From an uncultured Cyclobacteriaceae bacterium (GTDB lineage: Bacteria > Bacteroidota > Bacteroidia > Cytophagales > Cyclobacteriaceae), in the NCBI GenBank assembly GCA_937146645.1, contig CAKZRQ010000013.1, positions 62,001 to 126,000 of the forward strand: a stretch of DNA of 64,000 nt, given 5' to 3'. Positions 1-64,000 of the stretch are shown here, in pieces (the first letter of the stretch is position 1; every line of letters starts with the position of its first letter). The notes under the pieces were generated by a model that saw only the letters and a program-made list of their open reading frames with translations, searched no databases and was not told where the DNA came from. The position numbers and the translations under genes were made by a program.

Positions 1-774
1 TAGCAAAGAGCTCATCTTTCTTAACTCGCCCTTCATCGTTTTGATTCCGAAAGGATTTTCAAAATCCTCACGCATCAGGATCAAACCGCCTCTAGGCCCT
101 CTCAAAGTCTTGTGAGTCGTAGTGGTCACGATGTGACAGTGATCCAATGGGTCATTCAACAACCCTCTAGCGATCAAACCAGATGGGTGTGAAATATCGG
201 CAAGCAAAATAGCTCCAACCTGATCAGCGATATTTCGAAGTCTCTCATAGTCCCAGTCCCGGCTATATGCAGATGCTCCGCAAATCAAAAGCTTTGGCTT
301 AACCTCCAGGGCCTTAGCCTCAACTTTATCGTAGTCTATTACTCCTGTGTCTTCTTCGACTCCGTAAAAATGCGGGTCGTAAAGCTTCCCGGAGAAATTG
401 ACAGGAGATCCATGGGTGAGGTGGCCTCCATGAGAAAGATCAAATCCCAAAATTGGATCACCAGCTTTCAAGCAAGCCAGGAAAACTGCAGCATTCGCTT
501 GAGCACCTGAATGCGGCTGTACATTTGCCCAGGTAGCACCAAAAAGCTCTTTCGCTCTCTCGATCGCCAACCTCTCAATTTCATCCACTACTTCGCAGCC
601 TCCATAATATCTTTTGCCTGGAAGACCTTCAGCATATTTATTAGTCAATACACTCCCCGCTGCTTCCATCACTTGCTTACTCGCAAAGTTTTCAGAAGCA
701 ATTAATTCTATCCCTTCTCTTTGACGTTTTTCTTCCTGATTGATTAAGTCAAATACCGCAGTATCTCTTTTCAT
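1..774 (-). CDS. glyA: Serine hydroxymethyltransferase, 5' part (C-terminus outside window)
   Basis: Cytosolic PLP enzyme that interconverts serine and glycine and charges tetrahydrofolate with one-carbon units. The reading frame is open from the ATG at 774 down to base 1, giving 258 residues. It begins [18 protein letters not shown] and includes the family segments [16 protein letters not shown] and HGGHLTHG. The PLP-lysine motif [14 protein letters not shown] is present, with the lysine near residue 222. The full-length family has about 420 residues, so roughly the last 160 lie left of the window. A Bacteroidota-type promoter sits at 815-845. The identification is secure from motif conservation; the gene looks intact as far as it is visible. 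Confidence 0.96.
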
Positions 775-814
775 AAATATTCTTGAATGGGTTTGAAAGA
801 CGCTTTTTGTCGGT

Positions 815-845
815 CAAAAATAGCCCGAAACTATCGATAATCCAA
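815..845 (-). promoter_or_regulatory. Candidate promoter of glyA
   Basis: On the minus strand, TATTTTTG (822-815) matches the Bacteroidota -7 consensus TAnnTTTG. It is preceded at a 19-nt spacing by ATTG (845-842), a three-of-four match to the -33 element TTTG. The implied start of transcription is about 30 nt before the glyA ATG. The position is inferred from sequence only. Confidence 0.5.
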
Positions 846-905
846 TCTAAAAAACTACCTGAGTAAACTTTGCCAAAGCAGGCCTGTAATTAGTAATTTC
901 ACAGC

Positions 906-1280
906 ATGTATGACTTCAAATTTTCACCGGAAAACTACTTTTCAGAAGGGACTAATTCTGTTCTTTTGGTGAAGTTGAGTTATCCGGAAAGTCAGTGGGG
1001 TGAGCAGATCAGTATTTATGCTCACTACCTGAACTGCAGGATCGAATTTGAAGCGGTGGACTTCTATGGGAACGATTACATACTTTATCCCAGAACGGCT
1101 GAAGAACCACTAAATTTTGAAGATATGGTTTATCTCATCGAGGGGATGCAGGTTAATTCCGATGAGATTCAAGGTGGAGCTGATCTCACCTTAAACGGAG
1201 TACCAAAAGTAGAAAGCTCATTCTACCCCGAACTCAAAAAATTCTTTGATGAGAAAAGAGAAAATTACGATCTCGATTAA
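906..1280 (+). CDS. Hypothetical protein, 124 aa
   Basis: I do not recognise this protein. It is acidic, has no signal peptide and no membrane segment, and has mixed hydrophobic/charged character typical of a small cytosolic protein. It starts at an ATG 131 bases from the divergent glyA start. Its stop codon overlaps the stop of the convergent gene at 1277-1504. Codon use resembles its neighbours, and the frame is open without interruption. This supports a real gene of unknown function. Confidence 0.65.
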   Translation: MYDFKFSPENYFSEGTNSVLLVKLSYPESQWGEQISIYAHYLNCRIEFEAVDFYGNDYILYPRTAEEPLNFEDMVYLIEGMQVNSDEIQGGADLTLNGVPKVESSFYPELKKFFDEKRENYDLD

Positions 1281-1504
1281 AAATCGCTGGTAAGGGAATC
1301 ACTGGAAGAAATCTTATAATTCCGAAACCAGTAATCATAAGATGCAAAATCCACGCAATCCTTTACCTCCATTCCTCCTATTCGGAGATTTTTTATCCGG
1401 TTTTTAGGAAGCCAATTTTTAAATCGGATGGCCTGTTTTGCCGGCAACTGCCCCAGCTGAATCCAGCGTTTACCGTCGATGAATATTGGAATAAGCTGTG
1501 TCAT
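1277..1504 (-). CDS. Small hypothetical protein, 75 aa
   Basis: Unrecognised small protein, basic in its first two thirds, with no signal peptide or membrane segment. It shares its terminal bases with the convergent gene at 906-1280, so the two stop codons overlap tail to tail. The start is an ATG at 1504, about 100 bases from the divergent permease gene. The length, the fit between neighbours and the ordinary codon use favour a gene. The case rests on context rather than on a family. Confidence 0.55.
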   Translation of the reverse strand: MTQLIPIFIDGKRWIQLGQLPAKQAIRFKNWLPKNRIKNLRIGGMEVKDCVDFASYDYWFRNYKISSSDSLTSDF

Positions 1505-1606
1505 AGGTTTATTCTATAAAACAAAAGTATGCTGATAAACAGGTAGATACAATATCGTGCCATTTACCTTTCTGTTAATAAAAAGTAACCGCTATATTTC
1601 GTTTAT

Positions 1607-2518
1607 ATGCTCGCTGCCATCCTTGGAGTTTTCTGTTTCGCTCTTGGTATTTTACTGCAAAAACTCCCCAAGCGAGCCTCCGCCTCCATCTCCAAGTGGA
1701 TAAATAAGTACCTTTTTTACATCGTATTACCGGCACTTGCACTCCTTCACATTCCGCCCATGGAACTGACATGGAGTGTGCTCACACCGATCAGCGCCGC
1801 TTGGTTTACATTCCTGCTGAGCTGGCTGGTCTTTGGAACGCTTGGAAAGTATTTCCATTGGGATAGAACCTTGACGGGATGTCTGATTATTGTTCCGGGC
1901 TTGGCCAATACCTCATTCATGGGGTTCCCAGTCCTTGAATTCATATATGGTCAGGAAGCTTTACCCACTGCGCTTTTAATAGATCAAGCAGGGTCCTTTC
2001 TACTGGTTTCCTCATTAGCGATCGTCGTTGCCTCGATTTATGGAACTGGATCCGGTAAACCAAAGCTGATTTTCTTCAAAATCATCACCTTCCCTCCTTT
2101 CTTCATGCTGCTGGGAAGTCTCGCTTTAAGTCTATTTCAAATTTCCTTACCCGAAACGATTTTACCTGTTCTGGAAATCATAGGAAAGACCATGGCTCCG
2201 GTGGCTTTGATAGCTATTGGAATCAAATTACATCTGGATCTTCCATCACTTAAATCAAAATTCTTTTGGCTTGGGATGACTTTCCGGATTATTCTGGCTC
2301 CAGCCTTGGTATTATTGATTTATTCGGAGCTCATGGAGACTGAATCTCTGGAGTTCCGAGTAACCGTTCTTGAAAGTGGGATGGCACCTATGATTACTGG
2401 TTCCTTGGTAGCGATTGAGTATGAACTGAATCCAAAGCTTGCCTCTCAGCTAGCCGGAATTGGGCTACCAATTAGTCTGCTCACAGTGCTGATGTGGTAT
2501 GTGATACTTGGAGGCTAG
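1607..2518 (+). CDS. AEC-family (auxin efflux carrier-like) permease
   Basis: Inner-membrane transporter of 303 residues, made almost wholly of hydrophobic helices; about ten can be counted. The two-half layout with conserved small-residue stretches, such as VPGLANTSFMGFPVLE near residue 96 and APMITGSLVAIEYELNP near 260, is typical of AEC/BASS-fold carriers. Bacterial AEC carriers move small carboxylates such as malate or malonate, and the substrate here cannot be told. The ATG at 1607 gives a first helix directly at the N-terminus. The 3' end converges with the inositol phosphatase homologue, overlapping by 4 nt. Confidence 0.85.
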   Translation: MLAAILGVFCFALGILLQKLPKRASASISKWINKYLFYIVLPALALLHIPPMELTWSVLTPISAAWFTFLLSWLVFGTLGKYFHWDRTLTGCLIIVPGLANTSFMGFPVLEFIYGQEALPTALLIDQAGSFLLVSSLAIVVASIYGTGSGKPKLIFFKIITFPPFFMLLGSLALSLFQISLPETILPVLEIIGKTMAPVALIAIGIKLHLDLPSLKSKFFWLGMTFRIILAPALVLLIYSELMETESLEFRVTVLESGMAPMITGSLVAIEYELNPKLASQLAGIGLPISLLTVLMWYVILGG

Positions 2519-3321
2519 CTCCAAATAGTTTTTACATTTCGTAAAAACTCTTCATGGATGCTTGAATTAGAAGCGACCACTTCGCGCCCGAATAGATAAT
2601 CATCTCCGCCGGCAAAATCAGTCACATGGCCTCCGGCTTCCTGAACCAGAATAATTCCGCCAGCCACATCATATGAATTCAAATTATACTCAAAATAGCC
2701 TTCAAATCGTCCACATGCTACGTATGCAAGATCTACTGCAGCACTACCCATTCTCCTCAGTCCATGTGTCTTTTGCATCAGGGATTTCAAGGCAATCAAG
2801 TACTTATCAATCTCCTCAAAATTATAGTAGGGAAAACCAGTTGCGAGAAGAGAAGCTGATAAATCAGGCGCAGCTGAAACAGAAATTTTTTCCTCATTGC
2901 AAAATGCCCCGCCACCCTTTCGCGCTGAAAAGCATTCATCTCGATTGACTTCGTAAACCACCCCAAGGATTACGGCCCCACCCAATTCCAATGCGATGCT
3001 CACAGAAAAAACCGGTAGAGCATGAATAAAATTTGTGGTTCCATCCAATGGATCGATGATCCAATTCAGGCTTTCCGATCGTGTAGATTTGGTGCCTTCC
3101 TCCGTGATGAATCCCGCCTCTGGAAGCAATTCACTCAAGCCATCCACAATAATCTGCTCGGCTTCTTTATCCACATAGGAAACCAAATCATTGAAGCCTT
3201 TATGCTCTATGGCCGAAGCATCAAAATTTTCCCTTTCCTGACGGATGAAAGCTCCGGCCTTTCGAGAAATAGCTTTGGCCTGTTCTAAAAGTTGGTCGAG
3301 TTCAGATTCTGAAAAAGTCAT
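2515..3321 (-). CDS. suhB: Inositol monophosphatase family protein
   Basis: Soluble Mg-dependent, Li-sensitive-type phosphatase of 268 residues, near the usual family length. The metal-binding signature WIIDPLDGTTNFIH lies at about residues 87-100. The upstream acidic EEGTKS segment and the C-terminal second motif, YDVAGGIILVQEAGG, are also present. The substrate is probably an inositol-1-phosphate or another small sugar phosphate; family members also include CysQ and SuhB, and I cannot separate these with certainty. It is the last gene of a minus-strand run with rsmI, which ends 5 nt upstream of this start, so co-transcription is likely. Confidence 0.9.
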   Translation of the reverse strand: MTFSESELDQLLEQAKAISRKAGAFIRQERENFDASAIEHKGFNDLVSYVDKEAEQIIVDGLSELLPEAGFITEEGTKSTRSESLNWIIDPLDGTTNFIHALPVFSVSIALELGGAVILGVVYEVNRDECFSARKGGGAFCNEEKISVSAAPDLSASLLATGFPYYNFEEIDKYLIALKSLMQKTHGLRRMGSAAVDLAYVACGRFEGYFEYNLNSYDVAGGIILVQEAGGHVTDFAGGDDYLFGREVVASNSSIHEEFLRNVKTIWS

Positions 3322-3326
3322 GAAAA

Positions 3327-4013
3327 TTATTTGGTTGGTTTTCCCGCCACCACAAGGACCAGTTCTCCTTTCAGCGGGTTTGATTTATAGTATTTAGCAA
3401 TTTCTTCCAAAGTCCCTCTAACTGTCTCTTCATGTATCTTGGTGATTTCCCGAGAAACTGAAGCCTGTCGATCGGCTCCAAAAACTTCAGCTAGCTGATT
3501 CAAAGTTTTAATAAGTCGGTGCATGGACTCATAAAAAATCATGGTTCGAGTCTCATCAGCCAACTGATCAATTCGGGTTTTTCTACCCTTTTTGTGAGGT
3601 AGAAAACCTTCGAAAACAAAGCGATCCGATGGAAGTCCACTATTGACCAATGCGGGAACAAATGCTGTCGGACCTGGTAAGCTTTGGACTGTAAGTCCGG
3701 ATTCAATCACTTCTCTCACAAGGAGAAAACCAGGATCCGAAATGGCCGGAGTGCCTGCATCGCTCACCAGAGCGAAACTCACACCTTCTTTCATGCGGTC
3801 TATGATCTTCTCCACAGCCTTATGCTCATTATGCATATGGTAGCTCTGTAGAGGTTTTCGGACCTCGAGATGTTTGAGCAACTGACCTGTCGTCCGGGTG
3901 TCTTCCGCAAGAATGACATCCGCAGCCTTCAGCACTTCAACCGCCCGGAAAGTAATGTCCCCCAGGTTCCCAATGGGCGTCGGAACTAAAATAAGATCTG
4001 GAAGACCTTCCAT
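3327..4013 (-). CDS. rsmI: 16S rRNA 2'-O-methyltransferase RsmI
   Basis: SAM-dependent enzyme of the tetrapyrrole-methylase fold that methylates the ribose of C1402 in 16S rRNA. The N-terminal signature LVPTPIGNLGDITFRA (residues 9-24), followed by ILAEDTRTT, is diagnostic. The SDAGTPAISDPG segment and the LPGPTAFVPALVNSGLPSD segment are both present. At 228 residues it is the typical length of the shorter Bacteroidota forms. It is separated by 1 nt from the pterin dehydratase upstream and by 5 nt from the phosphatase downstream, indicating one transcript. Confidence 0.95.
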   Translation of the reverse strand: MEGLPDLILVPTPIGNLGDITFRAVEVLKAADVILAEDTRTTGQLLKHLEVRKPLQSYHMHNEHKAVEKIIDRMKEGVSFALVSDAGTPAISDPGFLLVREVIESGLTVQSLPGPTAFVPALVNSGLPSDRFVFEGFLPHKKGRKTRIDQLADETRTMIFYESMHRLIKTLNQLAEVFGADRQASVSREITKIHEETVRGTLEEIAKYYKSNPLKGELVLVVAGKPTK

Positions 4014-4014
4014 A

Positions 4015-4245
4015 CTAGACGAGCTGATCTATGGCCTCAGCGAGCTTCCTGTCTTTCTCTGTCACCACATTTCCAGCATCATGAGTGGTTAACTCAATAC
4101 TCACAGAATTATAGACATTACTCCAATTTGGATGGTGGGCATGAGCTTCCGCCAAAAATGCCACTCGGGTCATAAAAGCAAATGCCTCGGTAAAATCAGA
4201 AAACTGGAAGGTTCTCTTCAGTCGGTTATCTTCTTCTTTCCACAT
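4015..4245 (-). CDS. phhB: 4a-hydroxytetrahydrobiopterin dehydratase
   Basis: Small pterin-4a-carbinolamine dehydratase of 76 residues. The family core is clear: the [17 protein letters not shown] segment carries the conserved paired histidines and the HPNW motif, and it is followed by [13 protein letters not shown]. The protein is somewhat shorter at its N-terminus than proteobacterial PhhB, as is common in Bacteroidota. It recycles oxidised pterin cofactor formed by aromatic amino acid hydroxylases; no hydroxylase gene lies in this window. It sits in the rsmI transcription unit. Confidence 0.9.
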
Positions 4246-4255
4246 AATATTTGAA

Positions 4256-4522
4256 TTAAAGGGCGATCACTCCTTCGATTTTCGATGCTTTTTCATAAAA
4301 ATCAAGGACCTGATCAGCTGATTCGGTCATCACTTTAATCGTAGCACTGATATACTTTCCTCCAGAGCTTGCCTTATAATCTATGTTGTTCTTTGGGAAG
4401 ATCTTCTCAATCTCTCCCTCTCTCCCATTTGGGACAATAAACTTGAACATGTACAACATAGGAAAATCTCCACTGGCATTCAGCTTTTCCTTGAAGACGT
4501 CTCTGTCAAAATTATTTTTCAT
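4256..4522 (-). CDS. DUF493 (YbeD-like) domain protein
   Basis: Small 88-residue protein with the YbeD/DUF493 ferredoxin-like fold. Visible family features are the [13 protein letters not shown] strand region and the closing [18 protein letters not shown]. Its biochemical role is not established. I chose the ATG at 4522. An in-frame ATG at 4582 would add 20 residues encoded by the terminator hairpin of the upstream gene, so that start is improbable. It is followed after 10 nt by the pterin dehydratase and probably heads the transcript through rsmI and the phosphatase. Confidence 0.85.
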
Positions 4523-4547
4523 TTGAAATATTCCTTTCGAAAGGTTC

Positions 4548-4580
4548 AAAAAAAGAACCCATGCTTTAGGACATGGGTTC
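4548..4580 (-). terminator. Rho-independent terminator after the PpiD-like gene
   Basis: On the minus strand a perfect 9-bp stem GAACCCATG / CATGGGTTC (4580-4572 with 4563-4555) encloses an 8-nt loop. It is followed by seven T residues (4554-4548). It starts 15 nt after the stop codon at 4595 and so ends the chaperone transcript. Confidence 0.88.
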
Positions 4581-4594
4581 AAATTTCGGTGTGA

Positions 4595-6706
4595 TTAGAA
4601 GAACTTATATCGATAGTCTTTCACATCTGCCAAATCCTGCAAGGCCATCATGACCTGGAAATTCGTTCGCTGGGAGCCTGTCTGCGTAAGCGATCTCTGG
4701 AAACCGGAATAGTCTCCGATCTCTCCTGCTGGGGTGATACTATTAAGCTTCGCAACGATAACTCCAACATCCTCATAGATTGGATCCGTAAGATCACCAG
4801 AATTTTGGAGTCCAAATATGGCTCCAACTGCTGCTGGCGCAAAGCCGATTCCTGGAATCACAGAAGAACTCAATTTCAAGTCAGGAGTTGCATTCAACGA
4901 TGCAGCATCTGGAAATAGAGCTTGCATCTCCTCAAGGGTAGTTTTGGTTTTCAATTGTTCAATGATGAAATCAGCCTTCTTCTGATTTCTCACCTGAAGA
5001 GTTACTTGATCTCTCACATCGTCGAGTTTGGCATCTCCTTCTTCCTTCTTACTAACCAAGGACGCAACCATGTATTGGTTATCTAATTCAAATACTGGGG
5101 ACACTTCATCTTCAGATGCCTCAGAGAATGCCCATCTGATAACCTCTCTTGCGCTTTGGACATTGTTTATATTCCTAGCTTGGGCATCTACGCTATTTGC
5201 CTGGATGATTCTATAACCTTCAGCCTCTGCATTTTCGGTAAACTCATTTCTATTGCCGCTTCCAGCTGCAAATGAATCAGCATTTCTAAATGCCTCATTT
5301 CTTGTTTGGTCACTCGCCACAAGTTCCAATTCAAGAACAGCGAGCTTAGTATACTCTGACTGAGGAAGCTCGGTCACATCAATAATATGATATCCATATT
5401 CAGTTTCTACCAATCTATTGATTAGTCCAGTACTTCTTTGTGCAAAAGCCGCATCTGCAAACTCAGCAACAAAATCTTCTTGAGCAAACCAACCAAGATC
5501 ACCACCCTGCTGGGCAGATCCATCTTGACCATACTGTCTTGCCGCAAGCTCAAATCCTCCGTTCTCTCTGATATCATTAAGAACTTCTTGTGCTTGAGTT
5601 CTTACATCTGCCTTCGCTAGGTCAGACATATTCTCAGTGCTGAACAAAATATGAGAGGCTCTGATTCTAGGAACTCCATCATACTTTTCAGTAATCTTAT
5701 AGGTCACATAGGTAGAATTTGGCGTTACGAATGGACCATAGATCCCGCCCTCTTCAATCTCATCCACGTTATTGGTCAAAGAGGCTGGAAGATTATCCCC
5801 GGGACGATAAGTAAAGAAAGGAAACTGACTCTCAGAGTTTCTACTTACGAATACAGAATCATTATCTGCATCCCTCAATTCAGCAGTTAATTCGTTCATT
5901 TCCTCGATTAAGGATGCAGAATCTATTCCGCTTGGAAGGATGCTAAAACTTACATACTCAATATTTGCTGTGTTACCAGTTTGGAACTTCTCCTGATTGT
6001 CTGCTAGATAAGCACTCAACTCGCTTTCAGAGATATCAATGGAGGAGTCCGCCACAGCATAGAACGGCACAAATAGATGCTCAACATCAGCGATACTGTT
6101 CTCTGCATTATAAGAAGCTTTGGCTTCTGCAGTAGTGGCGTACTCAGAGGTCGCTAATAGGTTATCATATTTTATTCTCAATCTTGAGTCAGCAAATACC
6201 TGCTCCTGCTGAGCCCAGAAAGCTTGCTGAGCTGGATCAGCAGTCTCAAGTGATTGCAGGAATGAAACCAATTGAGTTTTATCGAACTGCCCTGTTTGAG
6301 GATTAACTAATTGCTGCTGGAGTTCTGGTACTATATTTTTCCCTTGAACCATATCCACTAGCTCCGCATCGGAAATCTCAAGACCTAGTTTGTCATATTC
6401 TTCTTTGAATACTTTCTCCACAATCATGGCCTGCCATGCCTGCTCACGAACGGTGAACATTTCCACTTCTGAAGGTGCTCTACCTGTTCTCTGCTGGTAA
6501 CTAACTCTGAATTCCTCTACTCGCTGAACATACTCCTCGTAAGAGATTTCTTCACCGGCAATTTCACCAACAATGTTCTGGCTGGAGTTAAGAAGTGTGG
6601 AATTTGGGCTTAGTAAATCCCCGCCCAAAAGGAATAATATCAACCCGCCGGCAATTACACCAATTGCGAGACCCGTTCTCTGTCTTATTTCTTTAATTAA
6701 CGCCAT
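4595..6706 (-). CDS. ppiD: PpiD/SurA-type periplasmic peptidyl-prolyl isomerase
   Basis: Membrane-anchored periplasmic folding factor of 703 residues. The short cytoplasmic N-terminus (residues 1-11) is followed by one transmembrane helix (about 12-30). A large SurA-N-like helical chaperone region begins around residue 42 with VGEIAGEEISYEEYVQRV. A parvulin-type rotamase domain lies at about 347-452, with RASHILFS and the GGDLGWF and GYHIIDV segments; a further degenerate domain makes up the C-terminal third. PpiD proteins assist folding of outer-membrane and secreted proteins leaving the Sec translocon. A good promoter (6734-6765) and a terminator (4548-4580) make it monocistronic. Confidence 0.92.
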   Translation of the reverse strand: MALIKEIRQRTGLAIGVIAGGLILFLLGGDLLSPNSTLLNSSQNIVGEIAGEEISYEEYVQRVEEFRVSYQQRTGRAPSEVEMFTVREQAWQAMIVEKVFKEEYDKLGLEISDAELVDMVQGKNIVPELQQQLVNPQTGQFDKTQLVSFLQSLETADPAQQAFWAQQEQVFADSRLRIKYDNLLATSEYATTAEAKASYNAENSIADVEHLFVPFYAVADSSIDISESELSAYLADNQEKFQTGNTANIEYVSFSILPSGIDSASLIEEMNELTAELRDADNDSVFVSRNSESQFPFFTYRPGDNLPASLTNNVDEIEEGGIYGPFVTPNSTYVTYKITEKYDGVPRIRASHILFSTENMSDLAKADVRTQAQEVLNDIRENGGFELAARQYGQDGSAQQGGDLGWFAQEDFVAEFADAAFAQRSTGLINRLVETEYGYHIIDVTELPQSEYTKLAVLELELVASDQTRNEAFRNADSFAAGSGNRNEFTENAEAEGYRIIQANSVDAQARNINNVQSAREVIRWAFSEASEDEVSPVFELDNQYMVASLVSKKEEGDAKLDDVRDQVTLQVRNQKKADFIIEQLKTKTTLEEMQALFPDAASLNATPDLKLSSSVIPGIGFAPAAVGAIFGLQNSGDLTDPIYEDVGVIVAKLNSITPAGEIGDYSGFQRSLTQTGSQRTNFQVMMALQDLADVKDYRYKFF

Positions 6707-6733
6707 TCTAGTTTCTACGCTTTTTTAGGTTTG

Positions 6734-6765
6734 CAAAGATAACTGGATAAAGGACGAAATTCAAA
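6734..6765 (-). promoter_or_regulatory. Candidate promoter of the PpiD-like gene
   Basis: Minus-strand TATCTTTG (6741-6734) fits the Bacteroidota -7 element TAnnTTTG exactly. TTTG (6765-6762) fits the -33 element at a 20-nt spacing. Transcription would start about 20 nt before the ATG at 6706. Confidence 0.6.
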
Positions 6766-6789
6766 TAATATTCTAAATCAAAGGCTTAT

Positions 6790-8070
6790 CTAGAACACCC
6801 CTGATGAATTTATCTTCATCTTCACAGAATCGATCCTGTGATCCTGCTTTGTGGCAATGGTAAAAGTGTAGGGTCCGTAGGTGACGGTTTCTCCTTTTTT
6901 GGGCAAATTTTCAGTAAGCGAGAGGATCAGACCAGACAGTGTTTCAAAGTCCCCCATGGGAAGATTCCAGTCATATTTGTCGTTGAGGTAATCAATTTCG
7001 TGCCTTGCGCTGAGTAAATATTCCTGATCGCTAATCTTTTGCTCTATCAAGTCATCACTATCATATTCATCCTCGATTTCACCCAGGATTTCCTCGATGA
7101 TATCCTCCATTGATACGATACCGCTAGTTCCACCAAATTCGTCCACCACCCAAGCTAAGCTTTTTCTTTCCTGGATAAACTGAATGAGAACCTCATTGGC
7201 CAATGCCGATTCCGGAGCAATGATTATCGGAGTGAGCATCTCCTCAATATTTTTAGGCTTTTTGAAAAGCTCAAGCTGGTGGCAATATCCGATTACCTCA
7301 TCGATGGTATCTCGATAGACAATAATCTTGGAATGACCACTTTCTGCAAAAGTCTTCTTGAGTTCCTCTATGCTGTCCTCTACTTCGATGGCTACTACAT
7401 CCGTTCTGGGAACCATGCATTCCCTAAGCCTAACCGTTTTAAACTCGACAGCATTATCAAAGATTTTGGTATCGATATCCACTTCGCTTTCCTCCGAGCT
7501 GCTGTTCATATGATCCTGAATAAAGCTATTCAAATCCGTCACAGTGAAAACCGTTTTGTCTTCATTGTATTCGAGTTTCAGAATCTTGGTGATAAAGAAC
7601 CTGGATAGTCCCACGATAGCCCAAACCACAGGATACAAAGCCAGATAGATAATCAGGAATGGCATCGCGAAAATCTTCAGCAGACTATTTGGGTTTAAAA
7701 GAAAAATAGACTTTGGAAGAAATTCTGCCGTAACCAAAACCACAATGGTGGATATCAGAGTCTGAACCAAAAGCACGACTCCCTCATTATTCAAAACCTC
7801 TGGAAGTACATTTCGAATAGGATCTTCCAAAAGATAGGCCATGAAAATACCATATAGAACCAGAGAGACCGTATTACCCATAAGGGTAGTTCCTATGAAC
7901 TGACCAGGTCTTTGCATAAAACCGCTCAGAACTTTGCCGGTCAGGCTTCCTTGCTTATTCTCAAGTTCTACCTGAAGCTTATTTGCTGATATAAATGCAA
8001 TCTCCATCCCAGAAAAAAATGCTGAAAACAGCAGGGTGATAATCACATACATTAGAAAAGTTAGGGTCAT
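6790..8070 (-). CDS. CNNM/CorC-type hemolysin-family membrane protein
   Basis: Inner-membrane protein of 426 residues. An N-terminal DUF21/CNNM domain with about four hydrophobic segments (residues 1-170) includes SGMEIAFISANKLQVE. A CBS-domain pair follows (about 215-335), with the conserved VPRTDVVAIE and ERKSLAWVVDEFGGTSGIVSMEDI segments. The C-terminal CorC_HlyC domain covers roughly 345-426. Relatives are implicated in Mg/Co export or, in Bacteroidota (GldE), in gliding machinery; the hemolysin name is historical. Its start overlaps the upstream small gene by 4 nt, placing it in the lptC operon. Confidence 0.9.
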   Translation of the reverse strand: MTLTFLMYVIITLLFSAFFSGMEIAFISANKLQVELENKQGSLTGKVLSGFMQRPGQFIGTTLMGNTVSLVLYGIFMAYLLEDPIRNVLPEVLNNEGVVLLVQTLISTIVVLVTAEFLPKSIFLLNPNSLLKIFAMPFLIIYLALYPVVWAIVGLSRFFITKILKLEYNEDKTVFTVTDLNSFIQDHMNSSSEESEVDIDTKIFDNAVEFKTVRLRECMVPRTDVVAIEVEDSIEELKKTFAESGHSKIIVYRDTIDEVIGYCHQLELFKKPKNIEEMLTPIIIAPESALANEVLIQFIQERKSLAWVVDEFGGTSGIVSMEDIIEEILGEIEDEYDSDDLIEQKISDQEYLLSARHEIDYLNDKYDWNLPMGDFETLSGLILSLTENLPKKGETVTYGPYTFTIATKQDHRIDSVKMKINSSGVF

Positions 8071-8282
8071 TTTCTACGTTTAGACTTCTTGATTGGCTTT
8101 TTTGGTTGAGCCTTCTCCATGGCTTTTGTCTGCATCCGTCGGTATTGAAACCAAAATAGCAATGCTATCGCAAACATAAAAACGGAGTAAGACACACCTA
8201 TTCCCTGGGTAAGCGAGAGATGAATCCCGATGATTATCAGTGCGAGAGAAAGTGAAAGGAGTAATACGTCAGGTAATTTCAT
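8067..8282 (-). CDS. Small two-helix membrane protein, 71 aa
   Basis: Unrecognised protein with two hydrophobic segments (about residues 5-24 and 29-46) and a strongly basic tail rich in lysine and arginine (residues 47-71). It overlaps lptC upstream and the CNNM/CorC gene downstream by 4 nt each, so translation is probably coupled. The basic tail predicts a cytoplasmic C-terminus. The tight operon position between two envelope genes suggests an envelope role, but no function can be assigned. Confidence 0.75.
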   Translation of the reverse strand: MKLPDVLLLSLSLALIIIGIHLSLTQGIGVSYSVFMFAIALLFWFQYRRMQTKAMEKAQPKKPIKKSKRRK

Positions 8283-8818
8283 TGGCTTTCACCTGGTAAA
8301 ACTGTACGACTATCAGTGATGTTTTTCAGTTTGTAATTCGTAAAAGTTTCATCGCTTTCCATTCCAGTGCCATTAAAGATGGTTTGATTATCCTGAACGG
8401 TAACGAAGGTCTCTGTGTAAATGGACTTTTCACCTGGGTCCCAAAAAAGCTCTTCTGACTGAAGCTTCTGATTTTCCAACATATTCTCTACTCTAACATC
8501 ACCTACTCCTTTATAGAGATTCTCAGTCTTCAAAAAATATCCTCGATCTGCTCTCATGGTCGTGCCAACCGATCCATCTTTTTCATAAAATGTAATGTCT
8601 ATCCCCTCTGGAAACTCAAGATTCCCATTTGCATATTCAAGTTGTTTTGCTGCACGAATCTCCGAGCGGAGTATGGCAGAATCGCTCTGTACCAAGTGGA
8701 CATCCGTCGCAGAATTTATCGGACCATCATACACTTCAAAAGCGCTTACGTCCACGCTCTCCCTACAAGAAACCAGTAGAAAGCACAAAAAAAGAAAGGC
8801 ACCCAAATTCTTCAACAT
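8279..8818 (-). CDS. lptC: LPS export periplasmic protein LptC
   Basis: Lipoprotein-type LptC of 179 residues. The N-terminal signal ends in a lipobox with the cysteine at about residue 18 (LVSCRE). The periplasmic region has the OstA/LptC beta-jellyroll pattern, including YEKDGSVGTTMRADRGYFLK and GVGDVRVENML. LptC links the LptB2FG extractor to the LptA bridge that moves lipopolysaccharide to the outer membrane. It is first in an operon with the small membrane protein and the CNNM/CorC protein, all overlapping by 4 nt. No consensus promoter was found in the short gap after the terminator at 8847-8875. Confidence 0.85.
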   Translation of the reverse strand: MLKNLGAFLFLCFLLVSCRESVDVSAFEVYDGPINSATDVHLVQSDSAILRSEIRAAKQLEYANGNLEFPEGIDITFYEKDGSVGTTMRADRGYFLKTENLYKGVGDVRVENMLENQKLQSEELFWDPGEKSIYTETFVTVQDNQTIFNGTGMESDETFTNYKLKNITDSRTVLPGESQ

Positions 8819-8846
8819 GAGATAAATGTAAACAATAGCCGAAATG

Positions 8847-8875
8847 AAAAAAAGGCAACCTATCGGCTGCCTTTT
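8847..8875 (-). terminator. Rho-independent terminator after the TPR gene
   Basis: On the minus strand, AAAGGCAGCC and GGTTGCCTTT pair with one mismatch around the loop GATA. The stem runs into a stretch of seven T residues (8853-8847). It begins about 20 nt past the stop of the gene ending at 8895 and separates that gene from lptC. Confidence 0.85.
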
Positions 8876-8894
8876 CCTATCAAGTTAATTTCAA

Positions 8895-10199
8895 TTAATC
8901 TCTAGTAGCCAAAGTAACAGTCTCACCAATCCAGCATCCTGTATTGATCGTACTACCTACCTGAAGACCTTCTGTGAAAAGTTCTTCTTTGGAAGGGAAT
9001 CTCGCACGAGCATTTGCCATACCCTGATTATTTCCTGCTCTTTGGTAAGCTCCATATGCTGCTATGAATACTGAGTAATCTTTTGCACGACTCTCACCAC
9101 CTTTACAGATGTTGAATGACCCCATGTAAAGATCACCAATAAGCTTCCAAGCTTCAGCCGCCTTTTCTTCGTCTAGCTGAGCCACTTCTCTAGCAGCTGA
9201 TCTAGCATCTGATCTCCTGCCTTGCTCACCGTAAAGCTTAGCTAATTCGAGTCTCACTTCAGCTTTCTGAGCGTCATTCTCTGCAAGTTCATATGCTTTT
9301 TCAAGAACTGGTTCCGCCTTCTCAAAGTCTTCTTCCTGAAGATATCTCATAGCTCTAACTTGAGAAGTAGCAAACGTTGGGTTTTTGGAATCAATCAATT
9401 CCAATGCAGCAAGGAACGCGTCAGAAGAGAAGCATTTGTACTGAACAGAATACTTGAATATTTGATCTGCTAATTTCTCGTTTGTTGGGTCTTCCATTAA
9501 TCTTGGACCCATAGTATTTTCGATGAAATCACAATCGATCAATTTCATTGCAACCAAAACCTTTTCAGTAGTCCCTCTTGGCCCACTTACATCTACTCCT
9601 TCGGCTTCCTTTGCATCAAGGAAAGCTTGTATCTGATCATACTTATCAAGAACCTGCTCGGGTGTGTAGACCTTGTTATATGCATTGTTTCGATAAACCG
9701 CGTCAAAATATGCGGCGTAAAGGCCTGGAATAGAAAGCTCACCATTTAGCTCAATGGCCTTTTCAAAATTCCCCACTACATCGCCAAGTTTCTCCTTATT
9801 TCCCTTGTAGAAATTATAACTGAAGTATGCCTTATTCTCGATCCAGTTTGGCTCATTATTATAAATTTCTGCTCTCTTTTCGTAGATAGAAATTACGGAG
9901 TCCTGATAAATGCGCTTCTTCTCAGCATCAGCTTCTCCATCAGCCGCTCCTTTATAGACTGTCACACCATTGATGTAGATGGACTCATTTAATTCTGGAA
10001 CATTTGTAAGTAGCCAGTTAAGTGGTCCGGTAGCTTCTACAAACTGCTCGGATTTCATGTAGTCCGTGTAAGCGGCATTCAATTCTCTAGCTTTAGCCTC
10101 ATCCTGAGCGTCTGCTGGCCAATTCCAGTTTGCTTGCGCCTGAGCAAAGCCAGTCACCAAAAGTGCTGCCAAGACAAATAGGGTCGATTTAATTTTCAT
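8895..10199 (-). CDS. Secreted tetratricopeptide-repeat protein
   Basis: Exported protein of 434 residues with a clear signal peptide (residues 1-22, ending GFAQAQA). The body is helical; TPR-like pairs are best seen at about 270-350 (EEDFEKAEPVLEKAYELAE, ARLELAKLYGEQGR type units). Such proteins are common envelope scaffolds in Bacteroidota, and no catalytic motif is seen. It has its own terminator downstream and sits between the coaX/outer-membrane gene pair and lptC. The C-terminal part contains three cysteines. Specific function unknown. Confidence 0.82.
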   Translation of the reverse strand: MKIKSTLFVLAALLVTGFAQAQANWNWPADAQDEAKARELNAAYTDYMKSEQFVEATGPLNWLLTNVPELNESIYINGVTVYKGAADGEADAEKKRIYQDSVISIYEKRAEIYNNEPNWIENKAYFSYNFYKGNKEKLGDVVGNFEKAIELNGELSIPGLYAAYFDAVYRNNAYNKVYTPEQVLDKYDQIQAFLDAKEAEGVDVSGPRGTTEKVLVAMKLIDCDFIENTMGPRLMEDPTNEKLADQIFKYSVQYKCFSSDAFLAALELIDSKNPTFATSQVRAMRYLQEEDFEKAEPVLEKAYELAENDAQKAEVRLELAKLYGEQGRRSDARSAAREVAQLDEEKAAEAWKLIGDLYMGSFNICKGGESRAKDYSVFIAAYGAYQRAGNNQGMANARARFPSKEELFTEGLQVGSTINTGCWIGETVTLATRD

Positions 10200-10295
10200 T
10201 TCTTAGGGTATTTTATTTGGCGATAATGATGTTATACAAATAATATTTTTGACAAGTCAAATTTAGGGCTTCTAATTTCGTGTTTTTTTCTTGAA

Positions 10296-11582
10296 TTAGT
10301 CAAATGGTCTTTTATAAAACCAGCTATTATCATTTAAACTGAATCCAAGGGTGAAATTAATGTAGTCCTCACGAATTAATCCATTCTCCAAACTTCCTCT
10401 TCTTCCCACCTTCATAGCAAAGTTTACTAAGGACAACTGATTAACAGGAAATGAAGCTCCAAAGTTAATGCCGAGATCATTGATATTAGTTTGATTTAAC
10501 GAATATGGTGTCTGCTGATACTCGATCCCGAATCGATAAGTGGTACGCTTCAAGGCATTATCTATAGAAAGATAATCCGGCACTATTTGGAAGCCCAAAC
10601 CTATCTTGATAGCTTCCTTCAAAAGTGTCTCTTCGCCGAGGAAAGATCTATACTGGTTGAAGTCTTGGTATTGGCCTTCAAGACCGATTACATATTTATT
10701 AGCTTTTTCGTAGCTGACGCCAAATCCAAAGCGATTTGGGATATAAACAGAACCAGGATCATCATTAGCAATCAGATCACCATCTGTATCCGGATCATCG
10801 GCTTGACCAAAGGCACCAAGCTTTGCAAAAGCAGTTCCATTTACGTCTCCTAAAGACTGGTAGATAGCCCCAAGGTGAAGATTACCATTCTCACTAATTG
10901 GAAAGAAGTAATGCGCACCGAATTTAAAGCCCACATCGCTAACTGTTAATCTTTCATAATATTCGCTTCTCCCCCCTACAACATTGCCATTCTCGTTGGT
11001 CAGTGTCAGCTGATTTCTTCTGATGGTAGATCCAAAAAGGTAAGAACCTGTCATCCCCAGGCTCAAATTCTTTGCTACCAAAACTCCAAAATTCACGTAA
11101 GCCTCCGAAATACCTCCATCACCTTGTATAAAATTCGTCGCTGCAATTTCTTCAGCACCGCGAACTTCACTTTGAAGTACTAGTCGATAGTTCACACTAG
11201 TGATCTGGTTCAGACCTAATCCTCCGCCAAACTTCCCAGATTTAAAAGGGAAAGACATGGCTATGTATGAAAGCCCGCCACCATCAACTTCAGAGGTCTC
11301 TACTTCAGTCTGAGCATTGATTCTTTTGTAATTCAATGCTGCCTGAAAGTTAAAGATCGTGTTTCGTGTAGCTAGTGCTGGATTGACGACATTTGGGTTC
11401 CACCCGGTACCAAAGCTAATTCCTAGGCCGCCCATTCCTTGATTGTGAGTGAGTCCAGAATAATTGAACTCACCAATTCCAAGGGCGCTGTAAGTAGAGG
11501 CACTTGACTGAGCCTGTGCCTCCGTAAATAAGAAAAGGGTGCAAAGAACACCCAACAAATTCAATCTGATTTTACTCAACAT
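10296..11582 (-). CDS. Outer-membrane beta-barrel protein (FadL/PorV-like fold)
   Basis: Protein of 428 residues with a signal peptide (1-24, ending TEAQAQ). The glycine-rich N-terminal segment (NQGMGGLGISFG, about residues 47-58) is reminiscent of OmpP1/FadL-like and PorV proteins. Alternating amphipathic strands run to the C-terminus, which ends in an aromatic/charged strand. The gene overlaps the end of coaX by 11 nt, so the two are co-transcribed. The family assignment is from pattern only. A transport or type IX secretion-related function is possible but not shown. Confidence 0.75.
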   Translation of the reverse strand: MLSKIRLNLLGVLCTLFLFTEAQAQSSASTYSALGIGEFNYSGLTHNQGMGGLGISFGTGWNPNVVNPALATRNTIFNFQAALNYKRINAQTEVETSEVDGGGLSYIAMSFPFKSGKFGGGLGLNQITSVNYRLVLQSEVRGAEEIAATNFIQGDGGISEAYVNFGVLVAKNLSLGMTGSYLFGSTIRRNQLTLTNENGNVVGGRSEYYERLTVSDVGFKFGAHYFFPISENGNLHLGAIYQSLGDVNGTAFAKLGAFGQADDPDTDGDLIANDDPGSVYIPNRFGFGVSYEKANKYVIGLEGQYQDFNQYRSFLGEETLLKEAIKIGLGFQIVPDYLSIDNALKRTTYRFGIEYQQTPYSLNQTNINDLGINFGASFPVNQLSLVNFAMKVGRRGSLENGLIREDYINFTLGFSLNDNSWFYKRPFD

Positions 11583-12300
11583 TGTGGTTTAGAATGCAAT
11601 TCAATCCAAGCAGGACCAAATTTGGGACTACAAATATGTGGTCTTTTGCCAATGATTCAAAGAAATGTGAATCTCCACCGCTAATAAAGGACTTCAATCC
11701 GGGAAATTCGGAGCGGAATGCCTCTATGTGACCTTCGATTTCGTGGGCTACACCATGCCAAATCCCTGATTTCATGCAATCTTCTGTGGTTTTACCCACA
11801 AGAAAGCCGGGAACACCATTCATGGAAATCATAGGAAGATTTGCGGTAAGAGAATGCATACTATGTGCTCGAAGCCTCAAGCCTGGACTAATGGCACCTC
11901 CCTCATACACATCCTGTTCATTGATAAAGTCAAAGGTCATGCAAGTGCCAAGATCAATCGCCAAAACGGGACCTCCTTGATTTAGTTTCCATGCTCCAAT
12001 GGCTCCTGCCAATCTATCTAAACCGAGCGTGGATTGGCTTGAATAGCCATTTATTATCGGTAATGGGACCTGATGATTTAGAAACAGAAAGGGAAATGGC
12101 AATAGCTCCTTAAGCTCTGATTGACTATACCGCACTGAACTTACCAGGCATCTGGAAAACTTCACTTGAGCCCAGTGATCCAGAGCCAATTCAAGTGACT
12201 CAAATGAACTCTCCGACTGTATTTGATCTTGATCAAAAAAAGCCGATTTAATTCTTGTATTGCCTATATCTATGCAGAGTTGCAGACCGTTGTTACTCAT
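11572..12300 (-). CDS. coaX: Type III pantothenate kinase
   Basis: First enzyme of coenzyme A synthesis, phosphorylating pantothenate with ATP. At 242 residues it has the usual CoaX length. The ASKHA-fold phosphate motif DIGNTRIKSAFF (starting at Asp11), the GLDRLAGAIGAW segment near residue 93, and DLGTCMTFDFI followed by GGAISPGLRLR are diagnostic. Type III enzymes require a monovalent cation and are not feedback-inhibited by CoA. It starts divergently to anmK, 97 bases away, and is followed by an overlapping outer-membrane protein gene. Confidence 0.95.
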   Translation of the reverse strand: MSNNGLQLCIDIGNTRIKSAFFDQDQIQSESSFESLELALDHWAQVKFSRCLVSSVRYSQSELKELLPFPFLFLNHQVPLPIINGYSSQSTLGLDRLAGAIGAWKLNQGGPVLAIDLGTCMTFDFINEQDVYEGGAISPGLRLRAHSMHSLTANLPMISMNGVPGFLVGKTTEDCMKSGIWHGVAHEIEGHIEAFRSEFPGLKSFISGGDSHFFESLAKDHIFVVPNLVLLGLNCILNHNVE

Positions 12301-12397
12301 CGAACGCGCAAATTACTCATTTAGAAAAGCGAGAGATTTACTTAACTTTAATTAATGCTTTCACCCGACTATGCTTAACAACTTTTAACCGCGAACC

Positions 12398-13477
12398 ATG
12401 GAAAAATACTCCGTCATAGGACTGATGTCAGGAACATCTGGAGATGGATTAGACATCGCGCATTGTATATTCTCCAAGGAAGACAATTGGCAATATGAAA
12501 TTCTGAAATGTGAAACGATTGAATTTCCGGGAAAGCTGAGGTCTGAATTAATGAATGCTCATAAGTTGGATTCTCTGGATTTAATGGCCCTTGATATAAA
12601 TCTGGGAAGATGGATGGGAGAGCAGGTCAAGGTTTTTTGTGAAAAGATGGAAGATAAGCCTCTTGCTGTTTGTTCCCATGGTCACACGATATTCCACCAA
12701 CCTGAAAATGGCTTTAGTCTTCAGATTGGAGATGGCTGGTGGCTTGCACAAAAAAGTGAACTTCCAGCGATTACAAATTTCCGAATGAAGGATATTTCAT
12801 TAGGAGGGCAAGGTGCGCCATTAGTCCCACTAGGTGATGAGCTGCTTTTTAAGAATTTTGATTTTTGTTTGAATCTCGGCGGTATTTCGAATATCAGCAT
12901 GGATCAGGGGGGCAGGCGAGTTGCCTTCGATTGCACCCCGTTTAACGGTTTGCTTAATGCTTATGCCAGGAAGCTAGGTTCAGATTATGATCAGGATGGT
13001 CTTTGGGCCCGCTCCGGCAATTCTGATCGAGATCTTCTTGAAAAGCTGAATTCCATAGCCTATTATCAAAAATCAGGTGCTAAATCATTGGGGCGAGAGG
13101 ATCTGGAAAGAGATTTCTTCCCTTTAATTGAAGAAAGTGGACTCCCTGAGAAAGATGTTCTGGCTACGCTTGTTGAGCACTTTGCCATTCGGATTTCTGA
13201 GGATATTAAATCTCATCATCAAGGAGATCAGCCTTCCATCCTACTAACAGGCGGAGGGGCTTACAATAAGTTTTTTGTGCAGAGGCTGAGCTTTCATCTT
13301 GAGGAGAAATGCGAAATCGTTCTTCCGGAAAGTGAATTAATAGAGTTTAAGGAAGCGCTAATTTTTGGCTTCCTTGGTGTTCTAAAAATGCGTGGAGAAC
13401 CCAACTGTTTGGCTAGTGTCACTGGTGCCAAAGAAGATTCCTGTGGAGGAACATGGCATGATTACCGACCATCCTAA
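12398..13477 (+). CDS. anmK: Anhydro-N-acetylmuramic acid kinase
   Basis: Cytosolic cell-wall recycling enzyme that hydrolyses and phosphorylates 1,6-anhydro-MurNAc to MurNAc-6-phosphate. The 359 residues fit the family. The N-terminal ATP motif GLMSGTSGDGLD (8-19) and the segments SHGHTIFHQP, NLGGISNIS and the C-terminal LLTGGGAYN are present. It is divergent from coaX and only about 60 nt upstream of the amino-acid dehydrogenase gene. No good consensus promoter is visible in the 97-base divergent gap. Confidence 0.95.
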   Translation: MEKYSVIGLMSGTSGDGLDIAHCIFSKEDNWQYEILKCETIEFPGKLRSELMNAHKLDSLDLMALDINLGRWMGEQVKVFCEKMEDKPLAVCSHGHTIFHQPENGFSLQIGDGWWLAQKSELPAITNFRMKDISLGGQGAPLVPLGDELLFKNFDFCLNLGGISNISMDQGGRRVAFDCTPFNGLLNAYARKLGSDYDQDGLWARSGNSDRDLLEKLNSIAYYQKSGAKSLGREDLERDFFPLIEESGLPEKDVLATLVEHFAIRISEDIKSHHQGDQPSILLTGGGAYNKFFVQRLSFHLEEKCEIVLPESELIEFKEALIFGFLGVLKMRGEPNCLASVTGAKEDSCGGTWHDYRPS

Positions 13478-13537
13478 TCCAATAGGACTCCTATCTCTTT
13501 TTCCTATTTTTGCGCCGAATATAAACCCAACTTACCG

Positions 13538-14764
13538 ATGCAGGAACTACTTAAGAAATTCGAGAATAAAAAACCTGAGGTCACTTTTGAATGGAGTGAC
13601 AGTGAGACCGAGGCCGAGGGCTGGGTCGTAATAAATTCATTAAGAGGAGGAGCTGCAGGAGGCGGAACTAGAATGAGAAAGGGTCTCGATAAAAGAGAAG
13701 TCGAGTCTTTAGCAAAAACCATGGAAGTGAAATTCACCGTATCCGGCCCCGCAATCGGAGGTGCTAAATCGGGAATCAACTTTGATCCAACAGATCCGAG
13801 AAAGGATGATGTTCTCAAAAGATGGTATAAGGCGGTGATGCCTCTCTTAAAGAATTATTATGGAACTGGAGGAGACTTGAATGTGGACGAAATACATGAG
13901 GTGATTCCTATTACCGAATCATACGGCCTCTGGCATCCACAGGAAGGAATAGTAAATGGGCATTTTAATGCCACGGAGCCTCAAAAAATACGAAAGCTTG
14001 GGCAGCTTAGACAAGGTGTAGCCAAAGTTTTAGAAGATCCTGAATTCACTCCAAATGGCCCTAAGAAGTACACTGTGGCTGATATGATAACCGGATATGG
14101 AGTCGCTGAGGCAGTAAATCACTATTACAATATTTGGGGCGGCGAAATCAAAGGAAAGCGTGCTGTTATTCAGGGATGGGGAAATGTGGGAGCCGCGGCC
14201 GCATGTTTCCTTGCAGTCGAAGGGGTAAAAATCGTTGGGATCATTGACAAAGAAGGCGGACTGATCAAAGAAGAAGGATACGAGCTGGATGAAATCAGAG
14301 AGCTTTTCATCAATAGAAAGGGAAATAAACTTTCCGCACCAGAGATGATCCCATTTGAAGAAATGAATGAGAGAGTTTGGGACTTGGAAAGTGAGATTTT
14401 TATTCCAGCTGCAGCCTCCAGATTAATTACCAAAGAACATGCTGAAAAAATGGTTAACTCTGGGCTAGAAGTGATTTCATGTGGCGCAAATGTTCCTTTT
14501 GCAGATCCTGAAATTTTCTTTGGCCCTATTGGACTTTGGACTGATGAGCGGGTTTCCGTCATTCCTGATTTTATCGCAAATTGTGGAATGGCAAGAGTCT
14601 TCGCTTACTTAATGAGCGAAAATGCAGAAGTAACTGATCAGGCTATTTTCTCGGATGTTAGTGCTACCATCAGTGCGGCGCTTGCCAAAACCCATGAACT
14701 AGATTCCAGCAGGACAAATATTGCCCAGAATTCCTTTAAACTAGCTTTACAGGAGTTAGTCTAA
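13538..14764 (+). CDS. Glu/Leu/Phe/Val-type amino acid dehydrogenase
   Basis: Oxidative deaminase of 408 residues. The N-terminal dimerisation domain carries the catalytic-lysine segment GPAIGGAKSGI (Lys77). The C-terminal Rossmann domain has the dinucleotide motif GWGNVGAAAA, with an Asp at the end of the second strand (GIIDKEGG), which suggests NAD preference. Length and the GGAK-type loop fall between glutamate and leucine dehydrogenases, so the substrate is uncertain. The start at 13538 directly follows a CTTACCG stretch without a Shine-Dalgarno site. The gene lies about 60 nt after anmK and may be transcribed with it. Confidence 0.9.
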   Translation: MQELLKKFENKKPEVTFEWSDSETEAEGWVVINSLRGGAAGGGTRMRKGLDKREVESLAKTMEVKFTVSGPAIGGAKSGINFDPTDPRKDDVLKRWYKAVMPLLKNYYGTGGDLNVDEIHEVIPITESYGLWHPQEGIVNGHFNATEPQKIRKLGQLRQGVAKVLEDPEFTPNGPKKYTVADMITGYGVAEAVNHYYNIWGGEIKGKRAVIQGWGNVGAAAACFLAVEGVKIVGIIDKEGGLIKEEGYELDEIRELFINRKGNKLSAPEMIPFEEMNERVWDLESEIFIPAAASRLITKEHAEKMVNSGLEVISCGANVPFADPEIFFGPIGLWTDERVSVIPDFIANCGMARVFAYLMSENAEVTDQAIFSDVSATISAALAKTHELDSSRTNIAQNSFKLALQELV

Positions 14765-14935
14765 AAGGAGTATTCATAGGATTCTGAATGAATTCATAGA
14801 GAATTAATTCAGCCTTCTTATCAGGCACTTGGAGTTTATCACCCAAAATCAGTAGTTTAGCAAACTCAGCTCTACTTTTTGAGTGGTTCGAAAGAAGAAA
14901 ATTATTTCGACATCTTAATGCGATTACCCTAACCT

Positions 14936-16474
14936 ATGAAGATTAATCTTTCTCGACTTTTTTTCGGAATCCTTCTTTTGTTTCTGATGGCTGGAGCCAT
15001 GAATGAAGCTTCTGCAATGGCTGAAGATAGTTCGAGTGAGTTTATCTCCATGGTTTCTGAGGAAATCACCCAAAACTCTGATCAAGGTGATCACAGCCAT
15101 GAAGGTGAACACTCAGAAGAGCACGGAGATCACGCCGAACATGGTCATGCGGCACCCATTTGGCTGGTTATTCCATTTATTACTCTTCTGTTGATGATCG
15201 CGACAGGCCCGCTATTCTATGAACATTTTTGGCACAAAAACTATCCGAAAATAGCCATCGCACTGGCTATTCTGGTGGTTTTCTACTACCTATTCGTTCT
15301 GGATAATGTCCACGGACCAGTCCATGCTCTAGCAGAATATGTTCAGTTTATAGCTCTACTAGCTTCGCTGTACATTGCCTCCGGAGGGATTTTGATTGAG
15401 ATTGATAAGAAAGCTACTCCCATGGCAAATGTGACGCTTTTGGTAGTCGGTGCTTTGATCTCAAATTTGATCGGAACCACAGGAGCATCCATGCTTTTGA
15501 TTCGTCCTTTCATTCGCTTGAACAAAGGAAATATTCAGGCATACCATATCATCTTCTTCATCTTCATGGTGAGTAATATTGGTGGTTCACTTACACCAAT
15601 TGGAGACCCTCCACTGTTCCTTGGTTTCCTAAAGGGCATTCCATTCTTCTGGACACTTGAGCATAACTGGCCTGCCTGGGTATTCGCGCTTACCGTGCTT
15701 GCGGTTGCTTTCTATTTCATCGATAAAAAGCTTGGAAGAGCTGTGGATACAGAACCAGAGGCGGAGACCTACACTAATAAATTCACCTTAGTTGGTGCTA
15801 AGAATTTTGGTTGGTTATTGGTAATAATTTGTTCGGTTTTCCTAGATCCTAATGTGATAGACGGCGTTCCTGCGATCGTCTATGACGGGCAAAAGTTTTC
15901 GTTTATTCGGGAGATTATTATGCTAACCGTAGCATTTTTATCCTATAGATTGGCTGATCAAAGGGCGATTAAAGGAAATGAATTCAACTTCGAACCTATT
16001 AGGGAGGTGGCATTCATTTTCATCGGCATATTTGGAACTATGATGCCTGCACTTGAGCTGGTTGGGGACTTTGCAAAATCTCCAGATGGAGCTGCTCTAA
16101 TCACTGCTAATACACTTTATTGGGGGACTGGTATCCTTTCTGGATTCCTGGATAATGCTCCCACTTATTTGAATTTCTTAGCTGCTGCCATGGCATCTAG
16201 TGGTGCATCCATTAATAATATCGAGGAGGTTAGGACATTTGCTGCTGATGGGTATCCAGATTCTTCCTTCCAGCTTATGGCAATCGCCATCGCATCGGTA
16301 TTCTTTGGTGCGATGACCTACATCGGTAATGGACCGAACTTCATGGTAAAATCCATTGCGGAGCAAAGCGGAATTAAGATGCCATCCTTCTTCGGATACA
16401 TCATCAGATTCTCGCTTCCTATCCTGTTGCCTCTCCTATTCCTGGTTTGGCTAATTTTCTTTGCTTTTCACTAA
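14936..16474 (+). CDS. nhaD: NhaD-type Na+/H+ antiporter
   Basis: Inner-membrane transporter of 512 residues of the ion-transporter superfamily, with about 12-13 hydrophobic helices. A cleavable-looking N-terminal hydrophobic segment (1-28) is followed by an acidic, histidine-rich stretch holding seven His between residues 53 and 71. The NhaD core segments NLIGTTGASMLLIRP, GGSLTPIGDPPLFLGFLKG and GNGPNFMVKSIAEQSG are clear. NhaD antiporters expel sodium at alkaline pH and are common in marine bacteria, which fits a salt-adapted host. The 3' end overlaps the convergent tag gene by 24 nt. Confidence 0.92.
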   Translation: MKINLSRLFFGILLLFLMAGAMNEASAMAEDSSSEFISMVSEEITQNSDQGDHSHEGEHSEEHGDHAEHGHAAPIWLVIPFITLLLMIATGPLFYEHFWHKNYPKIAIALAILVVFYYLFVLDNVHGPVHALAEYVQFIALLASLYIASGGILIEIDKKATPMANVTLLVVGALISNLIGTTGASMLLIRPFIRLNKGNIQAYHIIFFIFMVSNIGGSLTPIGDPPLFLGFLKGIPFFWTLEHNWPAWVFALTVLAVAFYFIDKKLGRAVDTEPEAETYTNKFTLVGAKNFGWLLVIICSVFLDPNVIDGVPAIVYDGQKFSFIREIIMLTVAFLSYRLADQRAIKGNEFNFEPIREVAFIFIGIFGTMMPALELVGDFAKSPDGAALITANTLYWGTGILSGFLDNAPTYLNFLAAAMASSGASINNIEEVRTFAADGYPDSSFQLMAIAIASVFFGAMTYIGNGPNFMVKSIAEQSGIKMPSFFGYIIRFSLPILLPLLFLVWLIFFAFH

Positions 16475-17062
16475 AGCCTTAACCTCTTCGTATCGAAAGC
16501 AATCCACCAGATGGTCATTGACCAAACCCGTGGCCTGCATATGGGCATAGATTGTTGTACTTCCCAAAAACTTGAACCCTCGCTTTTTCAAATCCTTTGC
16601 CAGCTGATCTGATTGCTTGCTTGTGGCGGGAGCATTTTCCATGGAGCGCAATTGATTATCGATGGGTGTCCCGTCCACGAATCCCCAGATGTAATCAGAA
16701 AAGGATCCAAATTCGGACTGTACTTCCATAAACCGTTTCGCATTGTTAATTGCCGCTGCAATCTTTAATCGGTTTCGGATAATACTAGCATCGGTCATGA
16801 GTTCTTCCACAAACGAGTCCGGGAAGTCTGCCACGATTTTGTAATCAAAATCTGCAAAAGCTTTGCGATAGCCCTCTCGCTTTTTCAAAATAGTCGCCCA
16901 GCTTAAACCTGCCTGAGCACTCTCCAAAATCAAGAATTCAAAATGCGTGCGATCATTATATACGGGTACGCCCCATTCTTCATCATGGTATTTCACGTAT
17001 TGATCAAAGCCTGAGCACCAGGGACATCTGATTTTACCGTCATTGAAAAGTTCTGAAGTCAT
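16451..17062 (-). CDS. tag: DNA-3-methyladenine glycosylase I
   Basis: Base-excision repair enzyme removing 3-methyladenine. At 203 residues it has the typical length. The N-terminal RCPWC, together with the HDEEWG segment and the C-terminal NDHLVDCFR, supplies the Cys/His/His/Cys zinc-site residues of the Tag family. ESAQAGLSWATILKKREGYR is the central active-site helix region. It is the last gene of a long minus-strand run, 7 nt after purU, and overlaps the end of nhaD. Identification is secure. Confidence 0.95.
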   Translation of the reverse strand: MTSELFNDGKIRCPWCSGFDQYVKYHDEEWGVPVYNDRTHFEFLILESAQAGLSWATILKKREGYRKAFADFDYKIVADFPDSFVEELMTDASIIRNRLKIAAAINNAKRFMEVQSEFGSFSDYIWGFVDGTPIDNQLRSMENAPATSKQSDQLAKDLKKRGFKFLGSTTIYAHMQATGLVNDHLVDCFRYEEVKALVKSKEN

Positions 17063-17069
17063 TCCCTTG

Positions 17070-17924
17070 TTAGTAAAAAATGATGGTTCGGTTTTTGAAA
17101 ACTGTGACCTTCCTGTCCAGATGGGATTTGATGGCTCGAGAAAGCACTACCTTTTCCACATCCTGACCGATCTGTACTAAATCTGCCACATTGTTATGAT
17201 GTCTAACACGAGCAACTTCCTGTTCGATTATCGGCCCGGCATCGAGTTCCTCAGTAACATAATGGGCAGTAGCTCCAATGATCTTCACCCCTCTTTCGAA
17301 AGCTGCGTGATAAGGCTTCGCACCAACAAAAGCAGGCAGAAATGAGTGATGAATATTTATGATCCGATCGGGGAAATGGGAAATGAAATCAGGAGAAACG
17401 ATCTGCATGTACCTCGCCAAAACCACAAAATCAACATTCGCTTCCTCCAAGAGTCTCAATTGTTCTGATTCTGCATGTGCCTTGGTTTCCCTGGAAACCG
17501 GGATATGATGAAAAGGAATATTAAACGCCTCCACCACATCTCTGAGGTGATCGTGATTCGAAATAACCAGAGGAATTTCTACTTCGAGTTGGCCGGAATG
17601 ATGTCTGGAAAGAATATCGAATAGGCAATGAGATTGCTTGCTGACAAAGATGGCCATCCTTGTCTTAGGCTGGTTGAAATGAAGGGTGAAATCCATTTCG
17701 AATTCCTTCGCGACTTCTTGTGAAAACCTATTTGAAATTTCTTCTTTCTTCAAAGAGAAAGAATCCAAATCCCAACTTGCCCGCATAAAAAATCGCTTCG
17801 CTTCCTGGTCCACATACTGATCCACCTCGAGAATGTTACCGCCATTCTGATATAAAAAATCTGAAACAGCCGCAACAATCCCTTGTTGATCGGGACACTG
17901 AACGATGAGTATGGCCTTATTCAT
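17070..17924 (-). CDS. purU: Formyltetrahydrofolate deformylase
   Basis: Hydrolyses 10-formyl-THF to formate and THF, balancing one-carbon pools. In 284 residues, an N-terminal ACT-like regulatory domain (about 1-80, QCPDQQGIVAAVSDFLYQNGGNI) precedes a GART-like formyltransferase domain. The catalytic triad is visible as the Asn and His of NIHHSFLPAF and the Asp of LDAGPIIEQ. It is separated by 8 nt from aroE and 7 nt from tag, so they form an operon. The pathway complements glyA at the window start. Confidence 0.95.
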   Translation of the reverse strand: MNKAILIVQCPDQQGIVAAVSDFLYQNGGNILEVDQYVDQEAKRFFMRASWDLDSFSLKKEEISNRFSQEVAKEFEMDFTLHFNQPKTRMAIFVSKQSHCLFDILSRHHSGQLEVEIPLVISNHDHLRDVVEAFNIPFHHIPVSRETKAHAESEQLRLLEEANVDFVVLARYMQIVSPDFISHFPDRIINIHHSFLPAFVGAKPYHAAFERGVKIIGATAHYVTEELDAGPIIEQEVARVRHHNNVADLVQIGQDVEKVVLSRAIKSHLDRKVTVFKNRTIIFY

Positions 17925-17932
17925 CTTTCAAT

Positions 17933-18670
17933 TTATTCATTCCAAATCTTCCATGCTGCCTCGGCTTGACCAATAAGCATTTCCAATCCGTTGATGGTTT
18001 TACCCCCTTTTTCTTTTACGATTTTCATCAATGCCGTTTCGGCCGGATTATACACCAAATCATAATAGAGGTGACTTTCTGAAATTTGATCTAAAGGGAT
18101 GGGAGGAACTCCATCCACATTTGGAAAAGTCCCCAGCGGGGTCGTATTGATAAGGAGAGGATGCTCCTCCATGATCGCCGGACTGGTTTTTAGATTCTCG
18201 TATGAATAGGAATTATTTTTCCTGGTTCGGGAAACAAAACGGTATTCTACCCCCAATTCTCCCAAAGCTGCAGCAACTGCTTTCGAGGCTCCTCCAGTAC
18301 CTAAAACCAAAGCCTGAGGCCTATTATCTCCAAGCCATTTTGATAAGGAATCCCGAAAGCCAATAAAATCTGTATTGAAGCCGATCAGTTTTCCACCTTT
18401 AAATTGAATACAGTTGACAGCTCCTATTTGCTTAGCCGCAGGCGAAATCTCATCTAGATAATCCATGACCTGAAGCTTGTATGGAATAGTCACACATAGA
18501 CCTTCCAGATCAACATTATCCTTAAGAACAGCCCTTAAATCATCAATTTGAGGAATTTCGAAAAGCTCGAACTCACAATCATCCCACCTTTCCTTTTCGA
18601 ACTTTTCAGAGAAGTATTTCTTGGAAAAAGAATGTCCCAATGGGTAACCGATGAGTCCAAACTTTCTCAT
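17933..18670 (-). CDS. aroE: Shikimate dehydrogenase
   Basis: NADP-dependent reduction of 3-dehydroshikimate in aromatic amino acid synthesis. The 245 residues are slightly short but complete. The substrate loop GYPLGHSFSK, the catalytic-lysine segment TIPYK, the aspartate of NTDFIGF and the nucleotide motif LGTGGASKAV are all present, and the C-terminal GLEMLIGQAEAAWKIW is typical. Its ATG overlaps the stop of the DUF368 gene upstream (4 nt). Confidence 0.95.
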   Translation of the reverse strand: MRKFGLIGYPLGHSFSKKYFSEKFEKERWDDCEFELFEIPQIDDLRAVLKDNVDLEGLCVTIPYKLQVMDYLDEISPAAKQIGAVNCIQFKGGKLIGFNTDFIGFRDSLSKWLGDNRPQALVLGTGGASKAVAAALGELGVEYRFVSRTRKNNSYSYENLKTSPAIMEEHPLLINTTPLGTFPNVDGVPPIPLDQISESHLYYDLVYNPAETALMKIVKEKGGKTINGLEMLIGQAEAAWKIWNE

Positions 18671-19602
18671 TCTTTAGAAAGGTAAGCCGCTAATCTATCA
18701 ATACCGAAGACAAGCAATATTCCAAATAAAAATGCTACGATAGCAACTGCCAATTCCGGATCTGATCCGACCTGCGACGAATATTCCGACGGCCAAAGAT
18801 TCTCTGTTAAAAAAGGCTTCTCCTCCCCGCTTGAAGAAGTCCGGTAAGAAGTGACCAATTTCCATGGCCAAAGCTTGTTGAGTGAACCGAGCATAAAGCC
18901 AGAAAGAAGACCAATAGTTACAGAGTAGAATTTACTAAGCAACCAGGAAATCAATCGGCTGAATGATAAAATTCCTACCAGACAGCCTGTGGCAAAAACC
19001 CCCAAAGTGAAGAAATCCCTGTCCGAGAGAGCCGTGAGAATGTTTTGGTACTGCCCAAGAATCAAGAGCAGGAAACTTCCGCTGATGCCTGGCAGAATCA
19101 TGGCACAAATGGCTATGGCCCCTGATACAAAGGTAAACCAAAGACTATCAGGAGAAGTCATGGGTGGTAGCTCCGTAACGAAATAAGCAGCAATGATTCC
19201 CAAAATCACCGCAACGACCACACCCAGATGCCATCTTTGAATTCCTTTTAGGATGATAATTGCGCTGATCAAAATCAATCCCGAGAAAAAGGACCATAAG
19301 CCAATAGGCTCTTCATCCATGAGATAAGTGATCAATTCACTTAATAAAAAAATACTAGTTCCTATTCCGAGGATCAATGCTAGAAGAAATGATCCATTCA
19401 CTGATTGGTAAAATCTCTTGAATTCTCCCTTGAACACCAGCTTTATGCTATCGGCATTCACAGAAGTAATGGAACGAAGCAGCTTCTCATATATTCCGGT
19501 AATCAAGGCAATAGAACCTCCTGAGACACCAGGAACAATATCTGCTGCACCCATTGCCATACCTTTAAAATAGAGAAGAATGTATTTCTTGATGGTTTCC
19601 AT
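18667..19602 (-). CDS. DUF368 (PopT-type) polyprenyl-phosphate transporter
   Basis: Inner-membrane protein of 311 residues with about eight hydrophobic segments. The DUF368 signature GAADIVPGVSGGSIALITGIYE occurs near residues 16-38, and a repeat-like MILPGISGSFLLLILGQY lies near 170. DUF368 proteins (PopT) have been shown in other bacteria to recycle undecaprenyl phosphate across the membrane for cell-wall and surface-glycan synthesis. I use the ATG at 19602 instead of the upstream in-frame TTG at 19608, because that codon lies in the T-tract of the preceding terminator. It overlaps aroE by 4 nt. Confidence 0.9.
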   Translation of the reverse strand: METIKKYILLYFKGMAMGAADIVPGVSGGSIALITGIYEKLLRSITSVNADSIKLVFKGEFKRFYQSVNGSFLLALILGIGTSIFLLSELITYLMDEEPIGLWSFFSGLILISAIIILKGIQRWHLGVVVAVILGIIAAYFVTELPPMTSPDSLWFTFVSGAIAICAMILPGISGSFLLLILGQYQNILTALSDRDFFTLGVFATGCLVGILSFSRLISWLLSKFYSVTIGLLSGFMLGSLNKLWPWKLVTSYRTSSSGEEKPFLTENLWPSEYSSQVGSDPELAVAIVAFLFGILLVFGIDRLAAYLSKE

Positions 19603-19606
19603 AATC

Positions 19607-19640
19607 AAAAAATAAGGCTGACCAGAAATTCTAATCAGCC
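19607..19640 (-). terminator. Terminator-like hairpin between comA and DUF368 genes
   Basis: Minus-strand GGCTGA (19640-19635) pairs with TCAGCC (19621-19616) around a 13-nt loop that may pair further (AGA/TCT). It is followed by TTATTTTTTG. It lies 21 nt after the comA stop and directly before the DUF368 start. This suggests attenuation within an otherwise collinear gene run. Confidence 0.6.
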
Positions 19641-19661
19641 CTACTCTTATAATTCTAATTA

Positions 19662-20432
19662 TTAAAGCCTCACGTCATCCAAAAACATATCAAAGGTATC
19701 GCCCCTTAATCCTAGTCTGACCGTTTCTAACGGAATTACTTCTGAAGGACTGATATTTCCAAGGTTAACGTTTGCCCCAAGAAGTTTAACAAACCAAACT
19801 TGCTGGCTCTTAATTGGTGCTTCCCAGATAATTTTTTCTCCAGGAATCTTAGTCAAAATCTCCTCTACCAAGCCTTGTCTAACTTCTCCAGAGTCTCTAA
19901 ATAGCCCTACGTTCCCTCCTTCTCTGGCTTCTCCAATAACTTTCCATGCTCCGGCATCAAGTTCGCTTTGCATTTGCTCAATCCACTTGTAAGGAGGAAT
20001 AATCTTAGCAGCATCCTTTGAACCTACTTCAGAAAGGACGGTGACCTGTTTAGATAGCTCAGAAATGAATTCGCATTTCTTGTCGTGATTCAAAGAAATC
20101 GATCCATCAGAAACCTCTGCATACTCAAGGCTGTATTTATCTAAAACGGCACGATAATCATCAAACTGACCCCGCACGATGAAGGCTTCAAAAAGGGTAC
20201 CCCCAAAATAGACTGGAACACCAGCCTCTTTGTAAATGGCTAACTTTTCTTGGAGGTTTTTAGTCACGTAGGAGGTTGACCAGCCTAGTTTTACAATATC
20301 GACATAATCTGAGCAACTGCTCATAAAGTCTTCTACAGCTCTAACACTCAGACCTTTGTCCATAGCCATAGTAAACCCCTCAGTCCTTGGTTTTGTAGTC
20401 CGGACCGGGATATTCTTCAGCTCATAATTCAT
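19662..20432 (-). CDS. comA: Phosphosulfolactate synthase (ComA family)
   Basis: Family of TIM-barrel enzymes that add sulfite to phosphoenolpyruvate, giving (2R)-phospho-3-sulfolactate. The 256 residues match the family. Typical segments are VDIVKLGWSTSYV, VYFGGTLFEAF, EVSDGSISL, VLSEVGSKD and IGEAREGGNVGLF. In methanogens ComA starts coenzyme M synthesis. In bacteria it can feed sulfolactate or cysteate; Bacteroidota make cysteate-derived sulfonolipids, so that is a possible use here (inference). The neighbours are a TPR gene 21 nt upstream and, after a terminator-like hairpin, the DUF368 gene. Confidence 0.9.
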   Translation of the reverse strand: MNYELKNIPVRTTKPRTEGFTMAMDKGLSVRAVEDFMSSCSDYVDIVKLGWSTSYVTKNLQEKLAIYKEAGVPVYFGGTLFEAFIVRGQFDDYRAVLDKYSLEYAEVSDGSISLNHDKKCEFISELSKQVTVLSEVGSKDAAKIIPPYKWIEQMQSELDAGAWKVIGEAREGGNVGLFRDSGEVRQGLVEEILTKIPGEKIIWEAPIKSQQVWFVKLLGANVNLGNISPSEVIPLETVRLGLRGDTFDMFLDDVRL

Positions 20433-20453
20433 TCTGAAATAGTAAAGGGTTAA

Positions 20454-21863
20454 TCAGGTATTTTCTTCTTTGTACTGAGCAATGATCTTGTAAATCGCCT
20501 TTTGCTTATCCAGCTCCGGCATCAATTCAAACAAAATCGTATGCTTATCAAAGTCCAAAGTTAAAGCATTTTCTAAATATGAGAATGCCTCCTTGTATTT
20601 ACCCATTTTGATCTGATAAATGACCATTCTATAATAAAGCTCAGCCTCTTCAGGAATTTCATCTATTCCTTCGCTGATTACATCAATGGCCTCCTCAAAT
20701 CTATTTTGATCATAATAAATCACCGAAAGATTCACGTAAGTCTCCATAATCCCCGGTTCAAGATTGATGGCTTCTTCATAAGCCTCTGAACTGGCCTGAA
20801 GGTTTCCAAGCTTGAACTCAGCATCGGCCAGACCAACCCAGAAATTTGGATTACTCTTCGTGAAGTTTAAGGCCTTCTTGAAATAGTGAATCGCCTCGAA
20901 GTACTTCTCTTTCTTTAGCATACACATGCCAAGCCCAAACCAGGCATCATCATACTCTTCATCGATCTTCGCTGCTTTCTTGAAATATTTGAAGGCCTGC
21001 TCTACGTTATCCAGTTTTTCATAGGCTGCACCCATGTAGCAGCAATTTTCAGCATTCGCCCCTTCACAGTTAATTGTATTCTGATAAGCTTCCAGCGCCA
21101 GTTCGTATTGCTGGGTATTCATGTATGCATTCCCCAGATTAAAATATGCTGACGCAAAGCTGTCATCGATTAGCAAAGCGTAATCATATGCCTTGATCGC
21201 ATCTTCGAATTTTCCGATCCGGTTATAGACCACGCCAAGGTTATACCAAGCCCCGGCACTATAAGGGTCCTGATCAATGAACTGCTGATAAAACTCCAGG
21301 ATTTCATCAAAAGAACCTTCTTCCTCTGTGATCATCGCCAATTGGAAAAGTGCATCCTCATGGTTAATTCTGCACTTTACAGCCTCCTTGAAGTACATGG
21401 TGGCCTTTTTGTTATCCCCTTTTATGCGGTGGAGATTACCCAGAGAGTAATAGATCTCAGCTTTGTCCTCTGCCAGTGAAAGGTAATTCTCCAGTAATTC
21501 TATCCCTTGATCATAGCTCCCCGCTAGAATATGGGCGTTGCCCAAAGCAAGGATAATCTCCTCATTATTTGGAGAAAGATTATTGATGTTTTCCAGGATA
21601 TCCATACCCTCATCCAGCTCATCATTAAAAATGAGACATTGAGCTTTGAGCAATTTGATATCTACAGAAAATGGAAAGCGGTCGAGAGAAATTTCCGCAG
21701 CTCGGAGAGCCTTCAGGAATTTTTGTTGGTCAAAGTAAAACCGGATTACGTCCTCTAATTCTTCTTCTTCGAAATATGAATCCAGATTTGATTTTAGGGA
21801 GTTTTCAAAGCGCTCGATCAGCCTTTTTTCATTCTCCCTATCGTGATCATGATCTCCTGTCAT
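20454..21863 (-). CDS. Cytosolic tetratricopeptide-repeat protein
   Basis: Protein of 469 residues without a signal peptide, built of about 11-12 consecutive TPR units. These include AWYNLGVVYNRIGKFEDAIKAY-, AYFNLGNAYMNTQQYELALEAY- and AWFGLGMCMLKKEKYFEAIHYF-type repeats at roughly 34-residue spacing. The charged N-terminus is acidic. TPR arrays mediate protein-protein contacts; no partner can be named. The gene lies 21 nt upstream of comA and is probably co-transcribed with it. It heads the comA-tag run after a 125-base gap from the epimerase gene. Confidence 0.88.
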   Translation of the reverse strand: MTGDHDHDRENEKRLIERFENSLKSNLDSYFEEEELEDVIRFYFDQQKFLKALRAAEISLDRFPFSVDIKLLKAQCLIFNDELDEGMDILENINNLSPNNEEIILALGNAHILAGSYDQGIELLENYLSLAEDKAEIYYSLGNLHRIKGDNKKATMYFKEAVKCRINHEDALFQLAMITEEEGSFDEILEFYQQFIDQDPYSAGAWYNLGVVYNRIGKFEDAIKAYDYALLIDDSFASAYFNLGNAYMNTQQYELALEAYQNTINCEGANAENCCYMGAAYEKLDNVEQAFKYFKKAAKIDEEYDDAWFGLGMCMLKKEKYFEAIHYFKKALNFTKSNPNFWVGLADAEFKLGNLQASSEAYEEAINLEPGIMETYVNLSVIYYDQNRFEEAIDVISEGIDEIPEEAELYYRMVIYQIKMGKYKEAFSYLENALTLDFDKHTILFELMPELDKQKAIYKIIAQYKEENT

Positions 21864-21988
21864 TCGGATAGGTTAAGGTTTGTATAATTTACCAAATAAA
21901 TCGATCTGCCAAAATCGATCTAGCCAATTTTTTAAGTCTGAATTTTGGGTGATTGTACTTTGTTAAACGCAGGCGAAAATCGATTAGT

Positions 21989-22942
21989 TTACTTCGCCCA
22001 CTCAAATGTTTCTCTAAGGCTTCTGTACTTGAAATCCAATAGCTCTTGAACCTTTTTATTGTCAAAAAATATCTTCTTCTGAGCAATCATAGCCGTTTGC
22101 CTATTCAAAGCAACCTTTGTGATTTTTAGCCGATACAGCAAGTTTTGGAAGAAAATGACAAATTTGAGCAGCCCATCAGAAATCTTTCTTTTTGGAGGAT
22201 CAAGATGGAACACCTCACCCATAAGCTTAAAGAATTCAGAGTATGCCATACTTTCTTTATTCAGTATGTAACGCTCCCCCCATTTTTCCTTTTCGAAGAC
22301 CTTAACTACAATTTCTGCTGCATCGCGGATATCGATATAATTCAGATCCCCTTTAGGATAAAAAGACCTTCCTTCTTGTAGGTACTTGTAGATAGCAGTA
22401 CTGCTTCGGTCTACTTGTGATTTAGCAAGCAAGATAGATGGATTTACTACGATCAAATTCAACCCTTCTTGTTCCCCTCTCCATGCTTCCAGCTCTCCCC
22501 AATATTTAGAAATGGCATAATCAGTATTTAAGGAAGATTCCGTCCATTTATAGTCCTCATCCAACTTCAAGACTTCGGAAGACCTTCCTATAGCAGCGAC
22601 CGAGCTTATATAGATAAGATTATTGACTCCTTCGCTCAACATAGTATTTACCACGTTGGCGGTCCCAGTCACATTTATAGAATATAAATCATCCTTTTCC
22701 TTAGGATCAAATGAAACCAGACCCGCTGCATGAACCACCAAGTCAATATCTTTTAAGGCAACAGCGATGGATTCAGGGTCCAGAACATCTCCATCATGCC
22801 AATGGATTTCGAAATTCGCATCATCCAGCAATTCTCTCGAGGACTCCTTTCTCTTTAATCCGTGGATATTCCCAACCTTCGAAAAGCTTTTCGCCAGTTG
22901 ACTACCAAAAAGGCCCGTAATACCTGTGATCAGGATGTTCAT
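21989..22942 (-). CDS. NAD-dependent epimerase/dehydratase
   Basis: Extended short-chain dehydrogenase of 317 residues. The N-terminal nucleotide motif GITGLFGSQLA (residues 7-17), the VVHAAGLVSFDP segment and the catalytic YAISK (Tyr-x-x-x-Lys) are all visible. The fold is shared by sugar-nucleotide epimerases, dihydroflavonol-reductase-like enzymes and 3-beta-HSD, so the substrate is unknown. It follows the PHP phosphatase by 7 nt in a small operon with rfbC, which suggests a surface-sugar role. Confidence 0.88.
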   Translation of the reverse strand: MNILITGITGLFGSQLAKSFSKVGNIHGLKRKESSRELLDDANFEIHWHDGDVLDPESIAVALKDIDLVVHAAGLVSFDPKEKDDLYSINVTGTANVVNTMLSEGVNNLIYISSVAAIGRSSEVLKLDEDYKWTESSLNTDYAISKYWGELEAWRGEQEGLNLIVVNPSILLAKSQVDRSSTAIYKYLQEGRSFYPKGDLNYIDIRDAAEIVVKVFEKEKWGERYILNKESMAYSEFFKLMGEVFHLDPPKRKISDGLLKFVIFFQNLLYRLKITKVALNRQTAMIAQKKIFFDNKKVQELLDFKYRSLRETFEWAK

Positions 22943-22949
22943 TTCAATC

Positions 22950-23696
22950 CTAGAGAGACCTGTTTCTCAGGTCCATTTGTTTATACTTTTCGTAATTTCT
23001 GGCCTTTGGCAAAGCCTCAAGCATATCCAGATAACGAGGGTTATGGCAGTCTGTTCCAAAAAATTTAACCACTCCTCTTTCTATCAGCTTCTCAGCAAAA
23101 TCTTTCACAGGTTTTGAGTAGAATCCAGTTAACGAAAGCAAGTTCACTTGAAACAAAAGGTTTCTATCAATCAAATCTTCAAGAAGCTTTTTATCCCCCT
23201 GTAAATATTGATAACGCTCAGGATGAGCAAAAATCGGTGTATAGCCACTCATCTCCAGTTGAAAAAGAGTTTCCAGTAGCATTTGTGGTCTATTAATAAA
23301 TCCCGTTTCAACCAGAATGTAATTCTTTCCAAAAGTCAGAATGTCTTCTCCAGCTTTTACTTTTTCCAAAAAAATCTCATCAAGATAATACTCCGCGGCC
23401 GCCTCTATTTCTATTTCAATTCCTTCATTCTGAATAGTCTTCTTCAAATCCTCCAGTCCCATCTTAATAATCTCAGGGGTATTCCTGTAATACTCCGACA
23501 TAATGTGGGGTGTGGTGATAATTTTCCTCAAGCCATAGCTGGAAAGTCTTCGGATCAGCTCGATCGATTCCTCCATGGTCTTAGACCCATCGTCAATCCC
23601 TGGAATCAAATGGGAATGCATATCCACCTCAAGCCAATCAAGGCTCAAGGGTTCTGAAACAGTTGGCTTCTTTTTGAACAGGTCAAACAGACTCAT
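22950..23696 (-). CDS. CpsB/YwqE-type PHP tyrosine phosphatase
   Basis: Metal-dependent phosphatase of the polymerase-and-histidinol-phosphatase fold, 248 residues. The metal-binding DMHSHLIPGIDDGS lies near residue 26, TTPHIMSEYYRN near 61, and later FAHPERYQYL and FFGTDCHNPR. Enzymes of this group dephosphorylate the tyrosine kinases that control capsule and exopolysaccharide export. The ATG at 23696 overlaps the rfbC stop (TGATG arrangement); a GTG one codon earlier is less likely. The adjacent rfbC and epimerase genes support a surface-polysaccharide context, although the cognate kinase and Wza-like exporter are not in the window. Confidence 0.9.
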   Translation of the reverse strand: MSLFDLFKKKPTVSEPLSLDWLEVDMHSHLIPGIDDGSKTMEESIELIRRLSSYGLRKIITTPHIMSEYYRNTPEIIKMGLEDLKKTIQNEGIEIEIEAAAEYYLDEIFLEKVKAGEDILTFGKNYILVETGFINRPQMLLETLFQLEMSGYTPIFAHPERYQYLQGDKKLLEDLIDRNLLFQVNLLSLTGFYSKPVKDFAEKLIERGVVKFFGTDCHNPRYLDMLEALPKARNYEKYKQMDLRNRSL

Positions 23697-24247
23697 CACA
23701 ATCCTCCTTCTCGGGCAATAAATTCTTTTAGCGTAGGCAAAATGGCGTCTTTTTCTGAAACTATCGGGTCATTCACCAGCCAATCAATATTCAAATCCGA
23801 ATCATTCCAGATGATCCCACCTTCAGATTCTTTATGATATAATTTTGAGCATTTGTAAACAAAGGTTGCATCCTCTAGAACGGAGAAGCCATGAGCAAAA
23901 CCAGCAGGGACAAGGAGTTGGTTTTTCTTTTCGGCTGAAAGCTCCACACAAACAGATTCACCAAAGGTTTTTGACCCTTTTCTCAGATCAACAGCGACAT
24001 CCAAAACACGTCCTGAAATTACCCTAACTAGCTTATCTTGAGCATAGGGTGCTCTCTGAAAATGAAGACCTCGAATAGTCCCTTTTACTGAACTGGATTG
24101 ATTATCCTGCACCCAATTAAGGTTTATACCTCTTGAAGAAAACCACTCCTCCCGGAATGACTCATAGAAGTAACCTCTCGAATCTTCAAAGACTCTAGGA
24201 ATGATTTCTAATACGTCTGGGATGGAGGTCTCTTTTATTTCTGCCAT
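23696..24247 (-). CDS. rfbC: dTDP-4-dehydrorhamnose 3,5-epimerase
   Basis: Cupin-fold enzyme of dTDP-L-rhamnose synthesis, 183 residues. Family segments are FEDSRGYFYESFRE, NQSSSVKGTIRGLHFQ (catalytic His region), VAVDLRKGSKTFG and VPAGFAHGFSVLE. The ATG at 24247 begins MAEIKETSIP and matches the family N-terminus; the in-frame ATG at 24280 would add an unusual hydrophobic leader. It heads the operon with the PHP phosphatase and epimerase. rfbA, rfbB and rfbD are not in this window. Confidence 0.94.
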   Translation of the reverse strand: MAEIKETSIPDVLEIIPRVFEDSRGYFYESFREEWFSSRGINLNWVQDNQSSSVKGTIRGLHFQRAPYAQDKLVRVISGRVLDVAVDLRKGSKTFGESVCVELSAEKKNQLLVPAGFAHGFSVLEDATFVYKCSKLYHKESEGGIIWNDSDLNIDWLVNDPIVSEKDAILPTLKEFIAREGGL

Positions 24248-24403
24248 GAAAAGCCAGATAATATTGCACAAAAAAAGCAAGGCTTTGTCGAGTATCCTAA
24301 TCTAATTCCGAATAATATGACGAACTTTAAAGCCTAAAAAATTGCTTAAGTTATCTGATTCCCAAACAATTGAGATTCATTGGGAATGGAGGCCAAAAAA
24401 TGT

Positions 24404-25663
24404 ATGAGTAAATTTTCCAGAAAACTACAGAAGCTTTACGACACAGCCCCTAAGGTGCCAACAGCAATTTTGGTGAGTTTGGTTCACCAGGGACAGACTG
24501 ATCAGGAGGTAGAAGAATATCTTGATGAGTTAGCTTTTCTGGCTGAAACCAGCGGAGCTAAAGCAGTCTATCGCTTCACCCAAAAGATGGAGAAGCCTGA
24601 TATCAGGACATTCGTGGGTAGCGGGAAACTCGAAGAAATTCAAGCATACATTCAGCATTTTGAAACTGATATGGTGATTTTCGATGATGATCTCTCGCCA
24701 TCTCAAATGAGAAACCTTGAAAATGAGCTAAAGGTCAAAATCTATGATCGCTCCATGCTTATTCTGGATATTTTCCTTCAAAGAGCTCAAACGGCGCAAG
24801 CTAAAACCCAAGTAGAACTTGCAAGATTCCAGTATTTGCTTCCGAGGCTGACCAGGATGTGGACACACCTGGAAAGACAAAGGGGTGGTACTGCTACCAG
24901 AGGTGGTGCAGGTGAGAAGGAAATTGAGACAGATAGACGGGATATTCGGAATAAGATCAACCTTCTGAAAGGCAAACTTCGACAGATAGAGAAGCAGGGA
25001 CAAACCCAAAGAAAAGGCCGGACTGGAATAGTTCGTGTAGCTCTTGTCGGATATACCAATGTCGGGAAGAGTACTCTGATGAATCTAATCACCAAATCAA
25101 AAATCCTTGCCGAAAACAAGCTTTTTGCTACGGTAGATTCGACGGTGAGAAAAGTTGTTTTAGACCGGGTGCCATTCCTTCTATCAGATACAGTAGGATT
25201 TATCCGTAAGCTACCTACACACTTGATCGAATCTTTCAAAAGTACGTTAGACGAGATTCGGGAGGCTGATCTGCTTGTTCATGTGGTCGATATTTCACAT
25301 CCTAATTTTGAAGATCATATCCAGGTAGTAGAGCAAACGCTTCGAGAGCTCGATGCTGGCGATAAGCCCGTTCTTTTGGTCTTTAATAAAATCGACCTGG
25401 TGGAAACTATGCCTTCAGAGGACGAGATGATGCAAATGACCGAGATTGAATTGGAGGAAGCTGATTACAAGGACTTTGAGGGATTGTCTGCAGCATATGA
25501 AAAAAAGAATGGAGTGGAACCGGTTTTCATGGCAGCTGCATCAGGAAAAAATGTGGAGGAATTCAGGAAGGCCTTGACCAAAGCGGTAAAGAAACAACAC
25601 ATTAAAATTTACCCTCATTATCTGGAACCCGAAACCTACAATTGGGAAGATCAAACAGAATAA
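24404..25663 (+). CDS. hflX: GTPase HflX
   Basis: Ribosome-associated GTPase that splits stalled or hibernating ribosomes. The 419 residues contain the N-terminal HflX domain with FVGSGKLEEIQAYI and FDDDLSPSQMRNLE, a basic Gly-rich linker (RGGTATRGGAGEKEIE), and a G domain with GYTNVGKST (P-loop), DTVGFIRKLP (G3) and FNKID (G4). Alternative in-frame starts are TTG 24380 and ATG 24386. I chose 24404 because GGAGG lies 11 nt before it and the family usually begins near here. A strong terminator follows. Confidence 0.93.
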   Translation: MSKFSRKLQKLYDTAPKVPTAILVSLVHQGQTDQEVEEYLDELAFLAETSGAKAVYRFTQKMEKPDIRTFVGSGKLEEIQAYIQHFETDMVIFDDDLSPSQMRNLENELKVKIYDRSMLILDIFLQRAQTAQAKTQVELARFQYLLPRLTRMWTHLERQRGGTATRGGAGEKEIETDRRDIRNKINLLKGKLRQIEKQGQTQRKGRTGIVRVALVGYTNVGKSTLMNLITKSKILAENKLFATVDSTVRKVVLDRVPFLLSDTVGFIRKLPTHLIESFKSTLDEIREADLLVHVVDISHPNFEDHIQVVEQTLRELDAGDKPVLLVFNKIDLVETMPSEDEMMQMTEIELEEADYKDFEGLSAAYEKKNGVEPVFMAAASGKNVEEFRKALTKAVKKQHIKIYPHYLEPETYNWEDQTE

Positions 25664-25691
25664 AAAAAGGACCTCAAAAGGTCCTTTTTTT
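25662..25691. terminator. Bidirectional rho-independent terminator
   Basis: AGGACCT / AGGTCCT (25668-25674 with 25679-25685) form a perfect 7-bp stem around CAAA. The stem is flanked by seven A on the left and seven T on the right, so the hairpin works in both directions. It ends hflX on the plus strand and the TonB-receptor gene, which stops at 25700, on the minus strand. Confidence 0.9.
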
Positions 25692-25699
25692 ATATGGCT

Positions 25700-28087
25700 T
25701 TAAAACTTCAAGCTCAAGCCTAAAAGGAAATTGGTTCCTGCTTGAGGATAATAGAAGTTTTCGGTGACTAAATCTCTTCCATTATCCCCAGGAATGAAAT
25801 AGCTAAAGGTATATCCATTTGGTTCATACAGCTCATTGAAGATATTATTTACCATCAGGTTCAAATCAATGGACTTGAAAAACCTTGGTTTTACAGAATA
25901 TCTAAACTGAAGGTCGGTGGTGAAAAAAGCATCCAGGGCTCGATCATCATTGGAAGTGTTATCCAAATACTGTTGTCCTACATATTTGCTTAGCCAACTA
26001 AGCGATAAATTATTTATTGGACTAAACTCAATTATTGCTGAAGCCACCAAATTTGGTGAGAAAGCAATGTCGGTATCTGTATAATTGATTTCTTCCTGCT
26101 GGAATTCTTCTTGACTATAATCGTCTATATACTCAGTAAATTCAGGGATCTTGTTTTGGCTGAAAGCTATGTTCCCGCCGAAAGTCCACTTATCCGAGGC
26201 TTTGTAAGCCCCGTCTAATTCTATGCCTACCCGATAAGACTCCTCCACATTCTCTCGAGTGTAAGCTCCGACATCGTTAATCTGGCCTGTAAGGATCAAC
26301 TGGTCCCTGTAGTCCATCAAATAGAAATTCGCGTTGTAAGTGAATCTATTTCCTTTTCCTCGAACACCTGCCTCCACGTTGTTCAGTCTTTCCGGCCTTG
26401 GTACATCGCCGCTTGGGCTATCGATAAAATCTCCTCTGGTTGGCTCTCGATTAGCCACTGCGTAGCTCGCATACCAGGTTTGATTTCCTCTCTCATAGCT
26501 CAACCCAAACTTTGGATTGAAGAAAGAATAACTTGCTTGCCCCATGACATCTCTTTGGTCGTCATTTACTCCTTCGAAGGAGTAGTCAATCCCTCTAAAT
26601 TGAAGGTCCCCAAAAAGATTCAATCCATTTCCAACGTGAAAATTCGCCTTTGCATAGATGTTTCGATCATCCTTGATCGCATTGTTGAAATAGTATTGCT
26701 CGCGAATTTCAATCGCACCTGCGACTCTGGCCCAGATGATTTCACCAAAGTGATCCCCATCATATCGATTAGCTCCACCACCCAGAATTACATCCCATTT
26801 TCCATCATCCGAGATATAGTTCACTGATCCAACCACTCCGTAGAAGTCATTGTCTAACCATCTTCTTCGAATGATATCAGTACTTGTGATTACCTCGTCA
26901 CCTATTTCCACATTAGGTAATCCGTAGTCAGCAAAGTCATCCCCTGGCCGATACTCCTCGAAATATCCTCCACCATCTGTATAGTGAAGTGCAAAATTCG
27001 TTTTCCAGTTTGTCCCAATTTTACCAGCATAAATCAACTGATAATGATCCTGCTGGTAATTGTCCGTTTGGTTATCGTAGGTATAAACATTTGCTGTCCG
27101 ATCAGTTTCTAAGAGATCTTCAGGCAGCCCGTTCCAGCTCTGATAGGTCTGCTCACGACCTGAGAAAGCATTAAACTTTATTACATGATTTTCAGAATGA
27201 AAACCTCCTGAAACGAACCAACTTCTCAGATCGGAAAAAGCTCTATCTACGTATCCATCTGAATAAATGCGGGACAGTCTGGCATCCACAGTAAACCGAT
27301 CGTTCAGAAGACCCGATCCGGCTTTGACAGAATGTCTCCGGCTATTAAAAGATCCGACGCCATTATCAATTTGGGCATAAGGCTCATCCTGTCGGGTATC
27401 CGTCTGGAAATTCAAGGACGCCCCGAAGGTAGCCGCACCATTTGTTGAAGTTCCGACACCCCTCTGGATCTGAAGATTATCCACAGATGAAGCAAAATCA
27501 GGCATATTCACCCAAAAAACTCCATGGGATTCAGCATCATTAAGCGGAATACCATTGATGGTGACATTAATTCTTGTTTGATCCGTACCCCTAATTCTCA
27601 AACCAGTATATCCTATCCCTGCTCCAGCATCAGAATGAGAAACCACCGACGGTGTGAAATTCAACAGAACCGGAATGTCCTGACCAAGATTCCTTTTTGC
27701 GATTTCTTCCTTGCTTATAGTCTGGAAAGTTGTCGGTGTTAATTCGGATGCTCTTGTTGCAGACACGATGAATTCCTCGGTCATCATATCGGTAAAAGCT
27801 AATTCCACCACAAAATCGGAGGTTGCAGGAATGGATACTTCTCTCAATTCTGTAGCATAACCCACGAATGATATCCTTACGGTATAATCCCCGGGCTGCA
27901 AGTTCTTGATTAAGAAATCTCCAGATTCATCCGTAACTCCTCCTTTGGAGGCACTTTGCACCCAAACGGATGCTCCTTGCAAGGCAGTCCCACTACCCGC
28001 TTCAATTACTTTTCCTTTAAAGTCTTCTTGAGCGAAAACCCCAAAAGTGCTTAGGCTTAATGCCAAAGCGATTACAAAATTTTTCAT
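25700..28087 (-). CDS. TonB-dependent receptor, probably thiamin-compound uptake
   Basis: Outer-membrane receptor of 795 residues. The signal peptide (1-19) precedes a carboxypeptidase-D-like regulatory domain (about 22-105: GKVIEAGSGTALQGASVWV, LQPGDYTVRISFVGY). A plug domain (about 115-230, GIGYTGLRIRGTDQTRINVT) and a 22-strand-type barrel follow, ending with the aromatic C-terminus FLLGLSLKF. Its leader carries a TPP riboswitch, so expression should fall when thiamin pyrophosphate is abundant. Receptors under THI-element control are known in Bacteroidota as thiamin transporters. No PnuT-type inner-membrane partner or kinase gene is adjacent, so this is a lone receptor in the window. Confidence 0.92.
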   Translation of the reverse strand: MKNFVIALALSLSTFGVFAQEDFKGKVIEAGSGTALQGASVWVQSASKGGVTDESGDFLIKNLQPGDYTVRISFVGYATELREVSIPATSDFVVELAFTDMMTEEFIVSATRASELTPTTFQTISKEEIAKRNLGQDIPVLLNFTPSVVSHSDAGAGIGYTGLRIRGTDQTRINVTINGIPLNDAESHGVFWVNMPDFASSVDNLQIQRGVGTSTNGAATFGASLNFQTDTRQDEPYAQIDNGVGSFNSRRHSVKAGSGLLNDRFTVDARLSRIYSDGYVDRAFSDLRSWFVSGGFHSENHVIKFNAFSGREQTYQSWNGLPEDLLETDRTANVYTYDNQTDNYQQDHYQLIYAGKIGTNWKTNFALHYTDGGGYFEEYRPGDDFADYGLPNVEIGDEVITSTDIIRRRWLDNDFYGVVGSVNYISDDGKWDVILGGGANRYDGDHFGEIIWARVAGAIEIREQYYFNNAIKDDRNIYAKANFHVGNGLNLFGDLQFRGIDYSFEGVNDDQRDVMGQASYSFFNPKFGLSYERGNQTWYASYAVANREPTRGDFIDSPSGDVPRPERLNNVEAGVRGKGNRFTYNANFYLMDYRDQLILTGQINDVGAYTRENVEESYRVGIELDGAYKASDKWTFGGNIAFSQNKIPEFTEYIDDYSQEEFQQEEINYTDTDIAFSPNLVASAIIEFSPINNLSLSWLSKYVGQQYLDNTSNDDRALDAFFTTDLQFRYSVKPRFFKSIDLNLMVNNIFNELYEPNGYTFSYFIPGDNGRDLVTENFYYPQAGTNFLLGLSLKF

Positions 28088-28102
28088 TAATCCTTTATGG
28101 AT

Positions 28103-28127
28103 TTGAGTTAAACATTGGAAAACTCAA
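28103..28127 (-). promoter_or_regulatory. Hairpin between riboswitch and receptor start
   Basis: TTGAGTT (28127-28121, minus strand) and AACTCAA (28109-28103) form a perfect 7-bp stem with an 11-nt loop, ending 15 nt before the ATG at 28087. It lacks a T-tract, so it is a possible translation-control element of the TPP riboswitch and not an intrinsic terminator. This role is inferred from its position. Confidence 0.4.
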
Positions 28128-28199
28128 GGGAAGTATTCCGTATCTGTTTACCCGTATGAAAACAGCAGCCATAGCATAGCGCCAGCTTCTATCTTCAAG

Positions 28200-28280
28200 T
28201 CTCATTTCCCTTCGTCGGCATTATCCGCATCAGGTGATATGGGTATGATCTCAGCCCGCTTTGATGAAGGCACCCCTTAT
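28200..28280 (-). ncRNA. TPP riboswitch (THI element)
   Basis: Read on the minus strand, the leader contains the conserved blocks of the thiamin-pyrophosphate aptamer in order. These are GGGGTGCC (28276-28269), GGCTGAGATCATACCC, CACCTGATGCGGATAATGCC and CGAAGGGAAA (ending about 28205). These are the P2/P3 and P4/P5 sensor arms with the invariant CTGAGA and the GGATAATGCC core. It lies about 110 nt upstream of the TonB-receptor ATG and just downstream of a consensus promoter. The identification is near certain. Confidence 0.96.
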
Positions 28281-28290
28281 GATCTGCAGG

Positions 28291-28321
28291 CAAAATTACT
28301 TGCTTAATCTTTTAAAACAAC
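28291..28321 (-). promoter_or_regulatory. Candidate promoter of the riboswitch-receptor transcript
   Basis: Minus-strand TAATTTTG (28298-28291) is an exact TAnnTTTG -7 element. GTTG (28321-28318) lies 19 nt upstream, three of four bases matching the -33 TTTG. Transcription would start about 5-8 nt further on, just before the first aptamer stem, which is where it is expected. Confidence 0.6.
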
Positions 28322-28380
28322 ATTTTTCATGCTCTCAAATTTTATATTGCTTTTGACTAAATTGATCCAAACTCAAACCT

Positions 28381-29223
28381 ATGCACCTTTATAAACTTCA
28401 AAACGGAACGCTAATTTCAAATCAGAATGAATTCAAACTAGGTCCACCCATGGATTGGGATGAATTGCTTGCTCAGGAAGATTTAAGGAATACGATTTTA
28501 AAAGCCTCAGAAAACTGGCAGGCGATCACTGAAGAAGAAGCGAAAGGTAAAATAGAGGAAGGATTACTTGCCCCAATGGGTAATCAGGAAATTTGGGCGG
28601 CGGGGGTCACCTATTACAGAAGTAGGACTGCCAGAATGGAAGAGTCCGAAGATGCTGGAGGCGCCGACTTTTATGACAAGGTTTATCATGCCGAGCGCCC
28701 AGAACTCTTCTTCAAAGCTACTGCCAGCCGAGTAGCCCATCCGGGCAAAGCGGTGACGATTCGAAAAGACTCAACCTGGGATGTGCCTGAACCAGAACTC
28801 ACTCTTTTGCTTTCCCCGAAAGGGAAAATTCAAGGATTCACTGTAGGAAATGATATGAGTAGTCGAAGCATAGAAGGTGAAAATCCACTCTACCTCCCTC
28901 AGGCCAAAGTTTATCATGGATCCGCATCCTTAGGGCCATGTATTTACTTATCGGATGGCATTGATGAAAGCACCAAAATCACGCTAGAAATATTTAGAAA
29001 TGAAGTTCTTGCCTTTACAGGAGAAACAGACCTCTCGCAGCTCAAACGCAAGCCGCAGGAATTGGCAGATTGGCTGTTTAAGGCAAACACTTTCCCCATC
29101 GGATGTTTCCTCATGACGGGTACCGGAATAGTTCCTGATGATCTCACACTCGAAATTGATGATCAGGTCGCTATTACGATTGATGGGATAGGAACCCTCA
29201 AGAATCCAGTGAGTAAAATTTAA
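28381..29223 (+). CDS. Fumarylacetoacetate hydrolase family protein
   Basis: Cytosolic FAH-fold protein of 280 residues. The conserved metal-site region is visible: PELFFKATASRV, WDVPEPELTLLLSPKG (the acidic ligand pair) and FTVGNDMSSRSIEGENPLYLPQAKVYHGS. A C-terminal MTGTGIVPDD segment carries the substrate-loop threonine/glycine motif. Family members cleave or decarboxylate beta-diketo or 2-oxo acids, for example in sugar-acid and aromatic catabolism, and the exact substrate cannot be read. It starts a forward cluster with two alpha/beta hydrolases 20 nt downstream. Confidence 0.9.
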   Translation: MHLYKLQNGTLISNQNEFKLGPPMDWDELLAQEDLRNTILKASENWQAITEEEAKGKIEEGLLAPMGNQEIWAAGVTYYRSRTARMEESEDAGGADFYDKVYHAERPELFFKATASRVAHPGKAVTIRKDSTWDVPEPELTLLLSPKGKIQGFTVGNDMSSRSIEGENPLYLPQAKVYHGSASLGPCIYLSDGIDESTKITLEIFRNEVLAFTGETDLSQLKRKPQELADWLFKANTFPIGCFLMTGTGIVPDDLTLEIDDQVAITIDGIGTLKNPVSKI

Positions 29224-29242
29224 TTGATACCATAAGAAGACA

Positions 29243-30106
29243 ATGAGTGCTAGGCTCGATTTATGGGAAGAAAAAAGCGAGACATTTAGGTTTCATGAAT
29301 TGACTATTTCCCATGTCCATGAGGGCTCTGGGCAAAATCTTCTTTGTATTCATGGTTTCCCCACTGCCGGATTTGATTTTGACCCGATGTGGTCAGGCTT
29401 GATTGAAGATTTTAATTGTGTAGCCCCTGATTTAATTGGCCTAGGGAATTCCTCAAAACCAGACCAACCCTTGCCTGTAAGCCTTCAGGCTGATATGCTG
29501 GAAGCTCTATGTATGAATCTGGGCTGGACTAAGGCTCATATTCTGGCCCATGATGTGGGAGATACGATTTCTCAGGAGCTTTTGGCCCGTGGGCCAAAGT
29601 CAAAAATCAAATGGAAATCCTGCATTTTTCTAAACGGAGGATTGTTTCCTGAAACACATCAGCCGATTCTTATCCAAAAATTACTCATTTCACCTTTGGG
29701 GAAGTGGATAGCTAAATTGAGTTCTGAGAAAACGTTTAGAGCTAGCATGAATCGGATTTTCAGTCCAAATTATCCTCCCAGTGAGGATTTCCTTTCTGAT
29801 AATTGGGGGCTCCTGGTTCAAAACCAAGGAAGAACTGCACTCCCCAGGCTAGTGAGATATATGAAGGAGCGAAAGCAAAATCGAGAACGTTGGGTAGGTA
29901 TTCTCCAAACCACTTCAGTGTCTATCACGCTAATCAATGGCTCACTGGATCCAATATCTGGAAGTCATGCCGCTGCCCATTACAAGGATCTCGTCCCCAA
30001 CCCCAGAGTAGTGCATTTGGACGACTTAGGACATTATCCACACGTGGAAAATCCAGAAATCATACTCAAGGAAATAAAGAAATTTCACATAGAAATACGA
30101 TCATGA
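29243..30106 (+). CDS. Alpha/beta hydrolase, MEST/epoxide-hydrolase-like
   Basis: Soluble hydrolase of 287 residues. The oxyanion loop CIHGFPTAGFDFDP is at about residue 35. The nucleophile elbow AHDVGDTISQEL carries an aspartate (Asp104) instead of serine, as in MEST-type proteins, epoxide hydrolases and dehalogenases. The acid aspartate is probably in NGSLDPISG and the general base is the His of DLGHYPHVENP near the C-terminus. The substrate is unknown. The stop codon overlaps the start of the next gene (ATGA), itself an Asp-nucleophile hydrolase. Confidence 0.87.
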   Translation: MSARLDLWEEKSETFRFHELTISHVHEGSGQNLLCIHGFPTAGFDFDPMWSGLIEDFNCVAPDLIGLGNSSKPDQPLPVSLQADMLEALCMNLGWTKAHILAHDVGDTISQELLARGPKSKIKWKSCIFLNGGLFPETHQPILIQKLLISPLGKWIAKLSSEKTFRASMNRIFSPNYPPSEDFLSDNWGLLVQNQGRTALPRLVRYMKERKQNRERWVGILQTTSVSITLINGSLDPISGSHAAAHYKDLVPNPRVVHLDDLGHYPHVENPEIILKEIKKFHIEIRS

Positions 30107-30993
30107 AAGCCCTCCGAACTCCAGATTCCCGATTCGAAAACCTAAAGGATTATCCTTTTGACCCAAACTACTTTATGAATTCCGATGAGCTTCGGATGCA
30201 TTATGTAGATGAGGGCGACAAGGGAAATCCGGTCGTTCTATTACTTCATGGGGAGCCCACCTGGTCTTATCTCTACCGCAAGATGATTCCAATTTTTGTG
30301 GCTGCTGGATATCGAACACTTTCGCCAGATTTGATAGGATTTGGGAAGTCGGATAAGCCATTAGAACAAGGAGATTACAGTTATGATAACCACCTTCAAT
30401 GGCTTCAGGAATGGCTGGATGAATTAAGGCTAGAAAGGATTCACTTATTCTGTCAGGACTGGGGAGGCCTGTTAGGTTTACGCCTTTTGGCAAACCAACC
30501 CGAAAAATTTGAAAAGGTAGTAGCTTCTAATACTTTCCTTCCCATTGGTCGGGGACCTGTTTCTCAAGCCTTCTTAAAATGGCAGACCTTTGCCGCCAAA
30601 ACTCCGAATCTTGATATCGGAAGAATCGTCCAACAAGGTAGTGCGACAGAGCTATCTCCAGAAACTATCGCGGCGTATGATGCCCCATTTCCGGATGAAT
30701 CGTATAAGGCTGGAGCCAAAGTTTTCCCAGCTTTGGTTCCCATAAAAGAAACTGACCCTGGAGCTCTGGACAATCAGAAAGCATGGGAAATTCTCAGAAC
30801 TTTTGAGAAGCCTTTTCTAACTCTATTCGGAGAGTTTGACATGATCACCAAGGGTGGTGAAACTTATTTCCAAAAGATGATCCCTGGAGCAAAGGGGCTT
30901 GATCATGATATCCTCAAAGCGGGTCATTTTATCCAAGAGGATCTTGGGGCGGAGCTGGCCAAAAAAGTGAGTATGTTTTTCCAAAAATCTTAA
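30103..30993 (+). CDS. Haloalkane dehalogenase, subfamily I (DhlA-like)
   Basis: Alpha/beta hydrolase of 296 residues. It has the DhlA-type oxyanion motif LLHGEPTWSYLYRKMIP (47-63) and the nucleophile elbow CQDWGG with Asp119 followed by the halide-binding Trp120. A cap-domain Trp160 (FLKWQTF) is a candidate second halide Trp. Asp246 (GEFDMIT) and His275 (AGHFIQED) complete the triad. Family members hydrolyse carbon-halogen bonds to alcohols; the real substrate is unknown. The ATG at 30103 overlaps the upstream stop (ATGA). A longer in-frame extension to 29803 would run through the coding region of the previous gene and is rejected. Confidence 0.88.
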   Translation: MKALRTPDSRFENLKDYPFDPNYFMNSDELRMHYVDEGDKGNPVVLLLHGEPTWSYLYRKMIPIFVAAGYRTLSPDLIGFGKSDKPLEQGDYSYDNHLQWLQEWLDELRLERIHLFCQDWGGLLGLRLLANQPEKFEKVVASNTFLPIGRGPVSQAFLKWQTFAAKTPNLDIGRIVQQGSATELSPETIAAYDAPFPDESYKAGAKVFPALVPIKETDPGALDNQKAWEILRTFEKPFLTLFGEFDMITKGGETYFQKMIPGAKGLDHDILKAGHFIQEDLGAELAKKVSMFFQKS

Positions 30994-30996
30994 GCT

Positions 30997-31368
30997 ATGG
31001 CATTTGATGAATATTTAGCGGAGCGCATTTCGAGAGTTCTTGATGATCGAAAAGGCAATTACTTTGAAAAGAAGATGATGGGAGGATTAGTTTTCATGGT
31101 GGAGGATAAAATGTGTGTTGGAATAGCAAGGGATAAGAAAACTGGTGAAGATCGACTTATGGTTCGCATTGGGCAGGAAGCCATCGAGGCTAATTCAAAA
31201 AGAGAAGGCATCAGACCAATGGAATTTACTGGCAGACCAATGAAAGATTTTTCATTCATCTATCCTGAAGGATATGATATGGATGAGGATTTGGAATTTT
31301 GGGTAGACCTTGCTCTGGAGTTTAATCCTCAAGCCAAAAAGAGCAAGAAAAGGGCGAAGAAGGAATAG
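30997..31368 (+). CDS. TfoX/Sxy N-terminal domain protein
   Basis: Small cytosolic protein of 123 residues. It shows the TfoX-N pattern: FEKKMMGGLVFMVEDKMCVGIA near residue 25, and FTGRPMKDFSFIYPEG near 77. The C-terminal end is strongly basic (KKSKKRAKKE). Stand-alone TfoX-N proteins are widespread and differ from the full competence regulator Sxy, so no competence role can be claimed. It starts 3 nt after the dehalogenase stop and belongs to the same forward operon. Confidence 0.82.
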   Translation: MAFDEYLAERISRVLDDRKGNYFEKKMMGGLVFMVEDKMCVGIARDKKTGEDRLMVRIGQEAIEANSKREGIRPMEFTGRPMKDFSFIYPEGYDMDEDLEFWVDLALEFNPQAKKSKKRAKKE

Positions 31369-31430
31369 GTAGTATGTTAAAAATTAACTCAAGGAAGCAA
31401 AGGTTCGTAAATTGTATAAACGCTTGATTT

Positions 31431-31853
31431 ATGAAATATCTTGGCCATACCTTGGTTCTACTGATTGCAGCTCTTTCTTCCTGCAGCACTGACACAGACC
31501 CCATTAATCAGGATAATTTCCAGCTTTATGAGTTGGTGGGTTATCAACCATCCTTCTCTCCTAATCAGGAATTTGTTCCTGTTACTGATTCACTATACAC
31601 TTATCGACTATTTGACACAGGTAGTTTTGAAAAAAGAATCGGTGATGATATCGCGGAGGGAAAGTTTAGTACGAAGGACCTCGATGGACAAAATGCTTTA
31701 CTGCTTACATTCGATGACCCGAATAGTGATCTCATTCACAGTTGTTATCAAGGCGAAGAATATTTACTATCTAGAACCGATGGGTCTCTGGTAGGAACCT
31801 GGCAGGCCTGCGACGGTCCGGTATTATTTTTCATCCCTTCAAATCCATCCTGA
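31431..31853 (+). CDS. Hypothetical lipoprotein, 140 aa
   Basis: Exported protein with a lipoprotein signal peptide; the lipobox LSSC places the acylated cysteine at about residue 18. The mature part (about 120 residues) is acidic with predicted beta strands and two further cysteines near 105 and 127 that could form a disulfide. No family is recognised. It resembles the small lipocalin-like lipoproteins common in Bacteroidota only in general layout. Confidence 0.75.
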   Translation: MKYLGHTLVLLIAALSSCSTDTDPINQDNFQLYELVGYQPSFSPNQEFVPVTDSLYTYRLFDTGSFEKRIGDDIAEGKFSTKDLDGQNALLLTFDDPNSDLIHSCYQGEEYLLSRTDGSLVGTWQACDGPVLFFIPSNPS

Positions 31854-31873
31854 GTTTCAGGCTATATTTAGAA

Positions 31874-32308
31874 ATGACTCAATTTTTTCAAACTGAGCTA
31901 AGGCTACGATCCCTTCCGGCTGGATATCATTTGATCACGGATGAAATAGAAAATGCCATTCCTGAGATTCGTGCGATACAAACAGGATACCTACAGGTTT
32001 TTATAAAACATACCTCAGCCGCTTTGACCATAAATGAAAATGCAGATCCGACGGTAAGAAAGGATTTTAGAACCTTCGTGGATGAGCTCATCCCGGAAAA
32101 CTATCCTAAGTTTATCCATACTTATGAAGGTCCAGATGATATGCCAGCCCATATCAAGGCTAGTTTTTTTGACTCCCAGCTACAGATTCCTATCACTAAT
32201 GGTGTTCTGAACATGGGCATCTGGCAAGGAATCTACCTTTGCGAATTCAGAACACATGCCAGTTCCAGACAATTGGTTCTCACAGCATTCGGTGAGCTAT
32301 CTTCCTAA
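31874..32308 (+). CDS. YjbQ / UPF0047 family protein
   Basis: Small beta-rich protein of 144 residues with the UPF0047 signature: GYLQVFIKHTSAALTINENADP near residue 39 and GIWQGIYLCEFRTHASSRQL near 115. E. coli YjbQ shows weak thiamin-phosphate-synthase-like activity and is annotated as a secondary thiamine-phosphate synthase, but its physiological role is unsettled. Its lying a few kilobases from a TPP-riboswitch receptor may be coincidence. It follows the lipoprotein gene by 20 nt. Confidence 0.9.
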   Translation: MTQFFQTELRLRSLPAGYHLITDEIENAIPEIRAIQTGYLQVFIKHTSAALTINENADPTVRKDFRTFVDELIPENYPKFIHTYEGPDDMPAHIKASFFDSQLQIPITNGVLNMGIWQGIYLCEFRTHASSRQLVLTAFGELSS

Positions 32309-32388
32309 CAGGTTTCTATACAGCCCTCATTTGAGCCATTAATATAAATCCCAAGGAGGCTTCAAAGCTATGGGCTAGCTTTGTGGGA

Positions 32389-34608
32389 ATGTGGAAGATA
32401 AAACCCAACCTCTTTCTTCTTCTTTTTAGCATTTTGGCTTTACCGAAGGCTATGGCACAAAACTCGGAGCTCTCAAATGCATTTGCATTTAAGCTAAATG
32501 AGCCCATTGTTCTTGATGCCGTCTTAGACGAGCCAATCTGGCAAGATGCGGAGGGATGGAATGGGGAGTTCATGCAATATTTTCCATTCGACACCTCACA
32601 AGCCGTAGTTCAGACTCGCGTCAAAGTGGCTTTCGATGATAACAACCTCTATCTGGCGGCAGTCATGATGAACCGGGGAGAAAGAGATTATGTGTCCACT
32701 TCCCTCAGACGAGATTATCGTGGAGAGCAAAATGACGGAGTCACCTTTGTCTTCGATACATTTAATGATAAAACCAATGCCTTTCAGTTCGGAGTGAATC
32801 CTTACGGAGTGCAGCGAGAAGGTCTTTTGGCTAATGGCGGAGTCCGTGGATCTGACCTAAGTCTGGCTTGGGATAATAAGTGGTATGCAAAAGCTGCCAT
32901 TCTTGAGGATCGATGGGTGGTGGAAGCCATTATTCCACTTTCTACACTTCGCTTCAAGGACGGCGGACAAAACTGGAATGTCAATTTTTATCGGATAGAT
33001 AGTGATACCGGTGAAAGAAGTACCTGGTCCCCCATTCCAAGGAATCTTTCCATCATTTCTTTGGCTTTTAGCCGAAAACTCATTTTCGAAGAACCCATAA
33101 AGAAAACCTCTTCGAATATTTCCATCATACCCTATATAGCTGGATCCACCTCGCAGAATTCAATTGAGGGAACTTCGGAAAATTTCAAACCTGCCTTTGG
33201 TGCGGATGCAAAAATTGGAATTGGCCCCGCGCTAAACCTGGACCTGACGGTTAATCCTGACTTCTCCCAGGTGGAAGTGGATGAGCAAGTCACCAACCTG
33301 GATCGATTCGAAATTTTCTTCCCGGAAAGAAGACAATTCTTCCTCGAAAATGCTGATCTCTTTGCATCTTTTGGGCATCCACTGGCCCGTCCATTTTTCT
33401 CAAGAAGGATCGGTGTGGCCAGAGATGAAAGTACAGGCCAGAATGTTCAAAACCCCATTCTATATGGTGCCAGACTATCCGGTAAAGTTACCGACGACTG
33501 GAGAGTAGGCCTGATGAATATGCAGACGGCAAATGATGAAGAGGCAGGAATAGTAGGCAATAACTACAGCGTTGTAGCAGTTCAGCGAAAGGTATTTGCC
33601 AGGTCCAACATTGGGTTCATCTTTGTGGATCGTGAGACTTTAGCGCCAGAGGAAAGTGGTTCTTTGTTTGATCCTGACGAGTCGAATAGATTGCTCGGTT
33701 TGGAATATAACTTAGCCTCTGGAAATGGAAAATGGACAGGCAAGGCTTTCTATCACCGAACCTTTGAACCGGATGCAGGTGAGAGCCCGAGAACTTTCAA
33801 TGCCTTTGTAATTTACGATGACTTAAACTGGAGATGGAGTGCGAGTTATTTGGATGTGGGAGAAGGGTATAATCCGGAGGTAGGCTTTGTCCCTCGGACA
33901 AACTACAAGCGTTTAAATCCTGATATCGGCTACAGCTTTTTCCCAAAGTCTAAGCTTATCAATCGACATGGACCAACGGCGGAATTCGAACTCTTCTTTA
34001 ATGAAGAACTGGGTACAACTGATCGTGATTTGAACATTGGCTACGAGGTACGATTCCAGTCTTTGGCAAGGCTGTCTTTCAGCAAAAACTTTGGATACAT
34101 CTACCTATTCAGAGATTTTGATCCTACCAGAACCGGTGGTGAGCCATTACCTGAAGGAAGCGACTATTACAACAATCGATGGGAAGTCAGCTTTCAGAGT
34201 GACCCTCGAAAGGCATTTAATCTGGAACTGAATTCAGAGTGGGGAGAGTATTTCACCGGAAGGATAACATCTATTCGAAGTCAGCTGGGATGGAGAATCG
34301 GTTACACAGCGAATATTTCCATGAACTTCAGCTATAATCGAATTCGCCTTCCAGAGCCCCAAAATGATGCCGATCTATTTTTGGTTGGACCGAGGATCGA
34401 TTTGACCTTTACCAAATCTCTTTTCTGGACCACATTTATTCAATACAACAATCAGATTGATAATATTAATATCAATACTAGGCTGCAATGGAGATTCGCG
34501 CCAGTATCAGATTTCTTCCTGGTTTACACGGATAATTATTTCCCGGATACCTTTAATTCGAAGCAAAGAAGTCTGGTTGTCAAGCTGAATTACTGGCTGA
34601 ATCTATAG
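32389..34608 (+). CDS. DUF5916 outer-membrane protein with CBM9-like domain
   Basis: Exported protein of 739 residues. The signal peptide is residues 1-24 (ending PKAMAQ). A CBM9-like beta-sandwich lies at about 30-220 (LDEPIWQDAEGW, RVKVAFDDNNLYLAAVM, FQFGVNPYGVQREG). A long DUF5916 region follows with the characteristic NLDLTVNPDFSQVEVDEQ and FFPERRQFFLENADLF segments and beta-barrel-like strands to the C-terminus. Such proteins are widespread in Bacteroidota outer membranes; their substrates are unknown. The start is ATG 32389; a GTG two codons earlier is possible. It ends 1 nt from the convergent thioredoxin gene. Confidence 0.9.
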   Translation: MWKIKPNLFLLLFSILALPKAMAQNSELSNAFAFKLNEPIVLDAVLDEPIWQDAEGWNGEFMQYFPFDTSQAVVQTRVKVAFDDNNLYLAAVMMNRGERDYVSTSLRRDYRGEQNDGVTFVFDTFNDKTNAFQFGVNPYGVQREGLLANGGVRGSDLSLAWDNKWYAKAAILEDRWVVEAIIPLSTLRFKDGGQNWNVNFYRIDSDTGERSTWSPIPRNLSIISLAFSRKLIFEEPIKKTSSNISIIPYIAGSTSQNSIEGTSENFKPAFGADAKIGIGPALNLDLTVNPDFSQVEVDEQVTNLDRFEIFFPERRQFFLENADLFASFGHPLARPFFSRRIGVARDESTGQNVQNPILYGARLSGKVTDDWRVGLMNMQTANDEEAGIVGNNYSVVAVQRKVFARSNIGFIFVDRETLAPEESGSLFDPDESNRLLGLEYNLASGNGKWTGKAFYHRTFEPDAGESPRTFNAFVIYDDLNWRWSASYLDVGEGYNPEVGFVPRTNYKRLNPDIGYSFFPKSKLINRHGPTAEFELFFNEELGTTDRDLNIGYEVRFQSLARLSFSKNFGYIYLFRDFDPTRTGGEPLPEGSDYYNNRWEVSFQSDPRKAFNLELNSEWGEYFTGRITSIRSQLGWRIGYTANISMNFSYNRIRLPEPQNDADLFLVGPRIDLTFTKSLFWTTFIQYNNQIDNININTRLQWRFAPVSDFFLVYTDNYFPDTFNSKQRSLVVKLNYWLNL

Positions 34609-35604
34609 TCAAGGCTTAGAGAAAAGGTTTTCAACTTTACGAATTAGCCTTCCTTTGCGATAGCTATTCCAGATTGTTTCGATTTCACCTTCAGGATTAA
34701 TCAAAATATAAGTGGGCCAAACATTTACCCCGTAGAGGTCCGTTGCGAAACTCGATTGATCCCATAGATCAGTCCATGTGATCAAATCCTTGTGTTCTTT
34801 GGAGCTTTCTAGCCAAATCTCCTTGGTTTTATCTTGCCAAATGGTGATTACCTCTACTTGATTACCGAAGCGATCATGAACTTCTTTTACTTCAGGAAGA
34901 GCTTCAATACACGGGAGGCAACCGGTAAATGAAAACTCCAGAATTCTGTACTTCCCGTCAAAATCAGAAACGGCCACTTCTCCCCCATCTCTGGATTCAA
35001 GCGAAAAGTCCCGATACATCTCCCCAACTTTAGCCTTTTTGAGACTTCTGGTGTCTAGAGTTGCCTTTGCAGACATATATTCCGGAGAAGTTTTCAATTC
35101 GTCCGAGACCATACCTAAAACCTCCGAGAGTTCTTCATCACCATAATTGGCGATGAAAGCATTAAGCCAGTATAATCCAAAGAAATCGTCAAGGTTCTCA
35201 ATGATTAGTTCTTTCTTGACTTCTGGACTACTGCCCGCCCATTCCTGATCCAACTTTTCATATGGGTGAAGAGGGTTAATTCCTAAAGCATCAATATCCT
35301 CTGTGGAGCCAGTAATAGTATATTCTCCTTCTCCAACCCAAAATTCAGTTCTACCTACAATTCTCCCATTCTTTCGAATCATAGCGATCGATATCTTTCC
35401 CGGTTCATCAAGATTCGCCTCAAGATCCCCTTGATAGCTCTGATCATTATCATAGCCTTGTTCCCCAAAAAATGTTCTAATAAAATGGTTCTTTGGAATT
35501 TCCCCGTCAACTCGAATCTTGATGGTCGTATTTTGAGAAAATATAGGCTGGCAGAGAAGGAAAAGTACTATTAATAAAACAAAAGTTCTTCGCATAGGAA
35601 ACAT
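34609..35604 (-). CDS. TlpA-like periplasmic thioredoxin protein
   Basis: Exported thiol-disulfide protein of 331 residues. The signal peptide covers about 1-24 (QPIFSQ). An N-terminal DUF4369-like region (about 25-190) precedes a thioredoxin-fold domain with the redox motif CLPC (in FTGCLPCIEALPEV), followed by a cis-proline region VWPTYILINPEGEI. Bacteroidota carry many such TlpA/ResA-like proteins, used for cytochrome c maturation or disulfide repair. Alternative start codons are ATG 35604 and ATG 35595. The gene stands alone, with 50 bases upstream to the glycosidase. Confidence 0.85.
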   Translation of the reverse strand: MFPMRRTFVLLIVLFLLCQPIFSQNTTIKIRVDGEIPKNHFIRTFFGEQGYDNDQSYQGDLEANLDEPGKISIAMIRKNGRIVGRTEFWVGEGEYTITGSTEDIDALGINPLHPYEKLDQEWAGSSPEVKKELIIENLDDFFGLYWLNAFIANYGDEELSEVLGMVSDELKTSPEYMSAKATLDTRSLKKAKVGEMYRDFSLESRDGGEVAVSDFDGKYRILEFSFTGCLPCIEALPEVKEVHDRFGNQVEVITIWQDKTKEIWLESSKEHKDLITWTDLWDQSSFATDLYGVNVWPTYILINPEGEIETIWNSYRKGRLIRKVENLFSKP

Positions 35605-35657
35605 TAGTTATACCCTGATAACGAATGTGATAACTTTGAGTTTGGGGAAAATCGACT

Positions 35658-38072
35658 TTAATTCTTCACTGCCTCCACTCTAACTTTAGCACCTGTCATC
35701 AATAATCTTCGATAGCCCTCCTGGGTATCCGTATTTACTTCCTTACCGAGTAGCTTGACCTTTCCATATTCCTCAGGAATCTCGATGGACAAGCCCCATT
35801 TCTTTTGCGTTTGCTCCCCCTCAATCATCAAATCATCTCCCACCTTCTCATATCGCAGGGTGATTTCATTATCCCCTATGCGTACTCTCTCGATGCTTGC
35901 CTTATTCCAATCGCTTGGCATCTGTGGACGCACATAGATCACCCTGTTTCCAGCATCCGGTTTAATCCCGAAAAATTGTGTGATGATCGGCACTGCAAAG
36001 CTATACATGTTCCATGCCTGAGTGAACATTCCATAATCTGGTGATACTTCATAGATGGAGCCTGGTAGAGCAAAGCCAAAACTTCTGGTCATTCTTTGAA
36101 GGTAATCAAGTGCTGCATCAGGGTTTCCATAGTTATTCTCGCCAATGGCCTGAACCCCTGTGGGCAAAGTCATCACGGCTCCGGTGTAGGAGAAAACCTT
36201 ACTTCCTTCGAAAGTCCCGTCTTCATTTGCAGCCTGCTCATCGCGATCGATACCAGTCACAAAGACCCCGAATGGGTTGGTATATTTCCTTCCTGTTTCC
36301 AAAGCAATTTGAGCTTTCTCTGGGTCAGCAATTCCTACTTCCATTGGTGTATTTACAACCCAGTTATGATATAGGACAAAACCTTGTTTTTGATCCTTTG
36401 GCATGGAAGCAATTTGCGCCTTGGTTGCTTTTAACTCCTCCACTGCCCACGGCTTATCAAGGGTATCTGCCCTAACTATGGCTCCATCAATCAGATGCAA
36501 AGCTTCTTCAGCAGTGCCGATAAAATCCGCATAGGATCCGAATTCAGGAACCCAAAAATCAGTGTTTATCTTTTCAGCGAGGGCATCTGCCGTCTGTTGA
36601 TAAGTTTCAGAAAGCTCTTGCTCTCCTAGAATTTCAGCGATCTTCGAGGCATCTGCAAAGGCCTTTTGGCTGTAGGCCGCTACATCAATCATTTCGGATT
36701 CCAGGCCATGGATTTCCATCATCCCATAGCCATCCGCGAGAAAATTGCCATCCTTGTCATTTTCTTCAAGTAGCCAATTCAAGCCTTTTTGAATCGTGGG
36801 AAAATACTTCCGCAAAAGCTCCACATCACCCGTCCACTTATACACTTCCCAAACCGTTGAAGCAAATTGGGGAGTCTCGTTGATATTTCCTGGATTGAAG
36901 ACTACGCCATTGGTAGACACTTCATGGACGATCCTACCATTTCCATTTTCAGATTCTGAAAGGTTATTCAGCAGATCAAGTGTCTCATAGACCAAATCCT
37001 TCCTTCCGGTGGTGATCAAGCCTTGGATCGTGTATTCACTATCCACGCCAAACCACCAGGGATAATCTGGAAGACCTGCCCCAAATCCTTTTCCAACTCC
37101 AGGAACATCCCGAACCAACCAATCGGTATTGTACTTAATCCATTCAAATGCTTCCTGAACTTCAGCATCCGGAATAGTGATTTTGGAAAGCTGGTTCAAC
37201 TCCTCATATCTCGCTTTTTTATCGAACCAATCCTGGATGTAATTCGACTTCAAATCAGCATAGGTTTCCAAAGCTTTAACCTCACTTTCGTCCGAGCCTG
37301 ATATAAAAATTGGAAGGACAAGGCTTGAACTGGCAGGAATACTGACGGAGATAGAAAAACCAGATTTGACCCCATTTTCACCTTTAGAATCTGCAGTGCA
37401 TTCGGGTTCGGCAGGAGAAAGCTGGAAATTCTCATAACTCCCCCAAACTGCAAACCAATCATTCGACTCATCCTTTGCGGTAAACGTCCCTGTGACTTCT
37501 TCAAAACTAACCTGATCTGGTCCATCGATCATGCCGCTTCTTTCACCTAGCCAAACCGGTTGTAGATCTACATTGGCTTCAAAAAAGAAATCGAAATTAG
37601 CTGGTGCTGAAGATTCGTTTTCGAATCGGAACAGAATGGTTATCCCCTCTTTTCCATCGGATACAAACTGTGTTCTATCAACCCTCACTTGGTCATAGAC
37701 CATTCCATAGTCGTGTTGATTTGAAAATGGGTAATTGGTAAACGTTTCAGCTTGGTCCAGACAAAAAACCTCCTCTCCAGACTTAATCGAGGCAGTAAAG
37801 CCATCCATAAGTTTAATGGGGTGCATCCATAATCCTCCCATCTCACCCTGCACATGCCAGCCTAAATCAGGAAATGTCCCATCCTGATGTCCCACGAGAT
37901 AAAAACGATCTCCAGACGCTGAAAAAGGACTAGCCAGGTATTCTTCCCCTCCTTCCAGCCCTTGCTGACTTTCTAAATCTTCAAAAATCTTATGTTGGGG
38001 CGCCTCTGATCCTCCACATGCCCAAAATCCAAGAGCCATTGCTCCAAAAACCCAAGCGCTTTTTAATCTCAT
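35658..38072 (-). CDS. Six-hairpin glycosidase lipoprotein
   Basis: Exported protein of 804 residues with an N-terminal lipoprotein-like signal; a cysteine follows FWA at about residue 19 of the chosen start. The N-terminal half is a beta-sandwich. The C-terminal half is an (alpha/alpha)6 barrel like amylo-1,6-glucosidase/GH15/GH63 enzymes, with LPDYPWWFGVDSEYTIQG, the ETPQFASTVWEVYKWTGD segment and WNMYSFAVPIITQFFGIKPD. The acidic catalytic pair is probably within WFGVDSEY and a later Glu. Substrate unknown. The ATG at 38072 lies 1 nt after the ChbG-like gene; an ATG at 38090 would overlap it. Confidence 0.82.
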   Translation of the reverse strand: MRLKSAWVFGAMALGFWACGGSEAPQHKIFEDLESQQGLEGGEEYLASPFSASGDRFYLVGHQDGTFPDLGWHVQGEMGGLWMHPIKLMDGFTASIKSGEEVFCLDQAETFTNYPFSNQHDYGMVYDQVRVDRTQFVSDGKEGITILFRFENESSAPANFDFFFEANVDLQPVWLGERSGMIDGPDQVSFEEVTGTFTAKDESNDWFAVWGSYENFQLSPAEPECTADSKGENGVKSGFSISVSIPASSSLVLPIFISGSDESEVKALETYADLKSNYIQDWFDKKARYEELNQLSKITIPDAEVQEAFEWIKYNTDWLVRDVPGVGKGFGAGLPDYPWWFGVDSEYTIQGLITTGRKDLVYETLDLLNNLSESENGNGRIVHEVSTNGVVFNPGNINETPQFASTVWEVYKWTGDVELLRKYFPTIQKGLNWLLEENDKDGNFLADGYGMMEIHGLESEMIDVAAYSQKAFADASKIAEILGEQELSETYQQTADALAEKINTDFWVPEFGSYADFIGTAEEALHLIDGAIVRADTLDKPWAVEELKATKAQIASMPKDQKQGFVLYHNWVVNTPMEVGIADPEKAQIALETGRKYTNPFGVFVTGIDRDEQAANEDGTFEGSKVFSYTGAVMTLPTGVQAIGENNYGNPDAALDYLQRMTRSFGFALPGSIYEVSPDYGMFTQAWNMYSFAVPIITQFFGIKPDAGNRVIYVRPQMPSDWNKASIERVRIGDNEITLRYEKVGDDLMIEGEQTQKKWGLSIEIPEEYGKVKLLGKEVNTDTQEGYRRLLMTGAKVRVEAVKN

Positions 38073-38073
38073 C

Positions 38074-39003
38074 TTAAAGTAATTCTCCAATTTCTCTCCA
38101 AGTAACTAACTTAATATCGTTTTCCTGCAATAGGTCTTTGGCCTTTTGACTGGTGAAAAAGTCAAAGTCCTGCTGACGCCAGGGGGCATGCCAATAATCA
38201 TGATCTGTAGCAATGCCTTGCATTTCCAAATCATCATAGGCTACGTGTATCAAAATTACATTTAAGCCAGGACCCAACTCATCCAAAACAGAAGAGTAAT
38301 AGGCATCCATTCCAGATTCATAATTCTGTGGTAAGGCTGAAATCACCTGATCAACCAATGGATAATTGGATAGGTCAAACTCTTCGAAAAGAGCTGCATT
38401 AGGTTCGATTATTCCTTTGACCATTTGCTCATTTAGCATGGCGGGAATTCCATGCTTCTTGGCAACCCTCAGATAAGCTTGCAGGTACTCTGGTCTACCA
38501 TAAAAAATACACCCCATGTGCGAATCCAGATGAGTAGGCTTTATTCCTAAAGAAATCGCTAAATCTACCTGAGCATTAATTTCCGCCTCCACATCTTCTG
38601 GAGAAGCGTTCTTCGCGACGCTGGCGCAATCAGCAAACATATATCCGTCCTCATTTTCTAACCCTGCTGCTGCCTCATCCGAAACACTTCCCCATTTATA
38701 GAGAAACCACTCATTGGTCAGAGTGATGTGCACACCAACGTCAAGGTCCGGATTAGCTTTATGAATAAGGCCAGCTTCAGGTGACCATGGACAGGGAACC
38801 ATGACGGAAGTGGAATTCACCACCCCATTTTTCATGGACTCCAGCGTAGCCTGATTTTCACCACGTGAGAGTCCTAAATCATCCGCGTGAATGATTAAAA
38901 GTTTGGCATTTTCTTCATAGCCTAATCTTTCTGCTATATTTTGTGAAAACCCTGATTCATAGACGAATGCGAGTAAAAGGAGGATAAGAAGAGGCTTTTT
39001 CAT
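38074..39003 (-). CDS. ChbG/YdjC-type carbohydrate deacetylase
   Basis: Exported protein of 309 residues with a signal peptide (1-20, ending ESGFSQ). The YdjC metal-site pattern is present: LLIIHADDLGLSRGEN (Asp-Asp pair near residue 42), DVGVHITLTNEW and PTHLDSHMGCIF (His ligands near 155). ChbG removes N-acetyl groups from chitobiose-type sugars, and relatives act on other amino sugars. Periplasmic location and the glycosidase gene 1 nt downstream suggest joint processing of a glycan. The substrate is not determined. Confidence 0.88.
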   Translation of the reverse strand: MKKPLLILLLLAFVYESGFSQNIAERLGYEENAKLLIIHADDLGLSRGENQATLESMKNGVVNSTSVMVPCPWSPEAGLIHKANPDLDVGVHITLTNEWFLYKWGSVSDEAAAGLENEDGYMFADCASVAKNASPEDVEAEINAQVDLAISLGIKPTHLDSHMGCIFYGRPEYLQAYLRVAKKHGIPAMLNEQMVKGIIEPNAALFEEFDLSNYPLVDQVISALPQNYESGMDAYYSSVLDELGPGLNVILIHVAYDDLEMQGIATDHDYWHAPWRQQDFDFFTSQKAKDLLQENDIKLVTWREIGELL

Positions 39004-39099
39004 GATAGGTTGATTTGGGGTGGAAAATAATTAAAAAATACCTGAATTTTTTTCTCCTCCAAGCCTAAACACTTCGCTTAGACAGCCTGTTTGCCTGTA

Positions 39100-40527
39100 A
39101 TGAAGTTCGATCGGTCCATAGTTTGGTTTCGAAATGATCTGAGAATCAGAGACAATGCTACTTTATTTCAGGCAGTCGCCAGAAGTAAGGAGATTATGCC
39201 TATTTACTGTATTGATCCCAGAAATTTCGAAGAAACCCAGCTTGGGTTCCCAAAGACAGGATACTTCAGGCACAAGTTTCTAGTCGAAAGCCTAGTCAAC
39301 TTAAGAGCCAACCTCCAAAGAAAAGGTGCCGATCTAATCGTGGTTCAGGGTCAACCAGAAGAATTGCTGCCCGGACTGGCGAAGAAACTCGGGGCCAATG
39401 CCATCTTCTTTTCGGAAGAGGTAACTTCTGAAGAGACTAGGGTAGAAAGAACTTTAGAAGAGAAAGCCTGGGCGGAAGGAGTAGCAACTGAAAGTTATTG
39501 GCAAAGTACGCTCTATCACATAGACGATTTGCCTTTGCCGGTAGGCCAGCTTCCAGAGGTTTTCACTCAGTTTAGAAAAAACGTGGAAAAGTTGTCCAGC
39601 ATACGAAATGAGACGGACGAACTTAGTACTATACCGTTTGCGAAAGTAGAAGTACCAAACAGTCTTTCCGATGAGGAAATAAAACATAGGCTTGGGGAGC
39701 TCCGGCCGCAGCCAAACAAGGTGATGAAGTTTGATGGTGGAGAATGCCGCGGTATGGAGCGCCTCGAGTCCTATTTCTGGCAAAAGGATTTGCTCAAAAC
39801 CTACAAGGAAACTCGAAATGGACTTCTAGGTATGGATTATAGCTCCAAATTATCACCTTGGTTAGCCTTGGGATGCATCTCTCCTCGAACGATCTATTGG
39901 GAGGTGAAGAGGTACGAAAAGGAGCGAAAGAAAAATAGTAGCACCTATTGGCTGGTGTTCGAATTGATCTGGAGAGATTATTTCCGCTTTATCTGTAAAA
40001 AGCATGGAGATAAGGTTTTCAAGATTGAGGGAATAAAAAATCAAAGGGACTCCTGGCGAAGAGATCGTGCAGATTTTCTGCGCTGGTGTGAAGGGAAGAC
40101 AGGAGTCCCGTTTGTAGATGCCAATATGCGTGAGCTAAATACTACCGGGTTTATGTCGAATCGCGGGAGGCAAAATGTCGCTAGTTTTTTAGTGAATGAT
40201 CTGAACATCGACTGGACCTGGGGAGCGAGCTACTTCGAAAGCATGCTAGTGGATTACGATGTCTGCTCAAATTGGGGCAACTGGATGTATGTGGGGGGAG
40301 TAGGCAATGACCCGAGAGAAAATCGCTACTTCAATATTCTCCGACAGGCAAGAAATTACGACAGAGATGGAGAGTATGTCAGGTTTTGGATTGATGAACT
40401 TGCGAGTATCGAAGGCTTCGACATTCATAAGCCTCATGAACTCCCGGCAAATTTCCTACGAGGAAAACGAATAGAAATTGGTAAAACCTATCCTGAGGCA
40501 ATGGTTGAGATGGACAAGTGGAGTTAA
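39100..40527 (+). CDS. DASH-type cryptochrome / photolyase
   Basis: FAD flavoprotein of 475 residues. The N-terminal photolyase alpha/beta domain begins IVWFRNDLRIRDNATL. The C-terminal FAD domain has LVFELIWRDYFRF, then the DASH-typical TGVPFVDANMRELNTTGFMSNRGRQNVASFL and GVGNDPRENRYFNI segments (quoted in parts). DASH cryptochromes repair cyclobutane pyrimidine dimers, chiefly in single-stranded DNA, and use MTHF as antenna. The ATG at 39100 is preferred over an in-frame TTG at 39091. A strong terminator follows. Confidence 0.93.
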   Translation: MKFDRSIVWFRNDLRIRDNATLFQAVARSKEIMPIYCIDPRNFEETQLGFPKTGYFRHKFLVESLVNLRANLQRKGADLIVVQGQPEELLPGLAKKLGANAIFFSEEVTSEETRVERTLEEKAWAEGVATESYWQSTLYHIDDLPLPVGQLPEVFTQFRKNVEKLSSIRNETDELSTIPFAKVEVPNSLSDEEIKHRLGELRPQPNKVMKFDGGECRGMERLESYFWQKDLLKTYKETRNGLLGMDYSSKLSPWLALGCISPRTIYWEVKRYEKERKKNSSTYWLVFELIWRDYFRFICKKHGDKVFKIEGIKNQRDSWRRDRADFLRWCEGKTGVPFVDANMRELNTTGFMSNRGRQNVASFLVNDLNIDWTWGASYFESMLVDYDVCSNWGNWMYVGGVGNDPRENRYFNILRQARNYDRDGEYVRFWIDELASIEGFDIHKPHELPANFLRGKRIEIGKTYPEAMVEMDKWS

Positions 40528-40537
40528 GGATAGGTTT

Positions 40538-40572
40538 ACCCCCGGGAGCAATTCCGGGGGTCAATTTTTTTT
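40538..40572 (+). terminator. Rho-independent terminator after CRY-DASH
   Basis: ACCCCCGGGA and TTCCGGGGGT (40538-40547 with 40552-40561) pair around GCAA with one G-T wobble. CAA and nine T (40564-40572) follow. The GC-rich stem and T-tract make this a strong plus-strand terminator, 10 nt past the stop. Confidence 0.92.
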
Positions 40573-40580
40573 GGCTAAAG

Positions 40581-40841
40581 CTAACTATTGGACTTTTCGC
40601 CGGTCTTCTGCTGGCGCTTTTGATTTAGTCTCCAAAAAATGAAGTACCATATAGTCGTAAATGTTAGGGTATTGACTGAAACTTTAAACCAAACCCAGCC
40701 ATCCAATAACTGCCTAAAATCAAACCGTAACTCAGGATAAACATAAGCCTCAAAAAGAAGTAAGAGTCCAGCATAGATAAGCATCGTTTTCCAGCTCGAC
40801 TTGAGATATGCTTTAAGGTGCTTCAATCTGATATTAATCAA
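40581..40841 (-). CDS. Small membrane protein, 86 aa
   Basis: Unrecognised protein with two hydrophobic helices (about residues 16-34 and 50-68), a basic N-terminus and a basic C-terminal tail. Its start overlaps the stop of the serine hydrolase gene by 4 nt, indicating translational coupling. The two-helix layout with both ends basic predicts both termini in the cytoplasm. No function can be assigned; the operon position suggests a link with the hydrolase. Confidence 0.72.
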   Translation of the reverse strand: MINIRLKHLKAYLKSSWKTMLIYAGLLLLFEAYVYPELRFDFRQLLDGWVWFKVSVNTLTFTTIWYFIFWRLNQKRQQKTGEKSNS

Positions 40842-42070
40842 TACTCAAACCTAAACTCAGAAAAGTCTGCCGGGATCACCCTCTCCCTAGTCATTTCAAT
40901 GTCATACAGGTAGTCACCTAGCTCTGCAAAGAATGGGAAGGCTATCTCATCATACTCGTAAGCATCATCGTTCAAGGTTTGATCCTCATTCACATAAATG
41001 ATCGCTGTAACGAAGAATTCCACACCACTTTCTAAATCCACATAATAGCTTCCATCCAGAAGATGCCCATAAGCTTGACCTGTTTTATTAAAAAGTCGTA
41101 AGGTTTTTCGAGTGGCTCTCTTATCATTCCCATCCAGGTAAAACTTCGAATAGGTATCCCAATATTCTTCAACCGGATAGTTCGGATAGTCGCTTTCCTC
41201 TGGGAGCATGCTCATGTACTTTAGGACAAGGTTTCTATGCTCCTCATTTATATTGAATCTTTCTGATTCGAGAAAAGACATGGGGAACATAATCCTCTTC
41301 ACCGTTCCACTCAGATCAGAGATTGCATATTTATTCTTGAAAGTGAAATCCATTCCATGGTCAATCAAAGAATCACCCACATAATAGGCCTCTCCGATTA
41401 TGGGTTGAGAAGAATTTGAGTAGATCTTTTCTTCTGTTCTGGCGGGCATTTCATGAACGGACTCCCCTTCCGCATCCACAAAGCGAATGGGATTGAACAT
41501 TCGATTTTCTTCAGGAGAAGCACGGAAACTTAACCTATGATTGATCACTGTATGCGTCATCCCTTTTTCTGCCAGCTTTCGGTTAATATAATCCTGACCA
41601 AGAAGTTCATATAATCGATTGTAGGCATCATTATCAGAAACCAAAAGAATCTTCTTGATGTACTGAGCGATGCTTGGCAGAGAATCCTTTGCCGTCAAAT
41701 CCACATAAGCCGGAACCTGGGAAGAATGAATGGAATCGGTGAGCATAATCGTATTTGCATCAAGCCCATCGATATTTTGCTCCTCAAGCCACTCCAGAGC
41801 CAGAATCGCAACCGGAAGTTTCACCGTACTCGCAGGATAGAAATATCGCTCATCATCCAGATTAAATGGGAATTCTGTCATCATCGGCATCCCATGCTCA
41901 TTCCTCTCCAGCTGAGTGTAAAGGATCTGAACCTGATACTTCTCCTTGTTTTCCAGTACTTCCTTCAGGACAGGATATTCGTCTAAGCCATCCTGAAAAG
42001 GAACTATTTCTTTTGGCCCACAGGCCAAGGCAAAAACTAAAATGGAAAGAATGGCAATACAATTTTTCAT
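40838..42070 (-). CDS. Class A beta-lactamase-like serine hydrolase, lipoprotein
   Basis: Exported protein of 410 residues with lipobox LAC at Cys17. It carries all three penicillin-recognition motifs: SxxK as STVK (Ser81-Lys84), SDN (145-147) and KTG (329-331). About 180 residues separate SDN and KTG, much longer than in resistance enzymes, and the omega-loop glutamate cannot be placed confidently. It is better viewed as a periplasmic peptidase/esterase-like member of the fold than as a resistance gene. It lies 15 nt after the alpha-oxoamine synthase homologue and overlaps the small membrane protein gene. Confidence 0.87.
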   Translation of the reverse strand: MKNCIAILSILVFALACGPKEIVPFQDGLDEYPVLKEVLENKEKYQVQILYTQLERNEHGMPMMTEFPFNLDDERYFYPASTVKLPVAILALEWLEEQNIDGLDANTIMLTDSIHSSQVPAYVDLTAKDSLPSIAQYIKKILLVSDNDAYNRLYELLGQDYINRKLAEKGMTHTVINHRLSFRASPEENRMFNPIRFVDAEGESVHEMPARTEEKIYSNSSQPIIGEAYYVGDSLIDHGMDFTFKNKYAISDLSGTVKRIMFPMSFLESERFNINEEHRNLVLKYMSMLPEESDYPNYPVEEYWDTYSKFYLDGNDKRATRKTLRLFNKTGQAYGHLLDGSYYVDLESGVEFFVTAIIYVNEDQTLNDDAYEYDEIAFPFFAELGDYLYDIEMTRERVIPADFSEFRFEY

Positions 42071-42085
42071 AGCAAGGGGTAGGTG

Positions 42086-43138
42086 TTACGCGAGTTTATG
42101 CAAATTATCTGAAAGCAACTCCAGGTCCTCCGGTTTATGGAAAGCTGAAATCACAATTCTATTTATTCTGGGGTCTTTTTCGGTAGGGTAATGGAAGGAG
42201 GAAATGATAAAACCAGCCTGCTCTAATGCCTCCACCCAACCATCTTCTTCGAAAACAAAAACAGGATAGGACGCTGTATTTTTCATTCCAGGTATGCCTT
42301 GTATCAATTGGCTGAAGGATGCAAGGTTTTGTTTTAGCTTCTCTTTTTGAGAGAAATAAATGTCCTGACTTTGCAGAAAAGCAAAGAGATAAGCAGGTGG
42401 ACAGGGTGATGCTCCACCATAAACCCTGAGTTTTTTAATTTTGGATTTCCGCTCTTCCGAGCAAAGTATAATTCCTGCCGGTAGCCCAAGTCCTTTTCCC
42501 AAAGAGCCGGAAACCATCACCTCCACGGGTAAAGTTTTCAGGGTATCGTAAGTCCCAAAGATACCTTCACTCACGATTCCGAAAGCATGACTATCGTCTA
42601 TCAGCAGCTGAACGGAGTGCTTTTCCCCAATTTCCTTCAGCCAGGAATAATCATGAATAGTGCTGGTCAAAGGATCTGCCGCATTCCCCAAAATCAGAAT
42701 TTCCTGCGAGCTCAATCTTCTGGATTCTTCCAAACAACTCTCTTTCCAAACTTCAAAGCTCTGGGAAGAATCAGGAATTAAATGACTGGGTAAAATGGCA
42801 GGATGGGTATTTGGGGCCACCCAAATCAGTTCAGAATTGATACAGCTTTGCAAAGCAGAAGAACCAGCCAGATATCCAGAGCTCATCACTATACCGGATT
42901 CCGCTCCTGCCCTTTCAGCGAAAAAGGATTCAAAATCATCATAGATTTTGAGCCGCACATTATTTCCGCGGCTTTGTCCATGATTCAGGCCGAAACGCTT
43001 CATGCCTTCATAAACTTTGGAATGAAAGTCCGGATTCATACCTATTCCCAAATAAGCTGTGCCACTGAAATAGTGATAATCCCGACCCTCAAAATGAATG
43101 AGTCGATCTATCTTTTGGTCTAGCTCAAAATGCTTCAA
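42086..43138 (-). CDS. Alpha-oxoamine synthase family PLP enzyme
   Basis: Fold-type I aminotransferase-like protein of 350 residues related to 8-amino-7-oxononanoate synthase, serine palmitoyltransferase and KBL. Visible features are HYFSGTAYLGIG at the N-terminus, the IDDSHAFGIVSEG cofactor-binding Asp/His segment, and SGSLGKGLGLPAG with the PLP lysine. It is shorter than typical BioF (about 385), mainly at the N-terminus. Thus it could form an alpha-amino ketone from an amino acid and an acyl-CoA, but the substrates are unknown. It is 9 nt downstream of a VOC gene and 15 nt upstream of the serine hydrolase. Confidence 0.85.
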   Translation of the reverse strand: MKHFELDQKIDRLIHFEGRDYHYFSGTAYLGIGMNPDFHSKVYEGMKRFGLNHGQSRGNNVRLKIYDDFESFFAERAGAESGIVMSSGYLAGSSALQSCINSELIWVAPNTHPAILPSHLIPDSSQSFEVWKESCLEESRRLSSQEILILGNAADPLTSTIHDYSWLKEIGEKHSVQLLIDDSHAFGIVSEGIFGTYDTLKTLPVEVMVSGSLGKGLGLPAGIILCSEERKSKIKKLRVYGGASPCPPAYLFAFLQSQDIYFSQKEKLKQNLASFSQLIQGIPGMKNTASYPVFVFEEDGWVEALEQAGFIISSFHYPTEKDPRINRIVISAFHKPEDLELLSDNLHKLA

Positions 43139-43147
43139 AGCTGGAAA

Positions 43148-43570
43148 TTACTTAGCGAAAATCTGACTTGGATCCTTGAATGACTTGAACTCGAGCGCAT
43201 TGCCTGCCGGATCCAGAAAAAACATGGTGGCCTGCTCCCCCACTTCCCCTTCGAAGCGAATGTAGGGTTCGATCACAAATTCTATCTCATGAGACTTTAG
43301 CTTATCAGCCAAAGCATGCCAGTCATCCCAGGGTAAAATCGCCCCGAAATGACGCACCGGAACATTCTTTCCATCCACCGCATTGGTTTTGGCTTGAGCC
43401 AGTTCTTCAGGCTTGACATGCGCGGAAAGCTGATTACCGAAGAAGTTGAAGTCGATCCATTTATCGGTGCTTCGACCTATGTCACAACCCAAAAGGCCTC
43501 CATAAAAACTTCTCGTTTCTTCAATATCCCTGATGGGAAAAGCCAGGTGAAAAGGATTAAATTCGCTCAT
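43148..43570 (-). CDS. VOC-family (glyoxalase-like) protein
   Basis: Cytosolic vicinal-oxygen-chelate protein of 140 residues with two beta-alpha-beta-beta-beta units. [22 protein letters not shown] lies at the N-terminus, and [15 protein letters not shown] at the C-terminus carries the usual Glu ligand; His8 is the probable first metal ligand. Members act as lyases, dioxygenases or resistance proteins. The reaction here is unknown. It heads a four-gene minus-strand operon with the alpha-oxoamine synthase, the serine hydrolase and a small membrane protein. Confidence 0.9.
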
Positions 43571-43628
43571 AATTCTAAATTAGGTCATGATTTTAGCCTG
43601 ATCAAATTATAAACCAAAATCCACAAAA

Positions 43629-44534
43629 ATGACATCAAAAAAGTCCGTATCTCTGGTTTTAGGAAGCGGAGGAGCACGTGGAATGGCTCATATTGGGGTG
43701 ATCGAGGTTTTGGAGGAACGCGGGTATGAGATTCGTGAAATAGCCGGATCATCCGCCGGGGCCTTGGTAGGCGGAATTTATGCCGCTGGACAACTGCCAG
43801 AGTTCACCGAGTGGATTTGTAATCTTGGACGCGTGGATGTTTTTGGCCTGATGGATTTTTCCTTTTCCAGTAAGGGCTTTATCCGAGGAGAAAAGGTTTT
43901 TCAGGAGCTCCGCAAAATAGTCCAGGAAAGGAAGATCGAAGAATTACCTATCCCCTTCTCATGCAATGCGGTTGATTACCATCATGGTGTTGATAGAGTT
44001 TTTGATTCGGGAAGTCTTTTTTCAGCAATCCGGGCATCAGTGAGTATTCCGTCCCTGGTTCAGCCGGCAATTATCGATGGAATAGAATACATCGATGGAG
44101 GCGTTTTGAATCCGCTTCCTCTGAATCTTCTGGACAGGGAAGAGGAAAGAATGGTTTTGGCGGTAAATCTCAATGCTTTAGGCGACAGCTACATTGCTCC
44201 TCCTCAGAAGGATCATTTTGGAAAGCGGCTCATCAAAACTCCTGGCTGGTTTCGCGATTATCAGAATCGAATGAAAAAGTATTTTGATCAGGCCGAAAAG
44301 GAAAAGACCAAAGAAATCAAAAGTCTGGGTTCCCTAGACTTGATCAACCGATCGATGGAGCTTCTTCATGATCGGGTATCTCAGCTTACATTGGAAAAGC
44401 ATCAGGCGGATGTTTTGATTGAAATCTCCAAGCGCCAGGCCAGCACCATGGAATTTTATCGGGCTGCTGAAATGATAGAAATTGGTCGAATCAAAACTGA
44501 AAAAGCTTTAGACTCCTGGGAAAATGAATCCTAA
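43629..44534 (+). CDS. Patatin-like phospholipase, RssA type
   Basis: Soluble serine acylhydrolase of 301 residues. The oxyanion motif GSGGARG (12-18), the nucleophile motif GSSAG (Ser42) and the DGG catalytic-aspartate motif in YIDGGVLNPLP define an active patatin/RssA/NTE catalytic dyad. The C-terminal third is helical and charged. It likely hydrolyses phospholipids or lipid esters. It overlaps the following methyltransferase gene by 11 nt, so they are co-transcribed. Confidence 0.92.
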   Translation: MTSKKSVSLVLGSGGARGMAHIGVIEVLEERGYEIREIAGSSAGALVGGIYAAGQLPEFTEWICNLGRVDVFGLMDFSFSSKGFIRGEKVFQELRKIVQERKIEELPIPFSCNAVDYHHGVDRVFDSGSLFSAIRASVSIPSLVQPAIIDGIEYIDGGVLNPLPLNLLDREEERMVLAVNLNALGDSYIAPPQKDHFGKRLIKTPGWFRDYQNRMKKYFDQAEKEKTKEIKSLGSLDLINRSMELLHDRVSQLTLEKHQADVLIEISKRQASTMEFYRAAEMIEIGRIKTEKALDSWENES

Positions 44535-45141
44535 AAAACTCAACCAATTGCTGGGAAATATTGATGTTTACCTGCTGGATCAGATTTTAAAAGAAAGATT
44601 CAGTAAGGATATGCGCATTCTGGATGCAGGATGTGGAGAAGGCCGAAACTCCATCTATTTTCTAAATGAGGGCTATCAGATATTTGGAATCGATCAGGAA
44701 GAGTTAGCGGTTCAATATTTAAAATATCAGGCCAAAACCCTGGACAAAGATTATGACATCGATCGATTTCTTGTGGCAAAATTGGAAGACATTCCATTTC
44801 ACGAAGGAGCTTTTGATGCGATCATTTGTTCCGCTGTTTTACATTTCGCCAGAGATGAGGAACACTTTTTTCAAATGATAAAAGAGCTGATTCGTGTGCT
44901 GAAGCCAGGAGGAACTCTGTGGTTTCGAACCTGCACAGGTTTCGGTGGAATTTTGGAACAAAGCCACGCCATTGGCAATGGAAGATTTCTTCTTCCTGAT
45001 GAATCAGAGCGGTTTGTGATCACTAGAGATATTTTAGCAAAGGTTGAAGCACTTGGATTGACCTTTCTGGAAGAACCAAAAACCGTCCTGGTACTCGACA
45101 AGCGCGAAATGGGAATTTTCCTCATGAGGAAATTGGCCTAG
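44524..45141 (+). CDS. Class I SAM-dependent methyltransferase
   Basis: Soluble protein of 205 residues with the SAM-binding motif I ILDAGCGEGRNSIYFL at about residue 37, the acidic motif II IFGIDQEELA, and motif IV FDAIICSAVLHF. The fold is the TehB/UbiE-like methyltransferase domain. The substrate is unknown. Its start is inside the end of the patatin gene (11-nt overlap), indicating translational coupling, and the TRIC channel gene follows by 29 nt. Confidence 0.9.
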   Translation: MNPKKLNQLLGNIDVYLLDQILKERFSKDMRILDAGCGEGRNSIYFLNEGYQIFGIDQEELAVQYLKYQAKTLDKDYDIDRFLVAKLEDIPFHEGAFDAIICSAVLHFARDEEHFFQMIKELIRVLKPGGTLWFRTCTGFGGILEQSHAIGNGRFLLPDESERFVITRDILAKVEALGLTFLEEPKTVLVLDKREMGIFLMRKLA

Positions 45142-45170
45142 ATTGATTTCCTTCTCCTTACATTTGCCGG

Positions 45171-45773
45171 ATGCCACTTGATTACATCTTTGACCTTGCA
45201 GGAACCTTGGTTTTTGCCATTTCTGGTGCTCTCGCTATTCGAGAAAAAGAGCATGATTTGCTTGGGGCGGGATTTACAGGGTTTATCACAGCCATCGGTG
45301 GCGGGTCGCTTCGGGATATCCTTTTGGATAGTTATCCATTAGTATGGATCGATGACATTTACTTTTTATACGCCATTTTTCTTGGGCTGCTTTTGGCTTT
45401 CTTGCTACCCAAATATCTAAGTAAGCTTCGCAAAACCTTTTTCCTTTTTGACACGCTTGGAATTGCGCTCTTTACCATTCTTGGGGTTGAAAAATCATTG
45501 AGTCTTGGTGTACGACCAGAAATAGCTGCCATAATGGGCATGTTCTCAGCGGTGATGGGAGGAGTAATTCGCGATACCCTAACCAACGAAACCCCAGTGC
45601 TTTTCAGAAAAGAGATTTATGCCTCCGCCTGTCTTGCCGGGGCCATTCTATATCTAGTCCTTAATTACTTCCAAGTGGATCGAAATCTGAATATGATTAT
45701 CTCCATAGCTCTAATACTCATGATACGCTTGGTTTCAGTGAAATATAAGCTGAGTTTGCCGAGGTTGGGGTAA
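45171..45773 (+). CDS. TRIC-family (YicG/YadS) cation channel
   Basis: Inner-membrane protein of 200 residues with about seven hydrophobic helices arranged as two three-helix repeats. Each repeat has a glycine-rich kink with the conserved GG-x-x-RD motif: GGGSLRDIL near residue 43 and GGVIRDTL near 129. Prokaryotic TRIC proteins are homotrimeric monovalent-cation channels. It may be transcribed with the patatin/methyltransferase pair, 29 nt upstream. Confidence 0.93.
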   Translation: MPLDYIFDLAGTLVFAISGALAIREKEHDLLGAGFTGFITAIGGGSLRDILLDSYPLVWIDDIYFLYAIFLGLLLAFLLPKYLSKLRKTFFLFDTLGIALFTILGVEKSLSLGVRPEIAAIMGMFSAVMGGVIRDTLTNETPVLFRKEIYASACLAGAILYLVLNYFQVDRNLNMIISIALILMIRLVSVKYKLSLPRLG

Positions 45774-45925
45774 GCAATTCTGATTGATATCTTTTGGAGA
45801 TAGAGTTTGTTCTAATTGAAAAACTCTGGATTATAAAAGCTACTTTGATAAGGAAAGGGAAGTAAACACATCTCAATTTTTTAAATGTTCCCTATCAACA
45901 GAACCCTATTCCGAGAATTGAAATT

Positions 45926-46489
45926 ATGGAGGTCAGTTCCTTGTTCACTTCTGCTCGAGAAAAGGCCATTTGGATTTTCTCATTAATTATTCTTCTGGGA
46001 ATATTTCTCAGTTTGATAATCGGAAGGCCATTGCTTGACCTATTCTCAAATCAAAATGTGCAGGCCGAATGGTTCCTTTTAGGTATGCTGATTATTGGTG
46101 CTTGCATGATTTTATATGGAATAACATCAAGACCAGATTTTATTGATGTTGTACTGGTCCTGGGAATCGTAGCTGTTTATCTCCTGCTTTTTTTAAGATT
46201 AGGACTACCTGAAAGGAGTCACTTGATAGAGTATAGTGCTTTAAGCCTTACTATCCACCAGGCCCTTTTTGAGAGAGGAAAACAAGGAAGTAAGATCCGC
46301 TTTGTAGGGCTATGGGCAATTGGGATAACCAGTCTAATTGGATTATTTGATGAAACAATTCAAATTTTTATTCCGGATAGGGTGTTTGATTTAAATGATA
46401 TTCTCTTCAATTGCCTCAGCGCAATTATGGCCGTTACAGTGAGCTCATTTGTTCTGTATATGAGGAAAAAAATCATAAAGAAAAATTAA
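45926..46489 (+). CDS. VanZ-like membrane protein
   Basis: Inner-membrane protein of 187 residues with about five hydrophobic helices. The VanZ motif is recognisable at the C-terminal side: FDETIQIFIPDRVFDLNDILFN, in which the Glu/Gln, Arg, Asp and Asn pattern (D-E-x-x-Q ... R ... D-x-x-D ... N) is conserved. Members sometimes confer weak teicoplanin resistance, but most are of unknown function, and no glycopeptide cluster is nearby. A 152-base upstream gap holds an inverted repeat (45802-45827) without a T-tract. Confidence 0.85.
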   Translation: MEVSSLFTSAREKAIWIFSLIILLGIFLSLIIGRPLLDLFSNQNVQAEWFLLGMLIIGACMILYGITSRPDFIDVVLVLGIVAVYLLLFLRLGLPERSHLIEYSALSLTIHQALFERGKQGSKIRFVGLWAIGITSLIGLFDETIQIFIPDRVFDLNDILFNCLSAIMAVTVSSFVLYMRKKIIKKN

Positions 46490-46523
46490 CCATATTGGTA
46501 GATAGCTCTATGCACGTAATGCT

Positions 46524-49238
46524 ATGAAAATCAGCTGGTATCAATTTGGGATTCTATTTTTTGGGCTCATGGCTCTTTTTAGCAGTTGTGATACATCAGA
46601 GAATTCAGAAATCGATTCCTCTACTGCTGAGTACTTACTTAAAACAGCTGATCTACCCGAATACGAGCTAAATATCGACCATGCAAGATTTCTGAATCAG
46701 TGGACTCCAGAGTTTTACCATAAAGGCATGCAGATTTACCGAACTAATTGCTATAGCTGCCATGGTAATCTCGAGCAGGTTGGCTCCATTCCGAACTCCC
46801 GACAGTTTTGGAAAGAAGCTTTCAAAAATGGTTCAGACCCCCACAGTATGTATCAGGTGCTTACCAAGGGCTTTGGTCAGATGCCTCCACAAATGAGGCT
46901 CAGCCCGCAGGAAAAGTATGAAGTGATTCATTTCATCAGGGAAGAATTTATTAAGGAAAATAATCCTGAACAGTACTTCGAAGTGACCGAAGACTATATC
47001 GCATCCTTGCCTAAGGGTGATACTCTAGGCCCAGCTCCTCAACCTTACCAGCCATGGGCTGAAATGGATTACGGAGACTTTTTTATTCACACTTACGATT
47101 TATCTAATTCCGATGCTGAACCTAGAGGAATCTCCGGAGGTCCAAGTCCCTTACCCAATGAGGATTTTAGGGAGGTTAATTTCTCTTACAAGGGAATTGC
47201 CATGCGTTTGGATAGCGGCGAGGGAGGTGTGGCTGCTGGTAAGGCATTTGCCCTCTTCGATCATGATCTGATGCGGTTCTCGGGTTTTTGGACCGGAGAA
47301 GGTTTTATTGATTATGAGGATATTTTGCTAAACGATGTACATAATATCTTCCCCAGAACGGTCGGTCAGGTTCAGGTCGAAAACCCCGTTGGGCCTGGTT
47401 GGGCAAACCCTGAAAATGGAAGCTTTGAGGATCCAAGGTTCGTAGCTGTGGATGGGCGGCCTTTTGGCCCATTACCCAGAGAATGGGCACACTATAAAGG
47501 GCTGTACTATCACGATCAGCGGGTCATTATTCACTACACCGTAGGAAAAGCTAAAATTCTCGAGACTTATGATCTGGAAGAACTAGGTGAAGCACCTATC
47601 GTTAGCAGGACATTAGAAGTTTCAAATATTGATCAGGAATTGGTCTTAAGGGTAGCTCCGGAGTCGGCGGCTGTACGCTTGGTAGGCGATGGAAACCTGG
47701 AAATAAAAAATGGATTCCATTTACTAAAAATCCCAGCTGGGAAAGGTGCCAAAGTGAAATTGTTGCTGAGCAAAACAAGGACTTCTAGACTGGAAGAAAT
47801 TGCAAAATCCGATACAGCAATAATCGATTTGGAAGCCTTAACCAAAGGTGGCCCAACTCATGATAATCAGGTGCTTTATTCCCCTATTATTCCTGGCGAT
47901 AGAGGGGATGCTTACGAGGTGGATGTTTTTACTTTGCCTCAGGAGAACCCCTGGAAAAGTCGGATGAGACCAACGGGGATTGATTTTCTTCCCGGCGGCG
48001 ATGAGGCGGTTCTTTGTACGATCGATGGGGAGGTTTTTCATCTGAAAGGAATTTCTCAAAAGTCTGGGGATGTGAGTTGGAAGCGAATCGCCACTGGACT
48101 TTTCCAACCTCTGGGCATAAAATATCACCTAGGAGAAATCTATGTGAGCTGTCGGGATCAGATCGCAAAGCTCCACGATCTGAATGGAGATGGAGAAACA
48201 GATTACTACGAAAGCTTCAATAGCGATCACCAAGTCACAGAGCATTTCCATGAATTTGCCATGGGGCTGCAGACCGATGAGGAAGGGAATTTTTATTACG
48301 CGAAGAGCGGAAGACATGCTCGTACAGCCTTGGTGCCTCAGCACGGAACCCTGATTCGAGTTAGCCCGAATGGAGAAAATTCAAAGATTATAGCCACTGG
48401 TTTCCGCGCTGCAAATGGAGTCTGTTTGAATCCTGATGGTTCATTTATTGTGACGGATCAGGAGGGCTATTGGAATCCCAAAAATCGAATCAATTGGGTA
48501 GAGGAAGGAGGCTTTTACGGAAATATGTGGGGATATGGAGTCCCAAATGATTCCTCAGATTCGGCCATGGAAATGCCGCTGTGCTGGATTGACAACAAGT
48601 ACGATCGATCCCCTGCCGAATTGCTATGGGCAGAAAGTGATCGCTGGGGCCCTCTCAATGGACAACTGCTAAACCTTTCCTATGGTAATGGGAAAATATT
48701 TGGGGTGATGACTCAAGATGTAGGAAGCACCAAGCAAGGGGGGATGGTGGAACTGCCATTGCCTCAATTCCCCACAGGAATTATGCGCGGACGATTCAAT
48801 CCAGCAGATGGACAGCTATACACTTGCGGAATGTCGGCCTGGGCCACTAACCAGATGATACAGGTTGGGGGATTGTACCGGGTTCGATATACCGGTAAAC
48901 CTCTTGATTTACCCATCGCTATGCGAGCTTTGGATTCTGGCATGGAACTTACCTTTAGCGATCCTTTGGATCAAAATTCCGCCTCCGACCTTGGCAACTA
49001 TCAAATCAGCACCTGGGATTTAGAGCGTACCCGGCGCTATGGTTCGGACAGGCTTAATGTGCAAGAGCTACAAATTGAAGGCATCAAAATCTCCAAGGAT
49101 AGAAAGACTGTGCTTCTTCAACTTCCTGAAATCGCTCCCACATGGGTAATGGAGATCAAATATCAGCTAGAAGGACAATCTGGTAATTCCTTTGAGGGCG
49201 TGGTTCAGAATACCATTTATGAACTGGAGGGAGACTAA
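46524..49238 (+). CDS. Lipoprotein fusing cytochrome c to a beta-propeller domain
   Basis: Exported protein of 904 residues. The lipobox cysteine is Cys22 (LFSSC). A monohaem cytochrome c domain occupies about 62-160, with haem motif CYSCH (Cys76-Cys79-His80) and a candidate Met ligand in GFGQMPPQM. After a long unrecognised region (about 180-460, with the LRVAPESAAVRLVGDG segment) comes a beta-propeller like those of soluble glucose-dehydrogenase-type proteins (TGIDFLPGGDEAVLCTIDG, GFRAANGVCLNPDGSFIVTDQEG). A probable membrane-tethered sugar or alcohol oxidase or electron carrier, with substrate unknown. The N-terminal placement of the haem domain is the reverse of many planctomycete-type dehydrogenases. 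Confidence 0.85.
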   Translation: MKISWYQFGILFFGLMALFSSCDTSENSEIDSSTAEYLLKTADLPEYELNIDHARFLNQWTPEFYHKGMQIYRTNCYSCHGNLEQVGSIPNSRQFWKEAFKNGSDPHSMYQVLTKGFGQMPPQMRLSPQEKYEVIHFIREEFIKENNPEQYFEVTEDYIASLPKGDTLGPAPQPYQPWAEMDYGDFFIHTYDLSNSDAEPRGISGGPSPLPNEDFREVNFSYKGIAMRLDSGEGGVAAGKAFALFDHDLMRFSGFWTGEGFIDYEDILLNDVHNIFPRTVGQVQVENPVGPGWANPENGSFEDPRFVAVDGRPFGPLPREWAHYKGLYYHDQRVIIHYTVGKAKILETYDLEELGEAPIVSRTLEVSNIDQELVLRVAPESAAVRLVGDGNLEIKNGFHLLKIPAGKGAKVKLLLSKTRTSRLEEIAKSDTAIIDLEALTKGGPTHDNQVLYSPIIPGDRGDAYEVDVFTLPQENPWKSRMRPTGIDFLPGGDEAVLCTIDGEVFHLKGISQKSGDVSWKRIATGLFQPLGIKYHLGEIYVSCRDQIAKLHDLNGDGETDYYESFNSDHQVTEHFHEFAMGLQTDEEGNFYYAKSGRHARTALVPQHGTLIRVSPNGENSKIIATGFRAANGVCLNPDGSFIVTDQEGYWNPKNRINWVEEGGFYGNMWGYGVPNDSSDSAMEMPLCWIDNKYDRSPAELLWAESDRWGPLNGQLLNLSYGNGKIFGVMTQDVGSTKQGGMVELPLPQFPTGIMRGRFNPADGQLYTCGMSAWATNQMIQVGGLYRVRYTGKPLDLPIAMRALDSGMELTFSDPLDQNSASDLGNYQISTWDLERTRRYGSDRLNVQELQIEGIKISKDRKTVLLQLPEIAPTWVMEIKYQLEGQSGNSFEGVVQNTIYELEGD

Positions 49239-49291
49239 ATCCCTTGATTTAATTCTTCTGCCAGCTAGCCAAAAGCATAAAAGTTAAAATT

Positions 49292-49312
49292 AAATACTAC
49301 ATAATAGTATTT
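49292..49312. promoter_or_regulatory. Perfect palindrome, probable PadR operator 1
   Basis: AAATACTA-CATAA-TAGTATTT: two 8-base arms (49292-49299 and 49305-49312) are exact reverse complements with a 5-nt spacer. It lies 49-69 bases upstream of the PadR ATG, with its centre 44 nt from a second copy. PadR proteins bind such dyads with TACT/AGTA half-sites. Confidence 0.7.
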
Positions 49313-49335
49313 ATCAAAATCCTTTTCTACATTCG

Positions 49336-49356
49336 TAATACTATTTTGTAGTATTA
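49336..49356. promoter_or_regulatory. Perfect palindrome, probable PadR operator 2
   Basis: TAATACTA-TTTTG-TAGTATTA: two exact 8-base arms (49336-49343 and 49349-49356) with a 5-nt spacer. It shares the ATACTA/TAGTAT half-sites and spacer length with operator 1. It ends 4 nt before the PadR start codon, so binding would block transcription or be part of the leader. Confidence 0.7.
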
Positions 49357-49360
49357 GGAT

Positions 49361-49699
49361 ATGAAGCAGTTCCAATTAGGTGAATTTGAAGAGGTGGTAT
49401 TACTCACAGTGGGGATTCTACATGGCAATGCCTATGGTGTAACCATCAGAGATGAAATCGAAACCAGACTTTCCCGGAAGGTTAGTGTTGGCGCATTGCA
49501 AACCACCTTAAGAAGGTTAGAAAAAAAGGGATTCCTCGAATCAAATCATGGAGATAGCTCTCAATCCAGAGGCGGTAGACCTAAGCTTTTCTTTACTCTG
49601 ACGGCTGAGGGCAAAAAGGCTTTGGACTATGTGAAAGAAAGCCGAAATCAACTCTGGGGAGCTTTGCCGGAGGCCATAATCAACCTTTCCTTCTCATGA
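49361..49699 (+). CDS. PadR-family transcriptional regulator
   Basis: Winged-helix DNA-binding protein of 112 residues, a short PadR type. The pattern is clear: FEEVVLLTVGILHGNAYGVTIRDEIE and SVGALQTTLRRLEKKGFLES (recognition helix and wing), then the GGRPKLFFTLTAEG wing motif. The C-terminal helix mediates dimerisation. The two perfect palindromes immediately upstream imply autoregulation. It overlaps the permease gene by 4 nt (ATGA); this PadR-permease pairing is common in Bacteroidota. Confidence 0.93.
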   Translation: MKQFQLGEFEEVVLLTVGILHGNAYGVTIRDEIETRLSRKVSVGALQTTLRRLEKKGFLESNHGDSSQSRGGRPKLFFTLTAEGKKALDYVKESRNQLWGALPEAIINLSFS

Positions 49700-52314
49700 G
49701 CTCGCCTACCCCACCAAAGTTCATCCTTCGATTTCTGAAATGGTTCTGTAAACCTGAATATCATCTCGACATTGAAGGAGACCTCTTGGAATTTTATGAA
49801 CGCAATGTAGAAGAATTAGGAAGGCGAAAGGCCAACCTCCGGCTTTACAAAGATGTGTTTCTGCTCTTCCGTCCGTCCATGATGAGAAGTATCAGCTTTG
49901 GGGTACCCCATCTTCAGCTCAGCCTCCTAGCAAATTATTTTAAAGTAAGCTGGAGAAGCATCATGAGTCAAAAGCAATATAGCTTCTTCAATGTGGCCGG
50001 ACTGGTTTTTGGAATTACCTGTTTCATCCTTGTATCCATTTTTGTTTCCCACGAGCGATCCTTCGATAGATTCTATGAGAATGTGGACAATATTTATCAT
50101 GTGTATGAATATGAATATGCGGAAGAGGCCTACCTGGGCTCTGAATACTATGCCGTAACTCCGGCACAAATGGCCTCTGCCTTGATGGCTGACTATCCGG
50201 AGGTAGAATATGCCACAACCCTTACTGAAGATTATGCCTTACTCACACATGAAAATCGTGATCCCTGGTATGAAAAAGGGCTTTTTACAGACTCTACCTT
50301 TTTCAAAGTTTTTTCCCATCCCAAATTCAATGAAGGTAGCGCAGAAACAGCCTTTCTAAATCTCAGAAGCATCATCCTGACTCAATCTCTAGCCGATAAA
50401 ATGTTTCCTTCCAGCGGAGCCATGGGCCAAACACTGACCTATAAGGATGAGCCCTATCTGGTAACCGGGGTCGTCATGGATCCTCCGCTAAATAGTACCT
50501 TTCAGTTTTCTTTTATCGCAAATCTTCAAGATGATGAACGATATCTAAGTGAGTTCAAAAAAGAGAGATGGGACGGTAGTAATTACTACACCTTTTTCTC
50601 CATGAACCCTTCCGCAGATCCAGAATCGCTCGAGCAAAAACTGCCGGAAGTAATCGAAAAATACTGGACTACGGACGGCACATTTCATTTCGACTATTTA
50701 ATCCAGCCATTTGCAGCACATCACTTTAATTCGAATACCAATAATGATCTTGGGAAGAAAGGGAGCATGCAGCAAATCATTCTCTTCCTTACGGTTTCCA
50801 TTCTTATTCTGATCCTTGCTGGAATCAATTATGTGAATCTTTCCATCGCCCGTTCCATGATTCGGATTAGAGAAGTCGGGATTAGAAAGTCCTTCGGTGC
50901 TGGGAGAAGACAACTGGTTTTCCAATTCCTTCTCGAATCAGAGCTCTTGGCAGTGATGGCATTCGTGGTATCTCTCGTCATCGCCAAAATACTCCTCCCC
51001 TATTTTGGGATGAGTCTCGACAGAGAACTGACCTTTAACCTATTTAACAATTTCAGCTTGCTTCTGATGCTTTTCGGCATAATTCTTCTCTTGGGGCTTG
51101 CCGCAGGAATTTATCCAGCTTGGGTGATCTCTTCAGCCTCCACTACACAGATCATTAAGGGAAGGTCTCAGGATAATACTCAAGGCAAAGGAACACAGCA
51201 ATGGTTGGTGATTTTTCAGTATTCGGTTTCAATAGCCATGGTCATCTGCACCATTATCATCTACCAGCAATTCCAGTTCATTAGCAATAAAGAGTTGGGG
51301 TTTGAGCAAGATCAGATCCTCACTCTGGAGGTACGTGACATGGATATCCTCCGAAATTATAACACCATTAAAGCGGAGCTCCTTGCGAATCCAGATATAA
51401 TTGGAGTTGGAACCTCTCAGAATCTACCTCATGACGTCCGGTCGGGAACGACTGTCAATGACGATGAAGGAGGTGATCCCGGGGATGATCTCTCGATTTA
51501 CAGACTTCGGGCAGATCACGATTTTATTGACATCTACCAGCTCGAAGTGGTGGCAGGTCGAAGCCTTCCTGAAATTCCAGTGAAAGGCAAAAATCTGGAA
51601 TGCCTCATCAATGAATCCGCTGCCGAAGCTCTAGGCTTCAGCCCTCAGGAGGCCATCGGCCAAATTTTAACAGACGATACTCCTCCAAGTCAATATCGAA
51701 CCATCATCGGCGTGGTCAAGGATTTTCATCAACATGGTCTTCATCTGGAAATCAGTCCAATGCTGGTAGAATACCGACCGTTTTTCGAATACATCTCGGT
51801 AAAAGCTAATTCTCAGGATATTCCGGGGCTAATTGAATACATGGATAAAACCATCAAAAAACACAGCGAGTACCCGGTCAATTTCAGATTCATGGATGAT
51901 AGAGTGAATCAGCTTTATGCTGGGGAACAGAAAAAAGCCAGCTTATTCAGCGGATTGAGCTTGCTCACCATCATCATTGCTACACTCGGTCTCTATGGGT
52001 TGGCAGCTCTGAATGCACATCAAAAAGTAAAGGAAATTGGAATTCGAAAGGTTCTTGGGGCATCCATTTCCAGTATTCTCATTTTTACATCCGGGAATTT
52101 CCTAAAGTTGATTGCAGGTGGATTTCTCATCTCCATCCCCATTGCCTGGTACGCCATGCAGCAGTGGTTAGAAAACTATGCCTATCGAATTGATATCAAT
52201 TGGCTGACTTTTGCCCTGGTTGGGCTTGGGGCCATGCTCATCGCTTTGCTGACGGTAGGAAGCCAGTCCATAAAAGCCGCGATCGTGAATCCAGTAGATT
52301 GTATTCGGGATTAA
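49696..52314 (+). CDS. FtsX/MacB-type ABC permease with N-terminal prefix domain
   Basis: Inner-membrane protein of 872 residues. The N-terminal segment (about 1-85, FLKWFCKPEYHLDIEGDLLEFYERN) is the permease-prefix domain typical of transporters paired with PadR. A first transmembrane helix (about 95-115) leads to a periplasmic MacB-PCD domain (about 120-350). Three TM helices (FtsX domain, about 355-500), a second MacB-PCD region and a final FtsX domain (740-872) follow. It should work with an ATPase, but none is encoded nearby. Probably involved in resistance/efflux or lipoprotein handling under PadR control. Confidence 0.9.
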   Translation: MSSPTPPKFILRFLKWFCKPEYHLDIEGDLLEFYERNVEELGRRKANLRLYKDVFLLFRPSMMRSISFGVPHLQLSLLANYFKVSWRSIMSQKQYSFFNVAGLVFGITCFILVSIFVSHERSFDRFYENVDNIYHVYEYEYAEEAYLGSEYYAVTPAQMASALMADYPEVEYATTLTEDYALLTHENRDPWYEKGLFTDSTFFKVFSHPKFNEGSAETAFLNLRSIILTQSLADKMFPSSGAMGQTLTYKDEPYLVTGVVMDPPLNSTFQFSFIANLQDDERYLSEFKKERWDGSNYYTFFSMNPSADPESLEQKLPEVIEKYWTTDGTFHFDYLIQPFAAHHFNSNTNNDLGKKGSMQQIILFLTVSILILILAGINYVNLSIARSMIRIREVGIRKSFGAGRRQLVFQFLLESELLAVMAFVVSLVIAKILLPYFGMSLDRELTFNLFNNFSLLLMLFGIILLLGLAAGIYPAWVISSASTTQIIKGRSQDNTQGKGTQQWLVIFQYSVSIAMVICTIIIYQQFQFISNKELGFEQDQILTLEVRDMDILRNYNTIKAELLANPDIIGVGTSQNLPHDVRSGTTVNDDEGGDPGDDLSIYRLRADHDFIDIYQLEVVAGRSLPEIPVKGKNLECLINESAAEALGFSPQEAIGQILTDDTPPSQYRTIIGVVKDFHQHGLHLEISPMLVEYRPFFEYISVKANSQDIPGLIEYMDKTIKKHSEYPVNFRFMDDRVNQLYAGEQKKASLFSGLSLLTIIIATLGLYGLAALNAHQKVKEIGIRKVLGASISSILIFTSGNFLKLIAGGFLISIPIAWYAMQQWLENYAYRIDINWLTFALVGLGAMLIALLTVGSQSIKAAIVNPVDCIRD

Positions 52315-52329
52315 TCAATCCTTCGAGTC

Positions 52330-52962
52330 TCAATTTCTCTCCAAATATCCCCAAGTAAAATTCGGATGGTGACCATTGGCCCGGACCATCTTTACCCAAA
52401 GCAAGGTCATATGTTCCAAATGAAGAGCTTGGGATAAGGCACCTGTATCAACGGTGTCAAAACCTAGATCGGTATTCAAGTATGTCACCTTCTCTTTTGC
52501 CTCCGAATCATCACCTGCAATCAGCATCGCAGGCTTCACATTGTAATTAGGATAGCTTGAATTCTGCAGATTCTCAAAGCCATAAATCGTGAAGGATTTT
52601 ACGACAATAGCGTCTTTTGACCACTCTTGAACCTTTTCTGCTCCGGAGATCTTACTTTCCAAGCCATGAGAAATTCCTGCACCAACCGGATTGGTACAAT
52701 CAACCAAAACCTTTCCCTTAAAATCTAACGGAACTAAAATCTGCTCATTGAATTTAAAGGGAGTGGCAAGAAAGATCACTTCAGAGTGATCAATTGCCTC
52801 CTGAATAGGTAGCGCAGAAAAATTTGGGTTCTGCGACTGGGCCTTCACTACACTTTCACTTTTGACATCATCGTGCGCAACAATCACTTCATGTCCCTTT
52901 TTCTGAAGATTGTTAGCTAGCGCAAAGCCAACATTCCCTATGCCTATGAATGCTAGTTTCAT
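52330..52962 (-). CDS. NADPH-dependent F420-reductase-like oxidoreductase
   Basis: Soluble protein of 210 residues with an N-terminal Rossmann motif IGIGNVGFALANNLQKKGHEV and the CTNPVGAG segment of the NADP-oxidoreductase (coenzyme F420-dependent)-like family. The C-terminal half lacks obvious extra domains. F420 itself is not expected in Bacteroidota, so the substrate is unclear; relatives in bacteria act on small molecules or are uncharacterised. It begins 1 nt from the DJ-1-like gene and shares its transcript. The HxlR regulator is divergent from this pair. Confidence 0.85.
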   Translation of the reverse strand: MKLAFIGIGNVGFALANNLQKKGHEVIVAHDDVKSESVVKAQSQNPNFSALPIQEAIDHSEVIFLATPFKFNEQILVPLDFKGKVLVDCTNPVGAGISHGLESKISGAEKVQEWSKDAIVVKSFTIYGFENLQNSSYPNYNVKPAMLIAGDDSEAKEKVTYLNTDLGFDTVDTGALSQALHLEHMTLLWVKMVRANGHHPNFTWGYLERN

Positions 52963-53730
52963 CTATTTTGACATTTGTTCAACTACCAGTTTTGCAGCTG
53001 CGGCACCAGAATTCTGTTGCTGACCAGTGATCAAATTTCCGTCCTGAATGGCATAGGAGCTGAAAGGTGCAGCCACTTTAAATGTGGTTCCTGATAACTT
53101 ATGAGCCTCTTCTTCTATCCAGTAAGGTTGGATCTTTTGACCAACCGCTTTATCTGCAAATTCCTCTTCTAAATTAGCAAAACCAGTCCATGTTTTTCCA
53201 TCTACAATTAATACCCCATCAGACTTTTTGGCCTCCAAAAGAAGAGTAGTCGAGTGACAAACTGCCGCACTTGGTTTGCCCGACTCATAGAAATCTGCAA
53301 ATAGCTTTTCTAATTCTTGATTTCCCCTGAAGGTGTACATGGGCCCTTGGCCTCCAACAAGGAAAATCGCATCATAATCGTCCACACTTACTTCTGATAG
53401 CTTCTTGGTGTTTTCAAGCATCTGATTAAACCAATCCAATTGCATGTAGCCCAATGAAATTACATCATGAGCCGAATAGCCACTTGCATCGGTTGGATTG
53501 GAATATCCATCCATTTGGATTTGTCCTCCCTCAGTAGAAGCTAAGTCAATTTCATATCCCGCCTCTTGAAAAACGTGAAGAGGATGTGTCAACTCCGCTG
53601 CCCAAAACCCAATAGGCCATCCTGTCTGCTCAGACACTGCTGGGCTACTAGCCACCATTAAGATTTTTCCTTTATGAGGCATTCCATGGCTGTGAACGTA
53701 TTCCTGAATTTCTTTTATTTCCTTTTCCAT
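52963..53730 (-). CDS. DJ-1/PfpI-family (Hsp31-like) protein
   Basis: Class-I glutamine-amidotransferase-fold protein of 255 residues. The nucleophile elbow AVCHS places Cys158 and His159; Glu46 (GFWAAELTHP) is the conserved acid. The Hsp31 subgroup contains glyoxalase III / deglycase-type enzymes and stress chaperones acting on methylglyoxal. With an oxidoreductase 1 nt downstream and a divergent HxlR regulator, the likely theme is an electrophile or redox stress response (inference). Confidence 0.9.
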   Translation of the reverse strand: MEKEIKEIQEYVHSHGMPHKGKILMVASSPAVSEQTGWPIGFWAAELTHPLHVFQEAGYEIDLASTEGGQIQMDGYSNPTDASGYSAHDVISLGYMQLDWFNQMLENTKKLSEVSVDDYDAIFLVGGQGPMYTFRGNQELEKLFADFYESGKPSAAVCHSTTLLLEAKKSDGVLIVDGKTWTGFANLEEEFADKAVGQKIQPYWIEEEAHKLSGTTFKVAAPFSSYAIQDGNLITGQQQNSGAAAAKLVVEQMSK

Positions 53731-53788
53731 CTCAAATTTTCCTTTTTCAATAGATCAAACTTCAGAAATTCACTTACTTTTGGCAATA

Positions 53789-53827
53789 TACTTACTCCAA
53801 TAGTAGGTACTTTCTTTTTAGAAAGTA
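53789..53827. promoter_or_regulatory. Two overlapping imperfect/perfect dyads in the divergent HxlR/DJ-1 gap
   Basis: TACTTACT-CCAAT-AGTAGGTA (53789-53809, seven of eight arm bases paired) overlaps a second dyad TACTTTC-TTTTTA-GAAAGTA (53808-53827, perfect 7-base arms). Both share TACTT/AAGTA-type half-sites and sit in the 116-base divergent intergenic region, 20-58 nt before the hxlR ATG. They are candidate HxlR operators. Confidence 0.5.
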
Positions 53828-53846
53828 TACTGTAAATCAATATTTT

Positions 53847-54194
53847 ATGCCAGATTTCATCTATAATAAGAAGGTATATTACAACCCCGTAGAATTTGCC
53901 ATGGACAGAATTGGTGGAACGTGGAAGATGCCTATCCTTTGGCGATTGAAAGAAAGAGTGTTCCGTTTTGGAGAACTAAAGAAGGATATCCCGCATATCA
54001 CGGATAAGATGCTCACAACCCAGCTCAGACAATTGGAAGCCGAAGGATTTATCAACCGAAAAGTCTATCCGGTGGTGCCGCCGAAGGTGGAATACTCGAT
54101 CACGGAGAAAGGTAGAACAGCCATTCCCATCATCGAAACCATTCGGAACTATGGCCTTGAACTGATGGAGAGAGAAGGAATCAGCGACAAGTAG
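53847..54194 (+). CDS. HxlR-family transcriptional regulator
   Basis: Winged-helix regulator of 115 residues. Family segments are AMDRIGGTWKMPILWRLKERVFRFGELKK, ITDKMLTTQLRQLEAEGFI (recognition helix) and the wing PPKVEYSITEKG. No cysteine is present to act as a redox sensor, so it would respond to an electrophile or ligand by another route. It is divergent from the DJ-1/NADPH-oxidoreductase pair, its likely target. The ATG at 53847 gives the standard HxlR N-terminus. Confidence 0.92.
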   Translation: MPDFIYNKKVYYNPVEFAMDRIGGTWKMPILWRLKERVFRFGELKKDIPHITDKMLTTQLRQLEAEGFINRKVYPVVPPKVEYSITEKGRTAIPIIETIRNYGLELMEREGISDK

Positions 54195-54326
54195 AAATAC
54201 TCCTTTTTTCAATTAAATCATAGTAATTCTTGAGAGTCAAAACTTTGAATCGCTCAAGGATTGGCTAATTTGAAATCTTGTTGGATAAACCTAAGCCTTT
54301 CCAACTTATCACCGATCCCATTTGCT

Positions 54327-57300
54327 ATGAAAAAGTCATTGTTCCTTGCCTTTATTTTTTCATCCGTTCTTCTTTCTGAACCAAGCTTTGGCCAAAGCCA
54401 AAATACTCAGGGTACTCAACTATCCTCCTCCCTTTTTTCAGGACTGAAGCTTCGAAATCTCACCCCAGCTAAAACTGGAGGAAGAATAGTCGATATCGCT
54501 TTTCATCCGGAGAACAGAAGCATTCGCTATGTGGCCGTGGCGTCAGGAGGAGTCTGGAAAACGGTGAATGCGGGAACAACTTGGACACCAATCTTCGATA
54601 ATCAAGGGTCCTTTTCGATTGGGACGGTTGTCATTGACCCGAAGAATCCCAATACCGTTTGGGTAGGAACAGGCGAGAATAATGCACAGCGATCGGTGAG
54701 CAAAGGCGACGGAGTCTATAAAAGCACAGATGGCGGAAAGACCTGGACCAATATGGGTCTGGAGACCTCTGAGCATATCGGTAAGATCGTTTTTCATCCG
54801 GAGGATTCGGACATCGTTTTTGTAGCTTCTCAGGGAAGTGTCTGGGCTCCGGGAGGTGAAAGAGGTCTATATAAAACATCTAACGGGGGAAAATCCTGGG
54901 AGCGAATTCTGGACATAAGTGAGAATACAGGAATTTCGGATGTCATCATAGACCCAAGAAATCCAGATCACATTATCGCCTCATCTTATCAAAGACGTCG
55001 TCATTTCGGGATTTTGGTGGCCGGAGGACCGGATGGAGGTGCATTTAAATCTGAAGATGGAGGAGAGACCTGGTCAAAGCTGAGTAATGGTTTCCCTCAA
55101 GGAGATTTGGGAAGAATCGGGCTAGCGCGGTCGCCTCAGAAACCTGATGTTTTATATGCCTTGGTTGCGGGGACAGAAAGTACGAAGGGTTTTTACCGAT
55201 CGGCTGATAATGGATCGAGTTGGATAAAGATGAACGATTACATGGTGATCGATGCCCAGTACTACATGGAGATTTTCCCCGATCCCCATCAGTTTGACAA
55301 GCTTTACATCGTGGATGTCATCACGAAGGTTTCCGAGGATGGGGGCAAAACCTTGAAGGGAATTAACCATGATCGAATTCATGTGGATAACCATGAAATG
55401 GAATTTGACCCCAATGATCCGAATTATCTGCTGATCGCTGGTGATGGAGGAATTTACGAATCATGGGATAATGCTGAAAACTGGAGGTTCACAGATAATC
55501 TTCCTATCACCCAATTTTATCGAGTAGGCATTGACAATGAAGCTCCATTTTATAATGTCTACGGAGGCACTCAAGACAACAATACCATTGGCGGGCCTAG
55601 CCGCACGATTAACCGAGCGGGAATCAAAAATAGCGACTGGTTCAATACACTCGGTGGTGATGGCTTTCAAACCCGTATAGATCCCACAGACCCTAACATT
55701 GTGTACTCCATGTATCAGTATGCCGGAATCGTGCGGTTTGATCGAAAAACTGGTGAGAAAACAGATATCCAACCTCAGCCTGGTGCCGGTGAACCTCCTT
55801 ATCGATGGAATTGGGATGCTCCTTTGGTTTTGAGTGTGCATGATCCACAGACTCTCTATTTCGCTGCTAACAAGTTGATGAAAAGTACCGATCGTGGAAA
55901 TTCATGGACTGAGATCAGCGGAGATCTCACCCGTGAGATGGATAGAAATCAGATGGAGGTGATGGGAAGAGTTTGGGGCATAGATGCGATTTTCAAAAAT
56001 GTCTGGACTTCGCCTTATGGAACTATCGTGGCTCTGGCCGAATCGCCTATTCAACAGGGACTATTATACGTTGGTACAGATGATGGCTTGATTCAAGTCA
56101 GTGAAGATGATGGCCAAAGCTGGAAAAAAATTGAAGGAATTTCTGGTGTACCAAAGCTGGCATATCTCTCCGATATTTTTGCTTCACCACATGATGAGAA
56201 CACGGTTTTTGCGGTATTCAACTATCACAAGTATGGAGATTACAAACCTTATTTCTATCGAAGCGATGACAAAGGAAAATCGTGGAAATCTATTTCTTCA
56301 AATTTGCCGGAAGGAGACTTTGGTTGGACCATCGTACAGGACCATATAAATCCTGACCTACTCTTCGCGGGCACAGAATATGGTCTGTATTTCAGCGTGG
56401 ATGCTGGAAATGAATGGGTAAAATTCACCAACGGAATCCCGACTATTGCGATACGAGATCTGGAAATCCAGCGAAGAGAAAATGATTTAGTGGCGGCTTC
56501 ATTTGGCAGAGGTTTTTACATTCTGGATGATTACAGTGCCCTAAGAGAAATTGACAAGGATGGCCTTGCTTCGGAAAGCATCTTCTTCCCGGTCAAAGAT
56601 ACCTGGAGTTATATTCCAGCCAACCCAGATGGCTATGCATTAGGAGCCAATTTCTTCGCTTCTCCAAACCCAACTTACGGAGCGGTATTCACTTATTATT
56701 TGAAGGAAAGTGAATCCACTTTGGCACAAAAGAGAAAAAAAGCCGAGGCTGATCGGGTAAAAAATGGGGAGCCAGTCCCCTATCCTGACTGGGAAGAATT
56801 TAATAAAGAGAAGCGTGAAGAAGGTCCAAAAGTTACTTTATCGATTCGAAATGAATCCGGGGATTTAGTCGCACGGGTCACAGGTCCTGCCAGACAAGGA
56901 ATTCAACGAACTGCCTGGAATCTTAGACATTCCGGAATTGAAGGGAATAATGGTCCAATGGCTTTGCCCGGCACCTACACCGCTTCCATGGAGAAACTGG
57001 TAGATGGAGAGTGGCAGGATTTAGGTCAGTCACGTGAATTTATTGTGAAGGCTCTGCATGAAGGTGACTCGAATTCAGATCAAGAGTTTAGGTTGGAAGT
57101 GCTTGCTCTCGATGAGGAGATCGATCAGGCCGATGAGCTAAATGATTCTATGATTGAGGCAATCGGAAAGGCGCAAGATCAACTGAAAAACAGAGGTAAT
57201 TCAATCGAAGAATATGAAAAAGCCGAGATGATCAGACAATCCCTGATGAATTTAAAAATCCAACTGAATGGAAACCCTTTAATTACCCAAAAAATGGAAT

Positions 57301-57530
57301 TAATTCCTCCTTCGATAGCGAACAGAGTTTCCAGAGTCAGGAATGATGCCTGGTCAACAACAGGTGCGGTTACAGCAACTCAAAAGGAAAGTATTGAGGT
57401 TGCGAAAGGTGAATTCACTGAATGGAAAAGAGACTTTAATTCGATCAATGCTGAAATCAGAACATTAGCATCAGCACTTTCGAATGAAGGAATAATGCTC
57501 CGGACTTCTGAAGATCTACCATTGAACTAA
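54327..57530 (+). CDS. VPS10/sortilin-like BNR-repeat propeller protein
   Basis: Exported protein of 1067 residues with a signal peptide (1-20, ending SFGQS). The large part (about 40-690) is a sortilin/VPS10-type propeller with repeated Asp-box-like blades: GGVWKTVNAGTTWTP, DGVYKSTDGGKTWTN, GLYKTSNGGKSWERI, GAFKSEDGGETWSKL. A later region (about 800-870) has Ig-like character and the C-terminus is helical and charged. Such proteins are abundant in marine Bacteroidota and resemble exosialidase-like glycosyl-hydrolase propellers, but no catalytic residues can be assigned. ATG 54327 gives a proper signal peptide; upstream in-frame codons do not. Confidence 0.85.
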   Translation: MKKSLFLAFIFSSVLLSEPSFGQSQNTQGTQLSSSLFSGLKLRNLTPAKTGGRIVDIAFHPENRSIRYVAVASGGVWKTVNAGTTWTPIFDNQGSFSIGTVVIDPKNPNTVWVGTGENNAQRSVSKGDGVYKSTDGGKTWTNMGLETSEHIGKIVFHPEDSDIVFVASQGSVWAPGGERGLYKTSNGGKSWERILDISENTGISDVIIDPRNPDHIIASSYQRRRHFGILVAGGPDGGAFKSEDGGETWSKLSNGFPQGDLGRIGLARSPQKPDVLYALVAGTESTKGFYRSADNGSSWIKMNDYMVIDAQYYMEIFPDPHQFDKLYIVDVITKVSEDGGKTLKGINHDRIHVDNHEMEFDPNDPNYLLIAGDGGIYESWDNAENWRFTDNLPITQFYRVGIDNEAPFYNVYGGTQDNNTIGGPSRTINRAGIKNSDWFNTLGGDGFQTRIDPTDPNIVYSMYQYAGIVRFDRKTGEKTDIQPQPGAGEPPYRWNWDAPLVLSVHDPQTLYFAANKLMKSTDRGNSWTEISGDLTREMDRNQMEVMGRVWGIDAIFKNVWTSPYGTIVALAESPIQQGLLYVGTDDGLIQVSEDDGQSWKKIEGISGVPKLAYLSDIFASPHDENTVFAVFNYHKYGDYKPYFYRSDDKGKSWKSISSNLPEGDFGWTIVQDHINPDLLFAGTEYGLYFSVDAGNEWVKFTNGIPTIAIRDLEIQRRENDLVAASFGRGFYILDDYSALREIDKDGLASESIFFPVKDTWSYIPANPDGYALGANFFASPNPTYGAVFTYYLKESESTLAQKRKKAEADRVKNGEPVPYPDWEEFNKEKREEGPKVTLSIRNESGDLVARVTGPARQGIQRTAWNLRHSGIEGNNGPMALPGTYTASMEKLVDGEWQDLGQSREFIVKALHEGDSNSDQEFRLEVLALDEEIDQADELNDSMIEAIGKAQDQLKNRGNSIEEYEKAEMIRQSLMNLKIQLNGNPLITQKMELIPPSIANRVSRVRNDAWSTTGAVTATQKESIEVAKGEFTEWKRDFNSINAEIRTLASALSNEGIMLRTSEDLPLN

Positions 57531-57536
57531 TTCTGC

Positions 57537-58559
57537 TTAACGAAGAATAAAACCGTCTTTTAAATCATCATCAGGATCAATAAGGAAGTTATTCACTCCT
57601 GTGATGTAAGCAGTGCCTTCCACTTCAGGGATAATGGCTGGGATTCCCTCGAAGGTAACTTCTTTGATAGCCTTGCAGCTAAATCTCGTGTTGAGAATAC
57701 TTTCAATTTCGATTGATTCTCCAAGCGAAATCTTATTTCGCGCATATTCTATGGCTAATCGTGCTGAAACCCCAGAGCCTGTTGGAGAGCGATCCACTTC
57801 CCCTTCAGCAAAAATACAGACGTTACGACTGTGGGCTGTATCTGAATTTTCAGTGAAAATGGTTCCGTATAAAAAGCTGAGGTCTTCTTCCAGAGGATGG
57901 GTAATTTTTCTATGAGCCATCACTGCTCGTTTGATATCCATTCCTTTTTCAATTAAAGAACGGTAGTGATCTGGATTACATTGTATGCCCAAAGGTTCAG
58001 CTTCCACAAATGCATAATAAGCCCCACCATAAGCCAGATCATATTTTACGGATCCCAATCCAGGTACATCAACTGCCTGATCCAGGGCCACCACGAAGCT
58101 TGGAACATTCTGAAATCGCATACTTCTCACCTTTCCCTCTTGCACATTCACAAAGGCTTTCAGAATCCCACATGGCGCTTCAATCGTCATTTCGGTCAAA
58201 GGTTCTGCTTTTTCAACCCATCCAGCCTCCACTGCAAGTTTTGCAATGGCAATGGTGGCATGCCCACACATGGTGCTATAGCCTTCATTATGAAGAAAAA
58301 CTACCCCGAAATCAGCAACTGAACTTGGTGTAACCACCACCCCATACATATCTGCGTGGCCACGTGGCTCAAACATTAGGGCTGTTCTCAGATGGTCATA
58401 ATTGGATTTGATAAATCGCCTGTAATCAAGAACTGAATTACCCTCCAATGCAGGAAATCCATCCAAAATTACCCTTAGTGGTTCCCCACAGGTGTGCATG
58501 TCAATGGTGCGAATAGATTGCCAATTTTCAGGTATGGGGAATGAGTTTGTGGTGAACAT
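57537..58559 (-). CDS. Trans-3-hydroxy-L-proline dehydratase (proline-racemase family)
   Basis: Proline-racemase-fold enzyme of 340 residues. The first catalytic cysteine is Cys98 in MCGHATIA. The position of the second is Thr260 in DRSPTGSGVSA. This Cys/Thr pair marks trans-3-hydroxy-L-proline dehydratases, whereas racemases and 4-hydroxyproline epimerases have two cysteines. It would dehydrate 3-hydroxyproline to delta-1-pyrroline-2-carboxylate. The ornithine-cyclodeaminase homologue 4 nt upstream (start 59526) is the expected partner reducing this imine to L-proline. Confidence 0.88.
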   Translation of the reverse strand: MFTTNSFPIPENWQSIRTIDMHTCGEPLRVILDGFPALEGNSVLDYRRFIKSNYDHLRTALMFEPRGHADMYGVVVTPSSVADFGVVFLHNEGYSTMCGHATIAIAKLAVEAGWVEKAEPLTEMTIEAPCGILKAFVNVQEGKVRSMRFQNVPSFVVALDQAVDVPGLGSVKYDLAYGGAYYAFVEAEPLGIQCNPDHYRSLIEKGMDIKRAVMAHRKITHPLEEDLSFLYGTIFTENSDTAHSRNVCIFAEGEVDRSPTGSGVSARLAIEYARNKISLGESIEIESILNTRFSCKAIKEVTFEGIPAIIPEVEGTAYITGVNNFLIDPDDDLKDGFILR

Positions 58560-58563
58560 TGGA

Positions 58564-59526
58564 CTATGAATTTTTATTACTTAACCCCAAAACCAGCTGT
58601 GCTGCCACCAAATCCTCCAAGGCATGGCCAACTGATTTGAAAAGTGTGATTTCGTCTTGGGTTTTTCTTCCTGAAACTTCTCCCCTGCAAAGTCTGAAAA
58701 GATCTCCCTGTATATCTCCTAGGCTTAAAATTCCTTCTGCCATAGGCAGGGCCAAATCACCAGTTTCTTTGGGAGCCATTCCGATGGTATCCACATACAC
58801 CCGACTCCTACGGATCACTTCATTGTCTGCCTCTCTCATATCCGGACGGTAGGAACCTACCAGGTCAATATGCTGACTAGGTCTTAGCCATTCTCCTTTG
58901 ATCAAAGGCTCTCTGCTGATGGTCGCGACGGAGATAATATCAGCTTCTGTAACTGCTTCTTCCAGACTGTCAACTACCTGCACCTCTTCGAAATTCGAGG
59001 CTTTGCTTTGGGCTAGAGATTCTGCTTTTTCCTTCGTCCTTCCAAAAATCATCAATTTTTTGATGGGCTTTTGGCAAGCGTGGGCATCGATTAGATAGGG
59101 AGCCAGAGAGCCTGTTCCCACCATCAATAAGGTTTGAGCATTTTCGTGTGCTAAGAAATTTGCCGCCAATGCCGAAGCTGCTGCTGTCCTCCAGTTCGTT
59201 AATGTTTTGGCCTCCATCAAGCCTTTCGGGGAACCCGTCTTTGCGTCCAGCAAATAGTAAATCCCCTGTATGGTCGGAATATCCAATTTGCTATTATCCG
59301 GAGCGACCGTCACTATTTTCACCCCTGCCACCTCACCAGAACTAACCGCAGGCATAAGCAAAAGGGTGTTCTGCGCTGATTCAGGATCATTATCATAATT
59401 CAAATGCATCCTGGGTGGAATCGTGTACTGCTTTGTGAAACCCCGCTTTAATGCTTCAATCAAAAGATCGTAGGACAAGAGGCTGTGAATCTCAGCTGCT
59501 GAAAAATACCTGATGGATGGATCCAT
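58564..59526 (-). CDS. Delta-1-pyrroline-2-carboxylate reductase (OCD/mu-crystallin family)
   Basis: NAD(P)-dependent protein of 320 residues of the ornithine-cyclodeaminase family. Visible are the VKIVTVAPDNSKLD segment, TLLMVGTGSLAPYLIDA (Rossmann motif) and LVGSYRPDMREAD. Members alongside 3-hydroxyproline dehydratases act as pyrroline-2-carboxylate reductases making proline. The ATG at 59526 (MDPSIRYFSA) is preferred to the ATG at 59577, which would add a hydrophobic leader not expected in a cytosolic enzyme. It sits 4 nt upstream of the dehydratase gene. Confidence 0.87.
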   Translation of the reverse strand: MDPSIRYFSAAEIHSLLSYDLLIEALKRGFTKQYTIPPRMHLNYDNDPESAQNTLLLMPAVSSGEVAGVKIVTVAPDNSKLDIPTIQGIYYLLDAKTGSPKGLMEAKTLTNWRTAAASALAANFLAHENAQTLLMVGTGSLAPYLIDAHACQKPIKKLMIFGRTKEKAESLAQSKASNFEEVQVVDSLEEAVTEADIISVATISREPLIKGEWLRPSQHIDLVGSYRPDMREADNEVIRRSRVYVDTIGMAPKETGDLALPMAEGILSLGDIQGDLFRLCRGEVSGRKTQDEITLFKSVGHALEDLVAAQLVLGLSNKNS

Positions 59527-59673
59527 ACCTAATGATAGGTAAATCACGCCAAGTAGGAAAGCCTTGAAAAGCCACATTTCAAATTTTGGCTACAAGCTCC
59601 GGGGATTTGGCTACTTCATTCACTCCTCTGTAGGCTTCATTTGTAATGTCTTTAATCATTAAACCAAAAAATT

Positions 59674-60543
59674 ATGTCAAAAGTAATCGTAACAGGAGCA
59701 AATGGAGGCTTTGGAGCCTTAACTGTAAAAACACTATTAGAACAAGGCCACAGTGTGGTGGCGACGGTAAGAAATCCGGAAGGTAGAAACAAAGCTGCAG
59801 CTCATGAATTAAGCGCTGCTGGTGCCATAGTGGTGGACATGGATGTCACCAGTGAGGAAAGTGTGAACGCTGGAGTCGCTGAAGCCATTGATAAAATGGG
59901 AGGACTGGATGTGGTCGTGAATAATGCAGGAATTGGCGTTCTGGGAATTCAGGAGCAATTCACCACCGATGATTTCATTCGTCTTTTTGACGTGAATGTG
60001 TTTGGAGTTCAGCGGGTCAACAGAGCTGCTTTACCCACTTTGCGCCAGCAAGGGTCAGGACTTCTGATTCATGTGTCCAGCCTTCTGGGCAGAATCGTAT
60101 TCCCATTCTACGGACCTTACAATGCATCAAAATGGGCTTTGGAGGCTATGTCTGAGAACTACCGTATTGAGCTCTCTGGCTTTGGCGTGGATTCCTGTCT
60201 CGTGGAGCCAGGAGGTTTCCCAACCGGATTTTTCAATGCGCTTATGCAGCCATCAGATACCTCCCAAAATGAAGCATACGGGGACATGATTCATGCCCCA
60301 AAACAAGCCTTTGATAACTTTGAAGGAGCCCTGGCAAATAATCCTGCTCAGGATCCTCAAAATGTCGCAGATGCCATTGCGAATTTGATCTCAACCCCGG
60401 CCGGATCACGGCCTGTGAGAACCGTGGTGGATAAAATGGGGATGGGGGATCATATCGCTCCATACAACCAAACCCTGGATCAAATCCACGAAGGCCTGTT
60501 TAATGCCTTTGGTATGGGAGATATGCTTAAATTAAAAGTGTAA
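59674..60543 (+). CDS. Short-chain dehydrogenase/reductase
   Basis: Classical SDR of 289 residues. The N-terminal cofactor motif TGANGGFGALT, the NNAGIGV segment, the catalytic serine in HVSSLLG and the Tyr-x-x-x-Lys in YNASKWALEA are all present. The C-terminal region has HAPKQAFDNFEGALANN. The substrate is unknown. It is followed by an AraC-type regulator 61 bases downstream on the same strand, a common arrangement for a regulator of its own neighbour. Confidence 0.9.
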   Translation: MSKVIVTGANGGFGALTVKTLLEQGHSVVATVRNPEGRNKAAAHELSAAGAIVVDMDVTSEESVNAGVAEAIDKMGGLDVVVNNAGIGVLGIQEQFTTDDFIRLFDVNVFGVQRVNRAALPTLRQQGSGLLIHVSSLLGRIVFPFYGPYNASKWALEAMSENYRIELSGFGVDSCLVEPGGFPTGFFNALMQPSDTSQNEAYGDMIHAPKQAFDNFEGALANNPAQDPQNVADAIANLISTPAGSRPVRTVVDKMGMGDHIAPYNQTLDQIHEGLFNAFGMGDMLKLKV

Positions 60544-60552
60544 ACTGCTTCG

Positions 60553-60604
60553 AATTCAGGTGGTCTGAGGGCTGCCTGGATTCTTTGCTTCGCAAAGCTG
60601 AATT
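60553..60604 (+). promoter_or_regulatory. Structured leader immediately before the AraC start
   Basis: Outer arms AATTCAG (60553-60559) and CTGAATT (60598-60604) are exact complements, and the second arm abuts the ATG at 60605. Inside lie CAGG/CCTG (60557-60560 with 60575-60578, sharing three bases with the outer arm) and a tight hairpin CTTTGC-TTC-GCAAAG (60583-60597). No T-tract follows, so it is not an intrinsic terminator. Confidence 0.45.
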
Positions 60605-61531
60605 ATGGCCTCTACAGAAATATCACGACTGGAATCGATCAGCGATCTCCATAAATTCAATAGTCTTCCTGCTCCTGAGCATCCATTAATCAGTCTTCTT
60701 GATTATGGATTGGTCAAGAGAGATCCGAATGTCCGCGAACTCAAGTGGATCCAATCCTACTATTCCATCTCACTCAAGCGAAATGTGGCTGGGAAGTATA
60801 GGTATGGACAGCAGTCCTATGATTTTGATGAAGGACTGATGACTTTCTTTTCACCGGATCAGGTGATTTCGGTGGAGTTGATCGAATCGGATGTCACCAC
60901 TAATCCTCCATCTGGATGGATTTTAGCTATTCATCCGGACTTCCTTTTCGGAACTTCTCTGGCTAGAACCATTGGGAAATATCCATTTTTCAAGTATTCG
61001 GTTCGGGAGGCTTTGTTCCTTTCAGAAAAGGAAGAGAACACCATTCTGGGTATCCTGAAAAACATCCAAACAGAATATCAGGCGAACATCGACCAGTTCA
61101 GCCAACAAATTATTATCAATCAGCTGGAGCTCTTACTGAGCTATGCGGAGCGATTTTACCAGAGGCAATTCCTAACCCGAAAGAAATCTAATCACCAGCT
61201 CTTACAGAAATTAGAAGAGGAGCTGGATCGATATTTTGAGGAGGAGCAAGCCATCAACAATGGCTTACCTTCCGTTCATGATCTAGCGGATGACCTAAAT
61301 GTGACTCCGGATTATCTGAGCAGCATGCTCAAAACGGAGACCGGTCTCACCACCCAACAGCATATTCATCACAAGGTAATCGAACTGGCCAAGGTCAAGC
61401 TCTCCGTTTCCAGCTCTTCGGTAAGCGAGATAGCTTATAGCCTGGGTTTTGAGCATCCCCAGTCCTTCAGCAAATTCTTTAAATCCAAGACAAAGCAGAC
61501 CCCAGGAGAGTATCGGATTTCGTTTAATTGA
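60605..61531 (+). CDS. AraC-family transcriptional regulator
   Basis: Regulator of 308 residues. The N-terminal cupin-like effector domain (about 1-190) is followed by a C-terminal AraC DNA-binding domain with two helix-turn-helix motifs: VHDLADDLNVTPDYLSSMLKTETG near residue 223 and VSEIAYSLGFEHPQSFSKFFKSKT near 275, ending with the family-typical PGEYR. The ligand is unknown. It follows the SDR gene on the same strand. The DUF4221 gene ends 2 nt away on the opposite strand. Confidence 0.93.
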   Translation: MASTEISRLESISDLHKFNSLPAPEHPLISLLDYGLVKRDPNVRELKWIQSYYSISLKRNVAGKYRYGQQSYDFDEGLMTFFSPDQVISVELIESDVTTNPPSGWILAIHPDFLFGTSLARTIGKYPFFKYSVREALFLSEKEENTILGILKNIQTEYQANIDQFSQQIIINQLELLLSYAERFYQRQFLTRKKSNHQLLQKLEEELDRYFEEEQAINNGLPSVHDLADDLNVTPDYLSSMLKTETGLTTQQHIHHKVIELAKVKLSVSSSSVSEIAYSLGFEHPQSFSKFFKSKTKQTPGEYRISFN

Positions 61532-61533
61532 TT

Positions 61534-62637
61534 TCAAGGCTTGGTTTGTTCCAATTCGAAATCAAAAACCAAGAACTCCATTTCATCACTCTCATTTTGA
61601 AGGAGGTAAAGCTTTCCATCTCGGACCAAAGGATTCCAAATTCTGAAATCCAAATCGGAAAAATCCTCTTCATGGATTAAGTTTAATTCATCATCAAAAA
61701 TCAAAAGTATCTTGGTGATATTCTTCCCTTCTGGCCTTTTTGAGGCAAAGCGATAGTACCTTCTATTCTTCTTGTCCCAAAACAACTCACCGTAGCTAAC
61801 TTCTTTATTAACCAAATCATACACCTCTTCAAATGTGGCAGATTTAGGATAGTTGCCAGGCTTTCTTTGCTCAATTTTGTTGGGACGGTTATCATAAAAA
61901 TTTATCTCTTTACTTTTTGGATCTAGTTGATACACATCAATTCCATCGGGGTGTGAAACGGTAATTTTTTCGTCAAAATAGGCCAAAAACATTGGTCTTC
62001 CCATGATTATCCCATCATCGAGCTGTACCTTCAAATCATTTAAATAGGCCATTTGGCTTAACTTTTCCTCATGGTATCTAAACCTCGCCAAATCCAAAAA
62101 ACCCAAGGTCAAGTCATCCTGCCAATTTGAGGTAATCCCTTCTAGATAATTCCCATAAGGAGATAAAATTGACATTCCATTAAACTCTTTGCCAGCAGGA
62201 ATTTGAAAGAGGCTATCAATCCTAGCTGATTCGTTGACCAGATTTCCTTCAAAATCCAACTCAACAAAATTTCTAACTGTGAAAAAGAATAGGTTCCCAT
62301 TTTCTTTCACAATGTAGTCCATGGCTTCTCTAGAAGGGACTCCCTTTTTGCCCTCCTCGTTCAGAAAAAGTGTAGAGTGATAACTCTCATCAACCAAGTC
62401 TATTTTTTCAATTGCATGATCGATGTTGTTATAGTAATAGAGGAACCGTTCGTCTGGAGATAATCTGGCTTTCCGAATTCCATAGGCAACAAACAGAAGC
62501 TTATCACCTGGATCAATTTGAACGGTATCAAGTGAATAAGAAAAATCCCAGTTTGGATCTTCTGAATCCGACTTCAAACCACAGGACACCAGAACAATGA
62601 AGCTAAAAAGGATTAATAAAAAGGCTTCTAGTTTCAA
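61534..62637 (-). CDS. DUF4221-type lipoprotein, paralogue A
   Basis: Exported lipoprotein of 367 residues; signal peptide with lipobox VSC (Cys19). The remainder is beta-rich, resembling a six-bladed propeller typical of DUF4221 proteins, with the C-terminal block KILLIFDDELNLIHEEDF ... LVRDGKLYLLQNESDEM shared with the neighbours. The start codon is TTG at 62637: no closer ATG provides the signal peptide, and TTG overlaps the upstream stop (TTGA), as ATGA does elsewhere. It is the last of three tandem paralogues. Function unknown. Confidence 0.82.
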   Translation of the reverse strand: MKLEAFLLILFSFIVLVSCGLKSDSEDPNWDFSYSLDTVQIDPGDKLLFVAYGIRKARLSPDERFLYYYNNIDHAIEKIDLVDESYHSTLFLNEEGKKGVPSREAMDYIVKENGNLFFFTVRNFVELDFEGNLVNESARIDSLFQIPAGKEFNGMSILSPYGNYLEGITSNWQDDLTLGFLDLARFRYHEEKLSQMAYLNDLKVQLDDGIIMGRPMFLAYFDEKITVSHPDGIDVYQLDPKSKEINFYDNRPNKIEQRKPGNYPKSATFEEVYDLVNKEVSYGELFWDKKNRRYYRFASKRPEGKNITKILLIFDDELNLIHEEDFSDLDFRIWNPLVRDGKLYLLQNESDEMEFLVFDFELEQTKP

Positions 62638-63785
62638 TTGATCCTGATCTTAAACCTGACCACAGCCATATCATCTTCAAGGTTCACTATTTGATAGTAA
62701 TCTCCGTCCTTCAGAAAAGAAAAGCTTCCGTATTCAAACTCTCCGACCTTCCCCTCATAAATCTGATTCAATTCAGCATCAAAAAGTGTGAGCACTCTTT
62801 CTTCTCCAAGTTTATCAGGATGGGAACTAAACCTCCAGAACATTTTTCTGGATTCATCATAGTGCAAGGGACCAAACTGTACTTCCTTTTCGCGAAGCCC
62901 AATGAATTCAAAATACTTCTCACGGGAAGGAGCCAATTCTTCAAAGGTGGAAACTTTCTGATTTTCAGTTAGGGAGGAATTGAAAACTTTATGCTCGATT
63001 TCAAGCGTACTCATGTCTATTTTGAAGACTTCATTGAAAGAATCAGAACTGTAATACAACGTTCCGCCAACTGAAATCATATAAGTATCTGGAATAGCTG
63101 CAATTGTGCCTCCTCCATTTTCCATATTGGCCGTAATGGTGAAAGGCCTCAACTTTTTCAAAGCTGGAAGAGCAACCTTTCTCATTTTATTATCCCGAAT
63201 GTCGACTATCGCGATTCCTTCTCTGGGTTCTACAAAGTCAACCGAGCCATAATAGGAAATATAATACTGCCCGTCTTGAGAAATGAAACCGTCCATATTG
63301 ATGTCCTCTTCCGGGTCTAGATCATAACCATCAATTCCATCATTCGGACCAAACCTGAGAAAATCAACATTCGCCCAGTCAGAGTCTATTTTCACGATCT
63401 CATTGAAATGGAAGATATACGTGTTAAGGGTTTCGTCTATTTCAAGATTTGGAATATAGGTGTCATCCCCTATCCCCCTCGGACCTTCTTTTTCGAGTGG
63501 TATCAATCCCTTTAGCTTAAGCGAATCTAAATCATAGACCTCCATCTTGAATGTTGAGGTATTAAAATTTAGAAGCGTCTTTCTGTCAGGGCTGACTCCA
63601 GCACCCCAAAGGCTACTTTGAAGAAATGGAATTTCTTCTCCTACATCCATCATCACCGTGTCTATCTGAAATGAAAGCTCTAGTAAATTTTCTGATTTTG
63701 GGGTTTCTTCCTTCTGTTCACAGGAGATAAAAAAGAAATAGCTCAGGAGAATGGAGAAATAACTGACACACCTTCTCAAATTCAT
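62634..63785 (-). CDS. DUF4221-type lipoprotein, paralogue B
   Basis: Exported lipoprotein of 383 residues with lipobox ISC (Cys22) and the DUF4221 propeller-like beta pattern. The C-terminal segment RVLTLFDAELNQIYEGKVGEF ... LKDGDYYQIVNLEDDMA lines up with the paralogues on either side. It starts 3 nt after paralogue C ends and overlaps paralogue A. The ATG at 63785 gives a complete lipoprotein signal. Function unknown; these proteins occur in many copies in Cyclobacteriaceae. Confidence 0.82.
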   Translation of the reverse strand: MNLRRCVSYFSILLSYFFFISCEQKEETPKSENLLELSFQIDTVMMDVGEEIPFLQSSLWGAGVSPDRKTLLNFNTSTFKMEVYDLDSLKLKGLIPLEKEGPRGIGDDTYIPNLEIDETLNTYIFHFNEIVKIDSDWANVDFLRFGPNDGIDGYDLDPEEDINMDGFISQDGQYYISYYGSVDFVEPREGIAIVDIRDNKMRKVALPALKKLRPFTITANMENGGGTIAAIPDTYMISVGGTLYYSSDSFNEVFKIDMSTLEIEHKVFNSSLTENQKVSTFEELAPSREKYFEFIGLREKEVQFGPLHYDESRKMFWRFSSHPDKLGEERVLTLFDAELNQIYEGKVGEFEYGSFSFLKDGDYYQIVNLEDDMAVVRFKIRIN

Positions 63786-63788
63786 ATC

Positions 63789-64000
63789 TCAATCCATTCT
63801 TATTAATGATTCACCAGAGGTTGAACCTCCGATTGGCTTAATTCTGGCGAACGCCATCTCATCGTCAATATTCACATACGTATAGAGCATCCCATCCTTA
63901 AAAAATCTAATGGAAGAAATTGGGTAGTCTTCTACCTTTTCTTCATACACTACATTATAATCGGTATCAAATAGGGTAAATACCTGTTTCTTAATCACAG
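63789..64000 (-). CDS. DUF4221-type lipoprotein, paralogue C, C-terminal part
   Basis: C-terminal portion of a third paralogue; the frame is open to the window edge, so the start and most of the protein lie to the right. The visible 70 residues show KQVFTLFDTDYNVVYEEKV and FKDGMLYTYVNIDDEMAFAR, the same block as at the ends of paralogues A and B. It ends in a Gly/Ser-rich tail. An internal GTG at 63998 should not be taken as the start. Confidence 0.78.
   Translation of the reverse strand, partial: VIKKQVFTLFDTDYNVVYEEKVEDYPISSIRFFKDGMLYTYVNIDDEMAFARIKPIGGSTSGESLIRMD

Follow-up and report, generated by a model that had tools for sequence, protein, structure and literature searches.

In the window, the whole 64-kb stretch of DNA that was analysed, a gap of 122 bp separates a 904-codon reading frame from a padR gene. 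Two perfect dyads are located inside this gap, and the locus comprises the following features.

49292..49312, no strand: operator 1, a perfect 8+5+8 dyad AAATACTA-CATAA-TAGTATTT with the core TACTA-CATAA-TAGTA, kept in the orthologues L038, L039 and L119.
49328..49335, plus strand: putative -7 box TACATTCG, TAnnTTTG with one mismatch.
49336..49356, no strand: operator 2, a perfect 8+5+8 dyad TAATACTA-TTTTG-TAGTATTA with the core TACTA-TTTTG-TAGTA.
49340, plus strand: predicted transcription start, placed from the -7 box and lying inside site 2.
49361..49699, plus strand: padR, encoding a small PadR-type winged-helix repressor of 112 amino acids with Thr49 in the predicted recognition helix (43-55).
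49696..52314, plus strand: permease gene, encoding 872 amino acids with prefix domain 2 (residues 6-64), MacB_PCD and FtsX domains, and overlapping padR by 4 bp (ATGA).

The padR product scored 41.6 bits with PF03551, above the gathering cut-off of 27. An AlphaFold model built with 40 aligned sequences (mean pLDDT 90.6) has helices at residues 8-20, 26-37 and 43-55, wing strands at 59-63 and 76-80, and a C-terminal helix at 82-100. A fold search against the PDB with this model ranked PadR structures at the top, and the predicted architecture, a winged helix-turn-helix plus a C-terminal helix in about 110 residues, is that of the small PadR subfamily. The permease was recognized by NF038404, which describes transporters with permease prefix domain 2 (51.9 bits over residues 6-64, cut-off 35). 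A Pfam search of its residues 1-96, up to E = 10, matched no family.

The window's own genome contains four matches to this PadR and four prefix-2 permeases, which form four adjacent pairs. Among relatives, a same-strand permease gene directly followed padR at 160/162 loci with enough sequence; 5 further loci with too little sequence were left out of this count. PadR genes are strongly multiplied in some genomes of the family (G355, G262, G359, G346, G152 and others), where a single genome gave as many as 79 first-look candidates, 12 of those scored. In Acidobacteria, PadR proteins of TIGR03433 are paired with ADOP permeases of TIGR03434, and these pairs share with the window pair a PadR and a duplicated FtsX/MacB_PCD permease. 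The window's PadR scored 36.4 bits with TIGR03433, far under the curated cut-off of 101.8, and its permease scored 256.9 bits with TIGR03434, far under the cut-off of 622.3.

The initial annotation reported two perfect 8+5+8 palindromes upstream of padR, 44 bp apart from centre to centre, with the second ending 4 nt before the ATG. Direct reading bore this out: the centres are at 49302 and 49346, and 4 nt separate the end of the 49336-49356 dyad from the ATG at 49361. Half-sites and spacers had both been described as identical. The inner six bases of the half-sites (ATACTA/TAGTAT) are the same in both dyads, and the spacers agree in length (5) while differing in sequence (CATAA and TTTTG). On the minus strand the core of the second dyad reads TACTA-CAAAA-TAGTA, the same type as the first in inverted orientation. 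When the 122-bp gap was shuffled 20,000 times with its dinucleotide composition preserved, at least one perfect 8-N5-8 dyad arose in 139/20,000 shuffles and two arose in 0/20,000. Four perfect 8-N5-8 dyads occur across the 64-kb window, the padR promoter pair included; the other two, at 2528-2548 and 32363-32383, read GTTTTTACATTTCGTAAAAAC and CAAAGCTATGGGCTAGCTTTG.

A genome search for the dyad had been proposed as a way to define a regulon. Across the 4.3-Mb genome ATACTA-N5-TAGTAT was found at the padR promoter pair only, with no third copy. The looser TACTA-N5-TAGTA gave one extra copy, and the reversed control pattern gave 12 genomic matches. This extra copy sits inside a 447-codon reading frame, and no wider regulon for the exact N5 dyad was found in the genome. 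The family-typical operator ATGT-N8-ACAT, which is no part of the Pfam definition of PadR, was also looked for; direct reading found no ATGT within 49239-49360, where TACTA-N5-TAGTA stands instead.

The operator footprint was followed in relatives using loci from whole-genome searches, one scan of named genomes, and fetched stretches. Loci with the same upstream DNA and protein as an earlier locus were dropped as duplicates. This rule cut the first set to 174 loci, removed 34/100 loci from a first test set and 32/74 from a second, and left 282 loci in all (174 + 66 + 42). Little was gained from a phylum-wide search, which at E <= 1e-30 had matches in 5/395 genomes, counting that of the window. 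Exact dyads were present in 6/58 genomes of the first relatives scan, again including the window's own. In the first 110 loci the motif AATACTACAATTAGGAATTA occurred 143 times in 90 loci, compared with 0 occurrences in shuffles and 2 on the opposite strand. A weight matrix for the N5 operator fell into two registers 3 nt apart, so an explicit half-site pattern was used, TMCTA plus TAGKA with at most one mismatch. With this pattern the 174 upstream regions contained 156 sites with spacer 4, 71 with spacer 5, 10 with spacer 3 and 2 with spacer 6, while shuffled regions contained 7.6-8.3 of each spacer per shuffle.

Two operator forms were thereby distinguished, TACTA-N4-TAGGA, which is asymmetric and an imperfect dyad, and TACTA-N5-TAGTA, which is a true palindrome. 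Absence of the dyads from orthologous loci was to count against the initial annotation, and they proved to be conserved upstream of padR there: two dyads with spacer 5 are present in the window and likewise in each near orthologue, L038, L039 and L119 (82-85% identical). The operator class was determined solely on the DNA, which was possible at 209/282 loci, and shuffled upstream regions received a class in 13/282. Tandem operators were found at 104/282 loci, counting only pairs at 36-49 bp, so that more extreme spacings are missed. Another 110/282 loci have operator matches without a tandem pair, and two sites are therefore not needed throughout the family.

The space between the tandem sites was examined for a promoter. 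The Bacteroidetes -7 element, TAnnTTTG, is located at -12 to -5 according to the available text of PMC9723704, and the putative box of the window has counterparts in L038, L039 and L119 (TACATTAG, TACCTTAG and TATCTTAG, respectively) at a distance from site 1 that is equal or 2 bp shorter. From the start predicted by this box, operator 1 would extend from about -48 to -28, in the -33 region, and operator 2 from about -4 to +17, over the start. No clear -33 TTTG was seen in the window's padR promoter. TAnnTTTG with up to one mismatch was located 24-27 bp past the centre of site 1 in 52/104 tandem loci, which points to bracketing of a promoter by the two sites; in 200 rounds of shuffling the bases between the sites, the mean was 8.4 and the maximum 16. 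It was located 18-19 bp ahead of the centre of site 2 in 40/104 (shuffles mean 4.7, maximum 12), and at both distances in 38/104. The other 52/104 tandem loci have no such box at the usual distance from site 1, and 28/104 have none with up to one mismatch anywhere between the sites. A subclass with 39-bp spacing (L148 and its kin) is among the loci with an unclear -7 box.

The initial annotation had taken the 44-bp distance, about four helical turns, as a sign that two PadR dimers cooperate on one DNA face, a phase that selection would then keep. The near orthologues, at 44, 44 and 42 bp, are consistent with this, as is the N4 class, in which 42 and 43 bp are the commonest distances (together 43/75 pairs). 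Taken together, the 104 pairs have distances that are unevenly spread round the helical turn (Rayleigh R 0.41, from sequences that are related). The full range of distances argues otherwise. N4 pairs span 37-47 bp (75 pairs, mode 43) and N5 pairs span 39-49 bp (29 pairs, mode 39). The individual N5 distances are 39 bp (11 pairs), 40 (2), 41 (1), 42 (6), 43 (2), 44 (5), 47 (1) and 49 (1), one of the 39-bp pairs being double-counted because L130b and L130 are one pair viewed from two neighbouring genes. Both ranges cross half a helical turn, about the difference between 39 and 44 bp, and thus speak against conservation of the phase. In the wide-spaced loci L124 (47 bp) and L271 (49 bp), site 1 stays 26 bp from the -7 box and site 2 alone moves. 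The precedent of LmrR can be read both ways: multiple dimers may bind PlmrR cooperatively in the portion of PMC4534193 available, but 1:1 and 2:1 complexes coexist, unlike those of the strongly cooperative QacR, in that of PMC5428041. Helical-phase cooperativity was rejected on the spacing data as the cause of the 44 bp, and we consider selection for a one-face arrangement unlikely.

The form of the operator was compared with the protein sequence encoded by the padR gene beside it. Among the first 129 loci with an assigned class, alignment column 49 was Thr at 37/37 N5 loci and Ala, Cys or Ser at 92/92 N4 loci. This prediction was written down before further loci were fetched. The first test set was planned as the first 100 unfetched matches by rank; three of these were skipped, of which one lay at the edge of a contig, another contained an internal stop and the third was a late match, and two matches from another search and one lower-ranked match filled it up. 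Among its 66 new loci, Thr49 went with N5 in 3/3 classified cases, while the 63 Ala/Cys49 loci comprised 42 N4, 21 unclassified and 0 N5. The second test set of 42 loci contained 33 Ala49 loci with N4, 3 Ala49 loci without a class, 1 Ala49 tie, and unclassified loci with Cys49 (1), Val49 (3) and Thr49 (1). Thr49 loci were thus few in both test sets, 3/66 in the first and 1/42, unclassified, in the second.

Over all 282 loci there were 40 N5, 169 N4, 72 without a class and 1 tie (L338). Thr49 was present in 40/40 N5 loci and Ala, Cys or Ser49 in 169/169 N4 loci. Column 49 was the only error-free column of 112, the next best having 8 errors. The rule leaves some loci aside. An N5 site is absent at three Thr49 loci (L045b, L188 and L296, 44-53% identical). 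Looser matching of the 41 unclassified Ala/Cys49 loci gave spacer 3 as best in 18, nothing in 8, spacer 4 in 5, spacers 3 and 4 tied in 3, spacer 5 in 3, spacer 6 in 3, and spacers 3 and 5 tied in 1. Since spacer 4 is not preferred, these loci appear to carry other, diverged or no operators. PadRs with Val49 (L169, L171-L174, L295, L298 and L366) have another operator, approximately TTAACTACATTTAAGGTAAA, which is tandem in some.

In a tree built without column 49, operator class and Thr49 each need three changes, two of which are forced by well supported branches. The N4/Ala49 loci L177, L180 and L183, 68-72% identical to the window's PadR, lie inside the Thr49 clade (96% support), and L271, with Thr49 and N5, lies inside a clade that is otherwise N4 (97% support). 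The number of independent pairs backed by good branch support is two, which is not enough for a sign test.

Residue 49 lies midway along the predicted third helix (43-55). The third helix is the recognition helix of small PadR proteins in the available text of PMC3506622, which also proposes Tyr46 and Arg51 of the recognition-helix motif as DNA contacts; aligned by eye, these correspond to Gln47 and Arg52 of the window's PadR. Thr49 may contact DNA or shift the helix. By helical-wheel reckoning the residue occupies the margin of the surface that faces DNA and may therefore act indirectly. The spacer and the right half-site (TAGGA to TAGTA) mostly change together, and for this reason the two cannot be separated as the target of residue 49. 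Tentatively, and with rather less than even confidence, we suggest that a change from Ala to Thr at position 49 switches the operator from N4 to N5, and that repeated switches, together with Val49 and other forms, would insulate from one another the paralogous, self-repressing modules of PadR and permease that a genome may contain by the dozen.

Both operator forms were found in 10/17 genomes examined (G359, G091, G355, G273, G152, G349, G210, G191, G446 and G241), each beside a PadR with the residue 49 expected for it. This coexistence links the operator to the PadR encoded beside it rather than to the host, and it is mainly for this reason that we favour autoregulation. The same observation bears on whether the dyads serve another regulator, such as a repressor of the BlaI or GntR type, with padR merely nearby. 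The left half TACTAC resembles operators of BlaI-type repressors, and this would speak for such a regulator. However, the operator form tracks the PadR and not the organism, and residue 49 fits 209/209 classified loci, which makes another regulator very improbable. It is less probable still that the second dyad forms a hairpin in the leader RNA that blocks translation or causes attenuation: the dyad lies at the extreme 5' end of the predicted transcript near the ATG and a 5-bp stem is predicted, but the predicted fold of the leader does not exceed shuffles in stability (z = +1.1, with 180/200 shuffles at least as stable), on which ground this reading was rejected, in relatives the N4 form makes no more than an imperfect dyad, site 1 would stay outside the transcript, and site 2 starts anywhere from 17 to 99 bp before the ATG (L130b left out) while the two-site arrangement is kept.

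The dyads are therefore best read as operators of the downstream PadR that bracket a sigma-A promoter, with padR and the permease gene forming one autorepressed, signal-released operon; we assign this reading a probability of about 0.88. Autorepression of the padR promoter is well supported by the sequence comparisons. Joint control of padR and the overlapping permease gene, as the initial annotation had it, survives as the best reading, since the dyads are conserved, their form tracks the PadR and the permease gene is directly downstream. We infer PadR binding, repression and co-transcription at this locus, together with the start site and the inducing signal. In the proposed mechanism a PadR dimer at site 1 would cover the -33 region and a dimer at site 2 would cover the transcription start, so that both together would bracket and occlude the sigma-A promoter whose putative -7 box, TACATTCG, lies between them. 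The padR and permease genes would be expressed as a single operon whose expression is self-limited. Either a ligand or a signal sent by the cytoplasmic prefix domain of the permease would inactivate PadR and so release the operon.

Precedents for both kinds of inducer can be found. A ligand in the PadR dimer is a possible inducer, as in LmrR, which in the available text of PMC5428041 and PMC4534193 represses lmrCD and its own gene, with two dimers on one operator. LmrR of Lactococcus lactis is likewise a small PadR (PadR-s2). Its operator is ATGT-N8/10-ACAT, in contrast to TACTA-N4/5-TAGKA in the window's PadR group, and LmrCD is a heterodimeric ABC exporter, whereas the window encodes a prefix-domain FtsX permease. 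A signal from the prefix domain is suggested by the HAAS-PadR pairs, in which, in the available text of PMC11237479, a stand-alone PadR lies beside a membrane-linked partner proposed to signal to it, and some partners have FtsX-like transmembrane and MacB/PCD domains. The prefix of the window's permease differs in being perm_prefix_2, with its residues 1-96 lacking a Pfam match. LftR, also a small PadR, has a partly palindromic site in its own promoter region (PMC6457526, available text), and autorepressing PadRs exist in Listeria (PMC6624303, available text). The targets of the Listeria repressors, LftR among them, differ from that of the window's PadR. Binding by LftR was weakened or lost on changing Tyr28, Tyr48, Leu69 or Lys9; the equivalent of Tyr48 in the window's PadR, by eye, is Gln47.

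The proposed autoregulation is of an ordinary kind, and what appears to be new is an operator code tied to residue 49. In the open-access literature that was searched, neither an operator for prefix-domain PadR-permease pairs nor such a residue rule was found. The footprint supplies an operator that can be tested, a layout for the promoter and a means of predicting from a single residue the operator that a PadR will read. Such a rule is needed for working out how many similar repressors avoid cross-talk.

The window's locus belongs to the tandem layout, and other promoter layouts were seen in relatives. In a second layout (L009-L017, L055, L059, L061, L066, L067 and others) there is one operator with approximately TTTGGCA(C/T)AATTATT just upstream. 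TGGC(A/G) starting 9-29 bp ahead of the operator was found at 55/110 non-tandem loci, 38 of them at exactly 15 bp, versus 1/104 tandem loci. A GTTC/GAAC-like dyad was present 20-140 bp further upstream in 34/46 loci with TGGC(A/G) at 13-17 bp, an uncontrolled count. This second layout looks like a sigma-54 promoter accompanied by an enhancer site, with the operator placed where a repressor would block it; the usual GC at -12 of sigma-54 promoters was not seen in it. A single match to rpoN is present in the window's genome. A more distant PadR group (L184 in the window's own genome, L020-L028, L193 and L194) has an inverted pair, approximately TTTACAAATATGAA ... TTCATATTTGTAAA, and not a tandem one.
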